Origin: an uncultured beta proteobacterium
GTDB lineage: Bacteria; Pseudomonadota; Gammaproteobacteria; Burkholderiales; Burkholderiaceae_C
Assembly: GCA_903832285.1 (NCBI GenBank)
Contig: CAILAY010000050.1
Span: 1 to 64,000, forward strand
DNA length: 64,000 nucleotides
Direction of reading: 5' to 3'
Below the pieces are notes generated by a model. It was not told the origin of the DNA. It saw nothing but the letters and a program-made list of their open reading frames with translations, and ran no database searches. The number at the start of each line of letters is the position of its first letter. The first letter of the stretch is position 1. Of this stretch, positions 1 through 64,000 are shown piece by piece. A program made the translations under genes and the position numbers.

Positions 1-1332
1 CAGCGACAGCAAGTTGGTGCCACCGACGCTGAAATTGGTGCCGAGTACGCCGATGTTGCCGCCGCCCAGGTGGTTGAGCAGCGTCTGCCACTGAATGCCG
101 AATTGCGCCGCCTTGTCGGTGCTGACTTCGGCAATCAGGCTTTCCACCAGCACCTGCGCGCGGCGTCCGTCGAGTTTGTCGATGACGGCGCGCAACTGGC
201 GGTATTGCGGCTCGGGCGCCGTGATGATGAGCGAATTCGTGGCCGGATCAGCCTGGATCTGGCCACCAGTGGACGGCTGGGCGCTGGCCTGGGTTCCCGT
301 GGTTCCAATGGAGCCGGCGGCGGGAGCGGCAGCGGCGGTTCGGGCCTCGCCCGACATCGCTGCCCGCAGGGTCACGGCGAGCTTGGTGGCGTCGGCGTTC
401 TTCAGATAGACGACGTAGATGTTGCCGGCCGCGCCGTTGCTGGTTGGACCCGGCTGGTCCAGTTTTTCCACCAGCAGTTTGATCTGCGCAACGCGGGCTG
501 CGTTGGCCGCGCGCAGGATCAGCGTGTTGGAGCGCGGTTCGGGCACCAGCGTGGTCTTGAACGCTGTATCGGCCTGACCGGCAGGCGCGCCCGATCCGCC
601 CGACTCCACCAGACGCAGCACCAGCGGCGCCAGGTCGGCAGCAATCGCGAATTTCAGCGGCAGTATTTCCACGTCGGTGGCGTTGGCCACGTCAAGCGCG
701 GCAATGATGCGCGCGATGCGCTGCAGGTTATCGGCGTAGTCGGTGATCACGAGCGAGTTGTTGCCCGGATTCACGTTGATCGTGTTGTTCGGGTTGATGA
801 GTGGGCGCAACACCGCCACCAGGTTGTTGGCGGGCTCGAAGTTGAGCTTGAAGATCTGCGTCATCAACTGGCTGTTGGCCGCGCCCGCGCTGACGGCCCC
901 GGCCGAGACGCTGCCACCCTGAAGCTTGGCGTCGGCCTCGGGCACCACCTTGTCCAGCCCGCCGACTTCGACCACGGTGAAACCCTGGAGACGGATCGTT
1001 GCCAGAAACAGGTTGTAGGCGACCGCGGGGGACACTGCGCGTTCGGTGTTCAGATTCATCGTTCCCTTGACGCGCGGGTCCACCACGACATTGCGTCCGG
1101 TCATGCTCGCCATGGCACGGGCCACGGCCTCGATCTCGGCGTTGGAAAAGTTCAGCGTGACGGAATCGCCGCGCGCCTGTGGCCTGGTGCTGGCCGCAGT
1201 GGCGGGGGCGGTACCGGTCGGCGCTGCACTTTGTGCCAGCACTTGCGGACTTGCCGCCAGCGCCGACAGCAAGGCAATGGCAGCACAGGCTGCGCTGGCG
1301 ACGGGGTTGTGTTTTGAATTCAGGTAGTGCAT
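1..1332 (-). CDS. gspD: Type II secretion system secretin GspD, partial (runs off left edge)
   Basis: Reading the minus strand from ATG at 1332 gives MHYLNSKHNPVASAACAAIALLSALAASPQVLAQ... with a signal peptide, then secretin N-domain motifs (VLRPLINPNNTINVNPGNNSLVITDYADN, RRAQVLVESLIAEVS). Next to gspN/M/L. Confidence 0.93.
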   Translation of the reverse strand, partial: MHYLNSKHNPVASAACAAIALLSALAASPQVLAQSAAPTGTAPATAASTRPQARGDSVTLNFSNAEIEAVARAMASMTGRNVVVDPRVKGTMNLNTERAVSPAVAYNLFLATIRLQGFTVVEVGGLDKVVPEADAKLQGGSVSAGAVSAGAANSQLMTQIFKLNFEPANNLVAVLRPLINPNNTINVNPGNNSLVITDYADNLQRIARIIAALDVANATDVEILPLKFAIAADLAPLVLRLVESGGSGAPAGQADTAFKTTLVPEPRSNTLILRAANAARVAQIKLLVEKLDQPGPTSNGAAGNIYVVYLKNADATKLAVTLRAAMSGEARTAAAAPAAGSIGTTGTQASAQPSTGGQIQADPATNSLIITAPEPQYRQLRAVIDKLDGRRAQVLVESLIAEVSTDKAAQFGIQWQTLLNHLGGGNIGVLGTNFSVGGTNLLSL

Positions 1333-1394
1333 AGGCTTGACGTGATGGAACTGATTTTCATGACTCGGAGCGTTTCGCGGGCGTAGCATGAACG

Positions 1395-2189
1395 TTAGCC
1401 CACTTGGATGATGGAGCGCGCGCCATCGCGTCGTCCGATGATGTTCAAAAGATTCGACAGTGCTTCCTGGTGCTCGGGCGCGGCGCTGGCGGTTCCGTCA
1501 AAATGCAGCCGCGTGTCGACCCAGCGGCCAGCGCCCTTGAGTTGCAGGCCGCCTTCCACGGTTTCGAGTTGCAGCGTGGTGCTCGGTCCGCCTTGAACCG
1601 TGATGCGGTAGCTTCCCATGGGTTGAAGCGTGGACAGGCGCGATGAGATCGCGCTGGCCAGCAATTGCGCCTGCCCCGCCAGCGTGAGCCGTCCCTGCAC
1701 CAGATCAATTTCAAGTGACTGGGTGGACAGGGTCAACGTGCCCTGCGGCTGCAGCGTGTTCCACGGTGTTCCCAATCCGGAGAGCACCGCGGCGGGCCAA
1801 CTCGATTGCCCGTCCTGAACCTGCACGCGTACGCCGCCCCAGCGCGGCTGAGCCTGTAGCAGCAGGGGTGCCTGCGTGCAGCAGTCGGCCCAGATCCGCA
1901 GCGCGACGCCGTTCCACTGCGGCTGCATGGTCCAGCTCACCCGTCCGGGCAAACTGGACGCGTCGTGGCTGCCGGTGCCGCCTTGCAGCAGCAGCTGCGC
2001 CGAGCCACTCCAGAGCGTGCCGCGTGCCGCCACCAACTGTGTGCGACCGTCGGTCGCCAGATCCATCGACCACGCCGCCCAGCGCGCGGGCGCAAACAGC
2101 AGCAAGGCCGCCATTACACCGGTGCTGGCGCCACCCGTGGCCCAGGACCACAGGCTGCGGCGTGGCGTGGGGTTGTGGCGTGGGCTCAT
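1395..2189 (-). CDS. gspN: Type II secretion system protein GspN
   Basis: 264 aa, single N-terminal TM segment, position between gspM and gspD. Confidence 0.8.
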   Translation of the reverse strand: MSPRHNPTPRRSLWSWATGGASTGVMAALLLFAPARWAAWSMDLATDGRTQLVAARGTLWSGSAQLLLQGGTGSHDASSLPGRVSWTMQPQWNGVALRIWADCCTQAPLLLQAQPRWGGVRVQVQDGQSSWPAAVLSGLGTPWNTLQPQGTLTLSTQSLEIDLVQGRLTLAGQAQLLASAISSRLSTLQPMGSYRITVQGGPSTTLQLETVEGGLQLKGAGRWVDTRLHFDGTASAAPEHQEALSNLLNIIGRRDGARSIIQVG

Positions 2190-2210
2190 GGGGCGCGGTA
2201 ACGGAGCGCT

Positions 2211-2720
2211 TTAGCGTGCGGGCAGGCCCAGCACCAGGGAACCGTCCCAGTTAGCCACAGCGGCATTGGCGGTCGCAGCGGGAACGGCGCTACGCTGCAG
2301 CCGCGCTTCGATCGGTACCGAGCGAGCATTGACTCGCGCCAGCGTCAACCACTGCGCCAGAGCCTCGGCCGACACGCCCTTGAGTGTGACCATCGCGCGA
2401 TCCCCCTGCAGCGTGAATTGGGCGCTGGCGCCCAGGCGCTGCCTGACCGAGGATTCGAGCGCGCGCACGGCTTCGTCGTGGCCCATCTTGGGTTGGGCCT
2501 GCAGCGCCCTGGCCTGAGCCTGCAGCGCATGCATGGTTTGCAACTGGGTTTCAAGCTGGCTTGCCTGTGTCTGCGCCAGCGCCAGCGTATGCAATGCGGG
2601 TGACAATGCCAGCCACCAAAGCAACATCACCGTCACAGCCGTTGCCGCCAGTGCGACGCCGGTGCGTTCGCGCGCGGCCAGGCCCTGCCAAAAAATCTGC
2701 AATGCGTTGAAGCGACTCAT
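2211..2720 (-). CDS. gspM: Type II secretion system protein GspM
   Basis: 169 aa, N-terminal TM plus coiled region, overlaps gspL start, synteny. Confidence 0.85.
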   Translation of the reverse strand: MSRFNALQIFWQGLAARERTGVALAATAVTVMLLWWLALSPALHTLALAQTQASQLETQLQTMHALQAQARALQAQPKMGHDEAVRALESSVRQRLGASAQFTLQGDRAMVTLKGVSAEALAQWLTLARVNARSVPIEARLQRSAVPAATANAAVANWDGSLVLGLPAR

Positions 2721-3952
2721 TTGCGCCCCTGTGTTTGCAACACCAGGACCTCGCCTTCGCTGCGCACGCTGTAACCCTGGCGGCCGAGCCAGGTGCTGAG
2801 TGTCGTGACTTCGGTCGAACTGAGTTGGAGCCCCTTCATGCGCGCTTCTCCCGCAGAGAACTCCAACGACGAAAGGGAGCGACGGGCCGGGATGGCCATG
2901 CTCGCAGCCGTCAACATGGCTTCCAGATCGCCTCCCGATGCCGTCCCGGTGGCTTGACGCAGAGCGGCGACTTCACGTTCCATCTGCGTGGGTGCGTCCA
3001 CCACCACGCGCACATTGGGAAAGGTCTGGGTCAGAACGGCGCTCACGGCCGCACGCTGCGCCTGCAACGCGGATTTTTCATGCCATGCCCAAAGGTTCAG
3101 GCCCAGCAGTTGGCTCAGCACGAGTGCGCATGCACCCCAGCGCATCGCCCGCCACTGCGGCGCATGGCGCAAAGCCTGCCAATGCTGCGCGAGCTTCTTG
3201 AGTGTGCGCAGTCGTCCCGAACTGGCCAGATCAAACTGGGCCAGATCCCAGGACGACGACGATGCCAGCAGCCAGCGCTGGGCGCTTTGCTGCAATTCGA
3301 CGGGACGCTTGAAGCATTGTTCCGCCAGAGCGGCCACCGCGGGCTCGGCCAAAACACGGGGTGCAGGTTCGGTGGCAAGGTTCCCTGCGGTCGCTGCCGC
3401 AGCGCTGCCAGCGTTCAGTGGCGACAACCTCACTCCCGAGGCCGAACTCTGTATCAGCACCGGATGTTGTTCTGTGCCCATCACCTGCAGGCTGGACCCG
3501 GACGCATTGGCTTCGGGCGCGAACTCGGGCACGATGCGGGTGGCCGCGCGACCCGCGTTCTCAAGTTGTTGCAGCGCGGCCTTGAGCCAGGCGCGCTCGC
3601 ACACGCAGACCCATACCGGAGCGTCTGGGCGCGCGTTCGGCGCGAGCGCGAAGTGCAGTTCCTGCGGCTCGTCCAGCAAGCGTTCTTCCAGCAGGCCGTC
3701 AAGCACCGCGCGCAAGCGCGGCGACGGTATGGCGCCGCGTGCGCCAATGCTTCCCTTGGGAAGTTGCACCGATTGCCAGGACAGGGCTTGCACGGCCACC
3801 ACCGCCACCACCTCGCCGCTTGCGATGGAAGGCAGCAAGGCCGCGCTGGTGCGCCCGGTCGCGGCGACCGACTGGCCATCGTCGGAGAGCACGTAGTCGT
3901 ACTCGATGTCGTGGGTTACGCCCGGGGTGATGTAGACGATGAGGGTGCTCAT
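2717..3952 (-). CDS. gspL: Type II secretion system protein GspL
   Basis: 411 aa with GspL-like cytoplasmic domain and TM, syntenic. Confidence 0.88.
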   Translation of the reverse strand: MSTLIVYITPGVTHDIEYDYVLSDDGQSVAATGRTSAALLPSIASGEVVAVVAVQALSWQSVQLPKGSIGARGAIPSPRLRAVLDGLLEERLLDEPQELHFALAPNARPDAPVWVCVCERAWLKAALQQLENAGRAATRIVPEFAPEANASGSSLQVMGTEQHPVLIQSSASGVRLSPLNAGSAAAATAGNLATEPAPRVLAEPAVAALAEQCFKRPVELQQSAQRWLLASSSSWDLAQFDLASSGRLRTLKKLAQHWQALRHAPQWRAMRWGACALVLSQLLGLNLWAWHEKSALQAQRAAVSAVLTQTFPNVRVVVDAPTQMEREVAALRQATGTASGGDLEAMLTAASMAIPARRSLSSLEFSAGEARMKGLQLSSTEVTTLSTWLGRQGYSVRSEGEVLVLQTQGRK

Positions 3953-4001
3953 GGAGTGGGCTGATTGTAGAAACTTTGTGGAACGATCCAGCTGAGCTCC
4001 G

Positions 4002-5045
4002 TCAAGGCAAGTTGTCGCTGGGAGAACTCTCGCTCACCCAGCGCTCGCGCCACACCGTTGCCACATCCGATCCCGTGCGCTTCACCAGCGACCTTTCCTC
4101 AAGCACCGTCTGGTCCAGTCGCAGCCGACCGTGTACTTCAAAATAGTCCGTGACAAAGGTGTAGGGCGCGCTGTCAGTGGTTTGCACCGCGAGCGTGCCC
4201 ACAACCGCCGCCACATCGCCCAGCTTGGCAAAGGGCTGGATTTGGCGGCGCTGCACCAGACGTCTTGCACCGCTCAGGTCCATTTGCGGAAAGATCGCAT
4301 CAATCACTTCGGCGCTGGCCGTATTCAGGTTCACGAGCGTGGTGGTGGGCAGTATCGTAACGTAGGGTTTGATCAGTTCGATGTTGCCCGGAAGCAGTCC
4401 CAGCCACGCCAGCTCATCCACCCGCTGCGGCAGCAACGGCACGTCTGCGTCAGTTTGCGGCCCCAACGCCAACAGCAGGTTCTGTTCGAGCGCGGCGAGT
4501 TGCTCCGCCGCAATGCCCAAGCGGTCGAACAGTTTCAGAAAGGCCAGATGCGCAGGCACCGAAATCTTCTGGGCGTTCACCAGATTCATCACGTTCATGC
4601 GCGCCTGCGCATCGGTGATCTGGCCGGACAAGAAGGCCTCATCAGAGTCGTCGCTGGCACTGCTGTCCAGCGACAGGAACGTCGACAAGCGCGCTTCGGC
4701 GAGCGGCGTTGCCCAGGGTTCGGACAGGTTGTCGGTCGGACTGGAGGAGAGTTTGTCCTCGCGCAAAATCAGACGGGAAAAATCCAGCGCGCCGGTCAAT
4801 ATCCAGCTGGACTGGATGCGCGAACGTTCCGCCGCCTCGACCTCCACGCCGCGCCATTGTTGCCAAAGTGCCGCCGCCGCCAGCGTGGCGACGAGGGTGA
4901 CGGTGAGCATCGCGGCAAGCAGGGCCGCACCGCGTTGCGACCCAGCCTGACGTTGAGCGCCGCTGGGCCGCCCCAAGGCGCGAAGGCCCCCCCGGGGGGC
5001 AGTGCAGCACACGAAGTGGCAAACGTGGGGGCCTATACCTGTCAT
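4002..5045 (-). CDS. gspK: Type II secretion minor pseudopilin GspK, with repeat-derived N-terminal extension
   Basis: Pseudopilin segment QRGAALLAAMLTVTLVATLAAAALWQQWRGVEVEAAERSR; ATG at 5045 overlaps the gspJ stop (TCATGA). The longer ORF to 5573 is a shadow of gspJ. Confidence 0.85.
   Translation of the reverse strand: MTGIGPHVCHFVCCTAPRGGLRALGRPSGAQRQAGSQRGAALLAAMLTVTLVATLAAAALWQQWRGVEVEAAERSRIQSSWILTGALDFSRLILREDKLSSSPTDNLSEPWATPLAEARLSTFLSLDSSASDDSDEAFLSGQITDAQARMNVMNLVNAQKISVPAHLAFLKLFDRLGIAAEQLAALEQNLLLALGPQTDADVPLLPQRVDELAWLGLLPGNIELIKPYVTILPTTTLVNLNTASAEVIDAIFPQMDLSGARRLVQRRQIQPFAKLGDVAAVVGTLAVQTTDSAPYTFVTDYFEVHGRLRLDQTVLEERSLVKRTGSDVATVWRERWVSESSPSDNLP
4960..5031. repeat. Interspersed GC-rich palindromic repeat (GGGCCGCCCCAAGGCGCGAAGGCCCCCCCGGGGGGCAGTGCAGCACACGAAGTGGCAAACGTGGGGG)
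   Basis: Contains the palindrome GCCCCCCCGGGGGGC. The wording resembles interspersed repeats I recall from Comamonadaceae genomes. Lies inside the 5' end of gspK. Confidence 0.7.
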
Positions 5046-5755
5046 GACTTGCCGCCCCCCAGTGTGGGTCGGACCCAGTCGCGCGTGAGCGTGCCGCTCA
5101 AGGCCTGGCCGGACGGCAGCGTGAGCACCAGTCGCACGCCCTCGGGAATGGGTTGGGCAGAAGACAAACCCGGCGCTGGGCCAGCGGCGGACGCGGCGGC
5201 AGCGGGCAAGGCCGGTACCACGCCCGCGCTGGATTGCGGATTGCTCCAGGCGTCGTTGCGGAAGAAGAAGATCTGCCACTGATCCAGCGGCACGATCACG
5301 ACCTCGCGTTTCCTCGCGGCATCGTCCGGGTTTTGTGCCCACAGGCCGGCTTGTTGCCAGGCCTCGGTCAACGCCGTTCGGGTGCGCAGCGGCGGCGACT
5401 GCCAGCGTATCCAATAGCCCGTGCCGTCGATGATGCGCCGGGTCCAGCCCACCACCAGCAGGCCATCCGCGTCGGCCGCGCTGCTGCGCCGCGTGAGGCG
5501 CAAAACGAGTCCATCCCATTCGATGGAGTTGCCCTGAACCTGCGGCATCAGTGCGTCCAGATCGGCGCCCCATTGGGCCATACCCGTCTGCAATGTTTGC
5601 ACCTCGTCAGTGCGTTGTTGTGTCTGGACCTGCGAGCGCGCCATCCCGTCCAGACCACGCCAACTCATCACCGCCATCAGTGCCAGAATGCCAAGCGCCA
5701 CCAGCACCTCGATCAGCGTGAAGCCACTGACCCCGATTCTTCTTTCGCGGCGCAT
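5042..5755 (-). CDS. gspJ: Type II secretion minor pseudopilin GspJ
   Basis: Prepilin motif GFTLIEVLVALGILALMAVMSWRGLDGM. Confidence 0.93.
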   Translation of the reverse strand: MRRERRIGVSGFTLIEVLVALGILALMAVMSWRGLDGMARSQVQTQQRTDEVQTLQTGMAQWGADLDALMPQVQGNSIEWDGLVLRLTRRSSAADADGLLVVGWTRRIIDGTGYWIRWQSPPLRTRTALTEAWQQAGLWAQNPDDAARKREVVIVPLDQWQIFFFRNDAWSNPQSSAGVVPALPAAAASAAGPAPGLSSAQPIPEGVRLVLTLPSGQALSGTLTRDWVRPTLGGGKS

Positions 5756-6126
5756 CAGAATCGCCCGATCACGGTGGATAGCCGCAGCAAGGGGGTGGTG
5801 TCGTCCAGCACCTGGGCGTCCATGCGGCGAAAGCTGGGATTGAGCGTGGGGCGCACCGTGACGTTCACATTGAAACTGCGTCCGGCCTGATCACAGGCGA
5901 CGCTGCTGTCACCCACGCTGGGCATCTGTTTGGAAAGCCGGGCTTTGACAAGTTCATTTTCGGCACACACATGGGCCAGCAGAATGTCCGTCTGGCGTTG
6001 CGTGCTGCGGGTCAGCGCCGCGCTCGCCCGAAAGCCCGCGATCAGGGAAACGGCGACGATGCCAAGTGCCACCAGCACTTCGATAAGGGTAAAGCCGAGG
6101 GCACGCTGTTGACGTTTGAGTTTCAT
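5755..6126 (-). CDS. gspI: Type II secretion minor pseudopilin GspI
   Basis: Prepilin motif GFTLIEVLVALGIVAVSLIAGFRAS. Confidence 0.92.
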   Translation of the reverse strand: MKLKRQQRALGFTLIEVLVALGIVAVSLIAGFRASAALTRSTQRQTDILLAHVCAENELVKARLSKQMPSVGDSSVACDQAGRSFNVNVTVRPTLNPSFRRMDAQVLDDTTPLLRLSTVIGRF

Positions 6127-6650
6127 GGCACGGCGACCGTGTCGTCGGCCAGCACCGCAAACGGGCGCAGACCGTCGGTGCCAATGCGCAGGCTGCGCTG
6201 CGGTTGGTCCAGGCTGTAGAGCACGACCGTCTGGCGTTCAATGATGGGCTCGGGGCCAAGCACCAGCCTGTCGCCCGAGCGCACTGCGGTTTCAGTACTG
6301 AGCCAGTGCCGTGGCATGGCCGTGCTGCTCAGCCCCGCAAAGTCGAAGCCCTGCGCGTTGGCCTGCCAGCGCACCGCCACACCGCTGGCGCGCGATTGCA
6401 TGCGCGCCGACTCCAGCAGAGCCACCAGGCGTTGGGCTTCGCGCTCCAGCCGGGTCTGCGACGAATCGCGCAGCGCCAGACTGACGCCGGCCGTGCCCAT
6501 GGCCATGATCGCCACCACCACCAGCAGTTCCAGCAGCGTAAAGCCGCGAGTCGCAAGCGCACGCATCCGGCGTGGCTTGGTCACGTGGCGCGGCGGCGAA
6601 CGTTGTGGCATGAGGTGAGGGAGCCGTGGCAGACGCAAGCGCGCTGGCAC
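6123..6650 (-). CDS. gspH: Type II secretion minor pseudopilin GspH (start uncertain, may be internal at MRALATRGFTLLEL)
   Basis: Prepilin motif RGFTLLELLVVVAIMAMGTAGVSLALRD. Confidence 0.9.
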   Translation of the reverse strand: MPARLRLPRLPHLMPQRSPPRHVTKPRRMRALATRGFTLLELLVVVAIMAMGTAGVSLALRDSSQTRLEREAQRLVALLESARMQSRASGVAVRWQANAQGFDFAGLSSTAMPRHWLSTETAVRSGDRLVLGPEPIIERQTVVLYSLDQPQRSLRIGTDGLRPFAVLADDTVAVP

Positions 6651-6656
6651 TGCGCG

Positions 6657-7097
6657 CTACTGCCAGCTACCGATGTCGGCGTCGCGTCCCTCGCCGCCGG
6701 GCAGACCATCGGCGCCAAACGACATCACGTCGATTTCACCCTTGATGCCGGGGTTGAGGTACTGATACGGATGACCCCAGGGATCGTTGGGCAACTTGTC
6801 CAGATAGGGCTTCCAGTTGGACGGAACCGGCGCCGCAGTGGGTTTGGTCAGCAGCGCTTGCAAGCCCTGCTCGGCGCTGGGATAGCGCTGGTTGTCGAGC
6901 TTGTAGAGCTTGAGCGCCTGCATCAGATTGCTGACGTCGGTGCGCGCTGCGGTGACGCGCGCGTCGTCGGCGCGATCCAGCACATTGGGAACGATGATCG
7001 CGGCCAGCATGCCGATGATGACCAGCACCACCATCAGCTCAATCAAAGTGAAGCCGCGGTGCATTCGGCGCAGCAAGGGTGTTGCCAATTTCTTCAT
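6657..7097 (-). CDS. gspG: Type II secretion major pseudopilin GspG
   Basis: MKKLATPLLRRMHRGFTLIELMVVLVIIGMLAAIIVPNVLDRADDARV; conserved LDNQRYPSAEQGLQALL and NPGIKGEIDVMSFGADG. ATG at 7097 preferred over the longer ORF start at 7175. Confidence 0.96.
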   Translation of the reverse strand: MKKLATPLLRRMHRGFTLIELMVVLVIIGMLAAIIVPNVLDRADDARVTAARTDVSNLMQALKLYKLDNQRYPSAEQGLQALLTKPTAAPVPSNWKPYLDKLPNDPWGHPYQYLNPGIKGEIDVMSFGADGLPGGEGRDADIGSWQ

Positions 7098-7157
7098 GGT
7101 GCCTTTGGAGTGTTTGTGGCTGAAAGTGAAAGTCAGGGCTTCCATCATAATCACACC

Positions 7158-7781
7158 ATGATGACCGCTCCGCACAGCGCCTGGTTCCCCCGCACGCTCA
7201 CCTTTGTCGTGTGGGCGCTGGCGGCGGCGAGCGCTGTATTTTGGGGCCTGCGCTGGGACGGCAAGGCCAGCTTGGCGCTACCGGTTGCAACCGTGGCGCC
7301 GAGTGCAACCGTGGTGGATGGCGGTGCTGTGGCACGGCTTTTTGGCAATGTCGGCGCGGTCACGGAGGTGGCAGCGAATGCCCCCAATCGGCTGCAGTTG
7401 GCCGGCGTGGTGGCGCGCACTGCATCGCATACCGGCGCCGCCCTGATCGCCATCGATGGCAAGCCGGCGAAGGCATTCTCGGTGGGCAGTCGGGTCGAGG
7501 AGGGATTGTTCCTGCGCTCCGTGCAGGGCCGCCAGGCCAGTCTGGCCGCCAGTTCGGAGGGGCCGGTTTCGATGACACTGGAACTGGCCGCCCCGAGTCC
7601 GGCTTCACTCACCGGCCCAGACGTGGCGCGGGCGGGTGCATTGTCAACCCCGGTACCGGCACACCCAGCACCCCCGGGGCCAGCGCCAAGGGTTTCGGTG
7701 TCGTTGCCCACTTCCCCCGCCGCGCCGCCGCGTACCGGGGCTCGGGTCAAGTCTGCAGAAACAGGCGATACGCAGGATTGA
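7158..7781 (+). CDS. gspC: Type II secretion system protein GspC-like (PDZ-less/short)
   Basis: Divergent from gspG; N-terminal TM plus homology-region-like segment LFGNVGAVTEVAANAPNRLQLAGVVAR...AALIAIDGKPAKAFSVGSRVEEGLFLRSV. Confidence 0.85.
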   Translation: MMTAPHSAWFPRTLTFVVWALAAASAVFWGLRWDGKASLALPVATVAPSATVVDGGAVARLFGNVGAVTEVAANAPNRLQLAGVVARTASHTGAALIAIDGKPAKAFSVGSRVEEGLFLRSVQGRQASLAASSEGPVSMTLELAAPSPASLTGPDVARAGALSTPVPAHPAPPGPAPRVSVSLPTSPAAPPRTGARVKSAETGDTQD

Positions 7782-9297
7782 GGGTCTCCTCTACGTAGGG
7801 GTAGCCCAGTGTCTGCAGGAACTTGTCAAAGGCCTTGTCGTCTGCCGGCGGAACTTGCAAACCTACCAGGATACGGCCGTAGTCGGCGCCCTGATTGCGG
7901 TAGTGAAACAGGCTGATATTCCAGCCCGGGCGCATCAGATTAAGGAACTTCAACAGGGCGCCTGGCCGCTCGGGAAACACGAAGCGCAGCAGGCGCTCGC
8001 CCCGGCCGGAACTGGAGCGACCACCCACCATGTGCCGTATGTGCTCCTGCGCCAGATCGTCGTGCGTCAGATCCAGGGTCTTGAAGCCGTGCTGGCCGAA
8101 GCTGCGCGCTATTCTTGCGCTTTCGCCCTTGGCGGCCGTGGTCAGGCCCACGAACACATGGGCCTGCGCCGCGTCGCTGATGCGGTAGCTGAACTCGGTC
8201 ACATTGCGTGGCGCGCTGCCTGGCAAATTGCCGATCAGTTCGCAAAAACGCTTGAAGCTGCCGCGCTCTTCGGGCATGGTGACGGCGAACAGGCCTTCCC
8301 GCTCTTCGCCCACTTCGGCGCGCTCGGCCACAAAGCGCAGGCGGTCGAAATTCATGTTGGCGCCGCACAGGATCGCGGCATAGGTTTCGCCCCGCGTTTT
8401 GTGCAGCGCCACGTACTGCTTGATGGCCGCCACTGCCAGTGCGCCGGCAGGTTCGACGATGCTGCGCGTGTCCACGAACACGTCCTTGATGGCGGCGCAA
8501 ACGGCGTCGGTGTCGACCGTCATGAACTCGTCCACCAGACCCGAGGCAATGCGAAAAGTCTCTTCGCCCACGAGCTTGACGGCGGTGCCGTCCGAGAACA
8601 GGCCCACGTCATCCAGTGTCACGCGCTCCTTCGCCGCCACGGACTGCTGCATCGCGTTGGAGTCGTTCATCTGCACGCCGATGACCTTGATCTCCGGGCG
8701 CACGGCCTTGAAGTAGTTGGCCACGCCCGAGATCAGGCCGCCGCCACCGATGGCGACAAACACGGCGTGCAACGGTCCCTGATGCTGGCGCAGCATCTCC
8801 ATCGCCACAGTGCCCTGGCCGGCAATCACTTCCGGGTCGTCAAACGGATGGACGAAGGTCAGACCCTGCTTCTTCTCGAGCTTGAGCGCGTGGGCGTAGG
8901 CGTCTGAATAGCTGTCTCCCACCAACACGATCTCGCCGCCCAGCGCCTTGACGGCGTCCACCTTGAGTTGGGGCGTGGTGGTGGGCATGACGATCACGGC
9001 GCGCGCTCCCAACTTGTGCGCCCCCAGCGCCACGCCCTGCGCATGGTTTCCGGCGGAGGCGCAGATCACACCCTTTTTCAATTGCGCCGGCGTCAGTTGC
9101 GCCATCTTGTTGTAGGCGCCGCGCAGCTTGAAACTGTGCACCGGTTGCTGATCTTCGCGTTTGAGCAGCACCCGGTTGTGCAGGCGGCGGCTCAGGTCGG
9201 GCGCGATTTCCAATGCCGTCTCCACCGCAACGTCGTAGACGCGGGCATTGAGAATCTTCTTGAGATAGTCGGCGGGCGAGAGTGGGGTTGTCTTCAT
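7747..9297 (-). CDS. ilvA: Threonine ammonia-lyase, biosynthetic
   Basis: 516 aa; LLKREDQQPVHSFKLRGAYNKM PLP-lysine motif, GGGGLISG, two C-terminal ACT-like regulatory repeats. Confidence 0.97.
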   Translation of the reverse strand: MKTTPLSPADYLKKILNARVYDVAVETALEIAPDLSRRLHNRVLLKREDQQPVHSFKLRGAYNKMAQLTPAQLKKGVICASAGNHAQGVALGAHKLGARAVIVMPTTTPQLKVDAVKALGGEIVLVGDSYSDAYAHALKLEKKQGLTFVHPFDDPEVIAGQGTVAMEMLRQHQGPLHAVFVAIGGGGLISGVANYFKAVRPEIKVIGVQMNDSNAMQQSVAAKERVTLDDVGLFSDGTAVKLVGEETFRIASGLVDEFMTVDTDAVCAAIKDVFVDTRSIVEPAGALAVAAIKQYVALHKTRGETYAAILCGANMNFDRLRFVAERAEVGEEREGLFAVTMPEERGSFKRFCELIGNLPGSAPRNVTEFSYRISDAAQAHVFVGLTTAAKGESARIARSFGQHGFKTLDLTHDDLAQEHIRHMVGGRSSSGRGERLLRFVFPERPGALLKFLNLMRPGWNISLFHYRNQGADYGRILVGLQVPPADDKAFDKFLQTLGYPYVEETLNPAYRLFLQT

Positions 9298-9333
9298 GCG
9301 GTTCTTTTTGCTGGCTGCAATGATAAGCGCCAG

Positions 9334-9367
9334 AAAAAAAGCCCCGAACCTGTGAAGATCCGGGGCT
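9334..9367 (-). terminator. Rho-independent terminator upstream of ilvA
   Basis: AGCCCCG stem with CGGGGCT followed by TTTTTTT on the minus strand. Confidence 0.8.
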
Positions 9368-9436
9368 AATCCATCTTTTCAGAGGATGGAGGAGACAACT
9401 CTCGGTTCGTGTGTGCCGACCTGGTTGGCCAGCTCA
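9334..9436 (-). ncRNA. Candidate small RNA or ilvA leader RNA with three hairpins and an intrinsic terminator
   Basis: Minus strand reads GAGCTGGCCAACCAGGTCGG...GTTGTCTCCTCCATCCTCTGAAAAGATGGATTAGCCCCGGATCTTCACAGGTTCGGGGCTTTTTTT: hairpins CTGG-CCAA-CCAG, TCCATC..GATGGA, AGCCCCG..CGGGGCT plus U7; TATGGT -10-like box at 9442-9447. Confidence 0.55.
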
Positions 9437-9553
9437 CGTTAACCATAGTTGGAGTGTAGTCATAATTCACAGCGTGGCCAAGCCCCGGAGTCGAAAAATG
9501 CACTGCCGGAGGGCCATTTTTGCGAATTTTTACTCAATTTGAAATGGGAAGAG

Positions 9554-10015
9554 ATGTCTATGGAATGCACCGTCAGTTGGACCGGCGCAGCGGGTACGCG
9601 CAGCGCAATGGGGTTCGTGGCCGAAACCGGCAGCGGCCACGTGCTCGCCATGGATGGCGCACCCGACGCGGCCAAGCCAGAGCATGGGGGTCAAAATCTG
9701 GCGCCGCGTCCGATGGAGCTGCTGCTCGCTGGCGCGGGTGGCTGCACCGCCTATGACGTGGTGCTGATCCTCAGGCGCGGCCGGCACGACGTGCGCGGCT
9801 GCTCGGTCAAGCTGAGCGCCGAGCGCGCCGAAACCGAACCGAAGGTGTTCACCCGCATCAATCTGCACTTCACGGTTTCGGGCCGTGGCCTGGCGGCGGC
9901 GGCAGTGGAGCGCGCCATTGCACTGAGCCACGAGAAGTACTGCTCCGCTACCATCATGCTGGGAAAGACAGCCCAAATCAGCACCAGTTTTGAAGTGGTC
10001 GAGGTCAATGCTTGA
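9554..10015 (+). CDS. OsmC-family peroxiredoxin-like protein
   Basis: MSMECTVSWTGAAGTRSAMGF... RPMELLLAGAGGCTAYDVVLIL and SHEKYCSATIML match the two OsmC cysteine motifs. ATG at 9554 preferred over the ORF start at 9449. Confidence 0.88.
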   Translation: MSMECTVSWTGAAGTRSAMGFVAETGSGHVLAMDGAPDAAKPEHGGQNLAPRPMELLLAGAGGCTAYDVVLILRRGRHDVRGCSVKLSAERAETEPKVFTRINLHFTVSGRGLAAAAVERAIALSHEKYCSATIMLGKTAQISTSFEVVEVNA

Positions 10016-10044
10016 CAAATCGCAATCCTTACTTTATGGTAAGG
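10012..10044 (+). promoter_or_regulatory. Sigma70-type promoter with overlapping palindromic operator for the vapBC-like pair
   Basis: TTGACA (10012-10017), 17-bp spacer, TATGGT (10035-10040); perfect inverted repeat CCTTAC-TTTATG-GTAAGG at 10027-10044 overlaps the -10. Confidence 0.7.
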
Positions 10045-10058
10045 AAAAGGACTCCAGT

Positions 10059-10301
10059 ATGGCAACCGCAACACTCACGTCAAAAGGCCAGATCACGATC
10101 CCGGTTGAGGTCCGCAATGACCTCAAGGTGGATGCTGGGGACCGCGTTGAATTTGTTCAGGTTGCACCCGGTCGTTACGAGTTTGTGGCAGCTACGAGCG
10201 AGGTGACGGCATTGAAGGGTATGTTTGGAATGCCCAGGAAAGCCGTTTCCATTGAAGTCATGAATGCAGCAATTGCCCAGCGTGGAGCATCGGCAAGATG
10301 A
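10059..10301 (+). CDS. AbrB/SpoVT (VapB/MazE-like) antitoxin
   Basis: MATATLTSKGQITIPVEVRNDLKVDAGDRVEFVQVAPGRYEF: canonical swapped-hairpin AbrB domain; overlaps the downstream PIN gene by 4 bp. Confidence 0.92.
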   Translation: MATATLTSKGQITIPVEVRNDLKVDAGDRVEFVQVAPGRYEFVAATSEVTALKGMFGMPRKAVSIEVMNAAIAQRGASAR

Positions 10302-10693
10302 TCGGTCTCGATACGAATGTCCTGGTTAGGTACATCATGCAGGACGACCCAAAGCAGTCGCCCAAGGCGACAAAGTTGATTGAATCTCTGGGCGGTGACA
10401 ACCCCGGATACATCACTCTGGTCAGCGTCATTGAGTTGTACTGGGTGCTGACCTCCTGCTACGAATTGACAGGTGCACAGGTGGGGCAAGCGCTTGAGGC
10501 ATTGCTTCGTACCAAACAATTTTTGGTAGAGCGCTCAGATCAGGTCATGCGTGCGCTACGAGTTTTTGGAGCAGGGAAGGCGGATTTTGCCGACTGCTTG
10601 ATTGAGCGAACAGCCTCGGGTGCCGGGTGTGCCAAAACGCTGACATTTGATGTCGGCGCAGCCAAACATGCCGGCATGACTTTAGTGCCGTAG
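10298..10693 (+). CDS. PIN-domain ribonuclease toxin (VapC-like)
   Basis: MIGLDTNVLVRYIMQDD start; conserved acidic residues D5, E (VSVIELYWVL) and D (KADFADCLI). Confidence 0.92.
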   Translation: MIGLDTNVLVRYIMQDDPKQSPKATKLIESLGGDNPGYITLVSVIELYWVLTSCYELTGAQVGQALEALLRTKQFLVERSDQVMRALRVFGAGKADFADCLIERTASGAGCAKTLTFDVGAAKHAGMTLVP

Positions 10694-10888
10694 ACCCCAC
10701 CCGGACGCGCAGGGCCTGCCGCTTCCAAGCTGTTGCAGTGACACAACGCAGATGCGCATTTTTCGTGAATTCCTTTGCGAATCAAAGCTGACTCTGGTGA
10801 AATACACGCAACTTCCCGCAACGGAGGTTGGCCCGGGCTACCGAACCCTTGTACCGGAGCCCTATGTTTAACCTTGGAGAATTTTGAA

Positions 10889-11974
10889 ATGAAAAAAACC
10901 CTCATCGCCCTGGCTGCCCTGGCTGCCACTGGTGCGTTTGCCCAATCCTCCGTCACCCTGTACGGCGCAGTTGACGCTTCCTTTGAACACAACTCCGGCA
11001 ACGGTCTGTCCGTGAACAAGATGAACAATTCCAACCTGGGTTCCAGCAAGCTGGGATTCAAGGGAACGGAAGACCTGGGCGGCGGCCTGAAGGCCGTGTT
11101 CAAGCTCGAAGGTGGCCTGAAGAACGAATCCGGTAACGGCAAGTCGTCCAACACCACGAACCAGGCGTCTGGCACCAACACTGCGACCGCCAACGGTTCG
11201 CAAGGTCTGGACTTCCAGCGTTATTCCTACGTTGGTCTGGCCGGCAACTTCGGTGAACTGCACCTGGGTCGCGAGTACATCTGGTCGTTCTGGTACGGTG
11301 AAGGCACGGTTGATCCGTTCAGCACCAACGGCCCGGCACAAGCCACCAACATGTTCTACCACCTGGGCGGCGCCGCTTACGTTGCCACCAATGCATCGAA
11401 CATGATCACCTACATGTCCCCGGACGCTCCTGTTCAGGGTGGTTTCCAGTACTTCATGGGCCAGAACGTAGCCAACAGCACCGTAACCGTTGGTCACTCT
11501 GACGGCACCGGCTATTCCGCTTTCCTGAAGTACCAGCAAGGTCCGTTGCTGATTTCCGGCGCGTTGTCCAACACCACCTATCAGGTCAAGGGCAACTACA
11601 AGGTGACAGGCCTGTCGGCTCAGTACGACATCTCGTCGGCGTTCTCGCTGATGTACACCTATGCCAAGGAACAGCAATCTGCTTACGGTAGCAACACCGA
11701 AAACATGATTGCTGGCCAGTTCACCACCGGTGCAACCACCTGGAAGGCTTCCTACATCCACGCCAGCCAATCCGGCCTGACCGCTGCCTCCACCGGCACC
11801 GGCAACCAGTACGGCCTGGGCGTGCATTACGCGCTGTCCAAGCGTACCAAGCTGTACACCACCGTGGCCGAAGTGAAGAACTCCGGCAACGGCGGGTACT
11901 CGACGGGTTCCGTCGGTGCCAGCAGCGGCTCGAGCTCAGGCAACGTCGCTGTCGGCGTGTACCACTCGTTCTGA
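10889..11974 (+). CDS. Gram-negative porin (Burkholderiales OmpC-type)
   Basis: MKKTLIALAALAATGAFAQSSVTLYGAVDASFEH, GFKGTEDLGGGLKAVFKLEGG, terminal VGVYHSF. Confidence 0.96.
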   Translation: MKKTLIALAALAATGAFAQSSVTLYGAVDASFEHNSGNGLSVNKMNNSNLGSSKLGFKGTEDLGGGLKAVFKLEGGLKNESGNGKSSNTTNQASGTNTATANGSQGLDFQRYSYVGLAGNFGELHLGREYIWSFWYGEGTVDPFSTNGPAQATNMFYHLGGAAYVATNASNMITYMSPDAPVQGGFQYFMGQNVANSTVTVGHSDGTGYSAFLKYQQGPLLISGALSNTTYQVKGNYKVTGLSAQYDISSAFSLMYTYAKEQQSAYGSNTENMIAGQFTTGATTWKASYIHASQSGLTAASTGTGNQYGLGVHYALSKRTKLYTTVAEVKNSGNGGYSTGSVGASSGSSSGNVAVGVYHSF

Positions 11975-12014
11975 TCTGACGCTGACGCAAGTCAGCTGAC
12001 GGTATAAGAATCAA

Positions 12015-12048
12015 AACCCCGCTGCGGCAACGCAGCGGGGTTTTTTTT
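12015..12048 (+). terminator. Rho-independent terminator of the porin gene
   Basis: AACCCCGCTGCG-GCAA-CGCAGCGGGGTTTTTTTT. Confidence 0.93.
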
Positions 12049-12091
12049 GCAAGCAAAAAACAATAAAAGCCAATACAATAAAGCCCTGCGC

Positions 12092-12124
12092 TGCGAATTC
12101 GATCCCGCCAAAGCCGCGGTCAAT
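12092..12124 (+). pseudogene. Possible brnT toxin remnant (5' codons only)
   Basis: Frame at 12092 reads CEFDPAKAAVN, resembling the EFDPxKxxxN N-terminal motif of BrnT, directly abutting the brnA RBS. No ATG/GTG start and no remaining toxin body. Confidence 0.45.
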
Positions 12125-12143
12125 TTTGAAACGGAGGTCTACC

Positions 12144-12455
12144 ATGAATGGCTCGAAAACGATGCCGTCTGAGCGCGGCGCAATCCTACAGGCCCTGAAG
12201 AAGCCGCCGACGCACGGGTATTTTGAGTGGGATGGTCAGGACGAGGACGACAGGCCCGCCTCCCCAGAAGAGCTGACCGCTGCGCGCGTCGCCTATCGTG
12301 CCAAAATTGGCCGCCCACCAGCCGCCATCAAGCGCCCCACACTGAACATGCGCGTCGATCCCGATGTGCTTGCCGCCTTGCGTTCCCGCGGCAAAGGCTG
12401 GCAAACCAAGGTGAATGCCCTGCTGCGCGAGGCCGTGGAGCACGGTCGTGTGTGA
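12144..12455 (+). CDS. BrnA-like antitoxin
   Basis: C-terminus RPTLNMRVDPDVLAALRSRGKGWQTKVNALLREAVEHGRV matches the BrnA RHH motif (GKGxQTxxNAxLR); GGAG RBS upstream of ATG 12144. Confidence 0.78.
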   Translation: MNGSKTMPSERGAILQALKKPPTHGYFEWDGQDEDDRPASPEELTAARVAYRAKIGRPPAAIKRPTLNMRVDPDVLAALRSRGKGWQTKVNALLREAVEHGRV

Positions 12456-12494
12456 ATCCTCGGAGGTCGTTGAAGGTTTCAGTATTTGTAGATT

Positions 12495-12512
12495 TATACA
12501 ATATATTGTATA
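12495..12512. promoter_or_regulatory. 18-bp perfect palindrome, candidate operator of the higBA-like operon
   Basis: TATACAATATATTGTATA, 9 bp upstream of the toxin ATG (12522). Confidence 0.65.
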
Positions 12513-12521
12513 GTTGGCCCG

Positions 12522-12860
12522 ATGATCAATCCCAAGCCTGTTCAGTTTCGGGGTGCTTCCCTTGATGGTCTGAGATCCTTTCCCCCGGTCGCCCGGCGCG
12601 AGGCAGGGCACCAGGTTGATCGGGTGCAGCACGGCCAGGAGCCCGACGATTGGAAGCCGATGCCGACGATTGGGCGAGGGGTGCGGGAAATTCGAATTCG
12701 GGATATTTCCGGCACATTCCGAGTCGTCTATGTGGCAAAGTTCACCGATGCGGTCTATGTGCTTCACTGCTTTCAAAAGAAGACGCCCAAGACCAGCAAA
12801 CCGGATTTGGACTTGGCCGAGAGCCGTTACCGCGATCTGATAAGGGAGTTGGGAAAATGA
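12522..12860 (+). CDS. RelE/HigB-superfamily (Gp49-like) toxin
   Basis: REIRIRDISGTFRVVYVAKFTDAVYVLHCFQKKTPKTSKPDLDLAESRYRDL is characteristic of Gp49-like HigB toxins; 4-bp overlap with the antitoxin. Confidence 0.88.
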   Translation: MINPKPVQFRGASLDGLRSFPPVARREAGHQVDRVQHGQEPDDWKPMPTIGRGVREIRIRDISGTFRVVYVAKFTDAVYVLHCFQKKTPKTSKPDLDLAESRYRDLIRELGK

Positions 12861-13138
12861 GTAATGAACGATTCGCCAGCGTGTGGGATGCCATCGAGGA
12901 CACTCCCGAAGAAGCCGAAAACATGAAGCTTCGTTCAGCCTTAATGATGGCACTTAAAGAGCATTTGACCAGAGCCAGTGTGAGCCAGGCGGAAGCGGCC
13001 AAACTGTTGGGCGTTACGCAACCGCGTGTCTCTGATTTGATGCGTGGCAAGATCAACCTGTTCGGCTTGGATGCCCTTGTGAACATGGCCGTGGCCTGCG
13101 GTTTGCACGTCGAAATGCGTGTGCTGCAAGCCGCGTAA
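12857..13138 (+). CDS. XRE-family HigA-like antitoxin
   Basis: VSQAEAAKLLGVTQPRVSDLMRGKINLFGLDALVNMAVACGL helix-turn-helix; ATGA overlap with the toxin stop. Confidence 0.9.
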   Translation: MSNERFASVWDAIEDTPEEAENMKLRSALMMALKEHLTRASVSQAEAAKLLGVTQPRVSDLMRGKINLFGLDALVNMAVACGLHVEMRVLQAA

Positions 13139-13146
13139 CTTGAAAT

Positions 13147-13398
13147 ATGCTTGCTAAGAATATTTCGCTTCCCGAAGCACTCAAGTCCTTCGTCGACGAA
13201 CATGTCAATCAGGGCGGCTATGGCACAAGCAGCGACTATGTGCGCGAACTGATTCGCAAGGATCAGGGGCGGCTGGCCTTGCGTGGAGTGTTGCTGGCGG
13301 GTGCCTCGTCTCCTGCGGCGGCCACAGCCGATGAGGCCTACTTTGATGGTGTGCGTGAGCGCGTGAGCAAAGTGGCCAGGGCTGGCGCGTCGAGGTGA
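13147..13398 (+). CDS. ParD-like type II antitoxin
   Basis: ISLPEALKSFVDEHVNQGGYGTSSDYVRELIRKDQGRLALRGVLLAGASSP matches the ParD family (RHH plus C-terminal toxin-binding helix). Confidence 0.87.
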   Translation: MLAKNISLPEALKSFVDEHVNQGGYGTSSDYVRELIRKDQGRLALRGVLLAGASSPAAATADEAYFDGVRERVSKVARAGASR

Positions 13399-13421
13399 AA
13401 CCCAAGCCCGACGTCATCTGA
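13395..13421 (+). pseudogene. Possible parE toxin remnant (8 codons, VKPKPDVI-stop)
   Basis: GTG overlaps the parD stop (GTGA), the usual parDE layout, and the first codons resemble ParE N-termini, but the frame stops after 8 codons. Confidence 0.4.
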
Positions 13422-13495
13422 GCGCATCCAAGTAAACCCCGTGTCGACGGCTGCGGTGCTCTGCTAGCATCGTAGGCTTCATTCAACGGGTCTGC

Positions 13496-14476
13496 ATGTT
13501 CGTCTTCATCTTTCGTCGTCTGCTCCAGGCCTCGGTGGTCATGGTCAGCGTGGCCTTCATCGCTTTCCTGCTGTTTCAGTACGTCGGCGACCCGGTCGTA
13601 TTTTTGCTGGGACAGGATGCGCGCCCCGATCAGATCCGCCAGCTGCGTTCCGATCTGGGTCTGGATCAGCCCTTCTTCATCCAGTTTTGGCACTTCCTGA
13701 CGAATGCCATTCAAGGTGAATTTGGCTTGAGCTTGCGCCAGGGCGCCAGGGTGTCGCGTCTGCTGGGCGAGCGCTTTCCGGCGACGATGGAACTGGCGCT
13801 GATGGCCGCCGCACTGGCGCTGCTGCTCGGGGTGCCGATCGGCGTGTATGCGGCGCTGCGCCGCGGCACGTTCACGAGCCAGGTGCTGATGACGCTCTCT
13901 CTCCTCGGTGTGTCGCTGCCGACTTTCCTGATCGGCATTTTGCTGATTCTGGTGTTTACCGTGGGCCTGGGGTGGTTTCCCAGCTTTGGCCGCGGCGACA
14001 CGGTGCAACTGGGTTGGTGGAGCACGGGCTTGCTCACGGCGGATGGCTGGCACCACATCGTGCTGCCGGCGGTGACGCTGGCGGTGTTTCAACTGGCGCT
14101 GATCACGCGGCTGGTGCGCGCCGAAATGCTGGAAGTGCTGCGCACCGACTACATCCGCTTTGCGCGGGCCAGGGGGTTGTCCAGTCAGGTCATTCACTTC
14201 GGACACGCGCTAAAAAACACCCTGGTGCCGGTCATCACCATCACCGGACTTCAGTTGGGTTCGCTGATCGCCTTTGCCATCATCACAGAAACCGTGTTCC
14301 AGTGGCCCGGCATGGGTCTGCTCTTCATCCAGTCGGTGACCTTTGCCGATATTCCCGTGATGGCCGCCTACCTGTGCCTGATCGCGCTGATCTTCGTGGC
14401 GATCAACCTGGTCGTCGATCTGCTGTATTTCGTGGTGGACCCGCGCCTGCGCCTGGACGCTGGCGCCGGGCACTGA
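13496..14476 (+). CDS. Peptide ABC transporter permease (DppB/OppB type)
   Basis: MFVFIFRRLLQASVVMVSVAFIAFLLFQYVGDPV, conserved ITGLQLGSLIAFAIITETVFQWPGMG. Confidence 0.95.
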   Translation: MFVFIFRRLLQASVVMVSVAFIAFLLFQYVGDPVVFLLGQDARPDQIRQLRSDLGLDQPFFIQFWHFLTNAIQGEFGLSLRQGARVSRLLGERFPATMELALMAAALALLLGVPIGVYAALRRGTFTSQVLMTLSLLGVSLPTFLIGILLILVFTVGLGWFPSFGRGDTVQLGWWSTGLLTADGWHHIVLPAVTLAVFQLALITRLVRAEMLEVLRTDYIRFARARGLSSQVIHFGHALKNTLVPVITITGLQLGSLIAFAIITETVFQWPGMGLLFIQSVTFADIPVMAAYLCLIALIFVAINLVVDLLYFVVDPRLRLDAGAGH

Positions 14477-14489
14477 GCGGGCGACAACC

Positions 14490-15734
14490 ATGAGCACTTT
14501 GAGTTACTGCGCACAGGGTCGGGCCTTCGCCCACATCGCCGCTTTTCATCCCGAACTGACCGCGTTGCGCCGCGATCTGCACGCGCATCCGGAACTGGGA
14601 TTCGAGGAACGCTACACCGCGAAGCGCGTGGCGCAGGCGCTGCAACTGTGCGGTGTGGATGAAGTGCATACCGGCATCGGCAAGACCGGCGTGGTGGCAG
14701 TGATCAAGGGCAGCGGCGCGGTGGTCGACCCGTCCCAACGGGCCATGATCGGACTGCGTGCCGACATGGACGCGCTACCCATGGCAGAGCACAACAACTT
14801 CGCCTGGAAGTCGCAGCAAGGCGGCCTGATGCACGCCTGCGGCCACGATGGGCACACGGCAATGCTGGTGGGCGCCGCGCGCTACCTGGCCGAAACCAGA
14901 CGCTTCTGCGGCACGGCCGTGCTGATCTTCCAGCCCGGCGAGGAAGGCTACGCGGGCGCCCGCGCCATGATTGAGGACGGTCTGTTCGAGCGTTTTCCGG
15001 TGCAAGCCGTGTATGCCATGCACAACTGGCCGCAACTGCCGTCGGGCATGATTGGCCTCAGACCCGGCCCCATGATGGCAGCAGCGGACCGGATCACGAT
15101 CGAAATCACCGGCAAGGGTGGACACGGCGCGCACGCCTACCAGACCATCGATTCGGTGCTGGTGGCGGCGCACATCATCACGGCTGTGCAAAGCATCGTG
15201 TCGCGCAACGTCAAGGCCGTGGACAGCGCCGTCATCAGCATCTGCGCAGTTCAGGCCGGCGACGCGTCGGCCATGAGTGTGATTCCGGGCAGTGCCACGC
15301 TGGTGGGGACGGTGCGCAGTTTCAATCCCAAGGTGCAGGACCTGGTCGAGCAGCGGCTGAGTGAGATGTGCGCGGCCGTCGCCCATGGCTTTGGCGCCAC
15401 GGCAACAGTCAGTTACCAGCGCCTCTATCCGGCCACAGTGAACAGTGGGCCCGAAGCCGTGTTTGCGGCCGACGTGGCGCAGTCGCTGGTGGGCGCTCAG
15501 AATGTGGTGCGCGACCTTGAACCCAGCATGGGAGCCGAAGACTTTTCCTTCATGCTGCAGGCCAAACCCGGTGCCTATTTGCGCCTCGGGCAAAGCGCGG
15601 GTTCCGGACCAACAAGCTGCGCACTGCACAATAATCGTTACGACTTCAACGACGATGTGCTGCCGCTGGGTTCGGCCATGCATGCCAGTCTGGTGGAACA
15701 ATCCATGCCCGTGCTTCCCGCAATCCACGCTTAA
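14490..15734 (+). CDS. M20-family amidohydrolase (hippurate hydrolase/aminoacylase-like)
   Basis: DLHAHPELGFEE, GLRADMDALPM, HACGHDGHTAM, FQPGEEGYAGA, GAEDFSFML motifs. Confidence 0.95.
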   Translation: MSTLSYCAQGRAFAHIAAFHPELTALRRDLHAHPELGFEERYTAKRVAQALQLCGVDEVHTGIGKTGVVAVIKGSGAVVDPSQRAMIGLRADMDALPMAEHNNFAWKSQQGGLMHACGHDGHTAMLVGAARYLAETRRFCGTAVLIFQPGEEGYAGARAMIEDGLFERFPVQAVYAMHNWPQLPSGMIGLRPGPMMAAADRITIEITGKGGHGAHAYQTIDSVLVAAHIITAVQSIVSRNVKAVDSAVISICAVQAGDASAMSVIPGSATLVGTVRSFNPKVQDLVEQRLSEMCAAVAHGFGATATVSYQRLYPATVNSGPEAVFAADVAQSLVGAQNVVRDLEPSMGAEDFSFMLQAKPGAYLRLGQSAGSGPTSCALHNNRYDFNDDVLPLGSAMHASLVEQSMPVLPAIHA

Positions 15735-15763
15735 ACCTTTTTTCATTTCAACCGGAGACCTCC

Positions 15764-17347
15764 ATGCGATGCAACAAAAAAACGGCCTTGACACTCATTG
15801 CTTCGGCACTTGCAGTGGCAAGTTTCACTTCCTCCGCCGTGACTCTCAGGGTTGCCAATCAAGGCGATGCGCTGTCGCTGGACCCGCACTCGTTGAACGA
15901 GTCGCTGCAGTTGTCGGTGGTGGGAAACGTCTATGAAACGCTGGTGACGCGTGGCCGCGACTACAAACTCACGGCTGCGCTCGCCACCGACTGGAAGCAG
16001 ACTTCGCCCACGGTGTGGCGCTTCAACCTGCGCAAAGGGGTGCAGTTTCACGATGGCACACCGTTCACCGCAGACGACGTGATCTTCAGCTACGAACGAG
16101 CCAAGGGGGACGGCTCCGACATGAAGAGCTATGTGGGCCAGATCAAGGAGATCAAAAAGATCAATGACCACGCGCTGGATTTCGTGCTGACGGCGCCGTT
16201 TCCGATCCTGCCTGAATTGTTCACGCAGTGGTTCATCATGAGCAAGAAGTGGTGTGAAGCCAATCAGGCGACGAAACCCGTGGACCGGCGCAAGGGCATT
16301 GAAAACGCGGCCTCGTTCCATGCCAACGGCACTGGGCCGTTCCGGGTGCGCGAGCGCCAGCCGGGGGTGCGCACGTCCTTTGTGCGCAACGGCAACTACT
16401 GGGGCAAGGTCGACGGCAATGTGGACGAAGTGGTCTTCACGCCCATCGGCAACGACAGCACGCGCGTGGCGGCACTGTTGTCGGGCGAGGTGGATGTGAT
16501 GGAACCGGTGCCGGTGCAGGACGTGGAGCGCATCAAGGGCAACGCGAAGTTCAAAGTCTTGCAGGGACCCGAGCTTCGCGTCATCTTCCTGGGAATGGAT
16601 CAAAGGCGCGATGAATTGCTGTTCTCCAATGTCAAGGGCAAGAATCCCTTCAAGGACAAGCGCGTGCGCCAGGCCTTCTATCAGGCAATCGACATCGATG
16701 GCATCGACAAGACGGTAATGCGCGGGGCCGCCACACCGGTGGCGCTGATGCTGCCGCCCCAGGTCAAGGGCTATGCCCCCGATCTGGCGAAACGTCTGCC
16801 TTATGACCCGGTGGCGGCGAAGCAATTGCTTACCGACGCGGGTTACGCGGCGGGTTTTGAAGTCAAGATGAACTGCCCGAATGACCGCTATGTGAACGAC
16901 GCGCAGATCTGTCAGGCCGTGGCGGCGAATCTGGCCAAGATCGGCGTCAAGATCAACCTGGAAGCTGAGACCAAGGGCACGTATTTTCCGAAGGTCCTGC
17001 GCCGCGACACCAGCTTCTACATGTTGGGCTGGACCGCCAGCACCGTGGACGCGCACAACGTGCTCTATCCCATCTTGTCCAGTCCCGGCGAAGGCGGGCG
17101 CGGGCAGTTTAATTTTGGCGCCTACAGCAATGCCAGGATCGACGAGTTGACGGCCTTGATCGGGTCTGAAACCGATGACAAGAAGCGTACGGAAATGATT
17201 CATGAGGCCATGAAGATCCATCAGGACGACGTGGGCCATATTCCGCTGCATCAGCAGGCTCTGAACTGGGCCGCCAAGAAAGATATTGAACTGGTGCAGT
17301 GGCCGGATAACGGCATGTACTGGAGGTACGTCAAAGTGAACAAGTGA
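15764..17347 (+). CDS. Peptide ABC transporter substrate-binding protein (SBP family 5)
   Basis: Signal peptide; VWRFNLRKGVQFHDGTPFTADDVIFSYERAK. Confidence 0.96.
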   Translation: MRCNKKTALTLIASALAVASFTSSAVTLRVANQGDALSLDPHSLNESLQLSVVGNVYETLVTRGRDYKLTAALATDWKQTSPTVWRFNLRKGVQFHDGTPFTADDVIFSYERAKGDGSDMKSYVGQIKEIKKINDHALDFVLTAPFPILPELFTQWFIMSKKWCEANQATKPVDRRKGIENAASFHANGTGPFRVRERQPGVRTSFVRNGNYWGKVDGNVDEVVFTPIGNDSTRVAALLSGEVDVMEPVPVQDVERIKGNAKFKVLQGPELRVIFLGMDQRRDELLFSNVKGKNPFKDKRVRQAFYQAIDIDGIDKTVMRGAATPVALMLPPQVKGYAPDLAKRLPYDPVAAKQLLTDAGYAAGFEVKMNCPNDRYVNDAQICQAVAANLAKIGVKINLEAETKGTYFPKVLRRDTSFYMLGWTASTVDAHNVLYPILSSPGEGGRGQFNFGAYSNARIDELTALIGSETDDKKRTEMIHEAMKIHQDDVGHIPLHQQALNWAAKKDIELVQWPDNGMYWRYVKVNK

Positions 17348-17354
17348 TCTGCGC

Positions 17355-18278
17355 ATGAGAGCCTGGGCCGCACGCACACATTTCCGGCTATGGGACAGCG
17401 ACCTGGGTCACAGCTTTCGCTCCTCGCCCGTGGCAATGGCTGCGACCGCGGTCGCGCTCATTTGCATCTTCGCTTCCATCTTTGCGGGTTGGATCGCACC
17501 GCATCATCCCTTTGATCTCGCGACGCTGGAACTGAGCGATGCCCGCCTGCCCCCGGCCTGGATCGACGGGGGCACTAGAAAGTATCTGCTGGGCACCGAC
17601 GACCAGGGACGCGACATTTTCTCGGCGCTGATGTATGGCGCGCGCATCTCCCTGGCAGTCGGTTTTGTTTCCGTGCTGCTGTCGGCCGCCATCGGCGTGA
17701 GCCTGGGTCTGCTCGCAGGATTCCTGGGCGGCTGGGTCGACTCTGCGCTCATGCGGCTGTGCGACGTGATGCTGTCGTTCCCCGCGATTCTGGTGGCGCT
17801 GTTGATCGCGGGCGTGGGCCGCGCGCTGTTTCCGGATGCGCCGGAAACTGTGGCTTTTGCGGTGCTGGTGCTGGCGATCACGCTCACCGGCTGGGTGCAA
17901 TACGCCCGCACTGTGCGCGGTTCCACGCTGGTTGAACGGCACAAGGAATACGTGCTCGCGGCGCGCGTGACGGGGGTTTCGAGCTTGCGCATCATGCGTC
18001 GCCACGTGCTGCCCAATGTGTTGGGCCCGGTGCTGGTGCTGGCCACGATCCAGGTGGCAACAGCCATCATCACCGAAGCCACGCTGTCGTTTCTGGGCGT
18101 GGGCGCGCCGCCCACTTCGCCTTCACTGGGGACGCTGATCCAGATCGGCAACAAATATCTTTTTTCGGGCGAATGGTGGATCACGGTCTTTCCCGGCGGC
18201 ATGCTGGTGCTGATCGCGCTCAGCGTGAACCTGTTGGGCGACTGGCTGCGCGACGCGCTCAATCCGAGGCTCAAGTGA
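17355..18278 (+). CDS. Peptide ABC transporter permease (DppC/OppC type)
   Basis: LLGTDDQGRDIFSALMYGARISLAVGF, ITEATLSFLGVGAPPTSPSLG. Confidence 0.95.
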   Translation: MRAWAARTHFRLWDSDLGHSFRSSPVAMAATAVALICIFASIFAGWIAPHHPFDLATLELSDARLPPAWIDGGTRKYLLGTDDQGRDIFSALMYGARISLAVGFVSVLLSAAIGVSLGLLAGFLGGWVDSALMRLCDVMLSFPAILVALLIAGVGRALFPDAPETVAFAVLVLAITLTGWVQYARTVRGSTLVERHKEYVLAARVTGVSSLRIMRRHVLPNVLGPVLVLATIQVATAIITEATLSFLGVGAPPTSPSLGTLIQIGNKYLFSGEWWITVFPGGMLVLIALSVNLLGDWLRDALNPRLK

Positions 18279-19336
18279 TGACGCAGCCACTGCTTGAAGT
18301 GAAGAATCTGGTGGTCGAATTCGCCGGGCGGCGTGGCACGTTGCGCGCGTTGGACCAGGTGTCGTTCGAGATTGCTCCGGGAGAAATCCTGGGCGTGGTG
18401 GGCGAGTCGGGCGCGGGCAAGTCGCTCACGGGCGCGGCCATCATCGGTTTGATCGAGGCACCGGGGCGCGTGACGGGTGGCGAGATCGTGCTGCAAGGGC
18501 AGCGCATCGACAACTTGAGTCAGGACCGGATGCGCGCCATCCGTGGCCGCAGAATCGGCGCCATTTTTCAGGACCCGCTGACCTCGCTCAATCCTTTGTT
18601 CACCATAGGTCAGCAACTGACACAGACCATTCTGGCGCACCTGCCGATGACAAAGACGCAGGCGATCGAGCGTGCGATCCAGTTGTTGGAAGACACCGGC
18701 ATCGCGGCGGCGGCCCAGCGGCTGGACCACTACCCGCACCAGTTCTCGGGCGGCATGCGCCAGCGTGTGGTGATCGCTTTGGCGTTGGCCGCCGAGCCGC
18801 AACTGATCGTGGCCGACGAGCCCACGACGGCGCTGGATGTGTCGATACAAGCGCAGATCATCAGCCTGCTCAAGCGCGTGTGCCGCCAGCACGGTGCGGC
18901 GGTGATGCTGATCACGCACGACATGGGCGTGATTGCCGAGACCTGCGACCGCGTGGCAGTGATGTACGCTGGCAGAGTGGCCGAGATCGGTCCCGTGCGG
19001 GAGGTCATCCACCAAAGCGCCCACCCCTACAGCGCCGGTCTGATGGCCGCCATTCCCGACATCGAGCAGGAGCGCGAACAGCTGTACCAGATCGACGGTG
19101 CCATGCCACGGCTGGACGCGATTCCATCTGGATGCGCCTTCCATCCAAGGTGCGCGCACGGCATGCGGGACGACTGCAGGCAACGGCGGCCCGAGCTGAT
19201 GGACGCCGGTGCGACCCGCGCCGCTTGTTGGCTGCACGGTTCCACCCCCGTTCGCCCTGAGCCCGTCGAAGGGCTCTCAGGGATCGCGCCTTACGGGCTT
19301 CGACAAGCTCAGCCCGAACGGATACAAGCAGCATGA
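18278..19336 (+). CDS. Peptide ABC transporter ATP-binding protein (DppD/OppD type) with repeat-encoded C-terminal tail
   Basis: Walker A GESGAGKS, LSGG-like FSGGMRQRV, oligopeptide C-terminal GCAFHPRCAHGM; tail TPVRPEPVEGLSGIAPYGLRQAQPERIQAA. Confidence 0.95.
   Translation: MTQPLLEVKNLVVEFAGRRGTLRALDQVSFEIAPGEILGVVGESGAGKSLTGAAIIGLIEAPGRVTGGEIVLQGQRIDNLSQDRMRAIRGRRIGAIFQDPLTSLNPLFTIGQQLTQTILAHLPMTKTQAIERAIQLLEDTGIAAAAQRLDHYPHQFSGGMRQRVVIALALAAEPQLIVADEPTTALDVSIQAQIISLLKRVCRQHGAAVMLITHDMGVIAETCDRVAVMYAGRVAEIGPVREVIHQSAHPYSAGLMAAIPDIEQEREQLYQIDGAMPRLDAIPSGCAFHPRCAHGMRDDCRQRRPELMDAGATRAACWLHGSTPVRPEPVEGLSGIAPYGLRQAQPERIQAA
19249..19321. repeat. Interspersed palindromic 'RPEPVEG' repeat inside the dppD 3' end
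   Basis: CGTTCGCCCTGAGCCCGTCGAAG ... CTTCGACAAGCTCAGCCCGAACG, imperfect inverted repeat. Confidence 0.85.
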
Positions 19337-20349
19337 CACACTTAGTTCAAGTACGTGATCTGACGAAGACTTTTGACGTGTCCGCGCCCTGGCTAAACCG
19401 TGTGCTTGAAGGCAAACCACGGCAGCTCCTGCACGCGGTCGATGGCGTGAGCTTCGCGATTGAAAGGGGCAAGACACTGGCGCTGGTGGGTGAATCCGGC
19501 TGCGGCAAGAGCACGGTTGCGCGCCTGCTGGTCGGGCTCTATAGCCCCAGTCGCGGCCAGGTGCATTTTGATGGTCAGGATCTGCACTCGGGTCTGGCGG
19601 GGGCACAAAGCGGCGCGCTGCAGCGACGCATCCAGATGATTTTTCAGGACCCCTATGCCAGCCTGAATCCGCGCTGGCGCGTGCACGACATCGTGTCCGA
19701 GCCGCTGATTGAGCAAGGCTTGATGACTGACGCAAGTGAGTTGTCGAACAAGGTCGCCCAACTGTTGATTTCAGTGGGACTGAGCGAGCACGATGGACCG
19801 AAATATCCGCACCAGTTTTCCGGCGGCCAGCGCCAGCGCATTTCCATCGCCCGCGCACTTGCCACCCACCCCGAGTTCCTGGTATGCGACGAGCCGACTT
19901 CAGCGTTGGACGTGAGCGTGCAGGCCCAGGTGCTCAACATCATGAAGGACCTGCAGCGCCGACTCGGGTTGACCTATCTTTTCATCTCGCACAACCTGGC
20001 GGTGGTGCGCCACGTCAGCGACCGCGTGGGCGTGATGTACCTGGGGCGGTTGGTGGAACTGGCGGACAAGCAGGAGCTCTTTGCCAGACCGCGTCACCCC
20101 TACACGCGCATGCTGCTGGAAGCGATTCCCAAGCTGCACGACACCGGACGCGAGCGCACGCCGGTGCAGGGCGAAGTGCCCAATCCCTTGAGTCCGCCCA
20201 CGGGTTGCGCCTTTCATCCGCGCTGCCCGCACGCGAATCCACGCTGCGCGTCCGAGCGTCCCGCGTTGCTGGCGCTGGGCCCTGCTCAGGTCGCGTGCCA
20301 TGCGGTGCAGGAGCAGCGAATCCAGGTCGATGGAACGCCAGTTTTTTGA
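19333..20349 (+). CDS. Peptide ABC transporter ATP-binding protein (DppF/OppF type)
   Basis: Walker A GESGCGKST, FSGGQRQRISIARAL, GCAFHPRCPHANPRC. Confidence 0.96.
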   Translation: MTHLVQVRDLTKTFDVSAPWLNRVLEGKPRQLLHAVDGVSFAIERGKTLALVGESGCGKSTVARLLVGLYSPSRGQVHFDGQDLHSGLAGAQSGALQRRIQMIFQDPYASLNPRWRVHDIVSEPLIEQGLMTDASELSNKVAQLLISVGLSEHDGPKYPHQFSGGQRQRISIARALATHPEFLVCDEPTSALDVSVQAQVLNIMKDLQRRLGLTYLFISHNLAVVRHVSDRVGVMYLGRLVELADKQELFARPRHPYTRMLLEAIPKLHDTGRERTPVQGEVPNPLSPPTGCAFHPRCPHANPRCASERPALLALGPAQVACHAVQEQRIQVDGTPVF

Positions 20350-20466
20350 CCCTCTGAGTGGCGCTTCATCGGAGCTTTCAGTCTGACATAAAAATGTCAT
20401 ATCGGCTTGCTACCATCGGTGGCGGACAAACGTCCGCAAAATTACAAAACAAACTGGAGACCTGTC

Positions 20467-21540
20467 ATGAATTTTTCGAAGCCAATCCACTTGACGAGGG
20501 TGCTGCGCCGCGCCTCGCTGCTGGCGCTTGCGCTGGCCTGCGTTCCCGTCATCGCGCTGGCGCAGACCAAACAGCTGTTCCTTTACAGCTGGGCCAACTA
20601 TGTTCCGCCGAACCTGCTCAAGCGCTTCGAGACCGAGACCGGCATCAAGGTGAATCTCGATGTCTATGACAGCAACGAAACGATGCTCGCCAAATTGCAG
20701 GCGGGCGGTGGCGGCTACGACATCGTGATTCCCAGCGATTCCGTGCTCAGCACCATGATCAAGTCCGGCCTGCTGACCAAGGTCGATGCGGGCAAGATGA
20801 GCAACTACAAGAACGTGCTGGCGCCGCACGATCACCCGCCAGCAGACCCGAACGCCGACTACTCCGTTCCCTACACCTGGGGTTCCACCGGATTCACCTA
20901 CGACTCGGCCAAGGTTCCGGGCGGCAAGCTGACCGAGAGCTGGAAGGAATTCTTCGAGCCGCGCCCCGAGGTTGCCGGCAAGATCGCGGCCATGGCCAAT
21001 CAAGGCGAGATGTATACCGCCGCCGCGCACTATCTCGGCATAGACACCTGCACCGAGAATCCGGCCGACGCGCAGCGCATCCTGGATCTGCTGCAGAAGC
21101 AAAAACCGGCCGTGAAAATCTATTCCTCCACTGGCACCATCGGCCGCATGGCCGCCGGTGAAGTGACGATGCATCATCAATGGAACGGCGCCTCGTACAA
21201 GTCGGGTCTGAAGCTGGCGACGGCGGTGTTTGTCTACCCCAAGGAAGGCATGAACCTGTGGAGCGACTACTTCGTGGTTCCCAAGGGCGCGCCCAATGTG
21301 GAGAGCGCCAGGACCTTCATGAACTGGATGATGGACCCGAAGAACGCTGCCGAAGCGTCGAACTTCAACGGCTACAACAATGCCATCAAAGGTTCCGCCG
21401 CATTCATGGATCCGGGCCTCGCTGCCAGTCCTGCGATCAACCCGTCCGAAGCGATGAAGGCGCGTTTTAGACCCGTGAAGGATTGCTCGGTCAAGGCCCG
21501 CGAACTGCGCGACGGCGTCTGGACGCGGCTGAATCGCTGA
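20467..21540 (+). CDS. Spermidine/putrescine ABC transporter substrate-binding protein (PotD/PotF type)
   Basis: Signal peptide; QLFLYSWANYVPPNLLKRFETETGIKVNLDVYDSNETMLAKLQAGGGGYDIVIPS. Confidence 0.96.
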   Translation: MNFSKPIHLTRVLRRASLLALALACVPVIALAQTKQLFLYSWANYVPPNLLKRFETETGIKVNLDVYDSNETMLAKLQAGGGGYDIVIPSDSVLSTMIKSGLLTKVDAGKMSNYKNVLAPHDHPPADPNADYSVPYTWGSTGFTYDSAKVPGGKLTESWKEFFEPRPEVAGKIAAMANQGEMYTAAAHYLGIDTCTENPADAQRILDLLQKQKPAVKIYSSTGTIGRMAAGEVTMHHQWNGASYKSGLKLATAVFVYPKEGMNLWSDYFVVPKGAPNVESARTFMNWMMDPKNAAEASNFNGYNNAIKGSAAFMDPGLAASPAINPSEAMKARFRPVKDCSVKARELRDGVWTRLNR

Positions 21541-21544
21541 GCCT

Positions 21545-22630
21545 TTGAAGTCCGAAACCGCTGTCGCCATTGCCGGCGTTCGCAAGACCTTTGACGGCGC
21601 CAGCCGGCCCGCGCTGGCGGGTGTGACGCTGGACATTCTGAAGAACGAGTTCTTCACGTTGTTGGGACCGTCGGGCTGCGGCAAGACCACGTTGTTGCGC
21701 ATGATTGCGGGCTTTGAAAATCCGGACGCCGGAACGATTGCGCTGGACGGCGTCGTCATGGCTGACACACCGCCGAACCGGCGCCCGGTGAATACCGTGT
21801 TTCAGAGCTACGCCCTGTTTCCGCACATGAGCGTGGCGCAGAACATCGCGTTTGCGCTGGAGATGCTGGATCGTCCGCGGGATGTGATCCGCTCGCGTGT
21901 GGCCGAAATGATCCGCTTGCTCCAGCTTGATGGATTGGCCGAACGTCGACCAGCGCAGCTATCCGGCGGGCAACAGCAGCGTGTGGCGCTGGGACGCGCG
22001 CTGGCACCGCAACCCAAGGTGCTGCTGCTGGACGAGCCACTCTCCGCGCTGGACCTGAAATTGCGCAAGGAAATGCAGGTCGAGTTGAAGCGCCTGCAGA
22101 TGGCCACCGGCATCACCTTCGTGTTCGTCACGCACGATCAGGAAGAGGCACTGCGCATGTCGGACCGCATCGCCGTGATGCGCGACGGGCAGCTGATGCA
22201 GGTGGGTCGCCCGGTCGACATCTACCAGCGCCCGGCCAATCTGTTTGTCGCCGAATTCATTGGCGATGCCAATTTCCTGCCGTCGGTTTGCGTGGAACGC
22301 AGCGGTCGCGGCGGACGTTTTCGCCTGAACGGTTCGATCGACGACGCGCTGGAGCTCGCTGCGGACGATGCCAACGACCTCGCTCCCGGAGCCAAGGCCA
22401 TTCTCATGGTGCGCCCCGAGCGCATCGCCGTCGTGCCGCTGGCGTCGGCGCAACTGCGTGCTGACGTGCCGCAGACCATCTACAGCGGCAGCGATCTGAT
22501 GCTGCACGCCAGGCTCGCCAATGGCGGGCTGTTGCGCGTGCGCCTGTCCGGGGAGATGCCGGTACCGGCGTGCGACGCACCCGTGGGTTTTGCCATTGCT
22601 CCCGACGCCGTTCAAGTCTTTGCTGCATGA
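21545..22630 (+). CDS. Polyamine ABC transporter ATP-binding protein (PotA type), TTG start
   Basis: LGPSGCGKTTLLRMIAG, LSGGQQQRVALGRAL, TOBE-like C-terminus. Confidence 0.95.
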   Translation: MKSETAVAIAGVRKTFDGASRPALAGVTLDILKNEFFTLLGPSGCGKTTLLRMIAGFENPDAGTIALDGVVMADTPPNRRPVNTVFQSYALFPHMSVAQNIAFALEMLDRPRDVIRSRVAEMIRLLQLDGLAERRPAQLSGGQQQRVALGRALAPQPKVLLLDEPLSALDLKLRKEMQVELKRLQMATGITFVFVTHDQEEALRMSDRIAVMRDGQLMQVGRPVDIYQRPANLFVAEFIGDANFLPSVCVERSGRGGRFRLNGSIDDALELAADDANDLAPGAKAILMVRPERIAVVPLASAQLRADVPQTIYSGSDLMLHARLANGGLLRVRLSGEMPVPACDAPVGFAIAPDAVQVFAA

Positions 22631-23517
22631 AACTGCTGCGCTCACGCCACCTTGCACTGACCGCGCCCGCGGTGTTGTATCTCGCAATCTTCATGATCGC
22701 GCCGCTGCTGTTGATGTGCTACGTTTCGACGCTGGAGCGCGCCCCTTTTGGCGGCGTGCTCTGGGATAACCACACTGCGGTCGCCTACGAGAAACTGCTG
22801 TTCGAGCGCGATCTGGCGGGTCAGCTGTCGTTCAACAGCGACTACCTCGCGATCTTTGCGCGCTCGTTTCGCCTGGCAGCCATCACGACGCTGCTGACGT
22901 TGGTCATCAGCCTGCCCACGGCGCTGTATATGACGACGCTGTCCCGCGCTCGCGCCGCCTTCATCCTGTTCCTGGTGACGGTGCCGTTCTGGACCAACCT
23001 GCTGGTGCGAAATTTTGCCTGGATCCTGATCCTGCGCAATGGCGGCACGCTCGACCAGGCGCTTCAATGGCTGGGCTGGACGAGCGAGTCCCTGGACATC
23101 CTTTACACGCCATTGGCCACCGGTATCGGTCTGACTTATTCGTTTTTGCCGTTCATGATTCTGCCGACCTATGTGGCTCTGGAACGCATCGACAAACGCC
23201 TGATTGAAGCAGCGTTCGATCTGGGCGCCGACCGCTGGCGCGTGCTCATGCGTATCGTTTTTCCGCTCGCCATGCCGGGCATCCTCGCCGGCGCCGTGTT
23301 GGTGTTCGTGCCGTGCCTGGGCGCCTATGTCAGCCCTGAACTGCTCGGTGGCGGCAAGTCGCTGATGATCGGCAATCTGGTGCAGTCACAGTTCGGCGCG
23401 TCGCGCAACTGGCCCTTCGGCGCTGCGTTGGCATTGGTGCTGGTCGCCGTGCTGCTGCTGACCCTGCTGCTGGCGCGATGGCTGCAAGGTCGACGGGAGC
23501 GCAGCCATGCGGCGTGA
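22627..23517 (+). CDS. Polyamine ABC transporter permease (PotB type)
   Basis: Multi-TM; EAAFDLGADRWRVLMRIVFPLAMPGILAG EAA loop. Confidence 0.95.
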   Translation: MKLLRSRHLALTAPAVLYLAIFMIAPLLLMCYVSTLERAPFGGVLWDNHTAVAYEKLLFERDLAGQLSFNSDYLAIFARSFRLAAITTLLTLVISLPTALYMTTLSRARAAFILFLVTVPFWTNLLVRNFAWILILRNGGTLDQALQWLGWTSESLDILYTPLATGIGLTYSFLPFMILPTYVALERIDKRLIEAAFDLGADRWRVLMRIVFPLAMPGILAGAVLVFVPCLGAYVSPELLGGGKSLMIGNLVQSQFGASRNWPFGAALALVLVAVLLLTLLLARWLQGRRERSHAA

Positions 23518-24322
23518 GCGCCATCTGCTCAGCGGCCGCGGCAATGCGCTCATGGCTGCGCTGGCGCTGATTTTTCTCTATCTGCCCATCGTCACGCTGG
23601 TGACGCTGTCGTTCAACGAGAACGACCTGACCACGATCTGGAGCAGATTCAGCCTCAGGTGGTACGCAGCGGTTCTGGACAACGGCGACATCCTGCATGC
23701 CACGAAGAATTCTCTGATCGTTGCCACCGTTGCCACGGCGCTGGCAAGCATGGTGGCAACGGCTGCGGCGCTGGGCGTTGCGGGATCGAACGCATTGCAC
23801 CGAGGCGGCGTGGAAGGGCTGCTCAGCCTGCCGCTGCTGGTGCCGGAGATCGTCACCGCAGTGGCGTTATTGATGCTGTTCGTTCTGGCAGGAATGCCCT
23901 TGGGTCTGCTGTCGGTGATGCTGGCCCACACTGTTTTTTGCATCCCCTTTGCCTACTACCCGATCCGCGCGCGTCTGGCGGGTCTGGACCCGGCGCTGAT
24001 CGACGCGGCGGCGGACCTGTATGCGCCGCCCTGGCGGCGCTTTGTGCGCATCGAGTTGCCGCTGCTGGCTCCGGGGATTTTCGCGGGCGCGCTGCTCGCT
24101 TTCATCAGTTCGCTCGGTGATTTTGTCATCACCTATTTTGTCTCCGGCCCCGGCTCCACGACGCTGCCCGTGTACATCTTCGGCATGATCCGCACCGGCG
24201 TCACACCCGAAGTGAATGCACTTTCCGCCATTTTTCTGCTGGCCTCGATCGTCGTGATCGCGCTGGGGTTCCTGGCCACGCGGCGCGTGACCGATGCGGC
24301 CAAGACCGGAGGTGCAGCTTGA
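23507..24322 (+). CDS. Polyamine ABC transporter permease (PotC type)
   Basis: DAAADLYAPPWRRFVRIELPLLAPGIFAGALLAFISSLGDFVITYFVSG. Confidence 0.95.
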   Translation: MRRERHLLSGRGNALMAALALIFLYLPIVTLVTLSFNENDLTTIWSRFSLRWYAAVLDNGDILHATKNSLIVATVATALASMVATAAALGVAGSNALHRGGVEGLLSLPLLVPEIVTAVALLMLFVLAGMPLGLLSVMLAHTVFCIPFAYYPIRARLAGLDPALIDAAADLYAPPWRRFVRIELPLLAPGIFAGALLAFISSLGDFVITYFVSGPGSTTLPVYIFGMIRTGVTPEVNALSAIFLLASIVVIALGFLATRRVTDAAKTGGAA

Positions 24323-25224
24323 ACGTCTACTACAGCTCCGATTTTGCGGGCTCGGGGCACGACTTTGAGACCACGCGCAAGGCCCGATGGGTGGCGCAAT
24401 CGCTCGGCTTGGCGCCCTTGGACGGCGTGCAGTTGGTGCCGCCTCCAGCGCTGACCATGGAGCAACTCGCTCAGGTGCATGACGCAGATTACGTGCGCGC
24501 GGTGCAGACCGGTGTTCCCCTGCAACTGGCGCAGTCGCAGGGCTTCGGCTGGGACGCCGGCCTCTGGCCGATGGTGCTCGCGTCCAACGGCGGTGCCGTC
24601 GCCGCGGCCCTGGACGCGCTGCACAGCGGGCTCTCGGGCTCGCTCGCCAGCGGGCTGCACCACGCACGCCGTGGCGCGGGATACGGCTATTGCACCTTCA
24701 ACGGTCTGGTGCTGGCGGCACACGCGGCGCTCGCGAACGGGGCACGCTCGGTGCTGATTCTGGATCTGGACGCGCACTGCGGCGGCGGCACGGCGTCGCT
24801 GATTGCAGACGATGCGCGCATCTGGCAATTGGACCTTTCTGTGGATGACTTCGACGCCTACCCCAGCAGCGATCGCGTGCGCTTGCAGATGGTGGAACGC
24901 GGCGCCGATTACCTGCATCAGATTGAGCGCGGCTTGCAGCAGTTGTGGCGACGTGCACCGTCATTCGATCTGTGTCTCTACAACGCGGGCATGGACCCGT
25001 TCGAAGGCTGCCCCGATGGCGGTTTGTCTGGCATCACGCGCGAGTTGCTGGCCGCGCGGGAAAGCCTGGTGTTCAACGCCTGCCGGTCGCAAAACCTGCC
25101 GGTCGCATTCTTTCTGGCCGGTGGCTACATCGGTGATCGGCTGGATCAGCACGGCCTGGTTGAGTTGCATCGACTGACCCTGTCGGCGGCAGTGCAGAGC
25201 GAACCCGCGAAGCGCGCAAGCTGA
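24319..25224 (+). CDS. Histone deacetylase/acetylpolyamine amidohydrolase superfamily protein
   Basis: HDAC-fold motifs: GLHHARRGAGYGYCTFNG, LDLDAHCGGGTA, LYNAGMDPFEGC, FFLAGGYIG. Confidence 0.9.
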   Translation: MNVYYSSDFAGSGHDFETTRKARWVAQSLGLAPLDGVQLVPPPALTMEQLAQVHDADYVRAVQTGVPLQLAQSQGFGWDAGLWPMVLASNGGAVAAALDALHSGLSGSLASGLHHARRGAGYGYCTFNGLVLAAHAALANGARSVLILDLDAHCGGGTASLIADDARIWQLDLSVDDFDAYPSSDRVRLQMVERGADYLHQIERGLQQLWRRAPSFDLCLYNAGMDPFEGCPDGGLSGITRELLAARESLVFNACRSQNLPVAFFLAGGYIGDRLDQHGLVELHRLTLSAAVQSEPAKRAS

Positions 25225-25233
25225 AGCCGCGGG

Positions 25234-26007
25234 TCAGGGCAACTCCGCCTGTCCCATGCGGGCCACGATGGTCTCGGCACGATCGGCCAGATACCCTGAA
25301 TTGGGCAGCTTCTCGAAATACCTGGGACGCGGCAGCATCACGGCCAGGCGCGCGGCTTCCAAGGCACTGAGTTGCGCCGCGCTCTTGTGGAAGTAGTGCC
25401 GGGCTGCCGCCTCGGCGCCGAATACGCCGCTGCCCCATTCCACGCTGTTGAGATAGATTTCCAGGATGCGCCGCTTGTCCAGCAAGGCTTCCAGCATGAA
25501 GGTGAGCACCAGTTCCTGCCCCTTGCGCAACAGGTTGCGTTCGCCCGAGAGAAACAGGTTCTTGGCAAGCTGTTGGGTGATGGTCGAACCACCCACGATC
25601 TTCGGAGCGCGCGCGCGTGTTTTCGCCGCCGCACCGGGCGCCGGGCGCGCGGCCTGCTCCTGTGCCTTGGCATTCTTCTGCCAGGCTTTTTCCAGAGCCT
25701 CCCAGTCCACACCGTCGTGTAGCGCGAACTCGCTGTCTTCCGAGGTGATCACGGCGCGCTTGAGATGGTCCGATATCGCCTGGTAGGGAACCCACTGTTG
25801 CTGCCAGGGTGCCGATCGGCCGGCACTGCTTGCCGGGCGCTTGTCGGGTGCGGCTTGCGTCCGGTTCAGACGCCAGGCTTCGGAGCGCTGAAAGGCAGTG
25901 GACTGGGGGTCCAGCCACAGCATGAGCGCGATCCGGGTCACAAAGAACAGTTGCAGTGCCAGCAAGGCCAGGCCCACAAGTGCAATCCAGCGCCAAAGCG
26001 GTTTCAT
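25234..26007 (-). CDS. mtgA: Monofunctional biosynthetic peptidoglycan transglycosylase
   Basis: GT51 motifs: AVITSEDSEFALHDGVDWEALEKA, GGSTITQQLAKNLFLSGERNLLRKGQEL. Confidence 0.95.
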   Translation of the reverse strand: MKPLWRWIALVGLALLALQLFFVTRIALMLWLDPQSTAFQRSEAWRLNRTQAAPDKRPASSAGRSAPWQQQWVPYQAISDHLKRAVITSEDSEFALHDGVDWEALEKAWQKNAKAQEQAARPAPGAAAKTRARAPKIVGGSTITQQLAKNLFLSGERNLLRKGQELVLTFMLEALLDKRRILEIYLNSVEWGSGVFGAEAAARHYFHKSAAQLSALEAARLAVMLPRPRYFEKLPNSGYLADRAETIVARMGQAELP

Positions 26008-26852
26008 AGTGCGCGCAGTTCCTGCAAAACCTGGGCCGATGGCGGACGCACGCCGCGCCAGATAAAAAAGGCTTCAGCCGCCTGCTCGACCAGCATGCCC
26101 AGACCGTCGCGGGATTGGGCGCCGCGTGCGTGCGCCCAATCCAGAAAACCCTGTGCCGCGGGACCGTACATCAGGTCGTAGGCAAGCGCGCCCCTGCGCA
26201 GCACGCCGCTTGGGAGTTGCACGCTTTCGCCGCTCAGACTGGTGCTGGTGGCATTGATGACCACATCAAAGCTTCCCTGCACATCGGCCAGTGCGCAGGC
26301 GAGGAGCGCGGTGTGGGTGAGCGTGGCCAGCGCCGCGTGCCGTTGCACCAATTCTTGCGCTTTGGCGAGGCTGCGGTTCGCCACCGTGATGCCTGCTGCG
26401 CCGGTATGCAACAGGGGCCCGAGCACGCCAGCGGCGGCACCGCCCGCACCCAGTAACAAGAGATTGCGTCCGGCCAGCTTCACGCCGGCATTGAGTTCAA
26501 TGTCTCGCACCAGTCCCAGACCATCGGTGTTGTCGGCATGGATGCCGTCATCGCTGAAACTGAGGGTGTTGGCGGCACGCGCCAAAGTGGCGCGTGCGCT
26601 GGCGTGCTGCGCCAGCGCAAAGGCTTCGAACTTGAAGGGAACCGTCACGTTGCAGCCTCTGGCGAAGCCATTGGCGCTGGCGATGAAGGCGTGCAGTGAA
26701 GCGGCAAATCCGTCCAGGGGTACCATGCGCTTGCCATAGTGCAGGGTCTGTCCAGTGAGCTGTGCAAAACGCGCATGAATCCATGGCGATTTGCTGTGCT
26801 CCACGGGGTTGCCCATGACGCAGTATTCATCGACTGCAAGCTTGTGTTCCAT
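26004..26852 (-). CDS. aroE: Shikimate dehydrogenase
   Basis: YCVMGNPVEHSKSPWIHARFA, GCNVTVPFK, GAGGAAAGVLGPLL, DLMYGP. Confidence 0.96.
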   Translation of the reverse strand: MEHKLAVDEYCVMGNPVEHSKSPWIHARFAQLTGQTLHYGKRMVPLDGFAASLHAFIASANGFARGCNVTVPFKFEAFALAQHASARATLARAANTLSFSDDGIHADNTDGLGLVRDIELNAGVKLAGRNLLLLGAGGAAAGVLGPLLHTGAAGITVANRSLAKAQELVQRHAALATLTHTALLACALADVQGSFDVVINATSTSLSGESVQLPSGVLRRGALAYDLMYGPAAQGFLDWAHARGAQSRDGLGMLVEQAAEAFFIWRGVRPPSAQVLQELRAL

Positions 26853-26857
26853 GCTGT

Positions 26858-27712
26858 TCAGGGTGTGCTGAGCCGGGTTTCCAGTGTTTCTTCACGTGTG
26901 AAGCGAAAGCGCGAAACCATCACGAACTGGTCAAACTCGCGCCGCATGGCAGAGCTGAATTTACCAAATGGCGCGGCGGTTTTGGCAATCACCTGGGCGC
27001 GGCGGTCCAACAGCCGGTTGCCCGAGCTTTGCACCACTTCCGTTGCCAATACCTGGCCATCGTGATTCACAGTGATGACCATCGTGAGTTCGCCGTAAAG
27101 CTTGTTGCCCGCCGCCGTGGGGAAATCCTGCGTGCCCTTGGCCTCGATGCTCTGGCGCATGCTGTCGTAATACATCGCATAGACAGCGCCCTGGGTGGAG
27201 GCACTGACGTAGCGCTTTCGGGGGCGCGCGTTCTGATCATTCACGCGTCGCTCGATTTCCGCCAGCAGTTTGATCAGCTGGCGCCGCCTGTCCTGCTCGG
27301 CCTGCGCTTCGGGGTTCTTGCTGGTCTGCGCCAGCTCGGGCGCGGGCATGCGGGCCAACTGCGATTTGAGCTGCGCCAGCAGCAGGTTCTGCTGTTCGCT
27401 CAGTGCCTCCAGTTTGCGCTGTGCGTCCATCACCGCGTCCCCCATGTCCGCGACCGGGGAGGGCGGCAACGGCGTGGTGGCGCGGCCCCGTTCGTGCTCT
27501 CCGCCCCCTGCCAATGAGTACTGCGCAATCGCCTGCGCCTTGTCCGGGCGCTGCTCGCTTTTTGCGTTCACCAGAATGACGTCCAGCGCCGTATCCTGAA
27601 AAACGCGCTTGAAGCTCTCGGGGTCGACGAAGCGCACGCTCAGCAACACCGCATGCACGGTGACGGACACACTCAGGGCCCATTGCAAAGTACTGAAGCG
27701 GCTCGGACTCAC
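26858..27712 (-). CDS. TonB-family C-terminal domain protein
   Basis: N-terminal TM, charged coiled region, C-terminal YGELTMVITVNHDGQVLATEVVQSSGNRLLDRRAQVIAKTAAPFG. Confidence 0.85.
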   Translation of the reverse strand: MSPSRFSTLQWALSVSVTVHAVLLSVRFVDPESFKRVFQDTALDVILVNAKSEQRPDKAQAIAQYSLAGGGEHERGRATTPLPPSPVADMGDAVMDAQRKLEALSEQQNLLLAQLKSQLARMPAPELAQTSKNPEAQAEQDRRRQLIKLLAEIERRVNDQNARPRKRYVSASTQGAVYAMYYDSMRQSIEAKGTQDFPTAAGNKLYGELTMVITVNHDGQVLATEVVQSSGNRLLDRRAQVIAKTAAPFGKFSSAMRREFDQFVMVSRFRFTREETLETRLSTP

Positions 27713-29793
27713 GGCACTACGGTCAGGTCCTGTGGGTCTGTGCCCGCATCGCCGTCGCTCGTGTCCATGGCGATGGCAATCGGACCCACCGGCGCGTCGT
27801 CGTCGTCACCCTCCAGCTCTTCCAACAGCGCGGCGTCTGCCGCAGCGTTGTCCAGGTCGAGTCGCTCCATCAGAGTGCCGTGAATGTCCAGCGTGATCTC
27901 GTCCACGGCGCCGAGCTTGACGCGCAGGCGGGCACCACGCGGCAGGCCCTGTGCACCCAACACCGGCAACACCAGCGGCAGTTCTTCGGCCCGCACCAGC
28001 ACGCCGCCGGGGATGTCCTTGAACACCGTCGCGACCAGTTCGGTGATGCCTTGTTGTTGCACATATTTGAGAGTCCAGAAGCGTTCCATACCCTGCTGGT
28101 ACCCGTTGTACGCGCTGTACGCCGCGTCAAACGCGGAAATGATGGCGAACAACTCCGTGTCCTTCGGCCTAAAGGGTGCGGCCAAGGCGGCGGTCTTGCC
28201 GTGGCGTGCACAGGCGATGATTTGCCACTGGTTCACCAGATCGGTATAGCGGCGCAGTGGTGAACTGCTCCAGGCGTAGCTGGGCACGCCAATGCCTGCG
28301 TGCGGCAGGGCTTTGGTGCCCATGCGCACCTTCACCCCCGGTGCCAGACTGGCCTGACTGCGGTAGATGCCTGGAACGCCGAGTTCGGCCATCCATTGGC
28401 CCCAGGTGCTGTTGGCCAGAATCATGGCTTCGGCCACGATCAGGTCCAGCGGTGCGCCGCGCTGGCGCACGCTGATCTGCACCTGTTCGTTGCCTTGGGG
28501 CTCGGCGCCATCATTACCGATCAACCTGAAGTTGTAGTCAGGCCGGTTGAAGTTTTCGGGCTTGCCGCGTACGGCTTCGCGCCGCGCCTTCAACTCCTTT
28601 GCCAGGCGGTACAGGAAGGCGAGTTCGGTGCGCTCGATGCGCGCAGGAATCGGCTTATCCGTAGGTTCGAATGCCGGGTTTTCCAGCCACTCGGGCGTGA
28701 CCACGGCGTCGAGTTGGTCGTGGCGCAGGTTCACAGCAATCGGCACCCGTTCGATCCGGGTTTGCGTGTCCTGGACTTGCAGCGTTTCCTCGTTCAGCGT
28801 GACGTAGAGCGACACCGCGGGACAGTTCTGGCCCTCCTGCAGCGTATAGCTCTGCACCACCGCGTCGGGCAGCATCGTCACCTTGTAGCCCGGCATATAA
28901 ACCGTGGACAGGCGCGCGCGACCAGCCAGGTCGATGGGGCTGCCGGGCAGCACCGCCAAACCCGGCGCAGCAATGTGGATGCCCAGCACCACCGTGCCAG
29001 TGCCCAGCCCCTGGACCGAGAGCGCGTCGTCAATTTCTGTGGTGGCCGAGTCGTCGATGGAGAACGCCTGCACCGTGGCCAAGGGCAAGTCGTCCTGGAT
29101 CGCGGGAGCCGTGAGCGCGGGGAAAGCGGTTCCTTTGGGAAAGTTGTCGAACAGGAAGCGCTTCCAGTGAAACTGGTAGGGCGAGGCGATGGCGCCGGCC
29201 TGTTGCAACAGGTCCAGCGGCGGTTTATGCGTGGCGCGTGATGCCTCCACTACGGCCTTGTATTCGGCTGCGTTCTTGTCGGGCTTGAACAGGATCTTGA
29301 ACAATTGTTCGCGTATCGGCTCGGGACAGTGGCCTTCTCCCAGCGCCTGCGCCCAGTCGGCGATTTGCTGCAACAACTGTTTCTTTTTTTCAATTCCGGC
29401 CAGCGCCTGCTGCAGGATTTCCGCCGGCGCCTTCTTGAAGCGACCTTTGCCGGCGCGGCGAAAGTAGTGGGGCGCCTCGTACAGGCAAAACAGCGCCGCC
29501 GCCTGCTGCTCCAGGCTGGGGTTGGCGCTGAAATACTCGCGCGCCAGATCGGCAAAGCCAAAATCGTCTGCGGGGGCGAATTCCCAAGCCAGATCCAGTT
29601 CGATGGACCGGCTCAATGCCTGCGCCCGGACCAGCAGTTCGGCCGGCGCGGGCTTCTCAAACTTCAGCAGCACATTTGCTCCCTTGACCTTGAGGCGCTT
29701 GCCGCTGTCCAACTCCACCTGTGCCGAGGTATCGCTTTCGGACAGCACGCGTCCTGCAAGGAATTTTCCGGCTTCTTCGAATAATACAAACAT
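27709..29793 (-). CDS. RNB-domain exoribonuclease (RNase II/R family)
   Basis: IDDSATTEIDDALSVQGLGTGTVVLGIHIAAPG, STVYMPGYKVTMLPDAVV, AEAMILANSTWGQWMAE. Start MFVLFEEAGKF at 29793 rather than 29919. Confidence 0.94.
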   Translation of the reverse strand: MFVLFEEAGKFLAGRVLSESDTSAQVELDSGKRLKVKGANVLLKFEKPAPAELLVRAQALSRSIELDLAWEFAPADDFGFADLAREYFSANPSLEQQAAALFCLYEAPHYFRRAGKGRFKKAPAEILQQALAGIEKKKQLLQQIADWAQALGEGHCPEPIREQLFKILFKPDKNAAEYKAVVEASRATHKPPLDLLQQAGAIASPYQFHWKRFLFDNFPKGTAFPALTAPAIQDDLPLATVQAFSIDDSATTEIDDALSVQGLGTGTVVLGIHIAAPGLAVLPGSPIDLAGRARLSTVYMPGYKVTMLPDAVVQSYTLQEGQNCPAVSLYVTLNEETLQVQDTQTRIERVPIAVNLRHDQLDAVVTPEWLENPAFEPTDKPIPARIERTELAFLYRLAKELKARREAVRGKPENFNRPDYNFRLIGNDGAEPQGNEQVQISVRQRGAPLDLIVAEAMILANSTWGQWMAELGVPGIYRSQASLAPGVKVRMGTKALPHAGIGVPSYAWSSSPLRRYTDLVNQWQIIACARHGKTAALAAPFRPKDTELFAIISAFDAAYSAYNGYQQGMERFWTLKYVQQQGITELVATVFKDIPGGVLVRAEELPLVLPVLGAQGLPRGARLRVKLGAVDEITLDIHGTLMERLDLDNAAADAALLEELEGDDDDAPVGPIAIAMDTSDGDAGTDPQDLTVVP

Positions 29794-29873
29794 GGACCGG
29801 ATTGTCCCATGCGTCGCGACGTGGCTACAGCTTGCTGCCAGGGCAGCAGACCTCAGACGGAGATAATCACGCC

Positions 29874-31028
29874 ATGGCCAACCGTTTTGACACACCTTCC
29901 CTTTGGCACCGGATGCCACTGTGGTTTCGGGGCTTTGACGGTCCGCTCGCGTTCGCTGTTTTCGTGCTGGCTTGCGCCGGGCTTCTGACCATGTATTCCT
30001 CGGGATATGACCATGGCACGCGCTTCGAAGACCATGCGCGCAATATGCTGATTGCCGGCTTCATCATGTTTTTCGTAGCCCAGATTCCACCGCAGCGTCT
30101 CATGGCGCTGGCTGTTCCGCTGTATGTGCTGGGCGTGACGCTGCTGATTGCGGTGGCCGTCTTCGGCGTCACCAAGAAGGGTGCGAGGCGGTGGCTGAAT
30201 GTGGGCGTCACGATCCAGCCCAGCGAGATTCTGAAGATCGCCATGCCCCTGATGCTGGCTTGGTGGTTTCAAAAACGCGAAGGGCAATTGCGCCCTCTGG
30301 ACTTTTCTGTGGCGGCAGCCTTGCTGCTGGTGCCGGTGGCGCTGATCGTGAAGCAACCCGATCTGGGTACGGCCGTGTTGGTGCTGGCCGCGGGCATAGG
30401 CGTGATATTTTTTGCCGGCCTGAGTTGGAAGCTCATGCTGCCCCCGCTGTTGCTCGGTCTGGTGGGCGTGGGTCTGCTGGTCTGGTTTGAGCCCCAGGTC
30501 TGCGCCCAGGGTGTGCGCTGGCCGCTGATGCACGACTACCAACAACAGCGTATTTGCACGCTTCTGGATCCCGGTCGCGATCCACTGGGCAAGGGCTTTC
30601 ACATCATCCAGGGAATGATTGGAATTGGCTCCGGAGGCGTGCTGGGCAAGGGTTTCATGCAGGGCACGCAAACCCACCTTGAGTTCATCCCGGAGCGCAC
30701 GACGGACTTCATCTTCGCCTCATTTTCCGAGGAGTTCGGTCTGATCGGGAACCTGCTCCTGATATCGGGTTTCATCTTCCTGGTGCTGCGCGGACTGTCG
30801 ATCGCGCTTGAGGCACCCACGCTGTTTGCGCGCCTGCTGGCCGGCAGCATCACCTTGATATTTTTCACCTACGCCTTCGTCAACATGGGCATGGTGAGCG
30901 GCATCCTGCCCGTGGTTGGTGTGCCTCTTCCCTTCATCAGCTACGGAGGCACCGCCATGGTGACCCTGGGCATGGGCTTGGGGATACTGATGTCGATTGC
31001 GCGGTCGAAGAGATTGGTGCAGAGCTGA
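29874..31028 (+). CDS. rodA: Rod shape-determining protein RodA
   Basis: SEDS family: KKGARRWLNVGVTIQPSEILKIAMPLMLAWWF, GIGSGGVLGKGFMQGTQTHLEFIPERTTDFIFASFSEEFGL, LPFISYGGTAMV. Confidence 0.96.
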   Translation: MANRFDTPSLWHRMPLWFRGFDGPLAFAVFVLACAGLLTMYSSGYDHGTRFEDHARNMLIAGFIMFFVAQIPPQRLMALAVPLYVLGVTLLIAVAVFGVTKKGARRWLNVGVTIQPSEILKIAMPLMLAWWFQKREGQLRPLDFSVAAALLLVPVALIVKQPDLGTAVLVLAAGIGVIFFAGLSWKLMLPPLLLGLVGVGLLVWFEPQVCAQGVRWPLMHDYQQQRICTLLDPGRDPLGKGFHIIQGMIGIGSGGVLGKGFMQGTQTHLEFIPERTTDFIFASFSEEFGLIGNLLLISGFIFLVLRGLSIALEAPTLFARLLAGSITLIFFTYAFVNMGMVSGILPVVGVPLPFISYGGTAMVTLGMGLGILMSIARSKRLVQS

Positions 31029-31150
31029 TTTCCTGAGACCTTGCGGAGCAGACCAATGGCGACACGAAGTGCGCGGGCTCTGTCCTCAACTGATCAGAGA
31101 TGTCTTGCGCCGCACACCACAGGCAGGCAGACCACACCTAAAATGACCCG

Positions 31151-32671
31151 ATGACCTCTACTGACTCGTTTTCTGATCGTGCGGGTGCGCGTAGCGCCGC
31201 ACCCCAGCGCCAACCCACATCGGATCGTCTGGCCATTGCGAAGGCATTGCTGCTGGAACCCTTTGGCCTGACCACTGCGGACCTGACCCGTGCCCTGAAT
31301 GAAATCACGGCACACAAGGTGGACGACGCTGATCTGTATTTCCAGTACACCCGCAGCGAAGGCTGGAGTCTGGAGGAAGGCATTGTGAAGACTGGCTCCT
31401 TCAGCATCGATCAGGGTGTGGGCGTGCGTGCCGTGAGCGGCGAGAAGACGGCTTTTGCCTATTCCGACGATATCTCGCAGACCTCGCTGCTGGACGCGGC
31501 CCGCACCGTGCGCAGCATTTCGGCTGCGGCGCAATCCGCCAAGACCAGGGTGGTGACTGGCAAGATCGCTGCCGGCCGATCGCTTTACGCCGGTCTGGAC
31601 CCGATCGACACCATGGACAGTGCGGCCAAGGTGGCACTGCTGGGGCGGGTGGAAAAGCTGGCACGTTCCAGGGACCCGCGGGTGGCGCAAGTCATGGCGG
31701 GCCTGGCGAGCGAATACGACGTGATGCTGGTGGCGCGCGCCGACGGCACACTGGCGGCCGACGTGCGCCCGCTGGTGCGCCTGTCGGTGACGGTGATCGC
31801 CGAAGCCAAGGTGAATGGACAGATGCGGCGCGAGGCGGGTTCTGGCGGCGGCGGCGGGCGCTTTGGGCTGGCCTATTTTGACGACGCGCAGATCACCGAA
31901 TACGTGGACGCAGCAGTGCATGCGGCGCTCACGAATCTGGAGTCACGTCCGGCCCCCGCGGGTGTGATGACGGTGGTGTTGGGTCCGGGCTGGCCTGGTG
32001 TGCTGCTGCACGAAGCCATCGGTCACGGGTTGGAGGGCGACTTCAATCGCAAGGGATCGAGCGCCTTCAGCGGGCGGGTCGGCCAGCGCGTGGCGGCCAA
32101 GGGCGTGACCGTGCTGGACGATGGCAGCATCGCTCTGCGGCGCGGCTCTCTCAATGTGGATGACGAGGGCAACGCGACGCAGCGCAATGTGCTGATCGAG
32201 GACGGCATCCTCAAAGGCTATCTGCAGGACTCCATGAACGCGCGTCTGATGGGTGTGAAGCCCACGGGCAACGGCCGGCGTGAAAGCTACGCCCACGTCC
32301 CGATGCCGCGCATGACCAACACCGTCATGTTGGGTGGCAGCACCCCTGCGCAGGAAATCGTGGCCAGCATCAAGAAGGGTCTGTACGCCACCAATTTTGG
32401 CGGAGGGCAGGTTGACATCACCTCGGGAAAGTTTGTGTTCTCTGCGAGCGAGGCCTACTGGGTGGAAAACGGCAAGATCCAGTACCCCGTCAAGGGAGCC
32501 ACGCTGGTGGGCAGTGGCCCGCAGGCGTTGAAGAAGATCACGATGATTGGTGACGACATGGCGCTGGACACGGGGGTTGGTGTGTGCGGCAAGGAAGGCC
32601 AGAGTGTGCCGGTGGGTGTGGGCCAGCCCACGCTGCGCATCGAGGGGTTGACGGTGGGTGGAACAGCTTGA
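31151..32671 (+). CDS. tldD: Metalloprotease TldD
   Basis: [24 protein letters not shown] zinc motif; [28 protein letters not shown]-type terminus. Confidence 0.96.
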   Translation: [506 protein letters not shown]

Positions 32672-32702
32672 GCCCGCCTCTGGTGGCGCCACGTGGAACA
32701 GG

Positions 32703-33482
32703 TTAACGCAGTCCGTCCCACAGCAGTTTGCAGCCTGAGAGCAACATGCCCGCGTAAAGCACCTGGTAAAACAAGGCTGGCTGCATGCGTCGGGCCATGC
32801 GTACGCCTAACCAGACCCCTATGGGCGCAAAGGGCAGCAGGGCCAGCGAGGTGCTCATGCTGCGCCAGTCGAGCAAGCCCAGCCAAGCGTAGGGAATCCA
32901 TTTCGCCAGGTTGATGACGAAGAAGAAGGCCGCCATGGTGGCTGTGAAGACCAGCGGTGCCAGCCGCATCGGGATCACATAGAACTGGATCGGTGGCCCG
33001 CCCGCGTGCGCCACGAAGCTGGTGAAGCCTGACGTGGCGGTAAGCGTGGCACCCAGCCATTTGGGCAGCGGTGGGCTGTCGATGCGGGGCGGAAACAGTA
33101 GGCGCTGTGCCAGAAAAATGAGCGTCAAGGCGCCGACGATGGCCGAGACCGTGTTGGCGTCCAGCAGCTTGAACAGGACCGTTCCCATGATGATTCCCAG
33201 CAGTCCGAAGGGCAGCAGAAACTTGATCAGTCGGTGATCCAGGTTGTGGCGTAACGCGCCCAAGGCCATCACGTCCATCACAAACAGCACGGGCATCAGG
33301 ATCGCCGCCGCCTGGGGAACGGTCACCACCAGCGCCATGATGGGCACGGCGAGCGAGCCAAATCCGGCGCCAAATCCGCTCTTGCTCAAGCCCAGAAGAA
33401 TCACTGCCGGAATGGATACGGCGTAGAAGGAGAGGTCGGTGATCAAAATGAGTTGTGCGTTTTGGCGGCCGTCAAGTGGCAA
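32703..33482 (-). CDS. TauE/SafE-family sulfite/anion exporter-like membrane protein
   Basis: ILLGLSKSGFGAGFGSLAVPIMALVVTVPQAAAILMPVL, FTSFVAHAGGPPIQFYVIP, multi-TM. Confidence 0.9.
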   Translation of the reverse strand: MPLDGRQNAQLILITDLSFYAVSIPAVILLGLSKSGFGAGFGSLAVPIMALVVTVPQAAAILMPVLFVMDVMALGALRHNLDHRLIKFLLPFGLLGIIMGTVLFKLLDANTVSAIVGALTLIFLAQRLLFPPRIDSPPLPKWLGATLTATSGFTSFVAHAGGPPIQFYVIPMRLAPLVFTATMAAFFFVINLAKWIPYAWLGLLDWRSMSTSLALLPFAPIGVWLGVRMARRMQPALFYQVLYAGMLLSGCKLLWDGLR

Positions 33483-33541
33483 GGGTGCGCCTTGACGGAG
33501 CTATTTAAGGCATGGATCATAAGTTGGGTGAGAATCCCGCC

Positions 33542-33976
33542 ATGTTTACACCGTCCCCTTCCGATGTGAGGCGCTTCTTTTGCGCGATTTACCAGAAGTC
33601 CCGCTCCGGTCAGGCACTCGAAGCGATAGAACTGATTGCCAGTGGCTGGATGGACGAGCACCCCGAATTTCACGCGGAACTGTGCGATTTGGACGCTGCG
33701 CTGAAGGCGATCGCTGACCAGCCCGGCGGCGAGGGCAACGCGTTCCTGCACCTGTCCATGCACCTGAGCATCACTGAGCAATGCAGCATCGACCAGCCTC
33801 GCGGGATCCGCCAGGCGGTGGAATTGCTCACTGCTCGACGCGGTGACCTGCATCAGGCACACCACGAAGTCATGGAATGTCTGGGACAGATGATCTGGGA
33901 CGCCCAGCGCGCCAACCGCGCGCCCGACGGCGCCGCCTACATCGACGCTGTGCAACGCTGCGCCACAAGAGATTAA
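33542..33976 (+). CDS. DUF1841-family protein
   Basis: LHLSMHLSITEQCSIDQPRGIRQ, HQAHHEVMECLGQMIWDAQR; stop codon lies inside the adjacent mobile-element inverted repeat. Confidence 0.82.
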   Translation: MFTPSPSDVRRFFCAIYQKSRSGQALEAIELIASGWMDEHPEFHAELCDLDAALKAIADQPGGEGNAFLHLSMHLSITEQCSIDQPRGIRQAVELLTARRGDLHQAHHEVMECLGQMIWDAQRANRAPDGAAYIDAVQRCATRD

Positions 33977-33996
33977 TTGGGGTCAGATTCCAATTA
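33973..33996. repeat. Left inverted repeat of the RAYT element
   Basis: TTAATTGGGGTCAGATTCCAATTA; local stem TAATTGG/CCAATTA. Confidence 0.9.
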
Positions 33997-34029
33997 TCAT
34001 GATGCGGTTCGCCACTCCGCCTTTATCGT

Positions 34030-34761
34030 ATGGCACGCCTTCCTCGACTTACGCTCCCCGGATACCCGCACCATGTCATCCAGCGGGGCAATAACCGCCA
34101 GCCGATTTTCGTCGGCGCCGCCAACTATGAAGACCTGCTCGGTCTGTTAAGTGAGAACGCCGCCCGGTTCGGCGTTGCGATCCACGCCTACGTGCTGATG
34201 AGCAACCACTTTCACCTGCTGGCTACACCTTCCACCGCTGACGGTCTGCCGAGGATGATGCAGGCCGTGGGGCGTCGCTATGTTCGACACTTTAACGACA
34301 GCCAGGGGCGCAGCGGCACGCTCTGGGAAGGGCGCTATAAATCGACGCTGATCCAGACCGAACGCTACCTGCTGGCCTGCATGGTCTACATCGAACTCAA
34401 TCCAGTGCGTGGCGGGCTGGTGGCGCAAGCCCGCGACTATCCCTGGTCCAGCCATGGGCACTACACCGGCCTGCGCATCGATCCGCTGGTTACTCCCCAC
34501 CCCCTGTGTTGGGAACTGGGCAACACGCCTTTTGCGCGGGAGGCTGCATACGCCGAATTGGTCCAGGCCGGGGTGTCCCCGCAGACGCAGGCCGCTTTGA
34601 CCCAGTCGGCGCTTCGCGGCTGGGCCTTGGGCGAGCCGGATTTTGTGGCAGATCTGCAAAAACGCACCCAGCGCAGGGTCAGTCAGACCGCTGCAGGCAG
34701 ACCTTTTCTGGCCCCCAGGGAAGCGTTGAGGCAGCCAACTTCGTCAATAAAATCAAAGTGA
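34030..34761 (+). CDS. REP-associated tyrosine transposase (Y1_Tnp family)
   Basis: MARLPRLTLPGYPHHVIQRGNNRQPIF; HFHLLATP HUH-like motif; GTLWEGRYKSTLIQTERYLLACMVYIELNPVRGGLV. Confidence 0.96.
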   Translation: MARLPRLTLPGYPHHVIQRGNNRQPIFVGAANYEDLLGLLSENAARFGVAIHAYVLMSNHFHLLATPSTADGLPRMMQAVGRRYVRHFNDSQGRSGTLWEGRYKSTLIQTERYLLACMVYIELNPVRGGLVAQARDYPWSSHGHYTGLRIDPLVTPHPLCWELGNTPFAREAAYAELVQAGVSPQTQAALTQSALRGWALGEPDFVADLQKRTQRRVSQTAAGRPFLAPREALRQPTSSIKSK

Positions 34762-34810
34762 CGAGGCCCTCAAATTCGATATGTCCCTAATTAAATTTTA
34801 AATCTGAATA

Positions 34811-34849
34811 AAGCAAATTAATTGGAATCTGACCCCAATTAATTTGCTT
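34811..34849. repeat. Right inverted repeat/hairpin of the RAYT element
   Basis: AAGCAAATTAATTGG-AATCTGACC-CCAATTAATTTGCTT, 15-bp perfect stem. Confidence 0.9.
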
Positions 34850-34876
34850 GAAAAGAATGCTGCGCTGCACTATGCT
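34848..34876 (+). promoter_or_regulatory. Putative gltB promoter abutting the RAYT element
   Basis: TTGAAA (34848-34853), 17-bp spacer, TATGCT (34871-34876). Confidence 0.5.
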
Positions 34877-34908
34877 CATGCTCTTTGTGAAATTCAGAAG
34901 GAATCGCC

Positions 34909-37900
34909 ATGACCATGGCCAGCGAAATTGCCCATTTGCGGACTGAGGGTTTGTATTCAGCCGGATCGGAGCACGACGCCTGCGGCGTGGGTTTTGTGGC
35001 CCATCTCAAAGGCACGAAGTCGCACGAGATCGTGAAGAACGCGCTCAAAATCCTGGAGAACCTGGACCACCGGGGCGCGGTGGGTGCGGACAAGCTCATG
35101 GGTGATGGCGCGGGCATTTTGATCCAGTTGCCCGATGCGCTCTACCGCGAGGAGATGGCGCGGGCCGGCAAGGCCCCTGACGGGCCGGCGGGTGTGACCC
35201 TTCCGCCACCCGGTGAGTATGGCGTGGGCATGATCTTTTTGCCCAAGGAACACGCTTCGCGCCTCGCCTGCGAGCAGGAACTGGAACGTGCGATCAAGCT
35301 TGAAGGCCAGGTGCTGTTGGGCTGGCGCGATGTGCCGGTGAACCGCGACATGCCAATGTCGCCCACGGTGCGGTTAAAGGAGCCGGTGCTGCGGCAGGTG
35401 TTCATCGGTCGTGGCAGCGACGTGATCGTGCAGGACGCGCTTGAGCGCAAGTTGTACGTGATCCGCAAGACCGCCAGCGCCAACATTCAGGCGCTCAAGC
35501 TCAAGCACGGCAAAGAGTATTACGTGCCCAGCATGTCAAGCCGCACGGTGATCTACAAGGGCCTGTTGCTGGCCGATCAGGTAGGCACCTACTTCCGCGA
35601 TCTGGAGGACGAACGCTGCGTGTCAGCACTCGGTCTGGTGCACCAGCGTTTCTCCACCAACACCTTCCCCGAGTGGCCCCTGGCGCATCCGTATCGGTAC
35701 GTCGCGCACAACGGCGAGATCAACACCGTCAAGGGCAACTACAACTGGATGAAGGCGCGTGAAGGCGTGATGTCGTCGCCGGTGCTGGGCGCTGACCTGC
35801 AAAAGCTCTACCCCATCAGCTTTGCCGATCAGTCCGACACCGCCACCTTTGACAACTGCCTGGAATTGCTCACGATGGCGGGTTACCCCATCAGCCAAGC
35901 CGTGATGATGATGATTCCCGAACCCTGGGAACAGCACACCATGATGGACGAGCGCCGCCGTGCGTTCTATGAATACCACGCAGCCATGATGGAACCGTGG
36001 GATGGGCCGGCGTCGATCGTGTTCACCGATGGCCGCCAGATCGGCGCCACGCTGGACCGCAATGGTCTGCGTCCCTCGCGCTACTGCATCACCGACGACG
36101 ACCTGGTGATCATGGCGTCCGAATCGGGCGTGTTGCCAGTGCCGGAAAACCGCATCGTGCGTAAATGGCGGCTCCAGCCAGGAAAGATGTTCCTGATCGA
36201 TCTGGAGCAGGGCCGCATGGTCGACGACGAGGAACTCAAGGCCAATCTGGCGAACAGCAAGCCCTATAAACAGTGGATCGAAAACCTTCGCATCCGCCTG
36301 GACGATGTGTCGTTCGACGAGCGCCGCGCCGCAACTGACACCGCGGCCCTGGGCAACGCCCGCAGTACCGACAGGAGCACGCTGCTGGATCGTCAGCAGG
36401 CGTTTGGCACGACGCAGGAAGATATCAAGTTCCTGCTCGCGCCGATGGCGCAGGCGGGAGAAGAAGCGCTCGGCTCCATGGGCAATGACAGCCCGCTGGC
36501 GGTGCTGTCCGACAAGAACAAACCCTTGTTCAACTATTTCAAGCAGTTGTTTGCACAGGTGACGAACCCACCGATCGATCCGATCCGGGAAGCAATCGTG
36601 ATGTCGCTCGTGTCCTTCATCGGCCCCAAACCGAACCTGCTGGACATCAACCAGGTCAATCCTCCGATGCGTCTGGAGGTGAGTCAGCCGGTGCTTGATT
36701 TCGCCGACATGGCAAAGCTGCGCGACATCGACAGGCGCACGCAGGGCAAATTTCGCAGCTACACGCTGGACATCACCTATCCACTGGCCTGGGGTCACGA
36801 AGGTGTGGAAGCGAAGCTCGCTTCGCTTTGCGCCGAAGCCGTCGATGCCGTCAAGGGTGGCAGGAACATCCTCATCATCAGCGACCGTGGCATCTCAGCG
36901 ACCCAGGTGGCCATCCCTGCCCTGCTGGCATTGAGCGCGATCCATCAGCATCTGGTGCGAGAGGGCCTGCGCACCACTACCGGTCTCGTGGTCGAGACCG
37001 GTACCGCGCGCGAAGTGCACCACTTTGCCGTGCTCGCCGGCTACGGCGCGGAAGCGGTACACCCTTACCTGGCCATGGAAACTCTGGCCGATCTGCATAG
37101 ATATTCGGACGGTGAGCTGAGCGCGGACAAGGCGATCTACAACTACATCAAGGCGGTGGGCAAGGGTCTGTCCAAGATCATGTCCAAGATGGGCGTGTCC
37201 ACCTATATGAGCTACTGCGGTGCGCAATTGTTCGAGGTCATCGGCCTGAACAGCGCCACGATGGATAAGTACTTCACCGGCACCGCCAGCCGGGTGCAGG
37301 GCATAGGCGTGTTCGAGATCGCCGAGGAAGCCATCCGCATGCACAGGGCAGCGTTCAGCGATGATCCGGTGCTGGCAAACATGCTTGACGCAGGCGGCGA
37401 ATACGCCTGGCGCGTCCGCGGCGAAGAACACATGTGGACACCCGATGCCATTGCCAAGTTGCAGCACAGCACGCGTGCCAACAACTGGAACACGTACAAG
37501 GAATACGCGCAGATCATCAACGACCAGAGTCGACGCCACATGACGCTGCGGGGACTGTTTGAATTCAGGATCGACCCGAGCAAGGCGATTTCCGTGGAAG
37601 AGGTCGAACCTGCCAGCGAAATCGTGAAGCGTTTCGCCACCGGTGCCATGTCACTGGGTTCCATCAGCACCGAGGCGCACGCCACGCTGGCTGTTGCCAT
37701 GAACCGTATTGGCGGAAAGAGCAACACCGGCGAAGGCGGTGAGGACCCCGCGCGCTACCGTCAGGAACTCAGGGGCATTCCGATCACGCAGGGCGAGACA
37801 CTCAAAAGTGTGATCGGCGACGACGTGGTGGAAGTGGACTTGCCGCTGAGGAATGGCGACTCGTTGCGCTCACGCATCAAGCAGGTCGCCTCAGGGCGCT

Positions 37901-39690
37901 TTGGTGTCACCGCCGAGTACCTGGCCAGCGCGGACCAGATCCAGATCAAGATGGCTCAGGGCGCCAAGCCAGGTGAGGGCGGCCAACTGCCGGGATCAAA
38001 GGTGTCGGAGTACATCGGCAAGCTGCGTTACTCCGTGCCAGGTGTCGGTTTGATTTCACCGCCGCCGCACCATGACATCTATTCCATTGAAGACTTGGCG
38101 CAACTCATTCACGACCTGAAGAATGTCGCGCCCCACGCCTCCATCAGCGTCAAACTGGTGAGCGAAACCGGCGTCGGCACAGTTGCTGCGGGCGTCACCA
38201 AATGCAAGGCTGATCACGTCGTGATTGCCGGTCACGACGGGGGCACAGGTGCCTCGCCCTGGTCTTCCATCAAGCACGCTGGCAGTCCCTGGGAAATCGG
38301 TCTTGCCGAAACCCAGCAGACCTTGGTGCTGAACCGTTTGCGCGGTCGCATCCGGGTGCAGGCCGACGGTCAGATGAAGACCGGCCGCGACGTGGCGATA
38401 GGTGCGTTGCTGGGTGCAGATGAATTCGGTTTTGCCACGGCGCCGCTGGTGGTGGAGGGTTGCATCATGATGCGCAAATGCCACCTCAACACCTGCCCCG
38501 TGGGTGTGGCCACTCAGGACCCTGTGTTGCGAAAAAAGTTCTCGGGCAAGCCCGAGCATGTAGTGAACTATTTCTTCTTCATCGCGGAAGAACTGCGCCA
38601 GATCATGGCGCAATTGGGCATACGCAAATTCGACCAAATGGTCGGTCGCTCTGACCTGCTCGACATGAAGAAAGGCATCGAACATTGGAAGGCCAGCGGT
38701 CTGGATTTCAGCCGCCTGTTTGCGCAGCCGCAGGTGGGCCCCGAGGTGCCACGTTTTCATGTCGAAAACCAGGAGCACGGGCTGGAGAAATCGCTTGACA
38801 ACATACTCATTGAAAAGTCCAGAGCTGCCATCGACCGCGGTGAAAAAGTCAAGTTCATGGAGGTGGCGCGCAACGTGAACCGTTCGCTTGGCGCCATGCT
38901 CTCGGGCGCATTGACCAAGGTGCGACCCGAAGGTCTGCCCGACGACACCATCCGGATTCAGCTTGAAGGCACGGGCGGACAGTCGTTCGGCGCCTTCCTC
39001 GCCAACGGCATCACGCTGTACCTTATCGGCGACGCCAACGATTACACCGGCAAGGGCTTGAGTGGCGGACGCGTCGTGGTGCGCCCCAGCATCGATTTCC
39101 GCGGCGATGCCACGCGTAACATCATCGTTGGCAACACGGTGATGTACGGGGCCACCAGCGGCGAGGCCTTCTTTGCCGGTGTCGCGGGCGAACGTTTCGC
39201 CGTGCGTCTGTCAGGTGCAACGGCGGTGGTGGAGGGCACGGGGGACCACGGCTGCGAGTACATGACGGGTGGCACGGTGCTGGTGCTGGGCAAGACCGGA
39301 CGCAATTTCGCCGCCGGCATGAGCGGCGGCATCGCCTACGTTTACGACGAGGATGGTCAGTTCACCAAGCGCTGCAATACGGCCATGGTGTCGCTTGACA
39401 AACTGTTGACCGCCGCCGATCAGCAAGCCAGCGTCGATCGCGGCATCTGGCACAACGGCCAGACCGACGAGGCGCAGTTAAAGAGGCTGATGGAAGAGCA
39501 CAACCGTTGGACCGGAAGCAAGCGGGCGCGCGAACTGCTGGACAACTGGGAGGTGGCGCGGGCCAAATTTGTGAAGGTGTTCCCGAGCGAATACAAGCGC
39601 GCCCTGGGCGAAATTCACGCGAAGAAAACAGCCGCGGCGCTGACCGAAAAAGCGCAGGCAGCGGCCAGCGCTGTGGCAACAGCCAAATAA
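34909..39690 (+). CDS. gltB: Glutamate synthase large subunit
   Basis: 1593 aa; [16 protein letters not shown]-terminal Cys, central FMN-binding and C-terminal GXGXG domains ([30 protein letters not shown]). Confidence 0.98.
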
Positions 39691-39711
39691 CATTCGACAG
39701 GGTAGGACATC

Positions 39712-41178
<1,467 letters not shown>

Positions 41179-41246
41179 ATAACCGTAAAGCACGGGTGCT
41201 GCCCGGCGTGGGTCAATACCCTTAGGTGTATTCCCTTATGATCCAC

Positions 41247-41279
41247 AGGCCGGACGATCTCCGGCCTTTATGGGTTTTT
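41247..41279 (+). terminator. Probable terminator after gltD
   Basis: GGCCGGA-CGATC-TCCGGCC followed by TTTATGGGTTTTT. Confidence 0.7.
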
Positions 41280-41368
41280 GGGGTCAGAGTCCAAATTCGC
41301 GGAGCCTTCGGCTCCAATGCCAAATGCGGCGTTTTGCGCTGCGGCGAAATTGGCGTCCGACCCCAATA
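41274..41368. repeat. REPIN/MITE-like palindromic element related to the RAYT inverted repeats
   Basis: TTTTTGGGGTCAGAGTCCAAATTCGC ... GGCGAAATTGGCGTCCGACCCCAATAA, imperfect inverted repeat sharing core GGGGTCAGA-TCCAA with the RAYT ends; inner hairpin GGAGCC-TTC-GGCTCC. Confidence 0.78.
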
Positions 41369-41395
41369 ACCCGAACAAGCTCTGTCCTCAAACTT

Positions 41396-42232
41396 ATGTC
41401 CGTCCCTTCTTCTGAGTCTCTGGTCGAGTTCCGCAACCTCACGTTTGGCTATGGCGAACGTGCGGTGTTGAACGACATTTCGCTCACACTGCCGCGCGGC
41501 AAGGTCACGGCATTGATGGGTGCGTCGGGCGGCGGCAAGACCACGCTCATGCGCCTGATGGGCGGGCAGTACCGGGCGCAAAAGGGCGAACTGCTGTTGC
41601 ACGGCAAGACCGGCACGCAAGATATTACGAAGATGGATCAGGCCACGCTCTACAAGGCGCGCCGTGGCATGGGCATGCTGTTCCAGTTCGGGGCTCTCTT
41701 CACGGATCTGAGCGTTTTTGACAATGTTGCCTTTCCCTTGCGCGAGCACACGGATCTGCCCGAAGCGCTGATCCGCGACATCGTTCTGATGAAGCTGCAC
41801 GCCGTGGGCTTGCGCGGCGCGCGCGATCTGATGCCGGCCGAAGTTTCGGGCGGCATGTCGCGGCGCATCGCGATGGCGCGTGCCATGGCGTTGGATCCGG
41901 AATTGCTTATGTACGACGAACCCTTTTCGGGTCTCGATCCGATTTCGCTGGGCACAGTGGCGCAATTGATTCGCCAGCTCAACGATACCCTGGGATTGAC
42001 CAGCGTGGTGGTGTCGCACGAACTGGAGCAGACCTTTGCCATGGCGGATTACGTCGTGCTGCTGGCCAACGGCCAGATCGCGGCTCAGGGCACACCCGAC
42101 GAAGTGCGTCACAGCACCGATCCGCGCGTGGTGCAATATGTGCTGGCACAGGCCGATGGACCTGTGGCGTTTCACTATCCTGGACCCGGTGCCGAGCAGG
42201 ATTTCGGCGCCAGTGCGGGAGGCCAGGCATGA
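41396..42232 (+). CDS. mlaF: Phospholipid/ABC transporter ATP-binding protein MlaF
   Basis: LMGASGGGKTTLMRLMGG, VSGGMSRRIAMARAMALDPELLMYDEPFSGLDPISLG. Confidence 0.93.
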   Translation: MSVPSSESLVEFRNLTFGYGERAVLNDISLTLPRGKVTALMGASGGGKTTLMRLMGGQYRAQKGELLLHGKTGTQDITKMDQATLYKARRGMGMLFQFGALFTDLSVFDNVAFPLREHTDLPEALIRDIVLMKLHAVGLRGARDLMPAEVSGGMSRRIAMARAMALDPELLMYDEPFSGLDPISLGTVAQLIRQLNDTLGLTSVVVSHELEQTFAMADYVVLLANGQIAAQGTPDEVRHSTDPRVVQYVLAQADGPVAFHYPGPGAEQDFGASAGGQA

Positions 42233-43011
42233 AGTGGCTTGATCCGACCGCGGTGGGGCGGGCCACACGCACGCAGGTCAGCGACATCGGCAATGCCGCA
42301 CGGCTTTTCATGCGCTTGCTGGCCTCGCTTGGACCCAGTCTGAAACGCTTCGGCCTGATCCGGGACCAGATTCATTTTCTGGGCAACTTCTCACTCTCCA
42401 TCATTGCGGTGTCGGGGCTGTTTGTTGGTTTCGTCTTCGGTCTGCAGGGCTACTACACCTTGCAGCGCTATGGTTCCTCCGAGGCACTGGGCTTGCTGGT
42501 GACCCTGAGCCTGGTGCGTGAACTGGGGCCGGTCGTCACGGCACTCCTGTTTGCGGGCCGCGCTGGTACATCCCTCACGGCTGAGATCGGCCTCATGAAG
42601 GCTGGGGAGCAGATTTCCGCGATGGAGATGATGGCGGTGGATCCGATCGATCGCATTCTGGCGCCGCGCTTCTGGGCCGGCGTGATTGCCATGCCGTTGC
42701 TGGCCGCCGTCTTCAGCGCCGTCGGCATCATCGGCGGGTGGGTCGTGGGCGTGCTCATGATTGGTGTCGATGCCGGCTCGTTCTGGAGCCAGATCCAGGG
42801 CGGTGTGGACGTCTGGGCGGACGTGGGCAATGGCGTTGTGAAGAGCGTGGTGTTCGGCTTTACCGTCACCTTTGTCGCGCTGTTGCAGGGCTTCAATGCC
42901 CAGCCCACGCCCGAGGGTGTGTCGCACGCCACCACGCGCACCGTGGTGGTGGCTTCACTGGCTGTGCTGGGTCTGGACTTTATTCTGACCGCGATGATGT
43001 TTAGCATCTGA
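42229..43011 (+). CDS. mlaE: MlaE permease
   Basis: FVGFVFGLQGYYTLQRYGSSEALGLLVTLSLVRELGPVVTALLFAGRAGTSLTAEIGLMK. Confidence 0.95.
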   Translation: MKWLDPTAVGRATRTQVSDIGNAARLFMRLLASLGPSLKRFGLIRDQIHFLGNFSLSIIAVSGLFVGFVFGLQGYYTLQRYGSSEALGLLVTLSLVRELGPVVTALLFAGRAGTSLTAEIGLMKAGEQISAMEMMAVDPIDRILAPRFWAGVIAMPLLAAVFSAVGIIGGWVVGVLMIGVDAGSFWSQIQGGVDVWADVGNGVVKSVVFGFTVTFVALLQGFNAQPTPEGVSHATTRTVVVASLAVLGLDFILTAMMFSI

Positions 43012-43043
43012 TCATTCAGAAGAAAATCAATAAAGGGAATTTC

Positions 43044-43541
43044 ATGGAGCGCAACAAAAACGATTTCTGGGTAGGCATGTTTGTGCTGATCGGGGCCGTG
43101 GCCATTCTGTTTCTGGCACTTCAGTCGGCCAATTTGCTGAGCCTGAACTTTCAGTCGACCTACCATGTGACAGCCAAGTTCGACAACGTCGGCGGACTCA
43201 AACCCAAGGCGGCTGTGCGCAGTGCCGGTGTCGTCGTCGGAAGGGTGGAATCGATCACCTTTGACGACAAAACGTTTCAGGCCATCGTGACGCTGGCAAT
43301 GCAAAGCCAGTACCGCTTTCCCAAGGACAGCTCGCTGAAGATTCTCACCAGCGGACTGCTGGGCGAACAATACCTGGGGGTGGAAGCAGGTGCCGACGAA
43401 AAGGCCTTGACCAATGGCGACAAGGTTGCGACGACGCAGTCCGCCGTGGTGCTGGAAAACCTGATCAGCCAGTTTCTGTTCAGCAAGGCGGCACAGCCGC
43501 CTGAGGCAGCTGCAGCGCCTGCGGCTGCGGCCGGTAAATGA
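43044..43541 (+). CDS. mlaD: MlaD (MCE-domain) protein
   Basis: NDFWVGMFVLIGAVAILFLALQSANL; MCE-domain TAKFDNVGGLKPKAAVRSAGVVVGRV. Confidence 0.94.
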   Translation: MERNKNDFWVGMFVLIGAVAILFLALQSANLLSLNFQSTYHVTAKFDNVGGLKPKAAVRSAGVVVGRVESITFDDKTFQAIVTLAMQSQYRFPKDSSLKILTSGLLGEQYLGVEAGADEKALTNGDKVATTQSAVVLENLISQFLFSKAAQPPEAAAAPAAAAGK

Positions 43542-44293
43542 AATTGAACATGAGCGAGTGGAATCTCTTCAAGGTTGCCGCGCGAAAGGCGGGCTCTCTC
43601 GTCACCGCGGGCTCGATGGCCTTGCTGTCGGGATGCGCCACGGGCCCCAATGCCAATCCGCGCGATCCGCTGGAACCCATCAACCGCGAGGTGTCCAAGT
43701 TCAATGAAGGACTCGACAGCGTGCTCCTCAAACCTGCCGCCACTGTCTACAAGAAGGCCATGCCGTCGCTGGTGCGTACCGGTGTGAGTAATTTTTTCAA
43801 CAACATCAGTGACGTGGTTTCGACCATCAACAACGCGATGCAACTGAAGGCCGAAGCCACCGGTGAAATGGTGATACGGGTCAGCTTCAATACCGTATTC
43901 GGTTTTGGCGGGCTGTTCAATCTGGCGGGCGAACTCGGAGTGGATCGTCACCCGGAAGATTTTGGTCAAACGCTGGGATACTGGGGTGTTCCTTCGGGGC
44001 CCTATCTGGTGCTGCCGTTGCTGGGCCCTTCCACGGTGCGCGATGCGAGTGCCCTGTGGGTGGATTACAAATATGACGTCACAAATTATCGCGATCCGAT
44101 CCAGACCAGAACCAAATTGGGCGTGTTGCGGATTGTGAATGGACGTGCCAACTTGCTGAATCTGGGAACGATGCTGGACGAAGCGGCATTGGACAAATAC
44201 AGTTTCACACGGGACGCGTTTCTGCAACGGCGTCGTTCGCTGATTCTGGATGGAGAAGATCCGGGCGACGGCGCGGACGCAACACCCAAGTGA
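43538..44293 (+). CDS. mlaA: MlaA/VacJ-family lipoprotein
   Basis: LSGCATGPNANPRDPLEPINREVSKFNEGLDSVLLKPAA; GVPSGPYLVLPLLGPSTVRDA. Confidence 0.95.
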   Translation: MKLNMSEWNLFKVAARKAGSLVTAGSMALLSGCATGPNANPRDPLEPINREVSKFNEGLDSVLLKPAATVYKKAMPSLVRTGVSNFFNNISDVVSTINNAMQLKAEATGEMVIRVSFNTVFGFGGLFNLAGELGVDRHPEDFGQTLGYWGVPSGPYLVLPLLGPSTVRDASALWVDYKYDVTNYRDPIQTRTKLGVLRIVNGRANLLNLGTMLDEAALDKYSFTRDAFLQRRRSLILDGEDPGDGADATPK

Positions 44294-44370
44294 AAGCACA
44301 TTCGGCCGCCGTCAGCCGGTCAAGGTGTCCGGGCGTTGAGAGCAGGTCAGTACGCCAACTTTTTACAAGG

Positions 44371-45018
44371 ATGATCATGAAGCGTCGTTTATTCAATCAA
44401 TGGGTAGCCTGTTTGTGGGTGGCCGTGGGTGCCCTTACCCTGTCGGCTGCATACGCTGCCGACGAGGCGCCGGATGCGCTGGTCAAGCGGCTGTCCACCG
44501 ACGTCATTGCCGCGATCAAGGCGGACGCGGCGATCCAGGCGGGCGACACGGCAAAGATCGTGAGCCTTGTGGACGCCCGTGTCATGCCCAATGTCAACTT
44601 CCAGCGTATGACGGCGTCGGCCGTGGGACCAGGATGGCGTCAGGCCACGCCGGAGCAAAAGCAGCGTTTGCAAGATGAATTCAAGATTCTGCTGGTGCAC
44701 TCGTACGCTGGAGCGCTGGCGCAGGTGGGTGACCAGACCATCACGGTCAAGCCGCTGCGCGCTGCAGCCGATGACGCCGACGTCCTGGTGCGCACGGAAG
44801 TACGTGGGCATGGGGATCCGATTCAACTCGACTACCGGCTCGAAAAGACGCCAGGCCAGGGAGCGGGATGGAAGATCTACAACTTCAATGTGATGGGTGT
44901 CTGGATGGTCCAAAACTACCTCAGTCAGTTCTCTCAGGAAATCAACGCCAAAGGCATCGACGGGCTGATTGCGAAGCTGGTCGCGCTCAACAAGTCGAAC
45001 AACGCGAAGAAGAACTGA
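44371..45018 (+). CDS. mlaC: MlaC/Ttg2D-family protein
   Basis: Signal peptide; ARVMPNVNFQRMTASAVGPGWRQATPEQKQRLQDEFKILLVHSYAGAL. Confidence 0.93.
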   Translation: MIMKRRLFNQWVACLWVAVGALTLSAAYAADEAPDALVKRLSTDVIAAIKADAAIQAGDTAKIVSLVDARVMPNVNFQRMTASAVGPGWRQATPEQKQRLQDEFKILLVHSYAGALAQVGDQTITVKPLRAAADDADVLVRTEVRGHGDPIQLDYRLEKTPGQGAGWKIYNFNVMGVWMVQNYLSQFSQEINAKGIDGLIAKLVALNKSNNAKKN

Positions 45019-45293
45019 TGGTGCTGAATATCCCGTCCGAACTGACGAACATCCAGGCGACCGCAGTGCTGCAGCGGCTGGGAGAGCAATTGGCCGCCGA
45101 GAGCGGCCCGGCGCTGACGGTCGATGCCAGTGCCATGGAGCGTTTTGACTCGTCCGCGCTGGCGGTCTTGTTGCAGTTGCGACGCGACGCGTTGGCATTG
45201 GGAAAGTCGTTCACCGTGAAGGGTCTACCCGAGCGGCTGCGCGCGCTGGCAGGGCTCTATGGCGTGGCGGAATTGCTGACGGCATCGACCTGA
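45018..45293 (+). CDS. mlaB: STAS-domain protein MlaB
   Basis: LTVDASAMERFDSSALAVLLQLRRDA. Confidence 0.88.
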   Translation: MVLNIPSELTNIQATAVLQRLGEQLAAESGPALTVDASAMERFDSSALAVLLQLRRDALALGKSFTVKGLPERLRALAGLYGVAELLTAST

Positions 45294-45353
45294 ATCCGCG
45301 CTCCGCGCGACCGCCGTCGCTGCGGCCTTCGAGGCCGTAAAATCGAGTTGTTC

Positions 45354-46307
45354 ATGTCTGCCATTTCCTTTCAATCCGTCTCCAAAATCTACGCCGCCGC
45401 ATCCGGCGCCCAGAGTGCTTCGCTCAAGGCCCTGGATGGCGTGAGCTTTGACATTGAAGAGGGTGAATTCTTCGGCCTTCTGGGTCCCAACGGCGCAGGC
45501 AAGACCACGCTTATCAGCGTGCTGGCTGGGCTGACGCGCGCCAGCAGCGGGCGTGTTCTGGTGCAGGGTTGCGACGTGCAGGCCGAATATGCCCAGGCCA
45601 GGCGCAAACTGGGCGTGGTGCCACAGGAACTGGTGTTTGACCCGTTCTTCAACGTGCGCGAGGCGCTGCGTTTTCAGTCGGGCTACTTCGGCATCCGCCA
45701 CAACGACGCCTGGATCGACGAGTTGCTGGACAGCCTGGGGCTGTCCGACAAGGCCGATGCCAATATGCGCCAGCTCTCCGGCGGCATGAAGCGCCGCGTG
45801 CTGGTGGCGCTGGCGCTGGTGCACAAGCCGCCCGTGATCGTGCTGGACGAGCCCACTGCGGGTGTTGATGTGGAGTTGCGCCAGACGCTGTGGCAATTCG
45901 TTGCCAAATTGAACAAGCAGGGCCATACCGTTCTCCTGACGACGCATTATCTGGAGGAAGCCGAAGCTCTGTGCAGCCGTCTGGCGATGCTGAAAAAGGG
46001 TCAGGTGGTGGCGCTGGATCGGACCAGCGAATTGCTCAAGGCAGCCGCTTCGAACGTGTTGCGCTTCAAGATCGACAGCGAACTGCCGCCCGCGCTCAGG
46101 GCGAGGGCACGCGTCACGGGCCGCATCGTGCAGCTGCCCGCCAACACCGCGGCCGAGATCGAGCAGTATCTGGCGGCTGTGCGCGAAGCCGGCGGTGTGG
46201 CGCACGATATTGAAATACGCAGGGCCGATCTGGAGGATGTGTTTCTCGAAGTCATGGCGCGCGTGCAACAGCCCATGCCGGAGCAGGAATCCGAGGTGCC
46301 AGCATGA
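45354..46307 (+). CDS. ABC-2 type transporter ATP-binding protein (YadG-like)
   Basis: LLGPNGAGKTTLISVLAGL, LSGGMKRRVLVALALVHKPPVIVLDEPTAGVDVELR. Confidence 0.93.
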   Translation: MSAISFQSVSKIYAAASGAQSASLKALDGVSFDIEEGEFFGLLGPNGAGKTTLISVLAGLTRASSGRVLVQGCDVQAEYAQARRKLGVVPQELVFDPFFNVREALRFQSGYFGIRHNDAWIDELLDSLGLSDKADANMRQLSGGMKRRVLVALALVHKPPVIVLDEPTAGVDVELRQTLWQFVAKLNKQGHTVLLTTHYLEEAEALCSRLAMLKKGQVVALDRTSELLKAAASNVLRFKIDSELPPALRARARVTGRIVQLPANTAAEIEQYLAAVREAGGVAHDIEIRRADLEDVFLEVMARVQQPMPEQESEVPA

Positions 46308-47059
46308 GCGGCTGGCAAATGCTGTTTTACAAGGAAGTGCTGCGCTTCTGGAAAGTTGCCTTCCAGACCGTGGCGGCGCCAGTGATGACGGCGGTGCTGT
46401 ACCTGCTGATCTTCGGCCATGTGCTTGAAGGCAGTGTGAAGGTTTACAACCAGCTGAGCTACACCGCTTTCCTGGTGCCGGGACTGGTGATGATGAGCGT
46501 GTTGCAGAACGCGTTTGCCAACAGTTCATCCTCGCTCATTCAGAGCAAGATCACGGGCAACCTGGTGTTTCTGCTGCTCACGCCGTTGTCCCACTGGAGC
46601 TGGTTTTTCGCCTATGTGGGGTCGTCAGTGGTGCGCGGACTGGTGGTGGGGACGGGCGTCTTCGTGGTGACGGCCTGGTTTGCGCACCTGAGCTTTGTGG
46701 CGCCGCTGTGGATCGTCCTCTTTGCCGTTCTGGGTGCAGCGCTCATGGGCGCCATGGGCTTGATCGCCGGCTTGTGGGCGGAAAAATTTGACCAGCTCGC
46801 GGCATTCCAGAACTTCTTCATCATGCCGCTGACGTTCCTCAGCGGGGTGTTCTATTCGATCCATTCACTGGGACCGGTCTGGCAGACGGTGAGTCACTTC
46901 AACCCGTTCTTCTACATGATCGACGGGTTTCGTTACGGATTCTTCGGTGTCAGCGACGTCGCACCTGAGCTCAGTCTGAGCGTGGTTGCACTGTTCCTTG
47001 CCGCAGTGAGCGCGGTGGCCGTCAATCTGCTGCGCACAGGCTACAAAATCAGAAGCTAG
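46304..47059 (+). CDS. ABC-2 type transporter permease (YadH-like)
   Basis: Six-TM ABC-2 permease; FQNFFIMPLTFLSGVFYSIHSLGPVWQTVSHFNPFFYMIDGFRYGFFG. Confidence 0.93.
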   Translation: MSGWQMLFYKEVLRFWKVAFQTVAAPVMTAVLYLLIFGHVLEGSVKVYNQLSYTAFLVPGLVMMSVLQNAFANSSSSLIQSKITGNLVFLLLTPLSHWSWFFAYVGSSVVRGLVVGTGVFVVTAWFAHLSFVAPLWIVLFAVLGAALMGAMGLIAGLWAEKFDQLAAFQNFFIMPLTFLSGVFYSIHSLGPVWQTVSHFNPFFYMIDGFRYGFFGVSDVAPELSLSVVALFLAAVSAVAVNLLRTGYKIRS

Positions 47060-47072
47060 AAACGGAACCTTC

Positions 47073-47315
47073 ATGGACGCAGAGCAACTCAAAACCATCA
47101 TCCAGGCCGGAATTCCCTGTGAACACATCGAAGTCTCGGGCGACGGCGTGCACTGGGACGCCATCATCGTGTCGGCAGGCTTTGAAGGAAAACGCAAGAT
47201 CGCGCGCCACCAGTTGGTGTATGCCACGTTGGGCGACCGGATGAAGACCAACGAAGTGCATGCGCTTTCGATGCAGACGGTGACGCCGGCCGAATGGGCG
47301 GTGTTGAATGCGTAG
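47073..47315 (+). CDS. BolA-family protein
   Basis: 80 aa; VSAGFEGKRKIARHQLVYATLGDRMKTNEVHALSMQTVTP. Confidence 0.92.
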   Translation: MDAEQLKTIIQAGIPCEHIEVSGDGVHWDAIIVSAGFEGKRKIARHQLVYATLGDRMKTNEVHALSMQTVTPAEWAVLNA

Positions 47316-47321
47316 CAAGCC

Positions 47322-47972
47322 ATGATCACGCTCGCGCTCTCCAAGGGCCGCATCTTTGACGAAACCCTGCCACTGCTCAAGGCCGCGGGCATTGAGGTGC
47401 TGGACGATCCGGATTCGACCCGCAAGCTCATTCTGGCGACAAACCAACCGGATGTGCGCGTGGTGCTGGTGCGTGCCAGCGACGTTCCAACCTATGTGCA
47501 ATACGGTGGTGCCGATCTGGGCATCACTGGCAAGGACACTTTGCTGGAGCATGGAAGCCAGGGTTTGTACCAGCCGCTTGATCTGCAAATTGCCAAGTGC
47601 CGCATCAGCGTGGCGGTGCGCGAAGGTTTTGACTACGCCGCCGCCGTTCAGCAGGGAAGCCGCCTGCGCGTTGCCACCAAGTACGTGGCGATTGCGCGCG
47701 AGTTCTTCGCCAGCAAGGGTGTTCATGTGGACCTGATCAAGCTTTACGGCAGTATGGAACTGGCGCCGCTCACAGGTCTGGCAGATGCCATCGTCGATCT
47801 CGTTTCCACCGGCAACACGCTCAAGGCCAACCACCTGGTGGAGGTGGAGCGCATCATGGACATCAGCTCGCGCCTGGTGGTGAATCAGGCCGCGCTCAAA
47901 ATGAAGCAGCAGCCCATGCGAACCCTCATCGACGCCTTCTCCGCGGCCTTGAAAACTCCGTTGTCGGTTTAA
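47322..47972 (+). CDS. hisG: ATP phosphoribosyltransferase (short form)
   Basis: [52 protein letters not shown]. Confidence 0.97.
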
Positions 47973-47978
47973 GGGCAT

Positions 47979-49298
47979 ATGAGCTTGAGCGCGAAACCCC
48001 TGCGCCTGTCCACTGCAACTGCCACGTTCGAGGCGGATTTTCAGGCGAGACTGCATTGGTCAGCGCAGACCGACGCGGCGATCGAGCAGGGCGTGGCCGA
48101 CATTCTGGCCGATGTGCGCAAGCGCGGTGACACTGCGGTGCTGGAGTACACGGCGCGTTGGGACCAGGTGCAGGCCGCGTCGATGTCGGAGCTGGAGCTG
48201 ACTCAAGCCGATCTCAAAGCCGCCTTTGACACCATTCCCACGGTCCAGAGGGACGCACTGCAGGCCGCGGCCGTGCGCGTGCGCAGCTACCATGAGGCGC
48301 AGAAAAAGGCCAGCGGTGAAAGCTGGAGTTACCGCGATGCCGAGGGCAACCTGCTCGGGCAAAAGGTCACGCCTTTGGACCGGGTCGGCATTTACGTGCC
48401 GGGCGGCAAGGCGACCTATCCCTCATCGGTCTTGATGAACGCGATTCCCGCTCATGTGGCAGGCGTCGGCGAAATCATCATGGTCGTGCCCACGCCCCGT
48501 GGCGAAAAGAACGCGATGGTGCTGGCCGCTGCCTGCGTGGCTGGCGTGACTCGTGTCTTTACCATCGGTGGCGCGCAGGCGGTGGCGGCTCTGGCGTATG
48601 GCACGGCGACCGTGCCCAAGGTCGACAAGATCACCGGACCCGGCAACGCCTATGTGGCAGCCGCCAAGCGCCGCGTGTTTGGCATCGTCGGCATCGACAT
48701 GATCGCCGGACCATCCGAAATCCTGGTGCTGGCCGACGGCACTACGCCGCCCGATTGGGTTGCGATGGATCTTTTCAGCCAGGCCGAACACGACGAACTG
48801 GCGCAAAGCATTCTGCTGTGTCCGGATGCGGCCTATATCGACGCCGTGCAGGAGGCTATTGACCGCTTGCTGTCCGAGATGCCGCGCGCCGCCATCATCG
48901 CCAAATCACTCAACGACCGCGGCGCATTGATCCTGACGCGCAGCATGGAAGAAAGCTGTGCCATCAGCAACCGGATCGCGCCGGAACATCTGGAGGTGAG
49001 CAGCCGCAATCCGCATTGCTGGGAGCCGCTGTTGAAACACGCCGGCGCCATTTTTCTTGGCGCCTACACCAGCGAAAGCCTGGGTGACTATTGCGCCGGA
49101 CCGAACCACGTTTTGCCCACCAGCGGCACGGCGCGCTTCAGTTCACCGCTGGGTGTGTACGACTTTCAAAAACGCAGCAGCCTGATCGAAGTGAGTGAGG
49201 CGGGCGCGCAAATTCTTGGAGCCATTGCAGCCGAGTTGGCTTACGGCGAAGGCCTGCAGGCGCACGCCCGGGCCGCGCTGATGCGCTTGAAGTCATGA
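47979..49298 (+). CDS. hisD: Histidinol dehydrogenase
   Basis: [62 protein letters not shown]. Confidence 0.97.
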
Positions 49299-50395
49299 CG
49301 AAAAATCCCATTCAGCGCATCCGCCAGGATATCCAGTCGATGCACGCCTATGCGATCCAGGATTCCGTGGGCATGATCAAGCTCGACGGCATGGAGAACC
49401 CGCACCGCCTGCCGCCCGAATTGCAAGAGCAGTTGGGTCAGCGACTGGGCCGACTCGCGTTGAACCGCTATCCGGATGGCCGCGTGAACGATCTACGTCG
49501 GGCCCTGGCCGACTATGCCCACATGCCCGAGGGTTTTGATCTGATGTTGGGTAATGGTTCGGACGAACTTATTTCGCTCCTTGCCATGGCCTGTGATCTG
49601 CCACTGAGCGAAGCGAACCACTTCCAGCCGGCGACCATCCTGGCGCCGGTCCCAGGCTTCGTGATGTACGGCATGAGCGCGCAATTGCAGGGTTTGAAAT
49701 TTGTTGGCGTCCCGCTCACTGACGACTTTGAACTGGATGAGGCCGCGATGCTGGCAGCCATTGACCAGCACAGTCCCGCCGTCGTGTATTTGGCCTATCC
49801 GAACAACCCCACGGCCAATCTGTGGAACGACGCTGCGATCGAGAAGATCATCGCAGCCCAGGGTGCTCAAGGCGGCCTGGTCGTGCTGGACGAGGCCTAT
49901 CAGCCGTTCTCCAGCAAGAGCTATATCGATCGCATCCAACAACACCGCCACGTGCTGCTGATGCGCACCCTCTCCAAGTTCGGCCTGGCCGGTGTGCGCA
50001 TCGGTTATCTGATGGGTCCCAAAGCGCTCATTGGCGAAATAGACAAGCTACGACCGCCGTATAACGTCAGCGTGCTGAACTACGAGTGCGCGTTGTTTTC
50101 TCTGGAGCACGCGGACGTGTTCGCAGCGCAAGCCAAAGACATTCGGGAGCAGCGATCCTTTTTATTGCAAGCGTTGGCTCAAATGCCTCATGTCAGACCG
50201 TATCCGAGTGACTCCAACATGATTTTGGTGCGCGTGCCGAATGCGGCAATGGTTTTTGAGGGCATGCGAGCGCGCAAGGTTCTGGTCAAGAATGTCTCCA
50301 AGCTGCACCCCTTGCTGAACCATTGCCTGCGCCTGACCGTGGGCACATCGGATCAAAATCGCAGTATGCTTTTGGCCTTGAAAGAATCGTTATGA
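49295..50395 (+). CDS. hisC: Histidinol-phosphate aminotransferase
   Basis: [42 protein letters not shown]. Confidence 0.96.
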
Positions 50396-51000
50396 CCACC
50401 GACCTGCAGCAACCGCGCATCGCCGAAGTTTCGCGCCAAACCGCCGAGACAAAAATCAACGTCAAGCTCAATCTGGACGGAACCGGACAGGCGCGGCTGA
50501 ACACGGGCATCGGGTTCTTCGACCATATGCTGGACCAGATTGCGCGCCACGGACTGATCGATCTGGATATCCAGGCTGTGGGCGATTTGCACATCGACGG
50601 TCACCACACGGTGGAAGACGTGGGCATTGCATTGGGCCAGGCGGTGAACCAGGCCGTGGGCGACAGGAAGGGGTTGCGCCGCTATGGCCACGCCTATGTG
50701 CCTCTGGACGAGGCACTGAGCCGGGTCGTGATCGATTTTTCCGGGCGTCCCGGTCTGGTGATGCACGTTCCTTTCAAGAGCGGCATGATTGGTACATTCG
50801 ACAGCCAACTGGCGTTTGAATTTTTCCAGGGTTTCGTGAATCACGCCTTCGTCACCTTGCACATCGACAATTTGCGTGGCGAAAACGCTCACCACCAGGC
50901 AGAGACCGTGTTCAAGGCATTTGGCCGTGCCCTGCGCGCTGCGCTGGAACTGGATCCGCGTGCCCCGAATGCGATTCCATCGACCAAAGGCTCCCTGTAA
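50392..51000 (+). CDS. hisB: Imidazoleglycerol-phosphate dehydratase
   Basis: [37 protein letters not shown]. Confidence 0.97.
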
Positions 51001-51043
51001 TAAAACACGCGAGTTCCGGCGTACCGCCATCCCACCGCAAACC

Positions 51044-51700
51044 ATGAAGAAAATTGCAGTTGTCGACTACGGCATGGGCAATCTGCGCTCGGTCACCCAG
51101 GCGGTGGTGCATGCGGCGCAGGGTTCAGGCATTGAAGTTGTGTGGGCGCGGCGCCCCGAAGAAGTGATGGCAGCCGAGCGCGTGGTCCTGCCGGGGCAGG
51201 GCGGTATGCGTGACTGCATGCGCGAACTGCACTTCTCCGGCATGTACGAGGCCGTGATGCACGCGGCCGCAAGCAAACCTCTCATGGGCGTGTGCGTGGG
51301 CATGCAGATGTTGCTGGACCACAGCGCGGAACTGGACACGCCCTGCACCGGACTCATCCACGGTGAGGTCGTGAAGTTCGATCTGGCAGGACAATTGCAG
51401 CCCGACGGCAGCCGCTATAAAGTGCCGCAAATGGGCTGGAATCAGGTTTATCAAAGCGATCATGGCGTGGGCCGGCACCCGGTCTGGGGTGAAGTGCCCG
51501 ACGGCAGCTACTTCTACTTTGTGCACAGCTTTTATGCCCGACCGTCAGATGCGCGCCACAGCGTGGGCGAGACCGACTACGGTGCGCGCTTCACATCGGC
51601 CATTGCACGCGATAATATTTTCGCCACACAATTCCACCCTGAAAAGAGCGCTGCCCAGGGGCTCGCTTTGTACCGTAACTTCCTGCACTGGAATCCTTGA
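51044..51700 (+). CDS. hisH: Imidazole glycerol phosphate synthase glutaminase subunit
   Basis: [43 protein letters not shown]. Confidence 0.97.
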
Positions 51701-51706
51701 TCCATC

Positions 51707-52447
51707 ATGCAACTCATCCCGGCAATTGACTTGAAGGACGGCCATTGTGTGCGCCTCAAACAAGGCGACATGGACCAATCCACAACGTTCGGCGAAGAGC
51801 CGACAGTGATGGCCCGAACATGGGTGAGCAAGGGGGCAAGGCGACTGCATCTGGTGGACCTGAATGGCGCTTTTGCCGGCACGCCAAAAAATGAGATGGC
51901 GATCCGCCAGATCCTGCGAGAGGTGGGGAGCGAGGTGGACGTACAACTCGGTGGTGGAATACGCGATCTGGATACGATTGAACGTTATCTGGATGCCGGC
52001 TTGCGCTACGTCATCATCGGCACTGCGGCAGTGCGCAACCCCGGTTTCCTGCAAGATGCCTGCACCGCGTTCGGTGGCCACATCATTGTTGGCCTTGACG
52101 CCAGGGATGGCCGCGTTGCAACCGACGGATGGAGCAAATTGTCGGGGCATGAAGTGGTGGACTTGGCGAAGAAATTTCAGGACTACGGGGTCGAGTCCAT
52201 CATCTATACCGACATTGGTCGCGACGGTATGCTCAGCGGAGTGAACATCGAGGCGACGGTGCGCCTGGCGCAGGCGCTGACGATACCCGTGATCGCCTCG
52301 GGCGGCCTGTCCAATATGGTCGACGTGGAAAAGCTCTGCGCCGTCGAAGGCGAAGGCATCGAAGGCGTGATCTGTGGTCGTGCCATCTACAGCGGCGACC
52401 TTGACTTCGAAGCGGCGCAGGCCCGCGCCGATGAACTCAATGGCTGA
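51707..52447 (+). CDS. hisA: ProFAR isomerase
   Basis: [44 protein letters not shown]. Confidence 0.97.
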
Positions 52448-52458
52448 CCTGGGGGCGC

Positions 52459-53259
52459 ATGCTCGCTAAACGCATCATTCCCTGCCTGGATGTGACTGGT
52501 GGTCGTGTCGTCAAGGGCGTGAATTTCGTTGAGCTGCGGGACGCCGGTGACCCCGTGGAAATTGCGGCGCGCTACAACGACCAGGGCGCGGACGAACTCA
52601 CCTTTTTGGACATCACCGCCACCAGCGACGCTCGCGATCTGATCCTGCACATCATCGAGGCCGTCGCTTCGCAGGTCTTCATTCCGCTGACCGTGGGTGG
52701 CGGCGTGCGCACGGTGGAAGACGTGCGCCGCCTGCTCAATGCGGGCGCTGACAAGACCAGTTTCAACTCGGCTGCGATTGCGAACCCGCAGCTCATTGCA
52801 GACGCCTCGGCCAAGTACGGCGCGCAGTGCATCGTGGTGGCGATCGACGCCAAACGCCGCTCCCCGCAGGAGTGCCAACGCTTGGATAAGGACGGCCGCA
52901 CCATGGGCGCGGGCTGGGATGTGTACAGCCACGGGGGGCGCAAGAATACGGGGTTGGACGCGATCAGTTGGGCGACCGAGATGGCAGCCATGGGTGCCGG
53001 AGAAATTCTGCTTACCAGCATGGACCGCGACGGCACGAAGTCGGGTTTCGATCTGGCACTGACTCGCGCCGTGGCCGATGCCGTGAGCGTGCCGGTGATC
53101 GCGTCAGGTGGTGTCGGAACGCTCGATCATCTGGCCGATGGCATTCAACTCGGCGGCGCCGACGCCGTGCTGGCCGCGAGCATTTTTCACTATGGTGAAT
53201 ACACTGTGGCGCAGGCGAAACAGCGCATGGCGGAGCGCGGTATCCCTGTACGTTTATGA
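52459..53259 (+). CDS. hisF: Imidazole glycerol phosphate synthase cyclase subunit
   Basis: [49 protein letters not shown]. Confidence 0.97.
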
Positions 53260-53675
53260 ACTGGCTCAACGAAGTGAAGTGGGACGAGCACGGTCTGGTA
53301 CCGGCGATTGCGCAAGAGGCCGTGAGCAACGATGTGCTGATGTTCGCCTGGATGAACCGCGAAGCGCTGCAAAAGACCGCGGAACTGGGCGAGGCCGTGT
53401 ATTTCAGCCGCTCCCGCAAGCGCCTGTGGCACAAAGGCGAGGAGTCTGGCCACAGGCAAAAGGTGCATGAGATCCGTCTGGATTGCGACAATGACGTGAT
53501 ACTGCTCAAAGTCACTCAACTCGGCCACGAGCCCGCGAACACGGGGTCTCCTGCGCAGTCGATTGCCTGTCACACCGGACGCCACAGCTGCTTTTTCAGC
53601 CTGTACAAGGACGGGGCCTGGCACGCCACCGAGCCGGTGCTGAAGGACCCCGCCGTCATCTACAAGAAACCATGA
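53256..53675 (+). CDS. hisI: Phosphoribosyl-AMP cyclohydrolase
   Basis: [40 protein letters not shown]. Confidence 0.96.
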
Positions 53676-54058
53676 ACGCACAAGATTCCCTGGCTCGCCT
53701 GGCCGCCGTGATCGAAAGCCGCAAGCCGCAAAACGGGGGCGACCCTGAGACCAGCTATGTATCGCGCCTGTTGCACAGGGGGCCGGACGCCTTCCTGAAG
53801 AAGATCGGCGAAGAGGCGACCGAAGTCGTGATGGCGGCCAAGGACGCGGACCATGGTGGCGATATTCAAAAGATCGTCTGCGAGGTGGCGGACCTCTGGT
53901 TTCACTCGATGATTGCGCTGGCGCACTATGGACTGACCCCGGCGGATGTCATCGCCGAACTGGATCGGCGCGTGGGCACCAGCGGGATCGAGGAAAAGGC
54001 GCTGCGCAAGGTCGCCGAGCGCGAACGAGAACAACAACGTCATCCCTCAGGAGACTGA
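53672..54058 (+). CDS. hisE: Phosphoribosyl-ATP pyrophosphatase
   Basis: [31 protein letters not shown]. Confidence 0.95.
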
Positions 54059-54060
54059 AA

Positions 54061-54462
54061 ATGAGCGAAATCGTGGACATTCAATCCGGCGAAAAGGCTG
54101 CACCGCAACAACTCAGAACGCTGGGATGGGTGAGCTATATCCTGCACCTGATCGTTGCCATAGGAGCCGTTTTGCCGGGTGCGCAAGCCAGTCTGCTGCT
54201 GCTGTTTGCGGCGTTGGTCCTTGATCTGGTGAAAAAGTCAGATGCCCAAGGCACGTGGCAGGAGAGTCATTTTTCCTGGCGTATCCGCAGTGTGATCTGG
54301 GCCGGTGTGCTGTACCTGCTGACCGCGCCTTTGTGGCTCTTTTTCCTGCTGCCGGGGTGGCTTGCCTGGGCCGTCATTTCGATCTGGTTCCTGTACCGCA
54401 TCGTGCGCGGCATGGTGGCCATGAATGCGGGTCAGCCGGTAGGGAATGAGGCTGCGCCATGA
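54061..54462 (+). CDS. Small membrane protein (DUF4870-like)
   Basis: Three TM segments; position between hisE and the HIT gene. Confidence 0.7.
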   Translation: MSEIVDIQSGEKAAPQQLRTLGWVSYILHLIVAIGAVLPGAQASLLLLFAALVLDLVKKSDAQGTWQESHFSWRIRSVIWAGVLYLLTAPLWLFFLLPGWLAWAVISIWFLYRIVRGMVAMNAGQPVGNEAAP

Positions 54463-54818
54463 CAGTTGATTCGGCCTGCATTTTCTGCAAGATCATCGCG
54501 GGGAAAATCCCCTCGCGCAAGGTCTATGAGGACGACGAAATTTTTGCCTTCCATGACATCCATCCCTGGGCGCCGGTGCATTTCATGCTGATTCCGAAAT
54601 CGCATATTCCTTCCATGGCACAGGTAGGTCCCGAGCATGAAGCGCTGATGGGGCGCATGCTGGTGTTGGCTCCGCGTCTGGCCCTGCAGGAAGGATGCAA
54701 CCCCTATCCGCAGGGCGGCTTTCGAATCCTCTGCAACACCGGCGCCCAGGGCGGGCAGGAAGTGCAGCACCTGCATCTGCACGTCATGGGCGGACCCCGT
54801 CCCTGGCTCAAGGGGTGA
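54459..54818 (+). CDS. HIT-family hydrolase (HinT-like)
   Basis: CIFCKIIAGKIPSRKVYEDDEIFAFHDIHPWAPVHFMLIPKSHI; QHLHLHVMGG. Confidence 0.95.
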   Translation: MTVDSACIFCKIIAGKIPSRKVYEDDEIFAFHDIHPWAPVHFMLIPKSHIPSMAQVGPEHEALMGRMLVLAPRLALQEGCNPYPQGGFRILCNTGAQGGQEVQHLHLHVMGGPRPWLKG

Positions 54819-54886
54819 ATTACTCCACGGCACCGCGTTTGGGCCGACCAGGGTCTAAAATCGTTGCAACTGTTTAGGAGGACGTC

Positions 54887-55126
54887 ATGGGTTTATCGAC
54901 TACACATCTGATCATTTTCCTGGTCATCATCATCGTGATCTTCGGCACCAAGAAATTGAGAAACCTCGGCTCTGATCTGGGTGGCGCGGTGAAGGGCTTT
55001 AAAGACGGCATGAAGGATGGCGCGACCGACAAGACGGCTGAACCCGTCGCACCGGTGCAGCAGGTGACTTCGGGCACAGTGCCTGTCAAAGACACTATCG
55101 ACGTCGAAGCCAAGCCCAAGGTCTAA
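54887..55126 (+). CDS. tatA: Twin-arginine translocase subunit TatA
   Basis: [39 protein letters not shown]. Confidence 0.96.
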
Positions 55127-55594
55127 GTGCTGGACATAGGAGTCACCAAACTCGCCATCATTGGCGGGATCGCGCTGGTCGTGATCGGTCCTGAGCGCCT
55201 GCCCAGCGTGGCGCGCACCATTGGAACCATGCTTGGTCGGGCGCGGCGCTATGTGGCCGACGTCAAGGCCGAAGTGAATCGTTCCATGGAACTCGACGAA
55301 CTCAAGAAGATGAAGGACACAGTGGAAGCGGCAGCGCGCGATGTGGAGCAGACGGTGCAAACCTCGGCCGCCGATTTCGAAAAGTCCTGGAGCGCGACCA
55401 CCGAAGGTCTACCCCAATCCGACAGCAATTCCATCTACATTCCGCGCGTCCCGGAATACAGGCATCCCAGGAAGAACTGGCGGCTCAAGGCCGGCGCTAC
55501 ACCGCAATGGTACAAAGCCCGATCGGGCACCCGCACCAAAGCACTGTCGGGCGCGGCGCGGGTGGCGCGGTTTCGTCCGCAAAAAATCTCTTAG
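55127..55594 (+). CDS. tatB: Twin-arginine translocase subunit TatB (GTG start)
   Basis: [41 protein letters not shown]. Confidence 0.95.
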
Positions 55595-55597
55595 GTC

Positions 55598-56389
55598 ATG
55601 GCAGACGAAAAAGCCCAGGACGACGAGCTCGCCGGCACGGAGCAGCCCTTTGTGCAGCACTTGGTGGAGCTGCGGGACCGGTTGCTGCGTGCGGTCTATG
55701 GCATCGCTGCTGTCTTCGCCGTACTGGTGTTCTACCCTGGCCCTGCACGCCTGTTCGAGCTGTTGGCGATACCTCTTGTCAAGGCGTTGCCGGAAGGCTC
55801 GAAGATGATCGCCGTGGGTGTGGTCTCGCCCTTCCTGGTGCCGATCAAGGTGTCGGTGCTGGCGGCCGTGGGTCTGACACTGCCTTGGATCCTGTACCAG
55901 ATCTGGGCATTTGTCGCTCCAGGCCTTTACAAGCATGAAAAAAAACTGGTGCTGCCTCTGGTCGCAGCGAGTACTTTGCTGTTCTATTTGGGTGCGGCAT
56001 TTTGCTATTTTGTCGTGTTCGGGCAGGCTTTCCCGGCGATCCAGAGAATGGCACCGGTCTCGGTCGCCGTGACGCCGGATATTGAAGCCTACCTGGACTT
56101 TGTCATAACTCTGTTCATCGCGTTTGGTGTTGCCTTCGAGGTGCCGATCGCGGTCATCATCCTGGCCCGCATCGGGATTGTCAGCATTGCCCAACTGCGC
56201 TCTTTCAGGGCCTACTTCTGGGTCGGCGCCGCGGCGGTTGCGGGACTCGTGACACCGCCCGATCCGGTGTCCATGATTGCCTTGCTGATTCCGATGGGAT
56301 TACTTTACGAGGTCGGCATTTGGGCCGCACAACTCTTCATCAGGCACACCAAGGCGCCCGAGGACGCGGCCCGGAATTCCCAACCCTGA
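55598..56389 (+). CDS. tatC: Twin-arginine translocase subunit TatC
   Basis: FVQHLVELRDRLLRAVYG; FGVAFEVPIAVIILARIGIVS. Confidence 0.97.
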   Translation: MADEKAQDDELAGTEQPFVQHLVELRDRLLRAVYGIAAVFAVLVFYPGPARLFELLAIPLVKALPEGSKMIAVGVVSPFLVPIKVSVLAAVGLTLPWILYQIWAFVAPGLYKHEKKLVLPLVAASTLLFYLGAAFCYFVVFGQAFPAIQRMAPVSVAVTPDIEAYLDFVITLFIAFGVAFEVPIAVIILARIGIVSIAQLRSFRAYFWVGAAAVAGLVTPPDPVSMIALLIPMGLLYEVGIWAAQLFIRHTKAPEDAARNSQP

Positions 56390-56396
56390 CGCATGC

Positions 56397-57560
56397 CTAA
56401 CGCTGCGCCTTGGCCTTGGGCCGCACGCCGGGCGTCACGTCCAGTTCGATGGTGGCATCACGCCTGAGCAGGCTGAACCGAGCGGCTGCGCCGGGCCTGA
56501 GTGCGGCCACGCTGGTGAGCAATTCAGACACGTTGTTGACCGGCTTTCCCGAGACGCTCAGGATCACATCCCCGGGTTTTATCCCGCCCTTGGCGGCCGG
56601 ACCATTCTGCAGCACTCCGGTAATGATCACGCCCTGAAACGAATCCGGGTCAGCACCCCTCTTTGGTCGTATGCCGAAGGTTTCCGCCAGTTCGGGTGAC
56701 AGTTCGTTGGGTTCGACGCCGATCCAGCCACGTGTCACCCGGCCCTCTTTGATGATGCCTTCAAGCACCTGCTTGGCAGTGGCTACTGGAATCGCAAAAC
56801 CGATCCCCATACTGCCGCCCGAGCGCGAATAGATGGCGCTGTTGATGCCCTGCAGTTGGCCGTAGACATCGACCAGCGCGCCGCCTGAATTGCCAGGATT
56901 GATGGCGGCGTCGGTCTGGATGAAATTCTCATAGAAGTTGATGCCGAGTTGATTGCGCCCGAGCGCGCTCACGATGCCACCGGTCACGGTTTGACCCACG
57001 CCAAAGGGGTTGCCGATGGCAAGAACCTGGTCGCCAACGCGCAAGTTATCGGCGCTGCCGAGCGTAATCACGGGCAGGCGCTCCAGATCTATCTTGAGTA
57101 TGGCCAGGTCGGTGTCGGGGTCCGTGCCAATGACTTTTGCCCCGGCATGTCGACCGTCGTTGAGCACGACTTCGATGGTGTCGGACTCCTCCACCACGTG
57201 GTCGTTGGTCAGGATATAGCCGTTCGCACTCACAATCACGCCGCTTCCCAAACCGACTTGGGGTTCCGCGCCGCGGTCGCCAAAGAAGAACTTGAAAAAC
57301 GGGTCGACCTGGCCGGGATTCCTTTGTGCGGACTTGCTGGTGTTGATGCTGACCACGGCCGCCGCCGCCCGTTGCGCTGCCACCCGCAGACTGCCAGACG
57401 GCACGACGCCTGGCGCGCTGGCAGGCGCTTCCAGCACCGATATGGCAGGCGGCGCAATGGCACGCCGGTTCAGCCATTCGGGTTTGAGTGCACCCACGAC
57501 AAAATACGCGGCCAGCAGCACGGTGACGGATTGCGAAAACAGGAGCCAGAACTTTTTCAT
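56397..57560 (-). CDS. DegQ/HtrA-like periplasmic serine protease
   Basis: GSGVIVSANGYILTNDHVVEESDTI; AINPGNSGGALVD; C-terminal PDZ domain. Confidence 0.96.
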   Translation of the reverse strand: MKKFWLLFSQSVTVLLAAYFVVGALKPEWLNRRAIAPPAISVLEAPASAPGVVPSGSLRVAAQRAAAAVVSINTSKSAQRNPGQVDPFFKFFFGDRGAEPQVGLGSGVIVSANGYILTNDHVVEESDTIEVVLNDGRHAGAKVIGTDPDTDLAILKIDLERLPVITLGSADNLRVGDQVLAIGNPFGVGQTVTGGIVSALGRNQLGINFYENFIQTDAAINPGNSGGALVDVYGQLQGINSAIYSRSGGSMGIGFAIPVATAKQVLEGIIKEGRVTRGWIGVEPNELSPELAETFGIRPKRGADPDSFQGVIITGVLQNGPAAKGGIKPGDVILSVSGKPVNNVSELLTSVAALRPGAAARFSLLRRDATIELDVTPGVRPKAKAQR

Positions 57561-57650
57561 AGGGTGTTTCGGAAACGGGCACGAACGGCCAGAACTTTTG
57601 CCGCACTGGGTAAATTGTAGGACGCCCGCACCGAACGCTAAGATTTGCCC

Positions 57651-58070
57651 ATGTTCCACTCCGACGACCGCGCCTTCGATCAGGGACAGGTGATTCACAT
57701 AAGGTCTGCCGCACCAGCCAAGCCCGCATTCGGCCAGCCCTGCAATGGCTGTGGCGTGTGCTGTCTTGCAGCGCCCTGTCCGCTGGGCATGCTGCTTACC
57801 AGACGCACCAAGGGTGCCTGCGCGGTGCTGGGCTGGGATGAGGCGCAGGGGCTTTATCGCTGCGGCGCGCTCAGTCAGCCGCGTCAGGCGCTGCAGCGTG
57901 CGTTGCCCGGCTGGCTGAATTTTCTGGCCGGACCGTTGTCCATGGCACTGACGCGGTTGGGACGACGCTGGATCGCGGCGGGCCGGGGCTGCGACAGCCA
58001 GCTAATCGCAACGGTGTGCCCGGACATCGCCGACAATGCACCAACTCATTCTGCGGAATCCCATGACTGA
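57651..58070 (+). CDS. YkgJ-like cysteine-cluster protein
   Basis: PCNGCGVCCLAAPCPLG cysteine cluster. Confidence 0.78.
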   Translation: MFHSDDRAFDQGQVIHIRSAAPAKPAFGQPCNGCGVCCLAAPCPLGMLLTRRTKGACAVLGWDEAQGLYRCGALSQPRQALQRALPGWLNFLAGPLSMALTRLGRRWIAAGRGCDSQLIATVCPDIADNAPTHSAESHD

Positions 58071-58821
58071 CAGACGGCAACTTCTGAGCGCCTTTGACGC
58101 ACTGCTGCAGCCCGAACACTTCAAGGACTACGGACCCAACGGGTTGCAAGTTGAAGGGTGTGAGCTGGTGCGAAAAATTGTTTCCGGTGTCACCGCCAGT
58201 CGTGCACTGATCAAAGCGGCGATCGCGGCGCAAGCCGATGCGATCTTTGTGCATCATGGACTGTTCTGGCGCGGCCAGGATGGCTGCGTCACCGGCTGGA
58301 TGAAGCAACGGCTGGCGCTGCTGCTGGCAAACGATATCAACCTGTTTGCCTACCACTTGCCGCTGGATGCGCACCCGGAACTGGGCAATAACGCACAGTT
58401 GGGGTTGACGCTGGACCTGGAGGCACGGGCGCGGTTTGGTGATCAGGACCTGGGATTCCTGGGGGTCCGCGCAAGCGGCGGGAGCTTTACCGATGCGATG
58501 GCGCTGTCGGGGCATGTGGAGCAGCGGCTCAAACATCCTGTGACGCTGATCAGCGACGGCACGAGAGAGATCAAGAAGATTGCGTGGTGCAGTGGCGGCG
58601 CGCAAGGCTACTTTGAGGCTGCAATCGCAGCTGGTGCCGACGTTTTCATCACGGGTGAAATATCGGAGCCGCAAGCGCACTACGCGCGGGAATCTGGCGT
58701 CGCCTATCTTGCTTGCGGCCACCACGCCAGCGAGCGCTATGGCGCCCCTGCGGTGGCGGCGCATGTGGCTGCGCAACTGGGCTTGACGCATGAGTTCATC
58801 GACATCGACAACCCGGCCTGA
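58063..58821 (+). CDS. NIF3/GTP cyclohydrolase 1 type 2-like protein
   Basis: YGPNGLQVEG; DAIFVHHGLFW; FITGEISEPQAHYARESGVAYLACGHHASERYG. Confidence 0.94.
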   Translation: MTDRRQLLSAFDALLQPEHFKDYGPNGLQVEGCELVRKIVSGVTASRALIKAAIAAQADAIFVHHGLFWRGQDGCVTGWMKQRLALLLANDINLFAYHLPLDAHPELGNNAQLGLTLDLEARARFGDQDLGFLGVRASGGSFTDAMALSGHVEQRLKHPVTLISDGTREIKKIAWCSGGAQGYFEAAIAAGADVFITGEISEPQAHYARESGVAYLACGHHASERYGAPAVAAHVAAQLGLTHEFIDIDNPA

Positions 58822-58823
58822 GC

Positions 58824-59900
58824 ATGGACCCCGCCTTGAACTTCAAACCGATGGCGATCACGCAGGGCGACCCTGCGGGAATAGGCCCGGAAATCATTGC
58901 CAAGGCTTTTCGTGACGCACCCGACGCAACGGCAGGCTGCTTTGTCGCCGGCGACGTGGCCACCCTGCGCCGCGCCGCCGCGCTCGTCAGCTCCGGGCGG
59001 TCATTGGCGCTGCCGGTGGCCGTGCTGGACAGCGCTGCCGACGCACTGAGTTTGCCGCCGCATTGCATCGGCGTGTTGCAAGTGCTGCCCGCCGCGCCCC
59101 TGATCGCGCTGGGCCGGATCAGCGCCGACGCGGGCAGGGCGGCAGCGACAAGTGTTGAATGGGCGGCGCGGTCGGCACTGTCGGGCGAGATTGCCGCTCT
59201 GGTGACAGCGCCCTTGCACAAGGAAGCGCTGGCTGCAGCAGGTGTGCAGTTTCCGGGTCACACCGAGCTCTTGCAGGCCGAGGCGGCGGCGCATCTGGGC
59301 AAACAGTTGTCCGAAGTTCCGGTGCGCATGATGCTGGCGAACCATGAACTGAGAACCGTGCTGGTGAGCATCCACATGTCGCTGCGCCAGGCGATAGCCG
59401 CAGTGACGTATGAGAACGTGCTGGAAACGCTGCAGATCACGCAGCAGTCGATGCGGGCCCTGCTCGGTCGCACGCCCCGCATCGCCGTGGCCGGGCTCAA
59501 TCCGCACGCCGGCGAAGGCGGTCTTTTTGGCGATGAAGAGCTAACCACCATTGCACCAGCCATCGCTGCGGCCAAGGCCCAAGGCATGGACGTGAGCGGC
59601 CCCTTTGCCCCGGACACGGTGTTCATGCGGGCCCGCGCCAGGGGCGACAAGGAGGGTGAATTCGACGTGGTGGTGGCGATGTACCACGACCAGGGACTTA
59701 TCCCTGTGAAATACCTGGGGGTGGAGAACGGCGTGAACGTGACATTGGGCCTGCCCTTGGTACGCACCAGCCCGGATCACGGCACGGCGTTTGACATTGC
59801 AGGCTCAGGCCGCGCCGACGCGTCCAGCCTGATCGAGGCCATTCGAATGGCGCGTGCGCTTATCTCTTCAAGCTGTCCCGGATTTCGCGCAACAAAATGA
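58824..59900 (+). CDS. pdxA: 4-hydroxythreonine-4-phosphate dehydrogenase
   Basis: [67 protein letters not shown]. Confidence 0.97.
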
Positions 59901-60282
59901 CATCCTCGGGTGTCGCTGGCGCAGGCGCTGCAGGCTCGGACCTCTTAAGTCGATTCACCTGTTTGACCATCATGAAGATGATGAATGCGAGGATGGCGAA
60001 ATTGACGGCGACGGTGATGAAACTGCCATAGGCAAACACCGGAACGCCCGATTTTTTGATCGCGTCCAGCGTCGTTCCGGTACCCGCTGGAGGGGTTCCG
60101 AGCACCAGAAACAGATTTGAAAAATCGAATTTTCCGAATATCGCGCCAACCATAGGCATGATCAGGTCTCCCACCATCGAGTCCACGATCTTGCCAAACG
60201 CCGCACCAATGATCACGCCCACGGCGAGATCCATTACATTGCCCTTGATCGCAAAAGCCTTGAATTCCTGCATCATTCCCAT
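59860..60282 (-). CDS. mscL: Large-conductance mechanosensitive channel
   Basis: [43 protein letters not shown]. Confidence 0.98.
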
Positions 60283-60531
60283 GGTGTCACGCTCCGATTG
60301 TTGAGGACCCGCAGTATTCCATGGCGAGCGTCGCTGTCAATCGGTGTAAACGAACTCTTACGTCTTTCTGTCACTGCGCCCGTCGCTCACGACAGCCGGC
60401 GGGTTCGGGGTGCAAACCGTCGTCAGCTAGAATCGCGGGTTAGGCCGAGTGAACGTGAACGAACCCGCTTTCACGACTCGGGGCGCTTCACAACCGAAGC
60501 AAGCAAGTTAGCGACGATAAAGAGGATTTTC

Positions 60532-61149
60532 ATGAGTGACACCTTTGTCGATTCCACCGCAATCGACGCCAGCAAACGAACCTGGCTGATTGCATCCAGT
60601 TGCGCCGGAGCCATTGGCGGAATTGCCGCGGCCGTTCCGTTCGTAAAGAGCTTCAGCCCATCCGAGAGGGCATTGGCCGCCGGTGCTGCCGTTGAGGCGG
60701 ACATATCCGCGCTGAAGCCCGGCGAAAAGATGACTGTCGAATGGCGCGGAAAACCAGTATGGATCGTGCGCCGTACGCCAGAACAACTGGCGGCACTCAA
60801 GACACTTGATGCGCAACTCGCCGACCCAAAATCCGAGCGTAAGCCGGCCGAGCAGGCGCCCGACTATATCAAGCGCGACGAGACGCGTTCCATCAAGCCG
60901 GAGTATCTGGTGGTGGTGGGAATTTGCACTCATCTGGGCTGTTCGCCCGGGGACAAGTTTGAGGCAGGCCCGCAGTCCTCGCTGCCGGACGACTGGAAGG
61001 GTGGGTTCCTGTGCCCCTGCCACGGATCGATGTTTGATCTGGCCGGGCGCGTGTTCAAGAACAAGCCCGCCCCCGACAATCTGGAGGTGCCGCCTCACGT
61101 GTACATGACTGACACGACCCTGCTCATCGGTGCGGACAAGAAGGCCTAA
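60532..61149 (+). CDS. petA: Ubiquinol-cytochrome c reductase Rieske iron-sulfur subunit
   Basis: CTHLGCSPG and CPCHGSMFD motifs. Confidence 0.97.
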   Translation: MSDTFVDSTAIDASKRTWLIASSCAGAIGGIAAAVPFVKSFSPSERALAAGAAVEADISALKPGEKMTVEWRGKPVWIVRRTPEQLAALKTLDAQLADPKSERKPAEQAPDYIKRDETRSIKPEYLVVVGICTHLGCSPGDKFEAGPQSSLPDDWKGGFLCPCHGSMFDLAGRVFKNKPAPDNLEVPPHVYMTDTTLLIGADKKA

Positions 61150-61160
61150 CGGAAGACATC

Positions 61161-62561
61161 ATGGCTGAATTTCACGAAATCTCCCCCAACGCTTCGGCGC
61201 CCGAGAAACTGCTCAACTGGGTTGACAACCGCTTCCCGTTGACCAAGCTCTTCAAAGAGCACATGAGCGAGTACTACGCGCCGAAGAATTTCAACTTCTG
61301 GTACATGTTCGGGTCACTGTCCCTGCTGGTGCTGGTGATCCAGATCGTCACCGGCATCTTCCTGACGATGCACTACAAACCCGATGCCGCGCTGGCCTTT
61401 GGTTCGGTCGAATACATCATGCGCGATGTGCCCTGGGGTTGGCTCATACGCTACATGCACTCCACCGGTGCGTCCGCCTTCTTCGTGATGGTGTACCTGC
61501 ACATGTATCGCGGCCTGATCTACGGCAGCTTTCGCAAGCCGCGCGAACTGGTTTGGCTTTTCGGCTGTGCGATCTTTCTGGCACTGATGGCCGAAGCCTT
61601 CATGGGCTACTTGCTGCCTTGGGGCCAGATGAGCTATTGGGGCGCGCAGGTGATCGTCAACATGTTCTCGGCCATCCCCATCATCGGACCTGATCTGTCG
61701 CTGTGGATTCGGGGCGACTTTGTGGTGGGAGATGCCACTTTGAACCGCTTCTTCAGTTTCCACGTGATCGCCGTGCCGCTGGCCCTGCTCGGTTTGGTGG
61801 TGGCGCACATCATCGCCTTGCATGAAGTTGGCTCCAACAACCCCGATGGCATCGAAATCAAGGCGAACAAGGACGCCAAAGGCATTCCCCTGGACGGCAT
61901 TCCGTTCCACCCCTACTACACGGTGCACGACATTTTTGCGGTATGTATCTTCCTTTTTGTCTTTTGCGCGATCATCTTCTTCGCGCCGGAGTTCGGCGGG
62001 AACTTCCTGGAGTTCAACAATTTCGTTCCGGCCGATCCGCTGAAGGGTCCGCTGCACATCGCGCCGGTGTGGTACTTCACGCCGTTCTATTCCATGCTGC
62101 GTGCCGTCACCACGGAGTTCATGTATTTCCTGGACGCAGCGGTGGTGTTGGCAGCGGTATTGGCGATCGTCAAAGGCAGGATGCCGATGATTTTCAAGGC
62201 GGTGATCGGTGGCGCGGCGGCAGTGCTGTTGGTCCTGATGGTGCAGATTGATCCCAAGTTCTGGGGTGTGGTATCCATGGGCGGCGGTGTCGTCATCATG
62301 TTCTTCCTGCCCTGGCTGGACAACAGCCCCGTCAAGTCGATTCGTTACCGTCCCGATTGGCACAAGTATCTGTACGCGGTGTTTGTTGTCGACTTCCTGA
62401 TACTTGGCTATTTGGGCATGCTTCCTCCAACACCGGTTGGCGGGAGGGTGTCGCAGGTGGGTACTTTGCTGTATTTCGGTTTCTTCCTGCTGATGCCATG
62501 GTGGAGTCGTCTGGGCCAGTTCAAGCCGGTGCCTGATCGAGTCAACTTCAAAGCCCACTGA
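61161..62561 (+). CDS. petB: Cytochrome b of the bc1 complex
   Basis: NFNFWYMFGSLSLLVLVIQIVTGIFLTMHYKPD; PWGQMSYWGAQVIVNMFSAIP. Confidence 0.97.
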   Translation: MAEFHEISPNASAPEKLLNWVDNRFPLTKLFKEHMSEYYAPKNFNFWYMFGSLSLLVLVIQIVTGIFLTMHYKPDAALAFGSVEYIMRDVPWGWLIRYMHSTGASAFFVMVYLHMYRGLIYGSFRKPRELVWLFGCAIFLALMAEAFMGYLLPWGQMSYWGAQVIVNMFSAIPIIGPDLSLWIRGDFVVGDATLNRFFSFHVIAVPLALLGLVVAHIIALHEVGSNNPDGIEIKANKDAKGIPLDGIPFHPYYTVHDIFAVCIFLFVFCAIIFFAPEFGGNFLEFNNFVPADPLKGPLHIAPVWYFTPFYSMLRAVTTEFMYFLDAAVVLAAVLAIVKGRMPMIFKAVIGGAAAVLLVLMVQIDPKFWGVVSMGGGVVIMFFLPWLDNSPVKSIRYRPDWHKYLYAVFVVDFLILGYLGMLPPTPVGGRVSQVGTLLYFGFFLLMPWWSRLGQFKPVPDRVNFKAH

Positions 62562-62577
62562 GCAGGAGCACAGGATC

Positions 62578-63351
62578 ATGACATTCACAGGCTTCACAAG
62601 AAAATCAATGTTCGGCGTCGTCGCCGGGCTGTTGCTGGCAGCAAGTGCCTGCGCTACGAGCGAAGGCGTGCCGCTGGACCACGCGCCGAACCGGACGCGG
62701 GACATGGCGGCATTGCAAAACGGCGCCAAACTGTTCGTCAACTACTGCCTGAATTGCCACTCGGCGGCGTTCATGCGTTACACGCGCCTGACTGATCTGG
62801 GCTTGACCGAGCAACAGATCAAGGACAACCTGCTGCCACCCGGTGCCAAGATCGGCGAGACCATGAAGGCGGCGATTGATCCGAAACAGGCGGCTGAATG
62901 GTTTGGCGCCAATCCCCCTGACCTGACTGTGATCGCGCGTTCGCGCGCCGGCGACAAGGGTTCGGGTGCTGACTATCTGTACACTTATTTGCGCACCTTT
63001 TACCGTGACGAAACCCGGCCTACCGGTTGGAACAATCTGGCGTTCCCCACCATCGCCATGCCGCATGCGCTGTGGGAATTGCAGGGTAGCCGGCGCGCCG
63101 TTTTCGAAACCGTCAAAGAGAATGGGCAGGAAGTGCATGAGTTCAAGGGCTGGGAGCAACTGACCCCAGGCAGCATGACGACGGCGCAATACGACGACGC
63201 TGTGGGAGATCTGGTGAGCTATCTGCAGTGGATGGGTGAACCCATCCAGAACACCCGCCAACGCATCGGCGTGTGGGTCTTGCTATTCCTGGGTTTGCTG
63301 ACCTTCCTGACATGGCGGCTGAATGCCGCCTACTGGAAGGATGTCAAGTGA
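62578..63351 (+). CDS. petC: Cytochrome c1 of the bc1 complex
   Basis: NYCLNCHSAAFMRYTRLTDLGL haem-binding CxxCH; C-terminal TM anchor. Confidence 0.96.
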   Translation: MTFTGFTRKSMFGVVAGLLLAASACATSEGVPLDHAPNRTRDMAALQNGAKLFVNYCLNCHSAAFMRYTRLTDLGLTEQQIKDNLLPPGAKIGETMKAAIDPKQAAEWFGANPPDLTVIARSRAGDKGSGADYLYTYLRTFYRDETRPTGWNNLAFPTIAMPHALWELQGSRRAVFETVKENGQEVHEFKGWEQLTPGSMTTAQYDDAVGDLVSYLQWMGEPIQNTRQRIGVWVLLFLGLLTFLTWRLNAAYWKDVK

Positions 63352-63421
63352 GTCGCTGAGCCGATGCCGGAAGCAGCCTGATCGCTGCAGGTACGCGGAC
63401 TTCCATCCGTTCGATGACAAC

Positions 63422-63457
63422 AAAAGTGAGTGGTACCGCCACTCACTTTTTGATTTT
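63422..63457 (+). terminator. Rho-independent terminator after petC
   Basis: AAAAGTGAGTGG-TACCG-CCACTCACTTTTTGATTTTT, 12-bp perfect stem. Confidence 0.85.
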
Positions 63458-63471
63458 TAGGAGCCTTTAAT

Positions 63472-64000
63472 ATGATGGTACTTTACTCGGGAACGACCTG
63501 CCCATTCTCCCACCGCTGCCGGTTTGTGCTGTTCGAGAAGGGCATGGATTTTGAGATCCGCGATGTCGATCTTTACAACAAGCCGGAAGACATCAACGTC
63601 ATGAATCCCTATGGTCAGGTTCCCATTCTGGTGGAGCGCGACCTGATTCTGTACGAGTCCAACATCATCAACGAATATATCGACGAGCGCTTTCCGCATC
63701 CGCAACTGATGCCCGGCGATCCGGTGGATCGCGCGCGCGTGCGCCTGTTCCTGCTCAACTTCGAGAAGGAACTGTTCGTCCACGTGTCGACGCTGGAGTC
63801 GCGCGCCACCAAGTCCAACGAAAAGGTTCTGGAAAAGGCGCGCGCCCACATCCGCGACCGACTGACTCAGCTGGCGCCGGTGTTCCTGAAAAACAAGTAC
63901 ATGTTGGGCGAGAACTTCTCCATGCTCGACGTGGCCATCGCGCCGCTGTTGTGGCGCCTGGATTACTACGGCATCGACCTGAGCAAGAACGCGGCACCGT
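63472..64000 (+). CDS. sspA: Stringent starvation protein A/GST-fold protein, partial (runs off right edge)
   Basis: MMVLYSGTTCPFSHRCRFVLFEKGMDFEIRDVDLYNKPEDINVMNPYGQVPILVERDLILYESNIINEYIDERFPHP; syntenic downstream of petABC. Confidence 0.93.
   Translation, partial: MMVLYSGTTCPFSHRCRFVLFEKGMDFEIRDVDLYNKPEDINVMNPYGQVPILVERDLILYESNIINEYIDERFPHPQLMPGDPVDRARVRLFLLNFEKELFVHVSTLESRATKSNEKVLEKARAHIRDRLTQLAPVFLKNKYMLGENFSMLDVAIAPLLWRLDYYGIDLSKNAAP

Follow-up and report, generated by a model that had tools for sequence, protein, structure and literature searches.

The minus-strand RNA encoded just upstream of ilvA in the window (the whole 64,000-nt stretch of DNA that was analysed) is a genuine, ordinary member of the known sRNA family RF02278. 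There is very little doubt that the gene stands alone and that its product is a trans-acting sRNA with a double hairpin, the family member found at the osmC/ilvA locus. Its family membership, structure, hairpin 1 covariation, conservation, synteny and independence from ilvA were all observed in this analysis. The locus extends a described sRNA family by one member and disposes of a false attenuator, and it is outweighed by the comparison with relatives: an operator conserved among Burkholderiaceae corresponds to the footprinted PhaR/PhbF site, and a related RNA lies in the 3'UTR of the phasin gene. Operator and phasin 3'UTR RNA together make a specific and readily testable proposal, namely that carbon storage may feed back via RNA on nutrient uptake. 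New in kind is comparative, computational evidence that would wire the RF02278 family to PHB storage.

Structure and parts of the RNA

The initial annotation had described three minus-strand hairpins in 9463-9334, a U7 terminator about 36 nt before the ilvA ATG and a CU-rich segment complementary to Shine-Dalgarno sequences. All three hairpins were recovered in the sequence and by folding, U7 ends at 9334, leaving 36 nt to the ATG at 9297, and the CU-rich segment is present as GUUGUCUCCUCCAUCCUCU, from 9399. Folding of minus-strand 9463-9334 gave -51.3 kcal/mol and that of shuffled sequences -32.6 on average (sd 3.6; z -5.2), with 0/200 shuffles as stable. A single intrinsic terminator was found in 9280-9600, where 0.3 were expected: the U7 copy before ilvA, with a 12-pair stem at 9367-9340 followed by U7 at 9340-9334, the final U of the stem being the first of the seven.

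Coordinates are collected in Table 1. The putative promoter was called solely by eye and by homology; its TACACT -10 was not listed by an automatic consensus promoter scan. The start of the long form was placed 7 nt after this -10 and is uncertain by a few nucleotides. On folding, the 5' hairpin formed in three of the four same-genus sequences, and the minimum-energy fold of L167 showed neither the 5' hairpin nor hairpin 1. In the loop of hairpin 1 the second CU stretch is shortened, CCUCUGAAAA standing in place of CCUCCUCCUUU. In the folded intact precursor the CU segment has its first bases partly paired; they would be freed only on removal of the 5' hairpin, a step that has been reported for the homologous RNAs S17 and ncS27.

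Table 1. Coordinates of the sRNA gene, its parts and neighbours, and of the related RNA at phaP (window positions unless a locus is named).
Feature	Position	Strand	Remarks
ilvA, biosynthetic threonine ammonia-lyase	7747..9297	-	TIGR01124, 797 bits; neighbour only
TATCAT, conserved -10 of ilvA's own promoter	9320..9325	-	downstream of the sRNA terminator
Intrinsic terminator, 12-pair stem + U7	9334..9367	-	fold and terminator scan
Core / predicted short form, 66 nt	9334..9399	-	RF02278 match 9397-9334, model 1-64
Predicted long sRNA form, ~113 nt	9334..9446	-	from putative promoter and terminator
Hairpin 1, UCCAUC CUCUGAAAA GAUGGA	9370..9390	-	fold and covariation
Seed GUUGUCUCCUCC	9388..9399	-	complementary to ribosome-binding sites (Site 1 of S17); putative function from PMC11722255
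5' hairpin	9411..9437	-	sequence varies among relatives; predicted to be removed by processing
-10 TACACT, putative sRNA promoter	9453..9458	-	kept in 4/4 same-genus loci (window, L166, L167, L168)
-35-like hexamer TTGGCC	9476..9481	-	17-nt spacer to -10; putative promoter
OsmC family gene, divergent	9560..10015	+	NF008009, 147 bits; start taken from relatives
phaP 3'UTR RNA, window's genome	L222 1097-1173 (G000 contig C174)	minus	GUUGUCUCCU seed, terminator; 23 more loci alike

Family membership and conservation

A covariance-model scan of the window against Rfam, one of the checks proposed in the initial annotation, gave one match, RF02278 (Betaproteobacteria toxic small RNA), at 55 bits (E 2.7e-08) against a gathering score of 50 bits; the reading as a CU-rich sRNA, and the toxic sRNA family named with it, were thereby borne out. 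The match covers the whole model above the curated threshold, with seed, hairpin 1 and terminator in common, but the score lies in the lower half of those in the family (up to 71), and the second CU stretch is the shortened one described above. It was the one RF02278 copy in the window's genome at E <= 0.001, and also the sole copy above threshold. The family was present in 127/151 genomes of the same family and in 67/100 genomes of the order; among the control genomes it was found in 0/14.

The layout of RF02278 was found in full: a single-stranded anti-Shine-Dalgarno 5' end, UGUCUCCUCC (9397-9388), is followed by a covarying first hairpin and then by the intrinsic terminator. In the alignment of 40 distinct homologue cores from family and order, GUCUCCUC (G-U-C-U-C-C-U-C) was invariant. 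The covariation analysis, likewise proposed at the outset, showed that hairpin 1 covaries across these family and order homologues: 98.7% of the alignment cells were paired, nine cells had changed on both sides, 0/500 shuffles scored as high and slid partners gave no equal. The same-genus loci L166-L168 have a core near-identical to that of the window, and differ in the 5' part.

Two order-level genomes (G205 and G157) carry eight or nine RF02278 copies each, some of them a few hundred bases apart, which suggests amplification in some families.

Characterised homologues, proposed mechanism and candidate targets

Growth inhibition has been reported in E. coli for some RF02278 members. S17 of Bordetella pertussis, which left exponential growth of E. 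coli unimpaired, is a 190-nt RNA that is cut by RNase E to a 67-nt form beginning near UGUCUCC; it is Hfq-dependent and represses mRNAs at their ribosome-binding sites, including those of a sigma-54 activator and of many transporter genes, with direct repression reported for a target (PMC11722255). Its promoter has the -35 TTGCAT and a 17-nt spacer (PMC11722255). The window RNA resembles S17 in the predicted conversion of a long into a short form and in the 17-nt promoter spacer; S17 differs in that it lies between BP3151 and coq7, is raised by BvgA-P and has a long form of 190 nt.

ncS27 of Burkholderia cenocepacia, an RF02278 RNA of 92 nt from which processing can yield a shorter form, was characterised by Northern analysis and RACE; its overexpression slows growth, and its predicted action is on the uptake of carbon and amino acids (PMC5688073). 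The double hairpin, the CU-rich single-stranded ends and the terminator of ncS27 (also of ncS03, ncS05 and ncS62) recur in the window RNA; expression and growth data for this group come from B. cenocepacia only. The long form predicted in the window has its published analogues in S17L and full-length ncS27 (PMC11722255, PMC5688073), and the window RNA has the same parts: a 5' hairpin that pairs part of the seed, the seed, hairpin 1 and the terminator.

In the proposed mechanism, transcription would start at a sigma-70-type promoter, TTGGCC-17-TACACT, and stop at the U7 terminator. The precursor would probably be trimmed to about 66 nt, so that GUUGUCUCCUCC is freed, and this end, with the help of Hfq, would pair with mRNAs for transport and catabolism at their ribosome-binding sites and block their translation. 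Processing, Hfq dependence, targets and any effect on growth are here predicted by analogy with the published homologues.

Candidate targets, with GGAGACAA before the ATG, include two DctP genes and one DctQ gene of TRAP transporters, an ABC sugar-binding protein, acetyl-CoA synthetase, another acyl-CoA-ligase-like AMP-binding enzyme, a DUF485 gene, a cytosine/allantoin-type permease and an MFS transporter. These functions fit the published targets of the family, a fit that is only suggestive because the number of GGAGACAA sites before ATG in the genome (28) was not enriched over that of the rearranged, composition-matched control GGAGAACA (29). The longer complement GGAGGAGAC occurred before ATG three times in the genome, at about control level.

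PhaR operator upstream of the RNA in relatives

In most relatives a palindrome, TGYTGCRNYGCARCA, lies upstream of the RNA, at the spot taken by the -35 in the window; in 59/69 loci the TGC of this palindrome starts 21-22 nt upstream of the first -10 base. The operator core TGCRNYGCA was found upstream of the RNA in 71/80 same-family loci (0.67 in shuffles, 1 with the motif reversed) and the published PhbF consensus of Herbaspirillum, TGNTGCNNNGCAA, in 52/80 (0.09 in shuffles, 0 reversed), counts over loci that are not phylogenetically independent. Within 500 nt before ilvA, the operator was present in 71 of the 76 ilvA loci with the RNA, versus 4 of the 33 without. Binding of PhbF/PhaR to TGNTGCNNNGCAA has been footprinted in H. 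seropedicae (PMC3206438), and the PhaR motif of R. eutropha is YTKNTGCRNYGCANMAR (PMC12849132).

Earlier work called the regulator of accumulation of these sRNAs unknown and described an unidentified common motif upstream of three homologues (PMC5688073). No paper linking PhaR to RF02278 was found in the literature searched, most subscription journals being outside the search; within it, both the PhaR operator upstream of the RNA and the phaP 3'UTR RNA appear unreported. The operator suggests that most relatives control the RF02278 RNA with PhaR, the sensor of PHB, a stored bioplastic, and, because the promoter carries this operator, PHB accumulation should derepress the RNA there. A precedent for a PhaR-controlled sRNA is MmgR of Sinorhizobium meliloti, which PhaR/AniA represses and which is linked to PHB (PMC12542648), although it is an unrelated RNA from an alphaproteobacterium; MmgR tunes phasins, whereas RF02278 RNAs are reported to act on transport and catabolism.

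At the sRNA promoter of the window's genus the -10 is kept and the operator core was found in 0/4 loci (window and L166-L168), the operator position in the window reading CTTGGCCACGCTGTG. PhaR control is therefore not claimed for the window copy; the genus has lost the operator at its ilvA-side copy. A reading in which the sRNA mainly couples carbon storage to uptake, and is still controlled by PhaR here through a degenerate site, is improbable: it could draw on the frequency of the core among the family loci, on phaR (PhaR, PF07879), which is present in 5/5 genus genomes, and on the intact operators that precede phaP in the window's genome, but it has to accommodate the complete lack of core matches in the window and its three same-genus relatives. 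Elsewhere in the window's genome (G000 contig C31:4364-4378, L143) a perfect PhaR-type palindrome, TGCTGCAACGCAGCA, was seen between two divergent genes, one of which resembles succinyl-CoA synthetase beta by eye.

A related RNA at phaP and sigma-54-type copies

Among further RF02278-like copies in genomes of the family, 11 of the 20 examined lie just downstream of a phasin gene that has PhaR-type operators upstream. In the 30 best phaP loci, which were chosen by protein alone, the operator core was found upstream of phaP in 30/30, and 24 (among L222-L251) carry a double-hairpin element 17-169 nt after the stop codon. The phasins were identified by PF09361 and TIGR01841. In the window's genome, where intact PhaR operators precede phaP, the element reads GTTGTCTCCTCGGATCC...GGGATCCC...terminator and lies 45 nt after the phaP stop (fold z -4.9). 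It has the seed and layout common to RF02278, and a different first hairpin with moderate covariation; because it scored 29 bits against RF02278, below threshold, it is not called a member. Comparison with RF02871 (ncS54) gave one weak match of 24.7 bits (threshold 43).

A sigma-54-type element, TGGCAC-N6-TGC, ends 20-21 nt upstream of the core in five of the nine copies that remain (0.01 in shuffles), which suggests nitrogen or other sigma-54 control of those copies. Promoters of this type (TGGCACGGAAGCTGC and variants) were seen at the RF02278-like copies L214, L217, L218, L220 and L221, about 1 kb into each.

We lean, with some reserve, towards a joint reading of these comparisons, in which RF02278-type RNAs across Burkholderiaceae would form the RNA arm of PHB sensing. 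PhaR would repress both the osmC-locus sRNA, where its operator overlaps the -35, and the phasin gene with its GUUGUCUCCU-seed 3'UTR RNA; when PHB forms, PhaR would come off the DNA, both RNAs would rise, and uptake and catabolism would be shut down. A third set of copies would be under sigma-54, and in the window's genome the phaP copy would keep the control that the ilvA-side copy has escaped.

Neighbouring genes and independence from ilvA

Among the 30 best RF02278 loci of the same family (L002-L031), 29 had the order osmC (divergent)-sRNA-ilvA and one, L006, showed osmC only. The OsmC family gene is the most widely conserved neighbour of the sRNA; at order level, in other families, at least 11 of 28 loci have the RNA next to osmC and lack a nearby ilvA. 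The gap between sRNA terminator and ilvA ranges from 20 to 263 nt in relatives, and where osmC and ilvA are still neighbours their starts lie 64-226 nt apart without the sRNA versus 222-478 nt with it. The set of 109 usable ilvA loci comprised 76 with and 33 without the sRNA; YTATNAT was found within 75 nt of ilvA in 49/76 and 22/33, respectively (shuffles 1.3/109), and ilvA would be transcribed from a promoter of its own that lies beyond the sRNA terminator. The same-genus genome G062 was uninformative on absence of the sRNA, its ilvA being a C-terminal fragment on a contig. The sRNA gene is therefore an independent unit, present at some loci and missing as a block from others where osmC and ilvA are still side by side.

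The alternative offered by the initial annotation, an attenuator in the ilvA leader whose terminator would sense amino-acid supply and allow read-through into ilvA, did not survive this comparison and is highly unlikely. RNA and ilvA each occur without the other, so that there is no constant association with a regulated gene, their gap is variable and the ilvA -10 is kept either way; on the other side stand the shared strand and the closeness of the terminator to the ATG. A nine-codon ORF beginning at 9463, MTTLQLWLT, with three Leu and three Thr codons, speaks for this reading, but it overlaps the -10 and lies upstream of the predicted start; the second short ORF, MVNVSWPT... (26 codons), is out of frame in L166. 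Both are for these reasons unlike leader peptides, and no conserved leader peptide was found inside the transcript. By inspection, pairing of a 5'-part CGAACC with the terminator's GGTTCG could give antitermination; the terminator dominates the fold. Still less credible is a mere intrinsic terminator insulating ilvA, with the upstream part carried by chance: the terminator is strong and close to ilvA, but it would need neither the invariant GUCUCCUC, nor a covarying hairpin 1, nor a full-length RF02278 match, and, since osmC diverges, no same-strand upstream gene needs insulating.

OsmC and ilvA genes directly adjoin each other at L035, L058, L074, L098 and further loci that lack the RNA, several of them from Rhodoferax; in the Rhodoferax loci the sRNA gene may have been lost or may be carried elsewhere.
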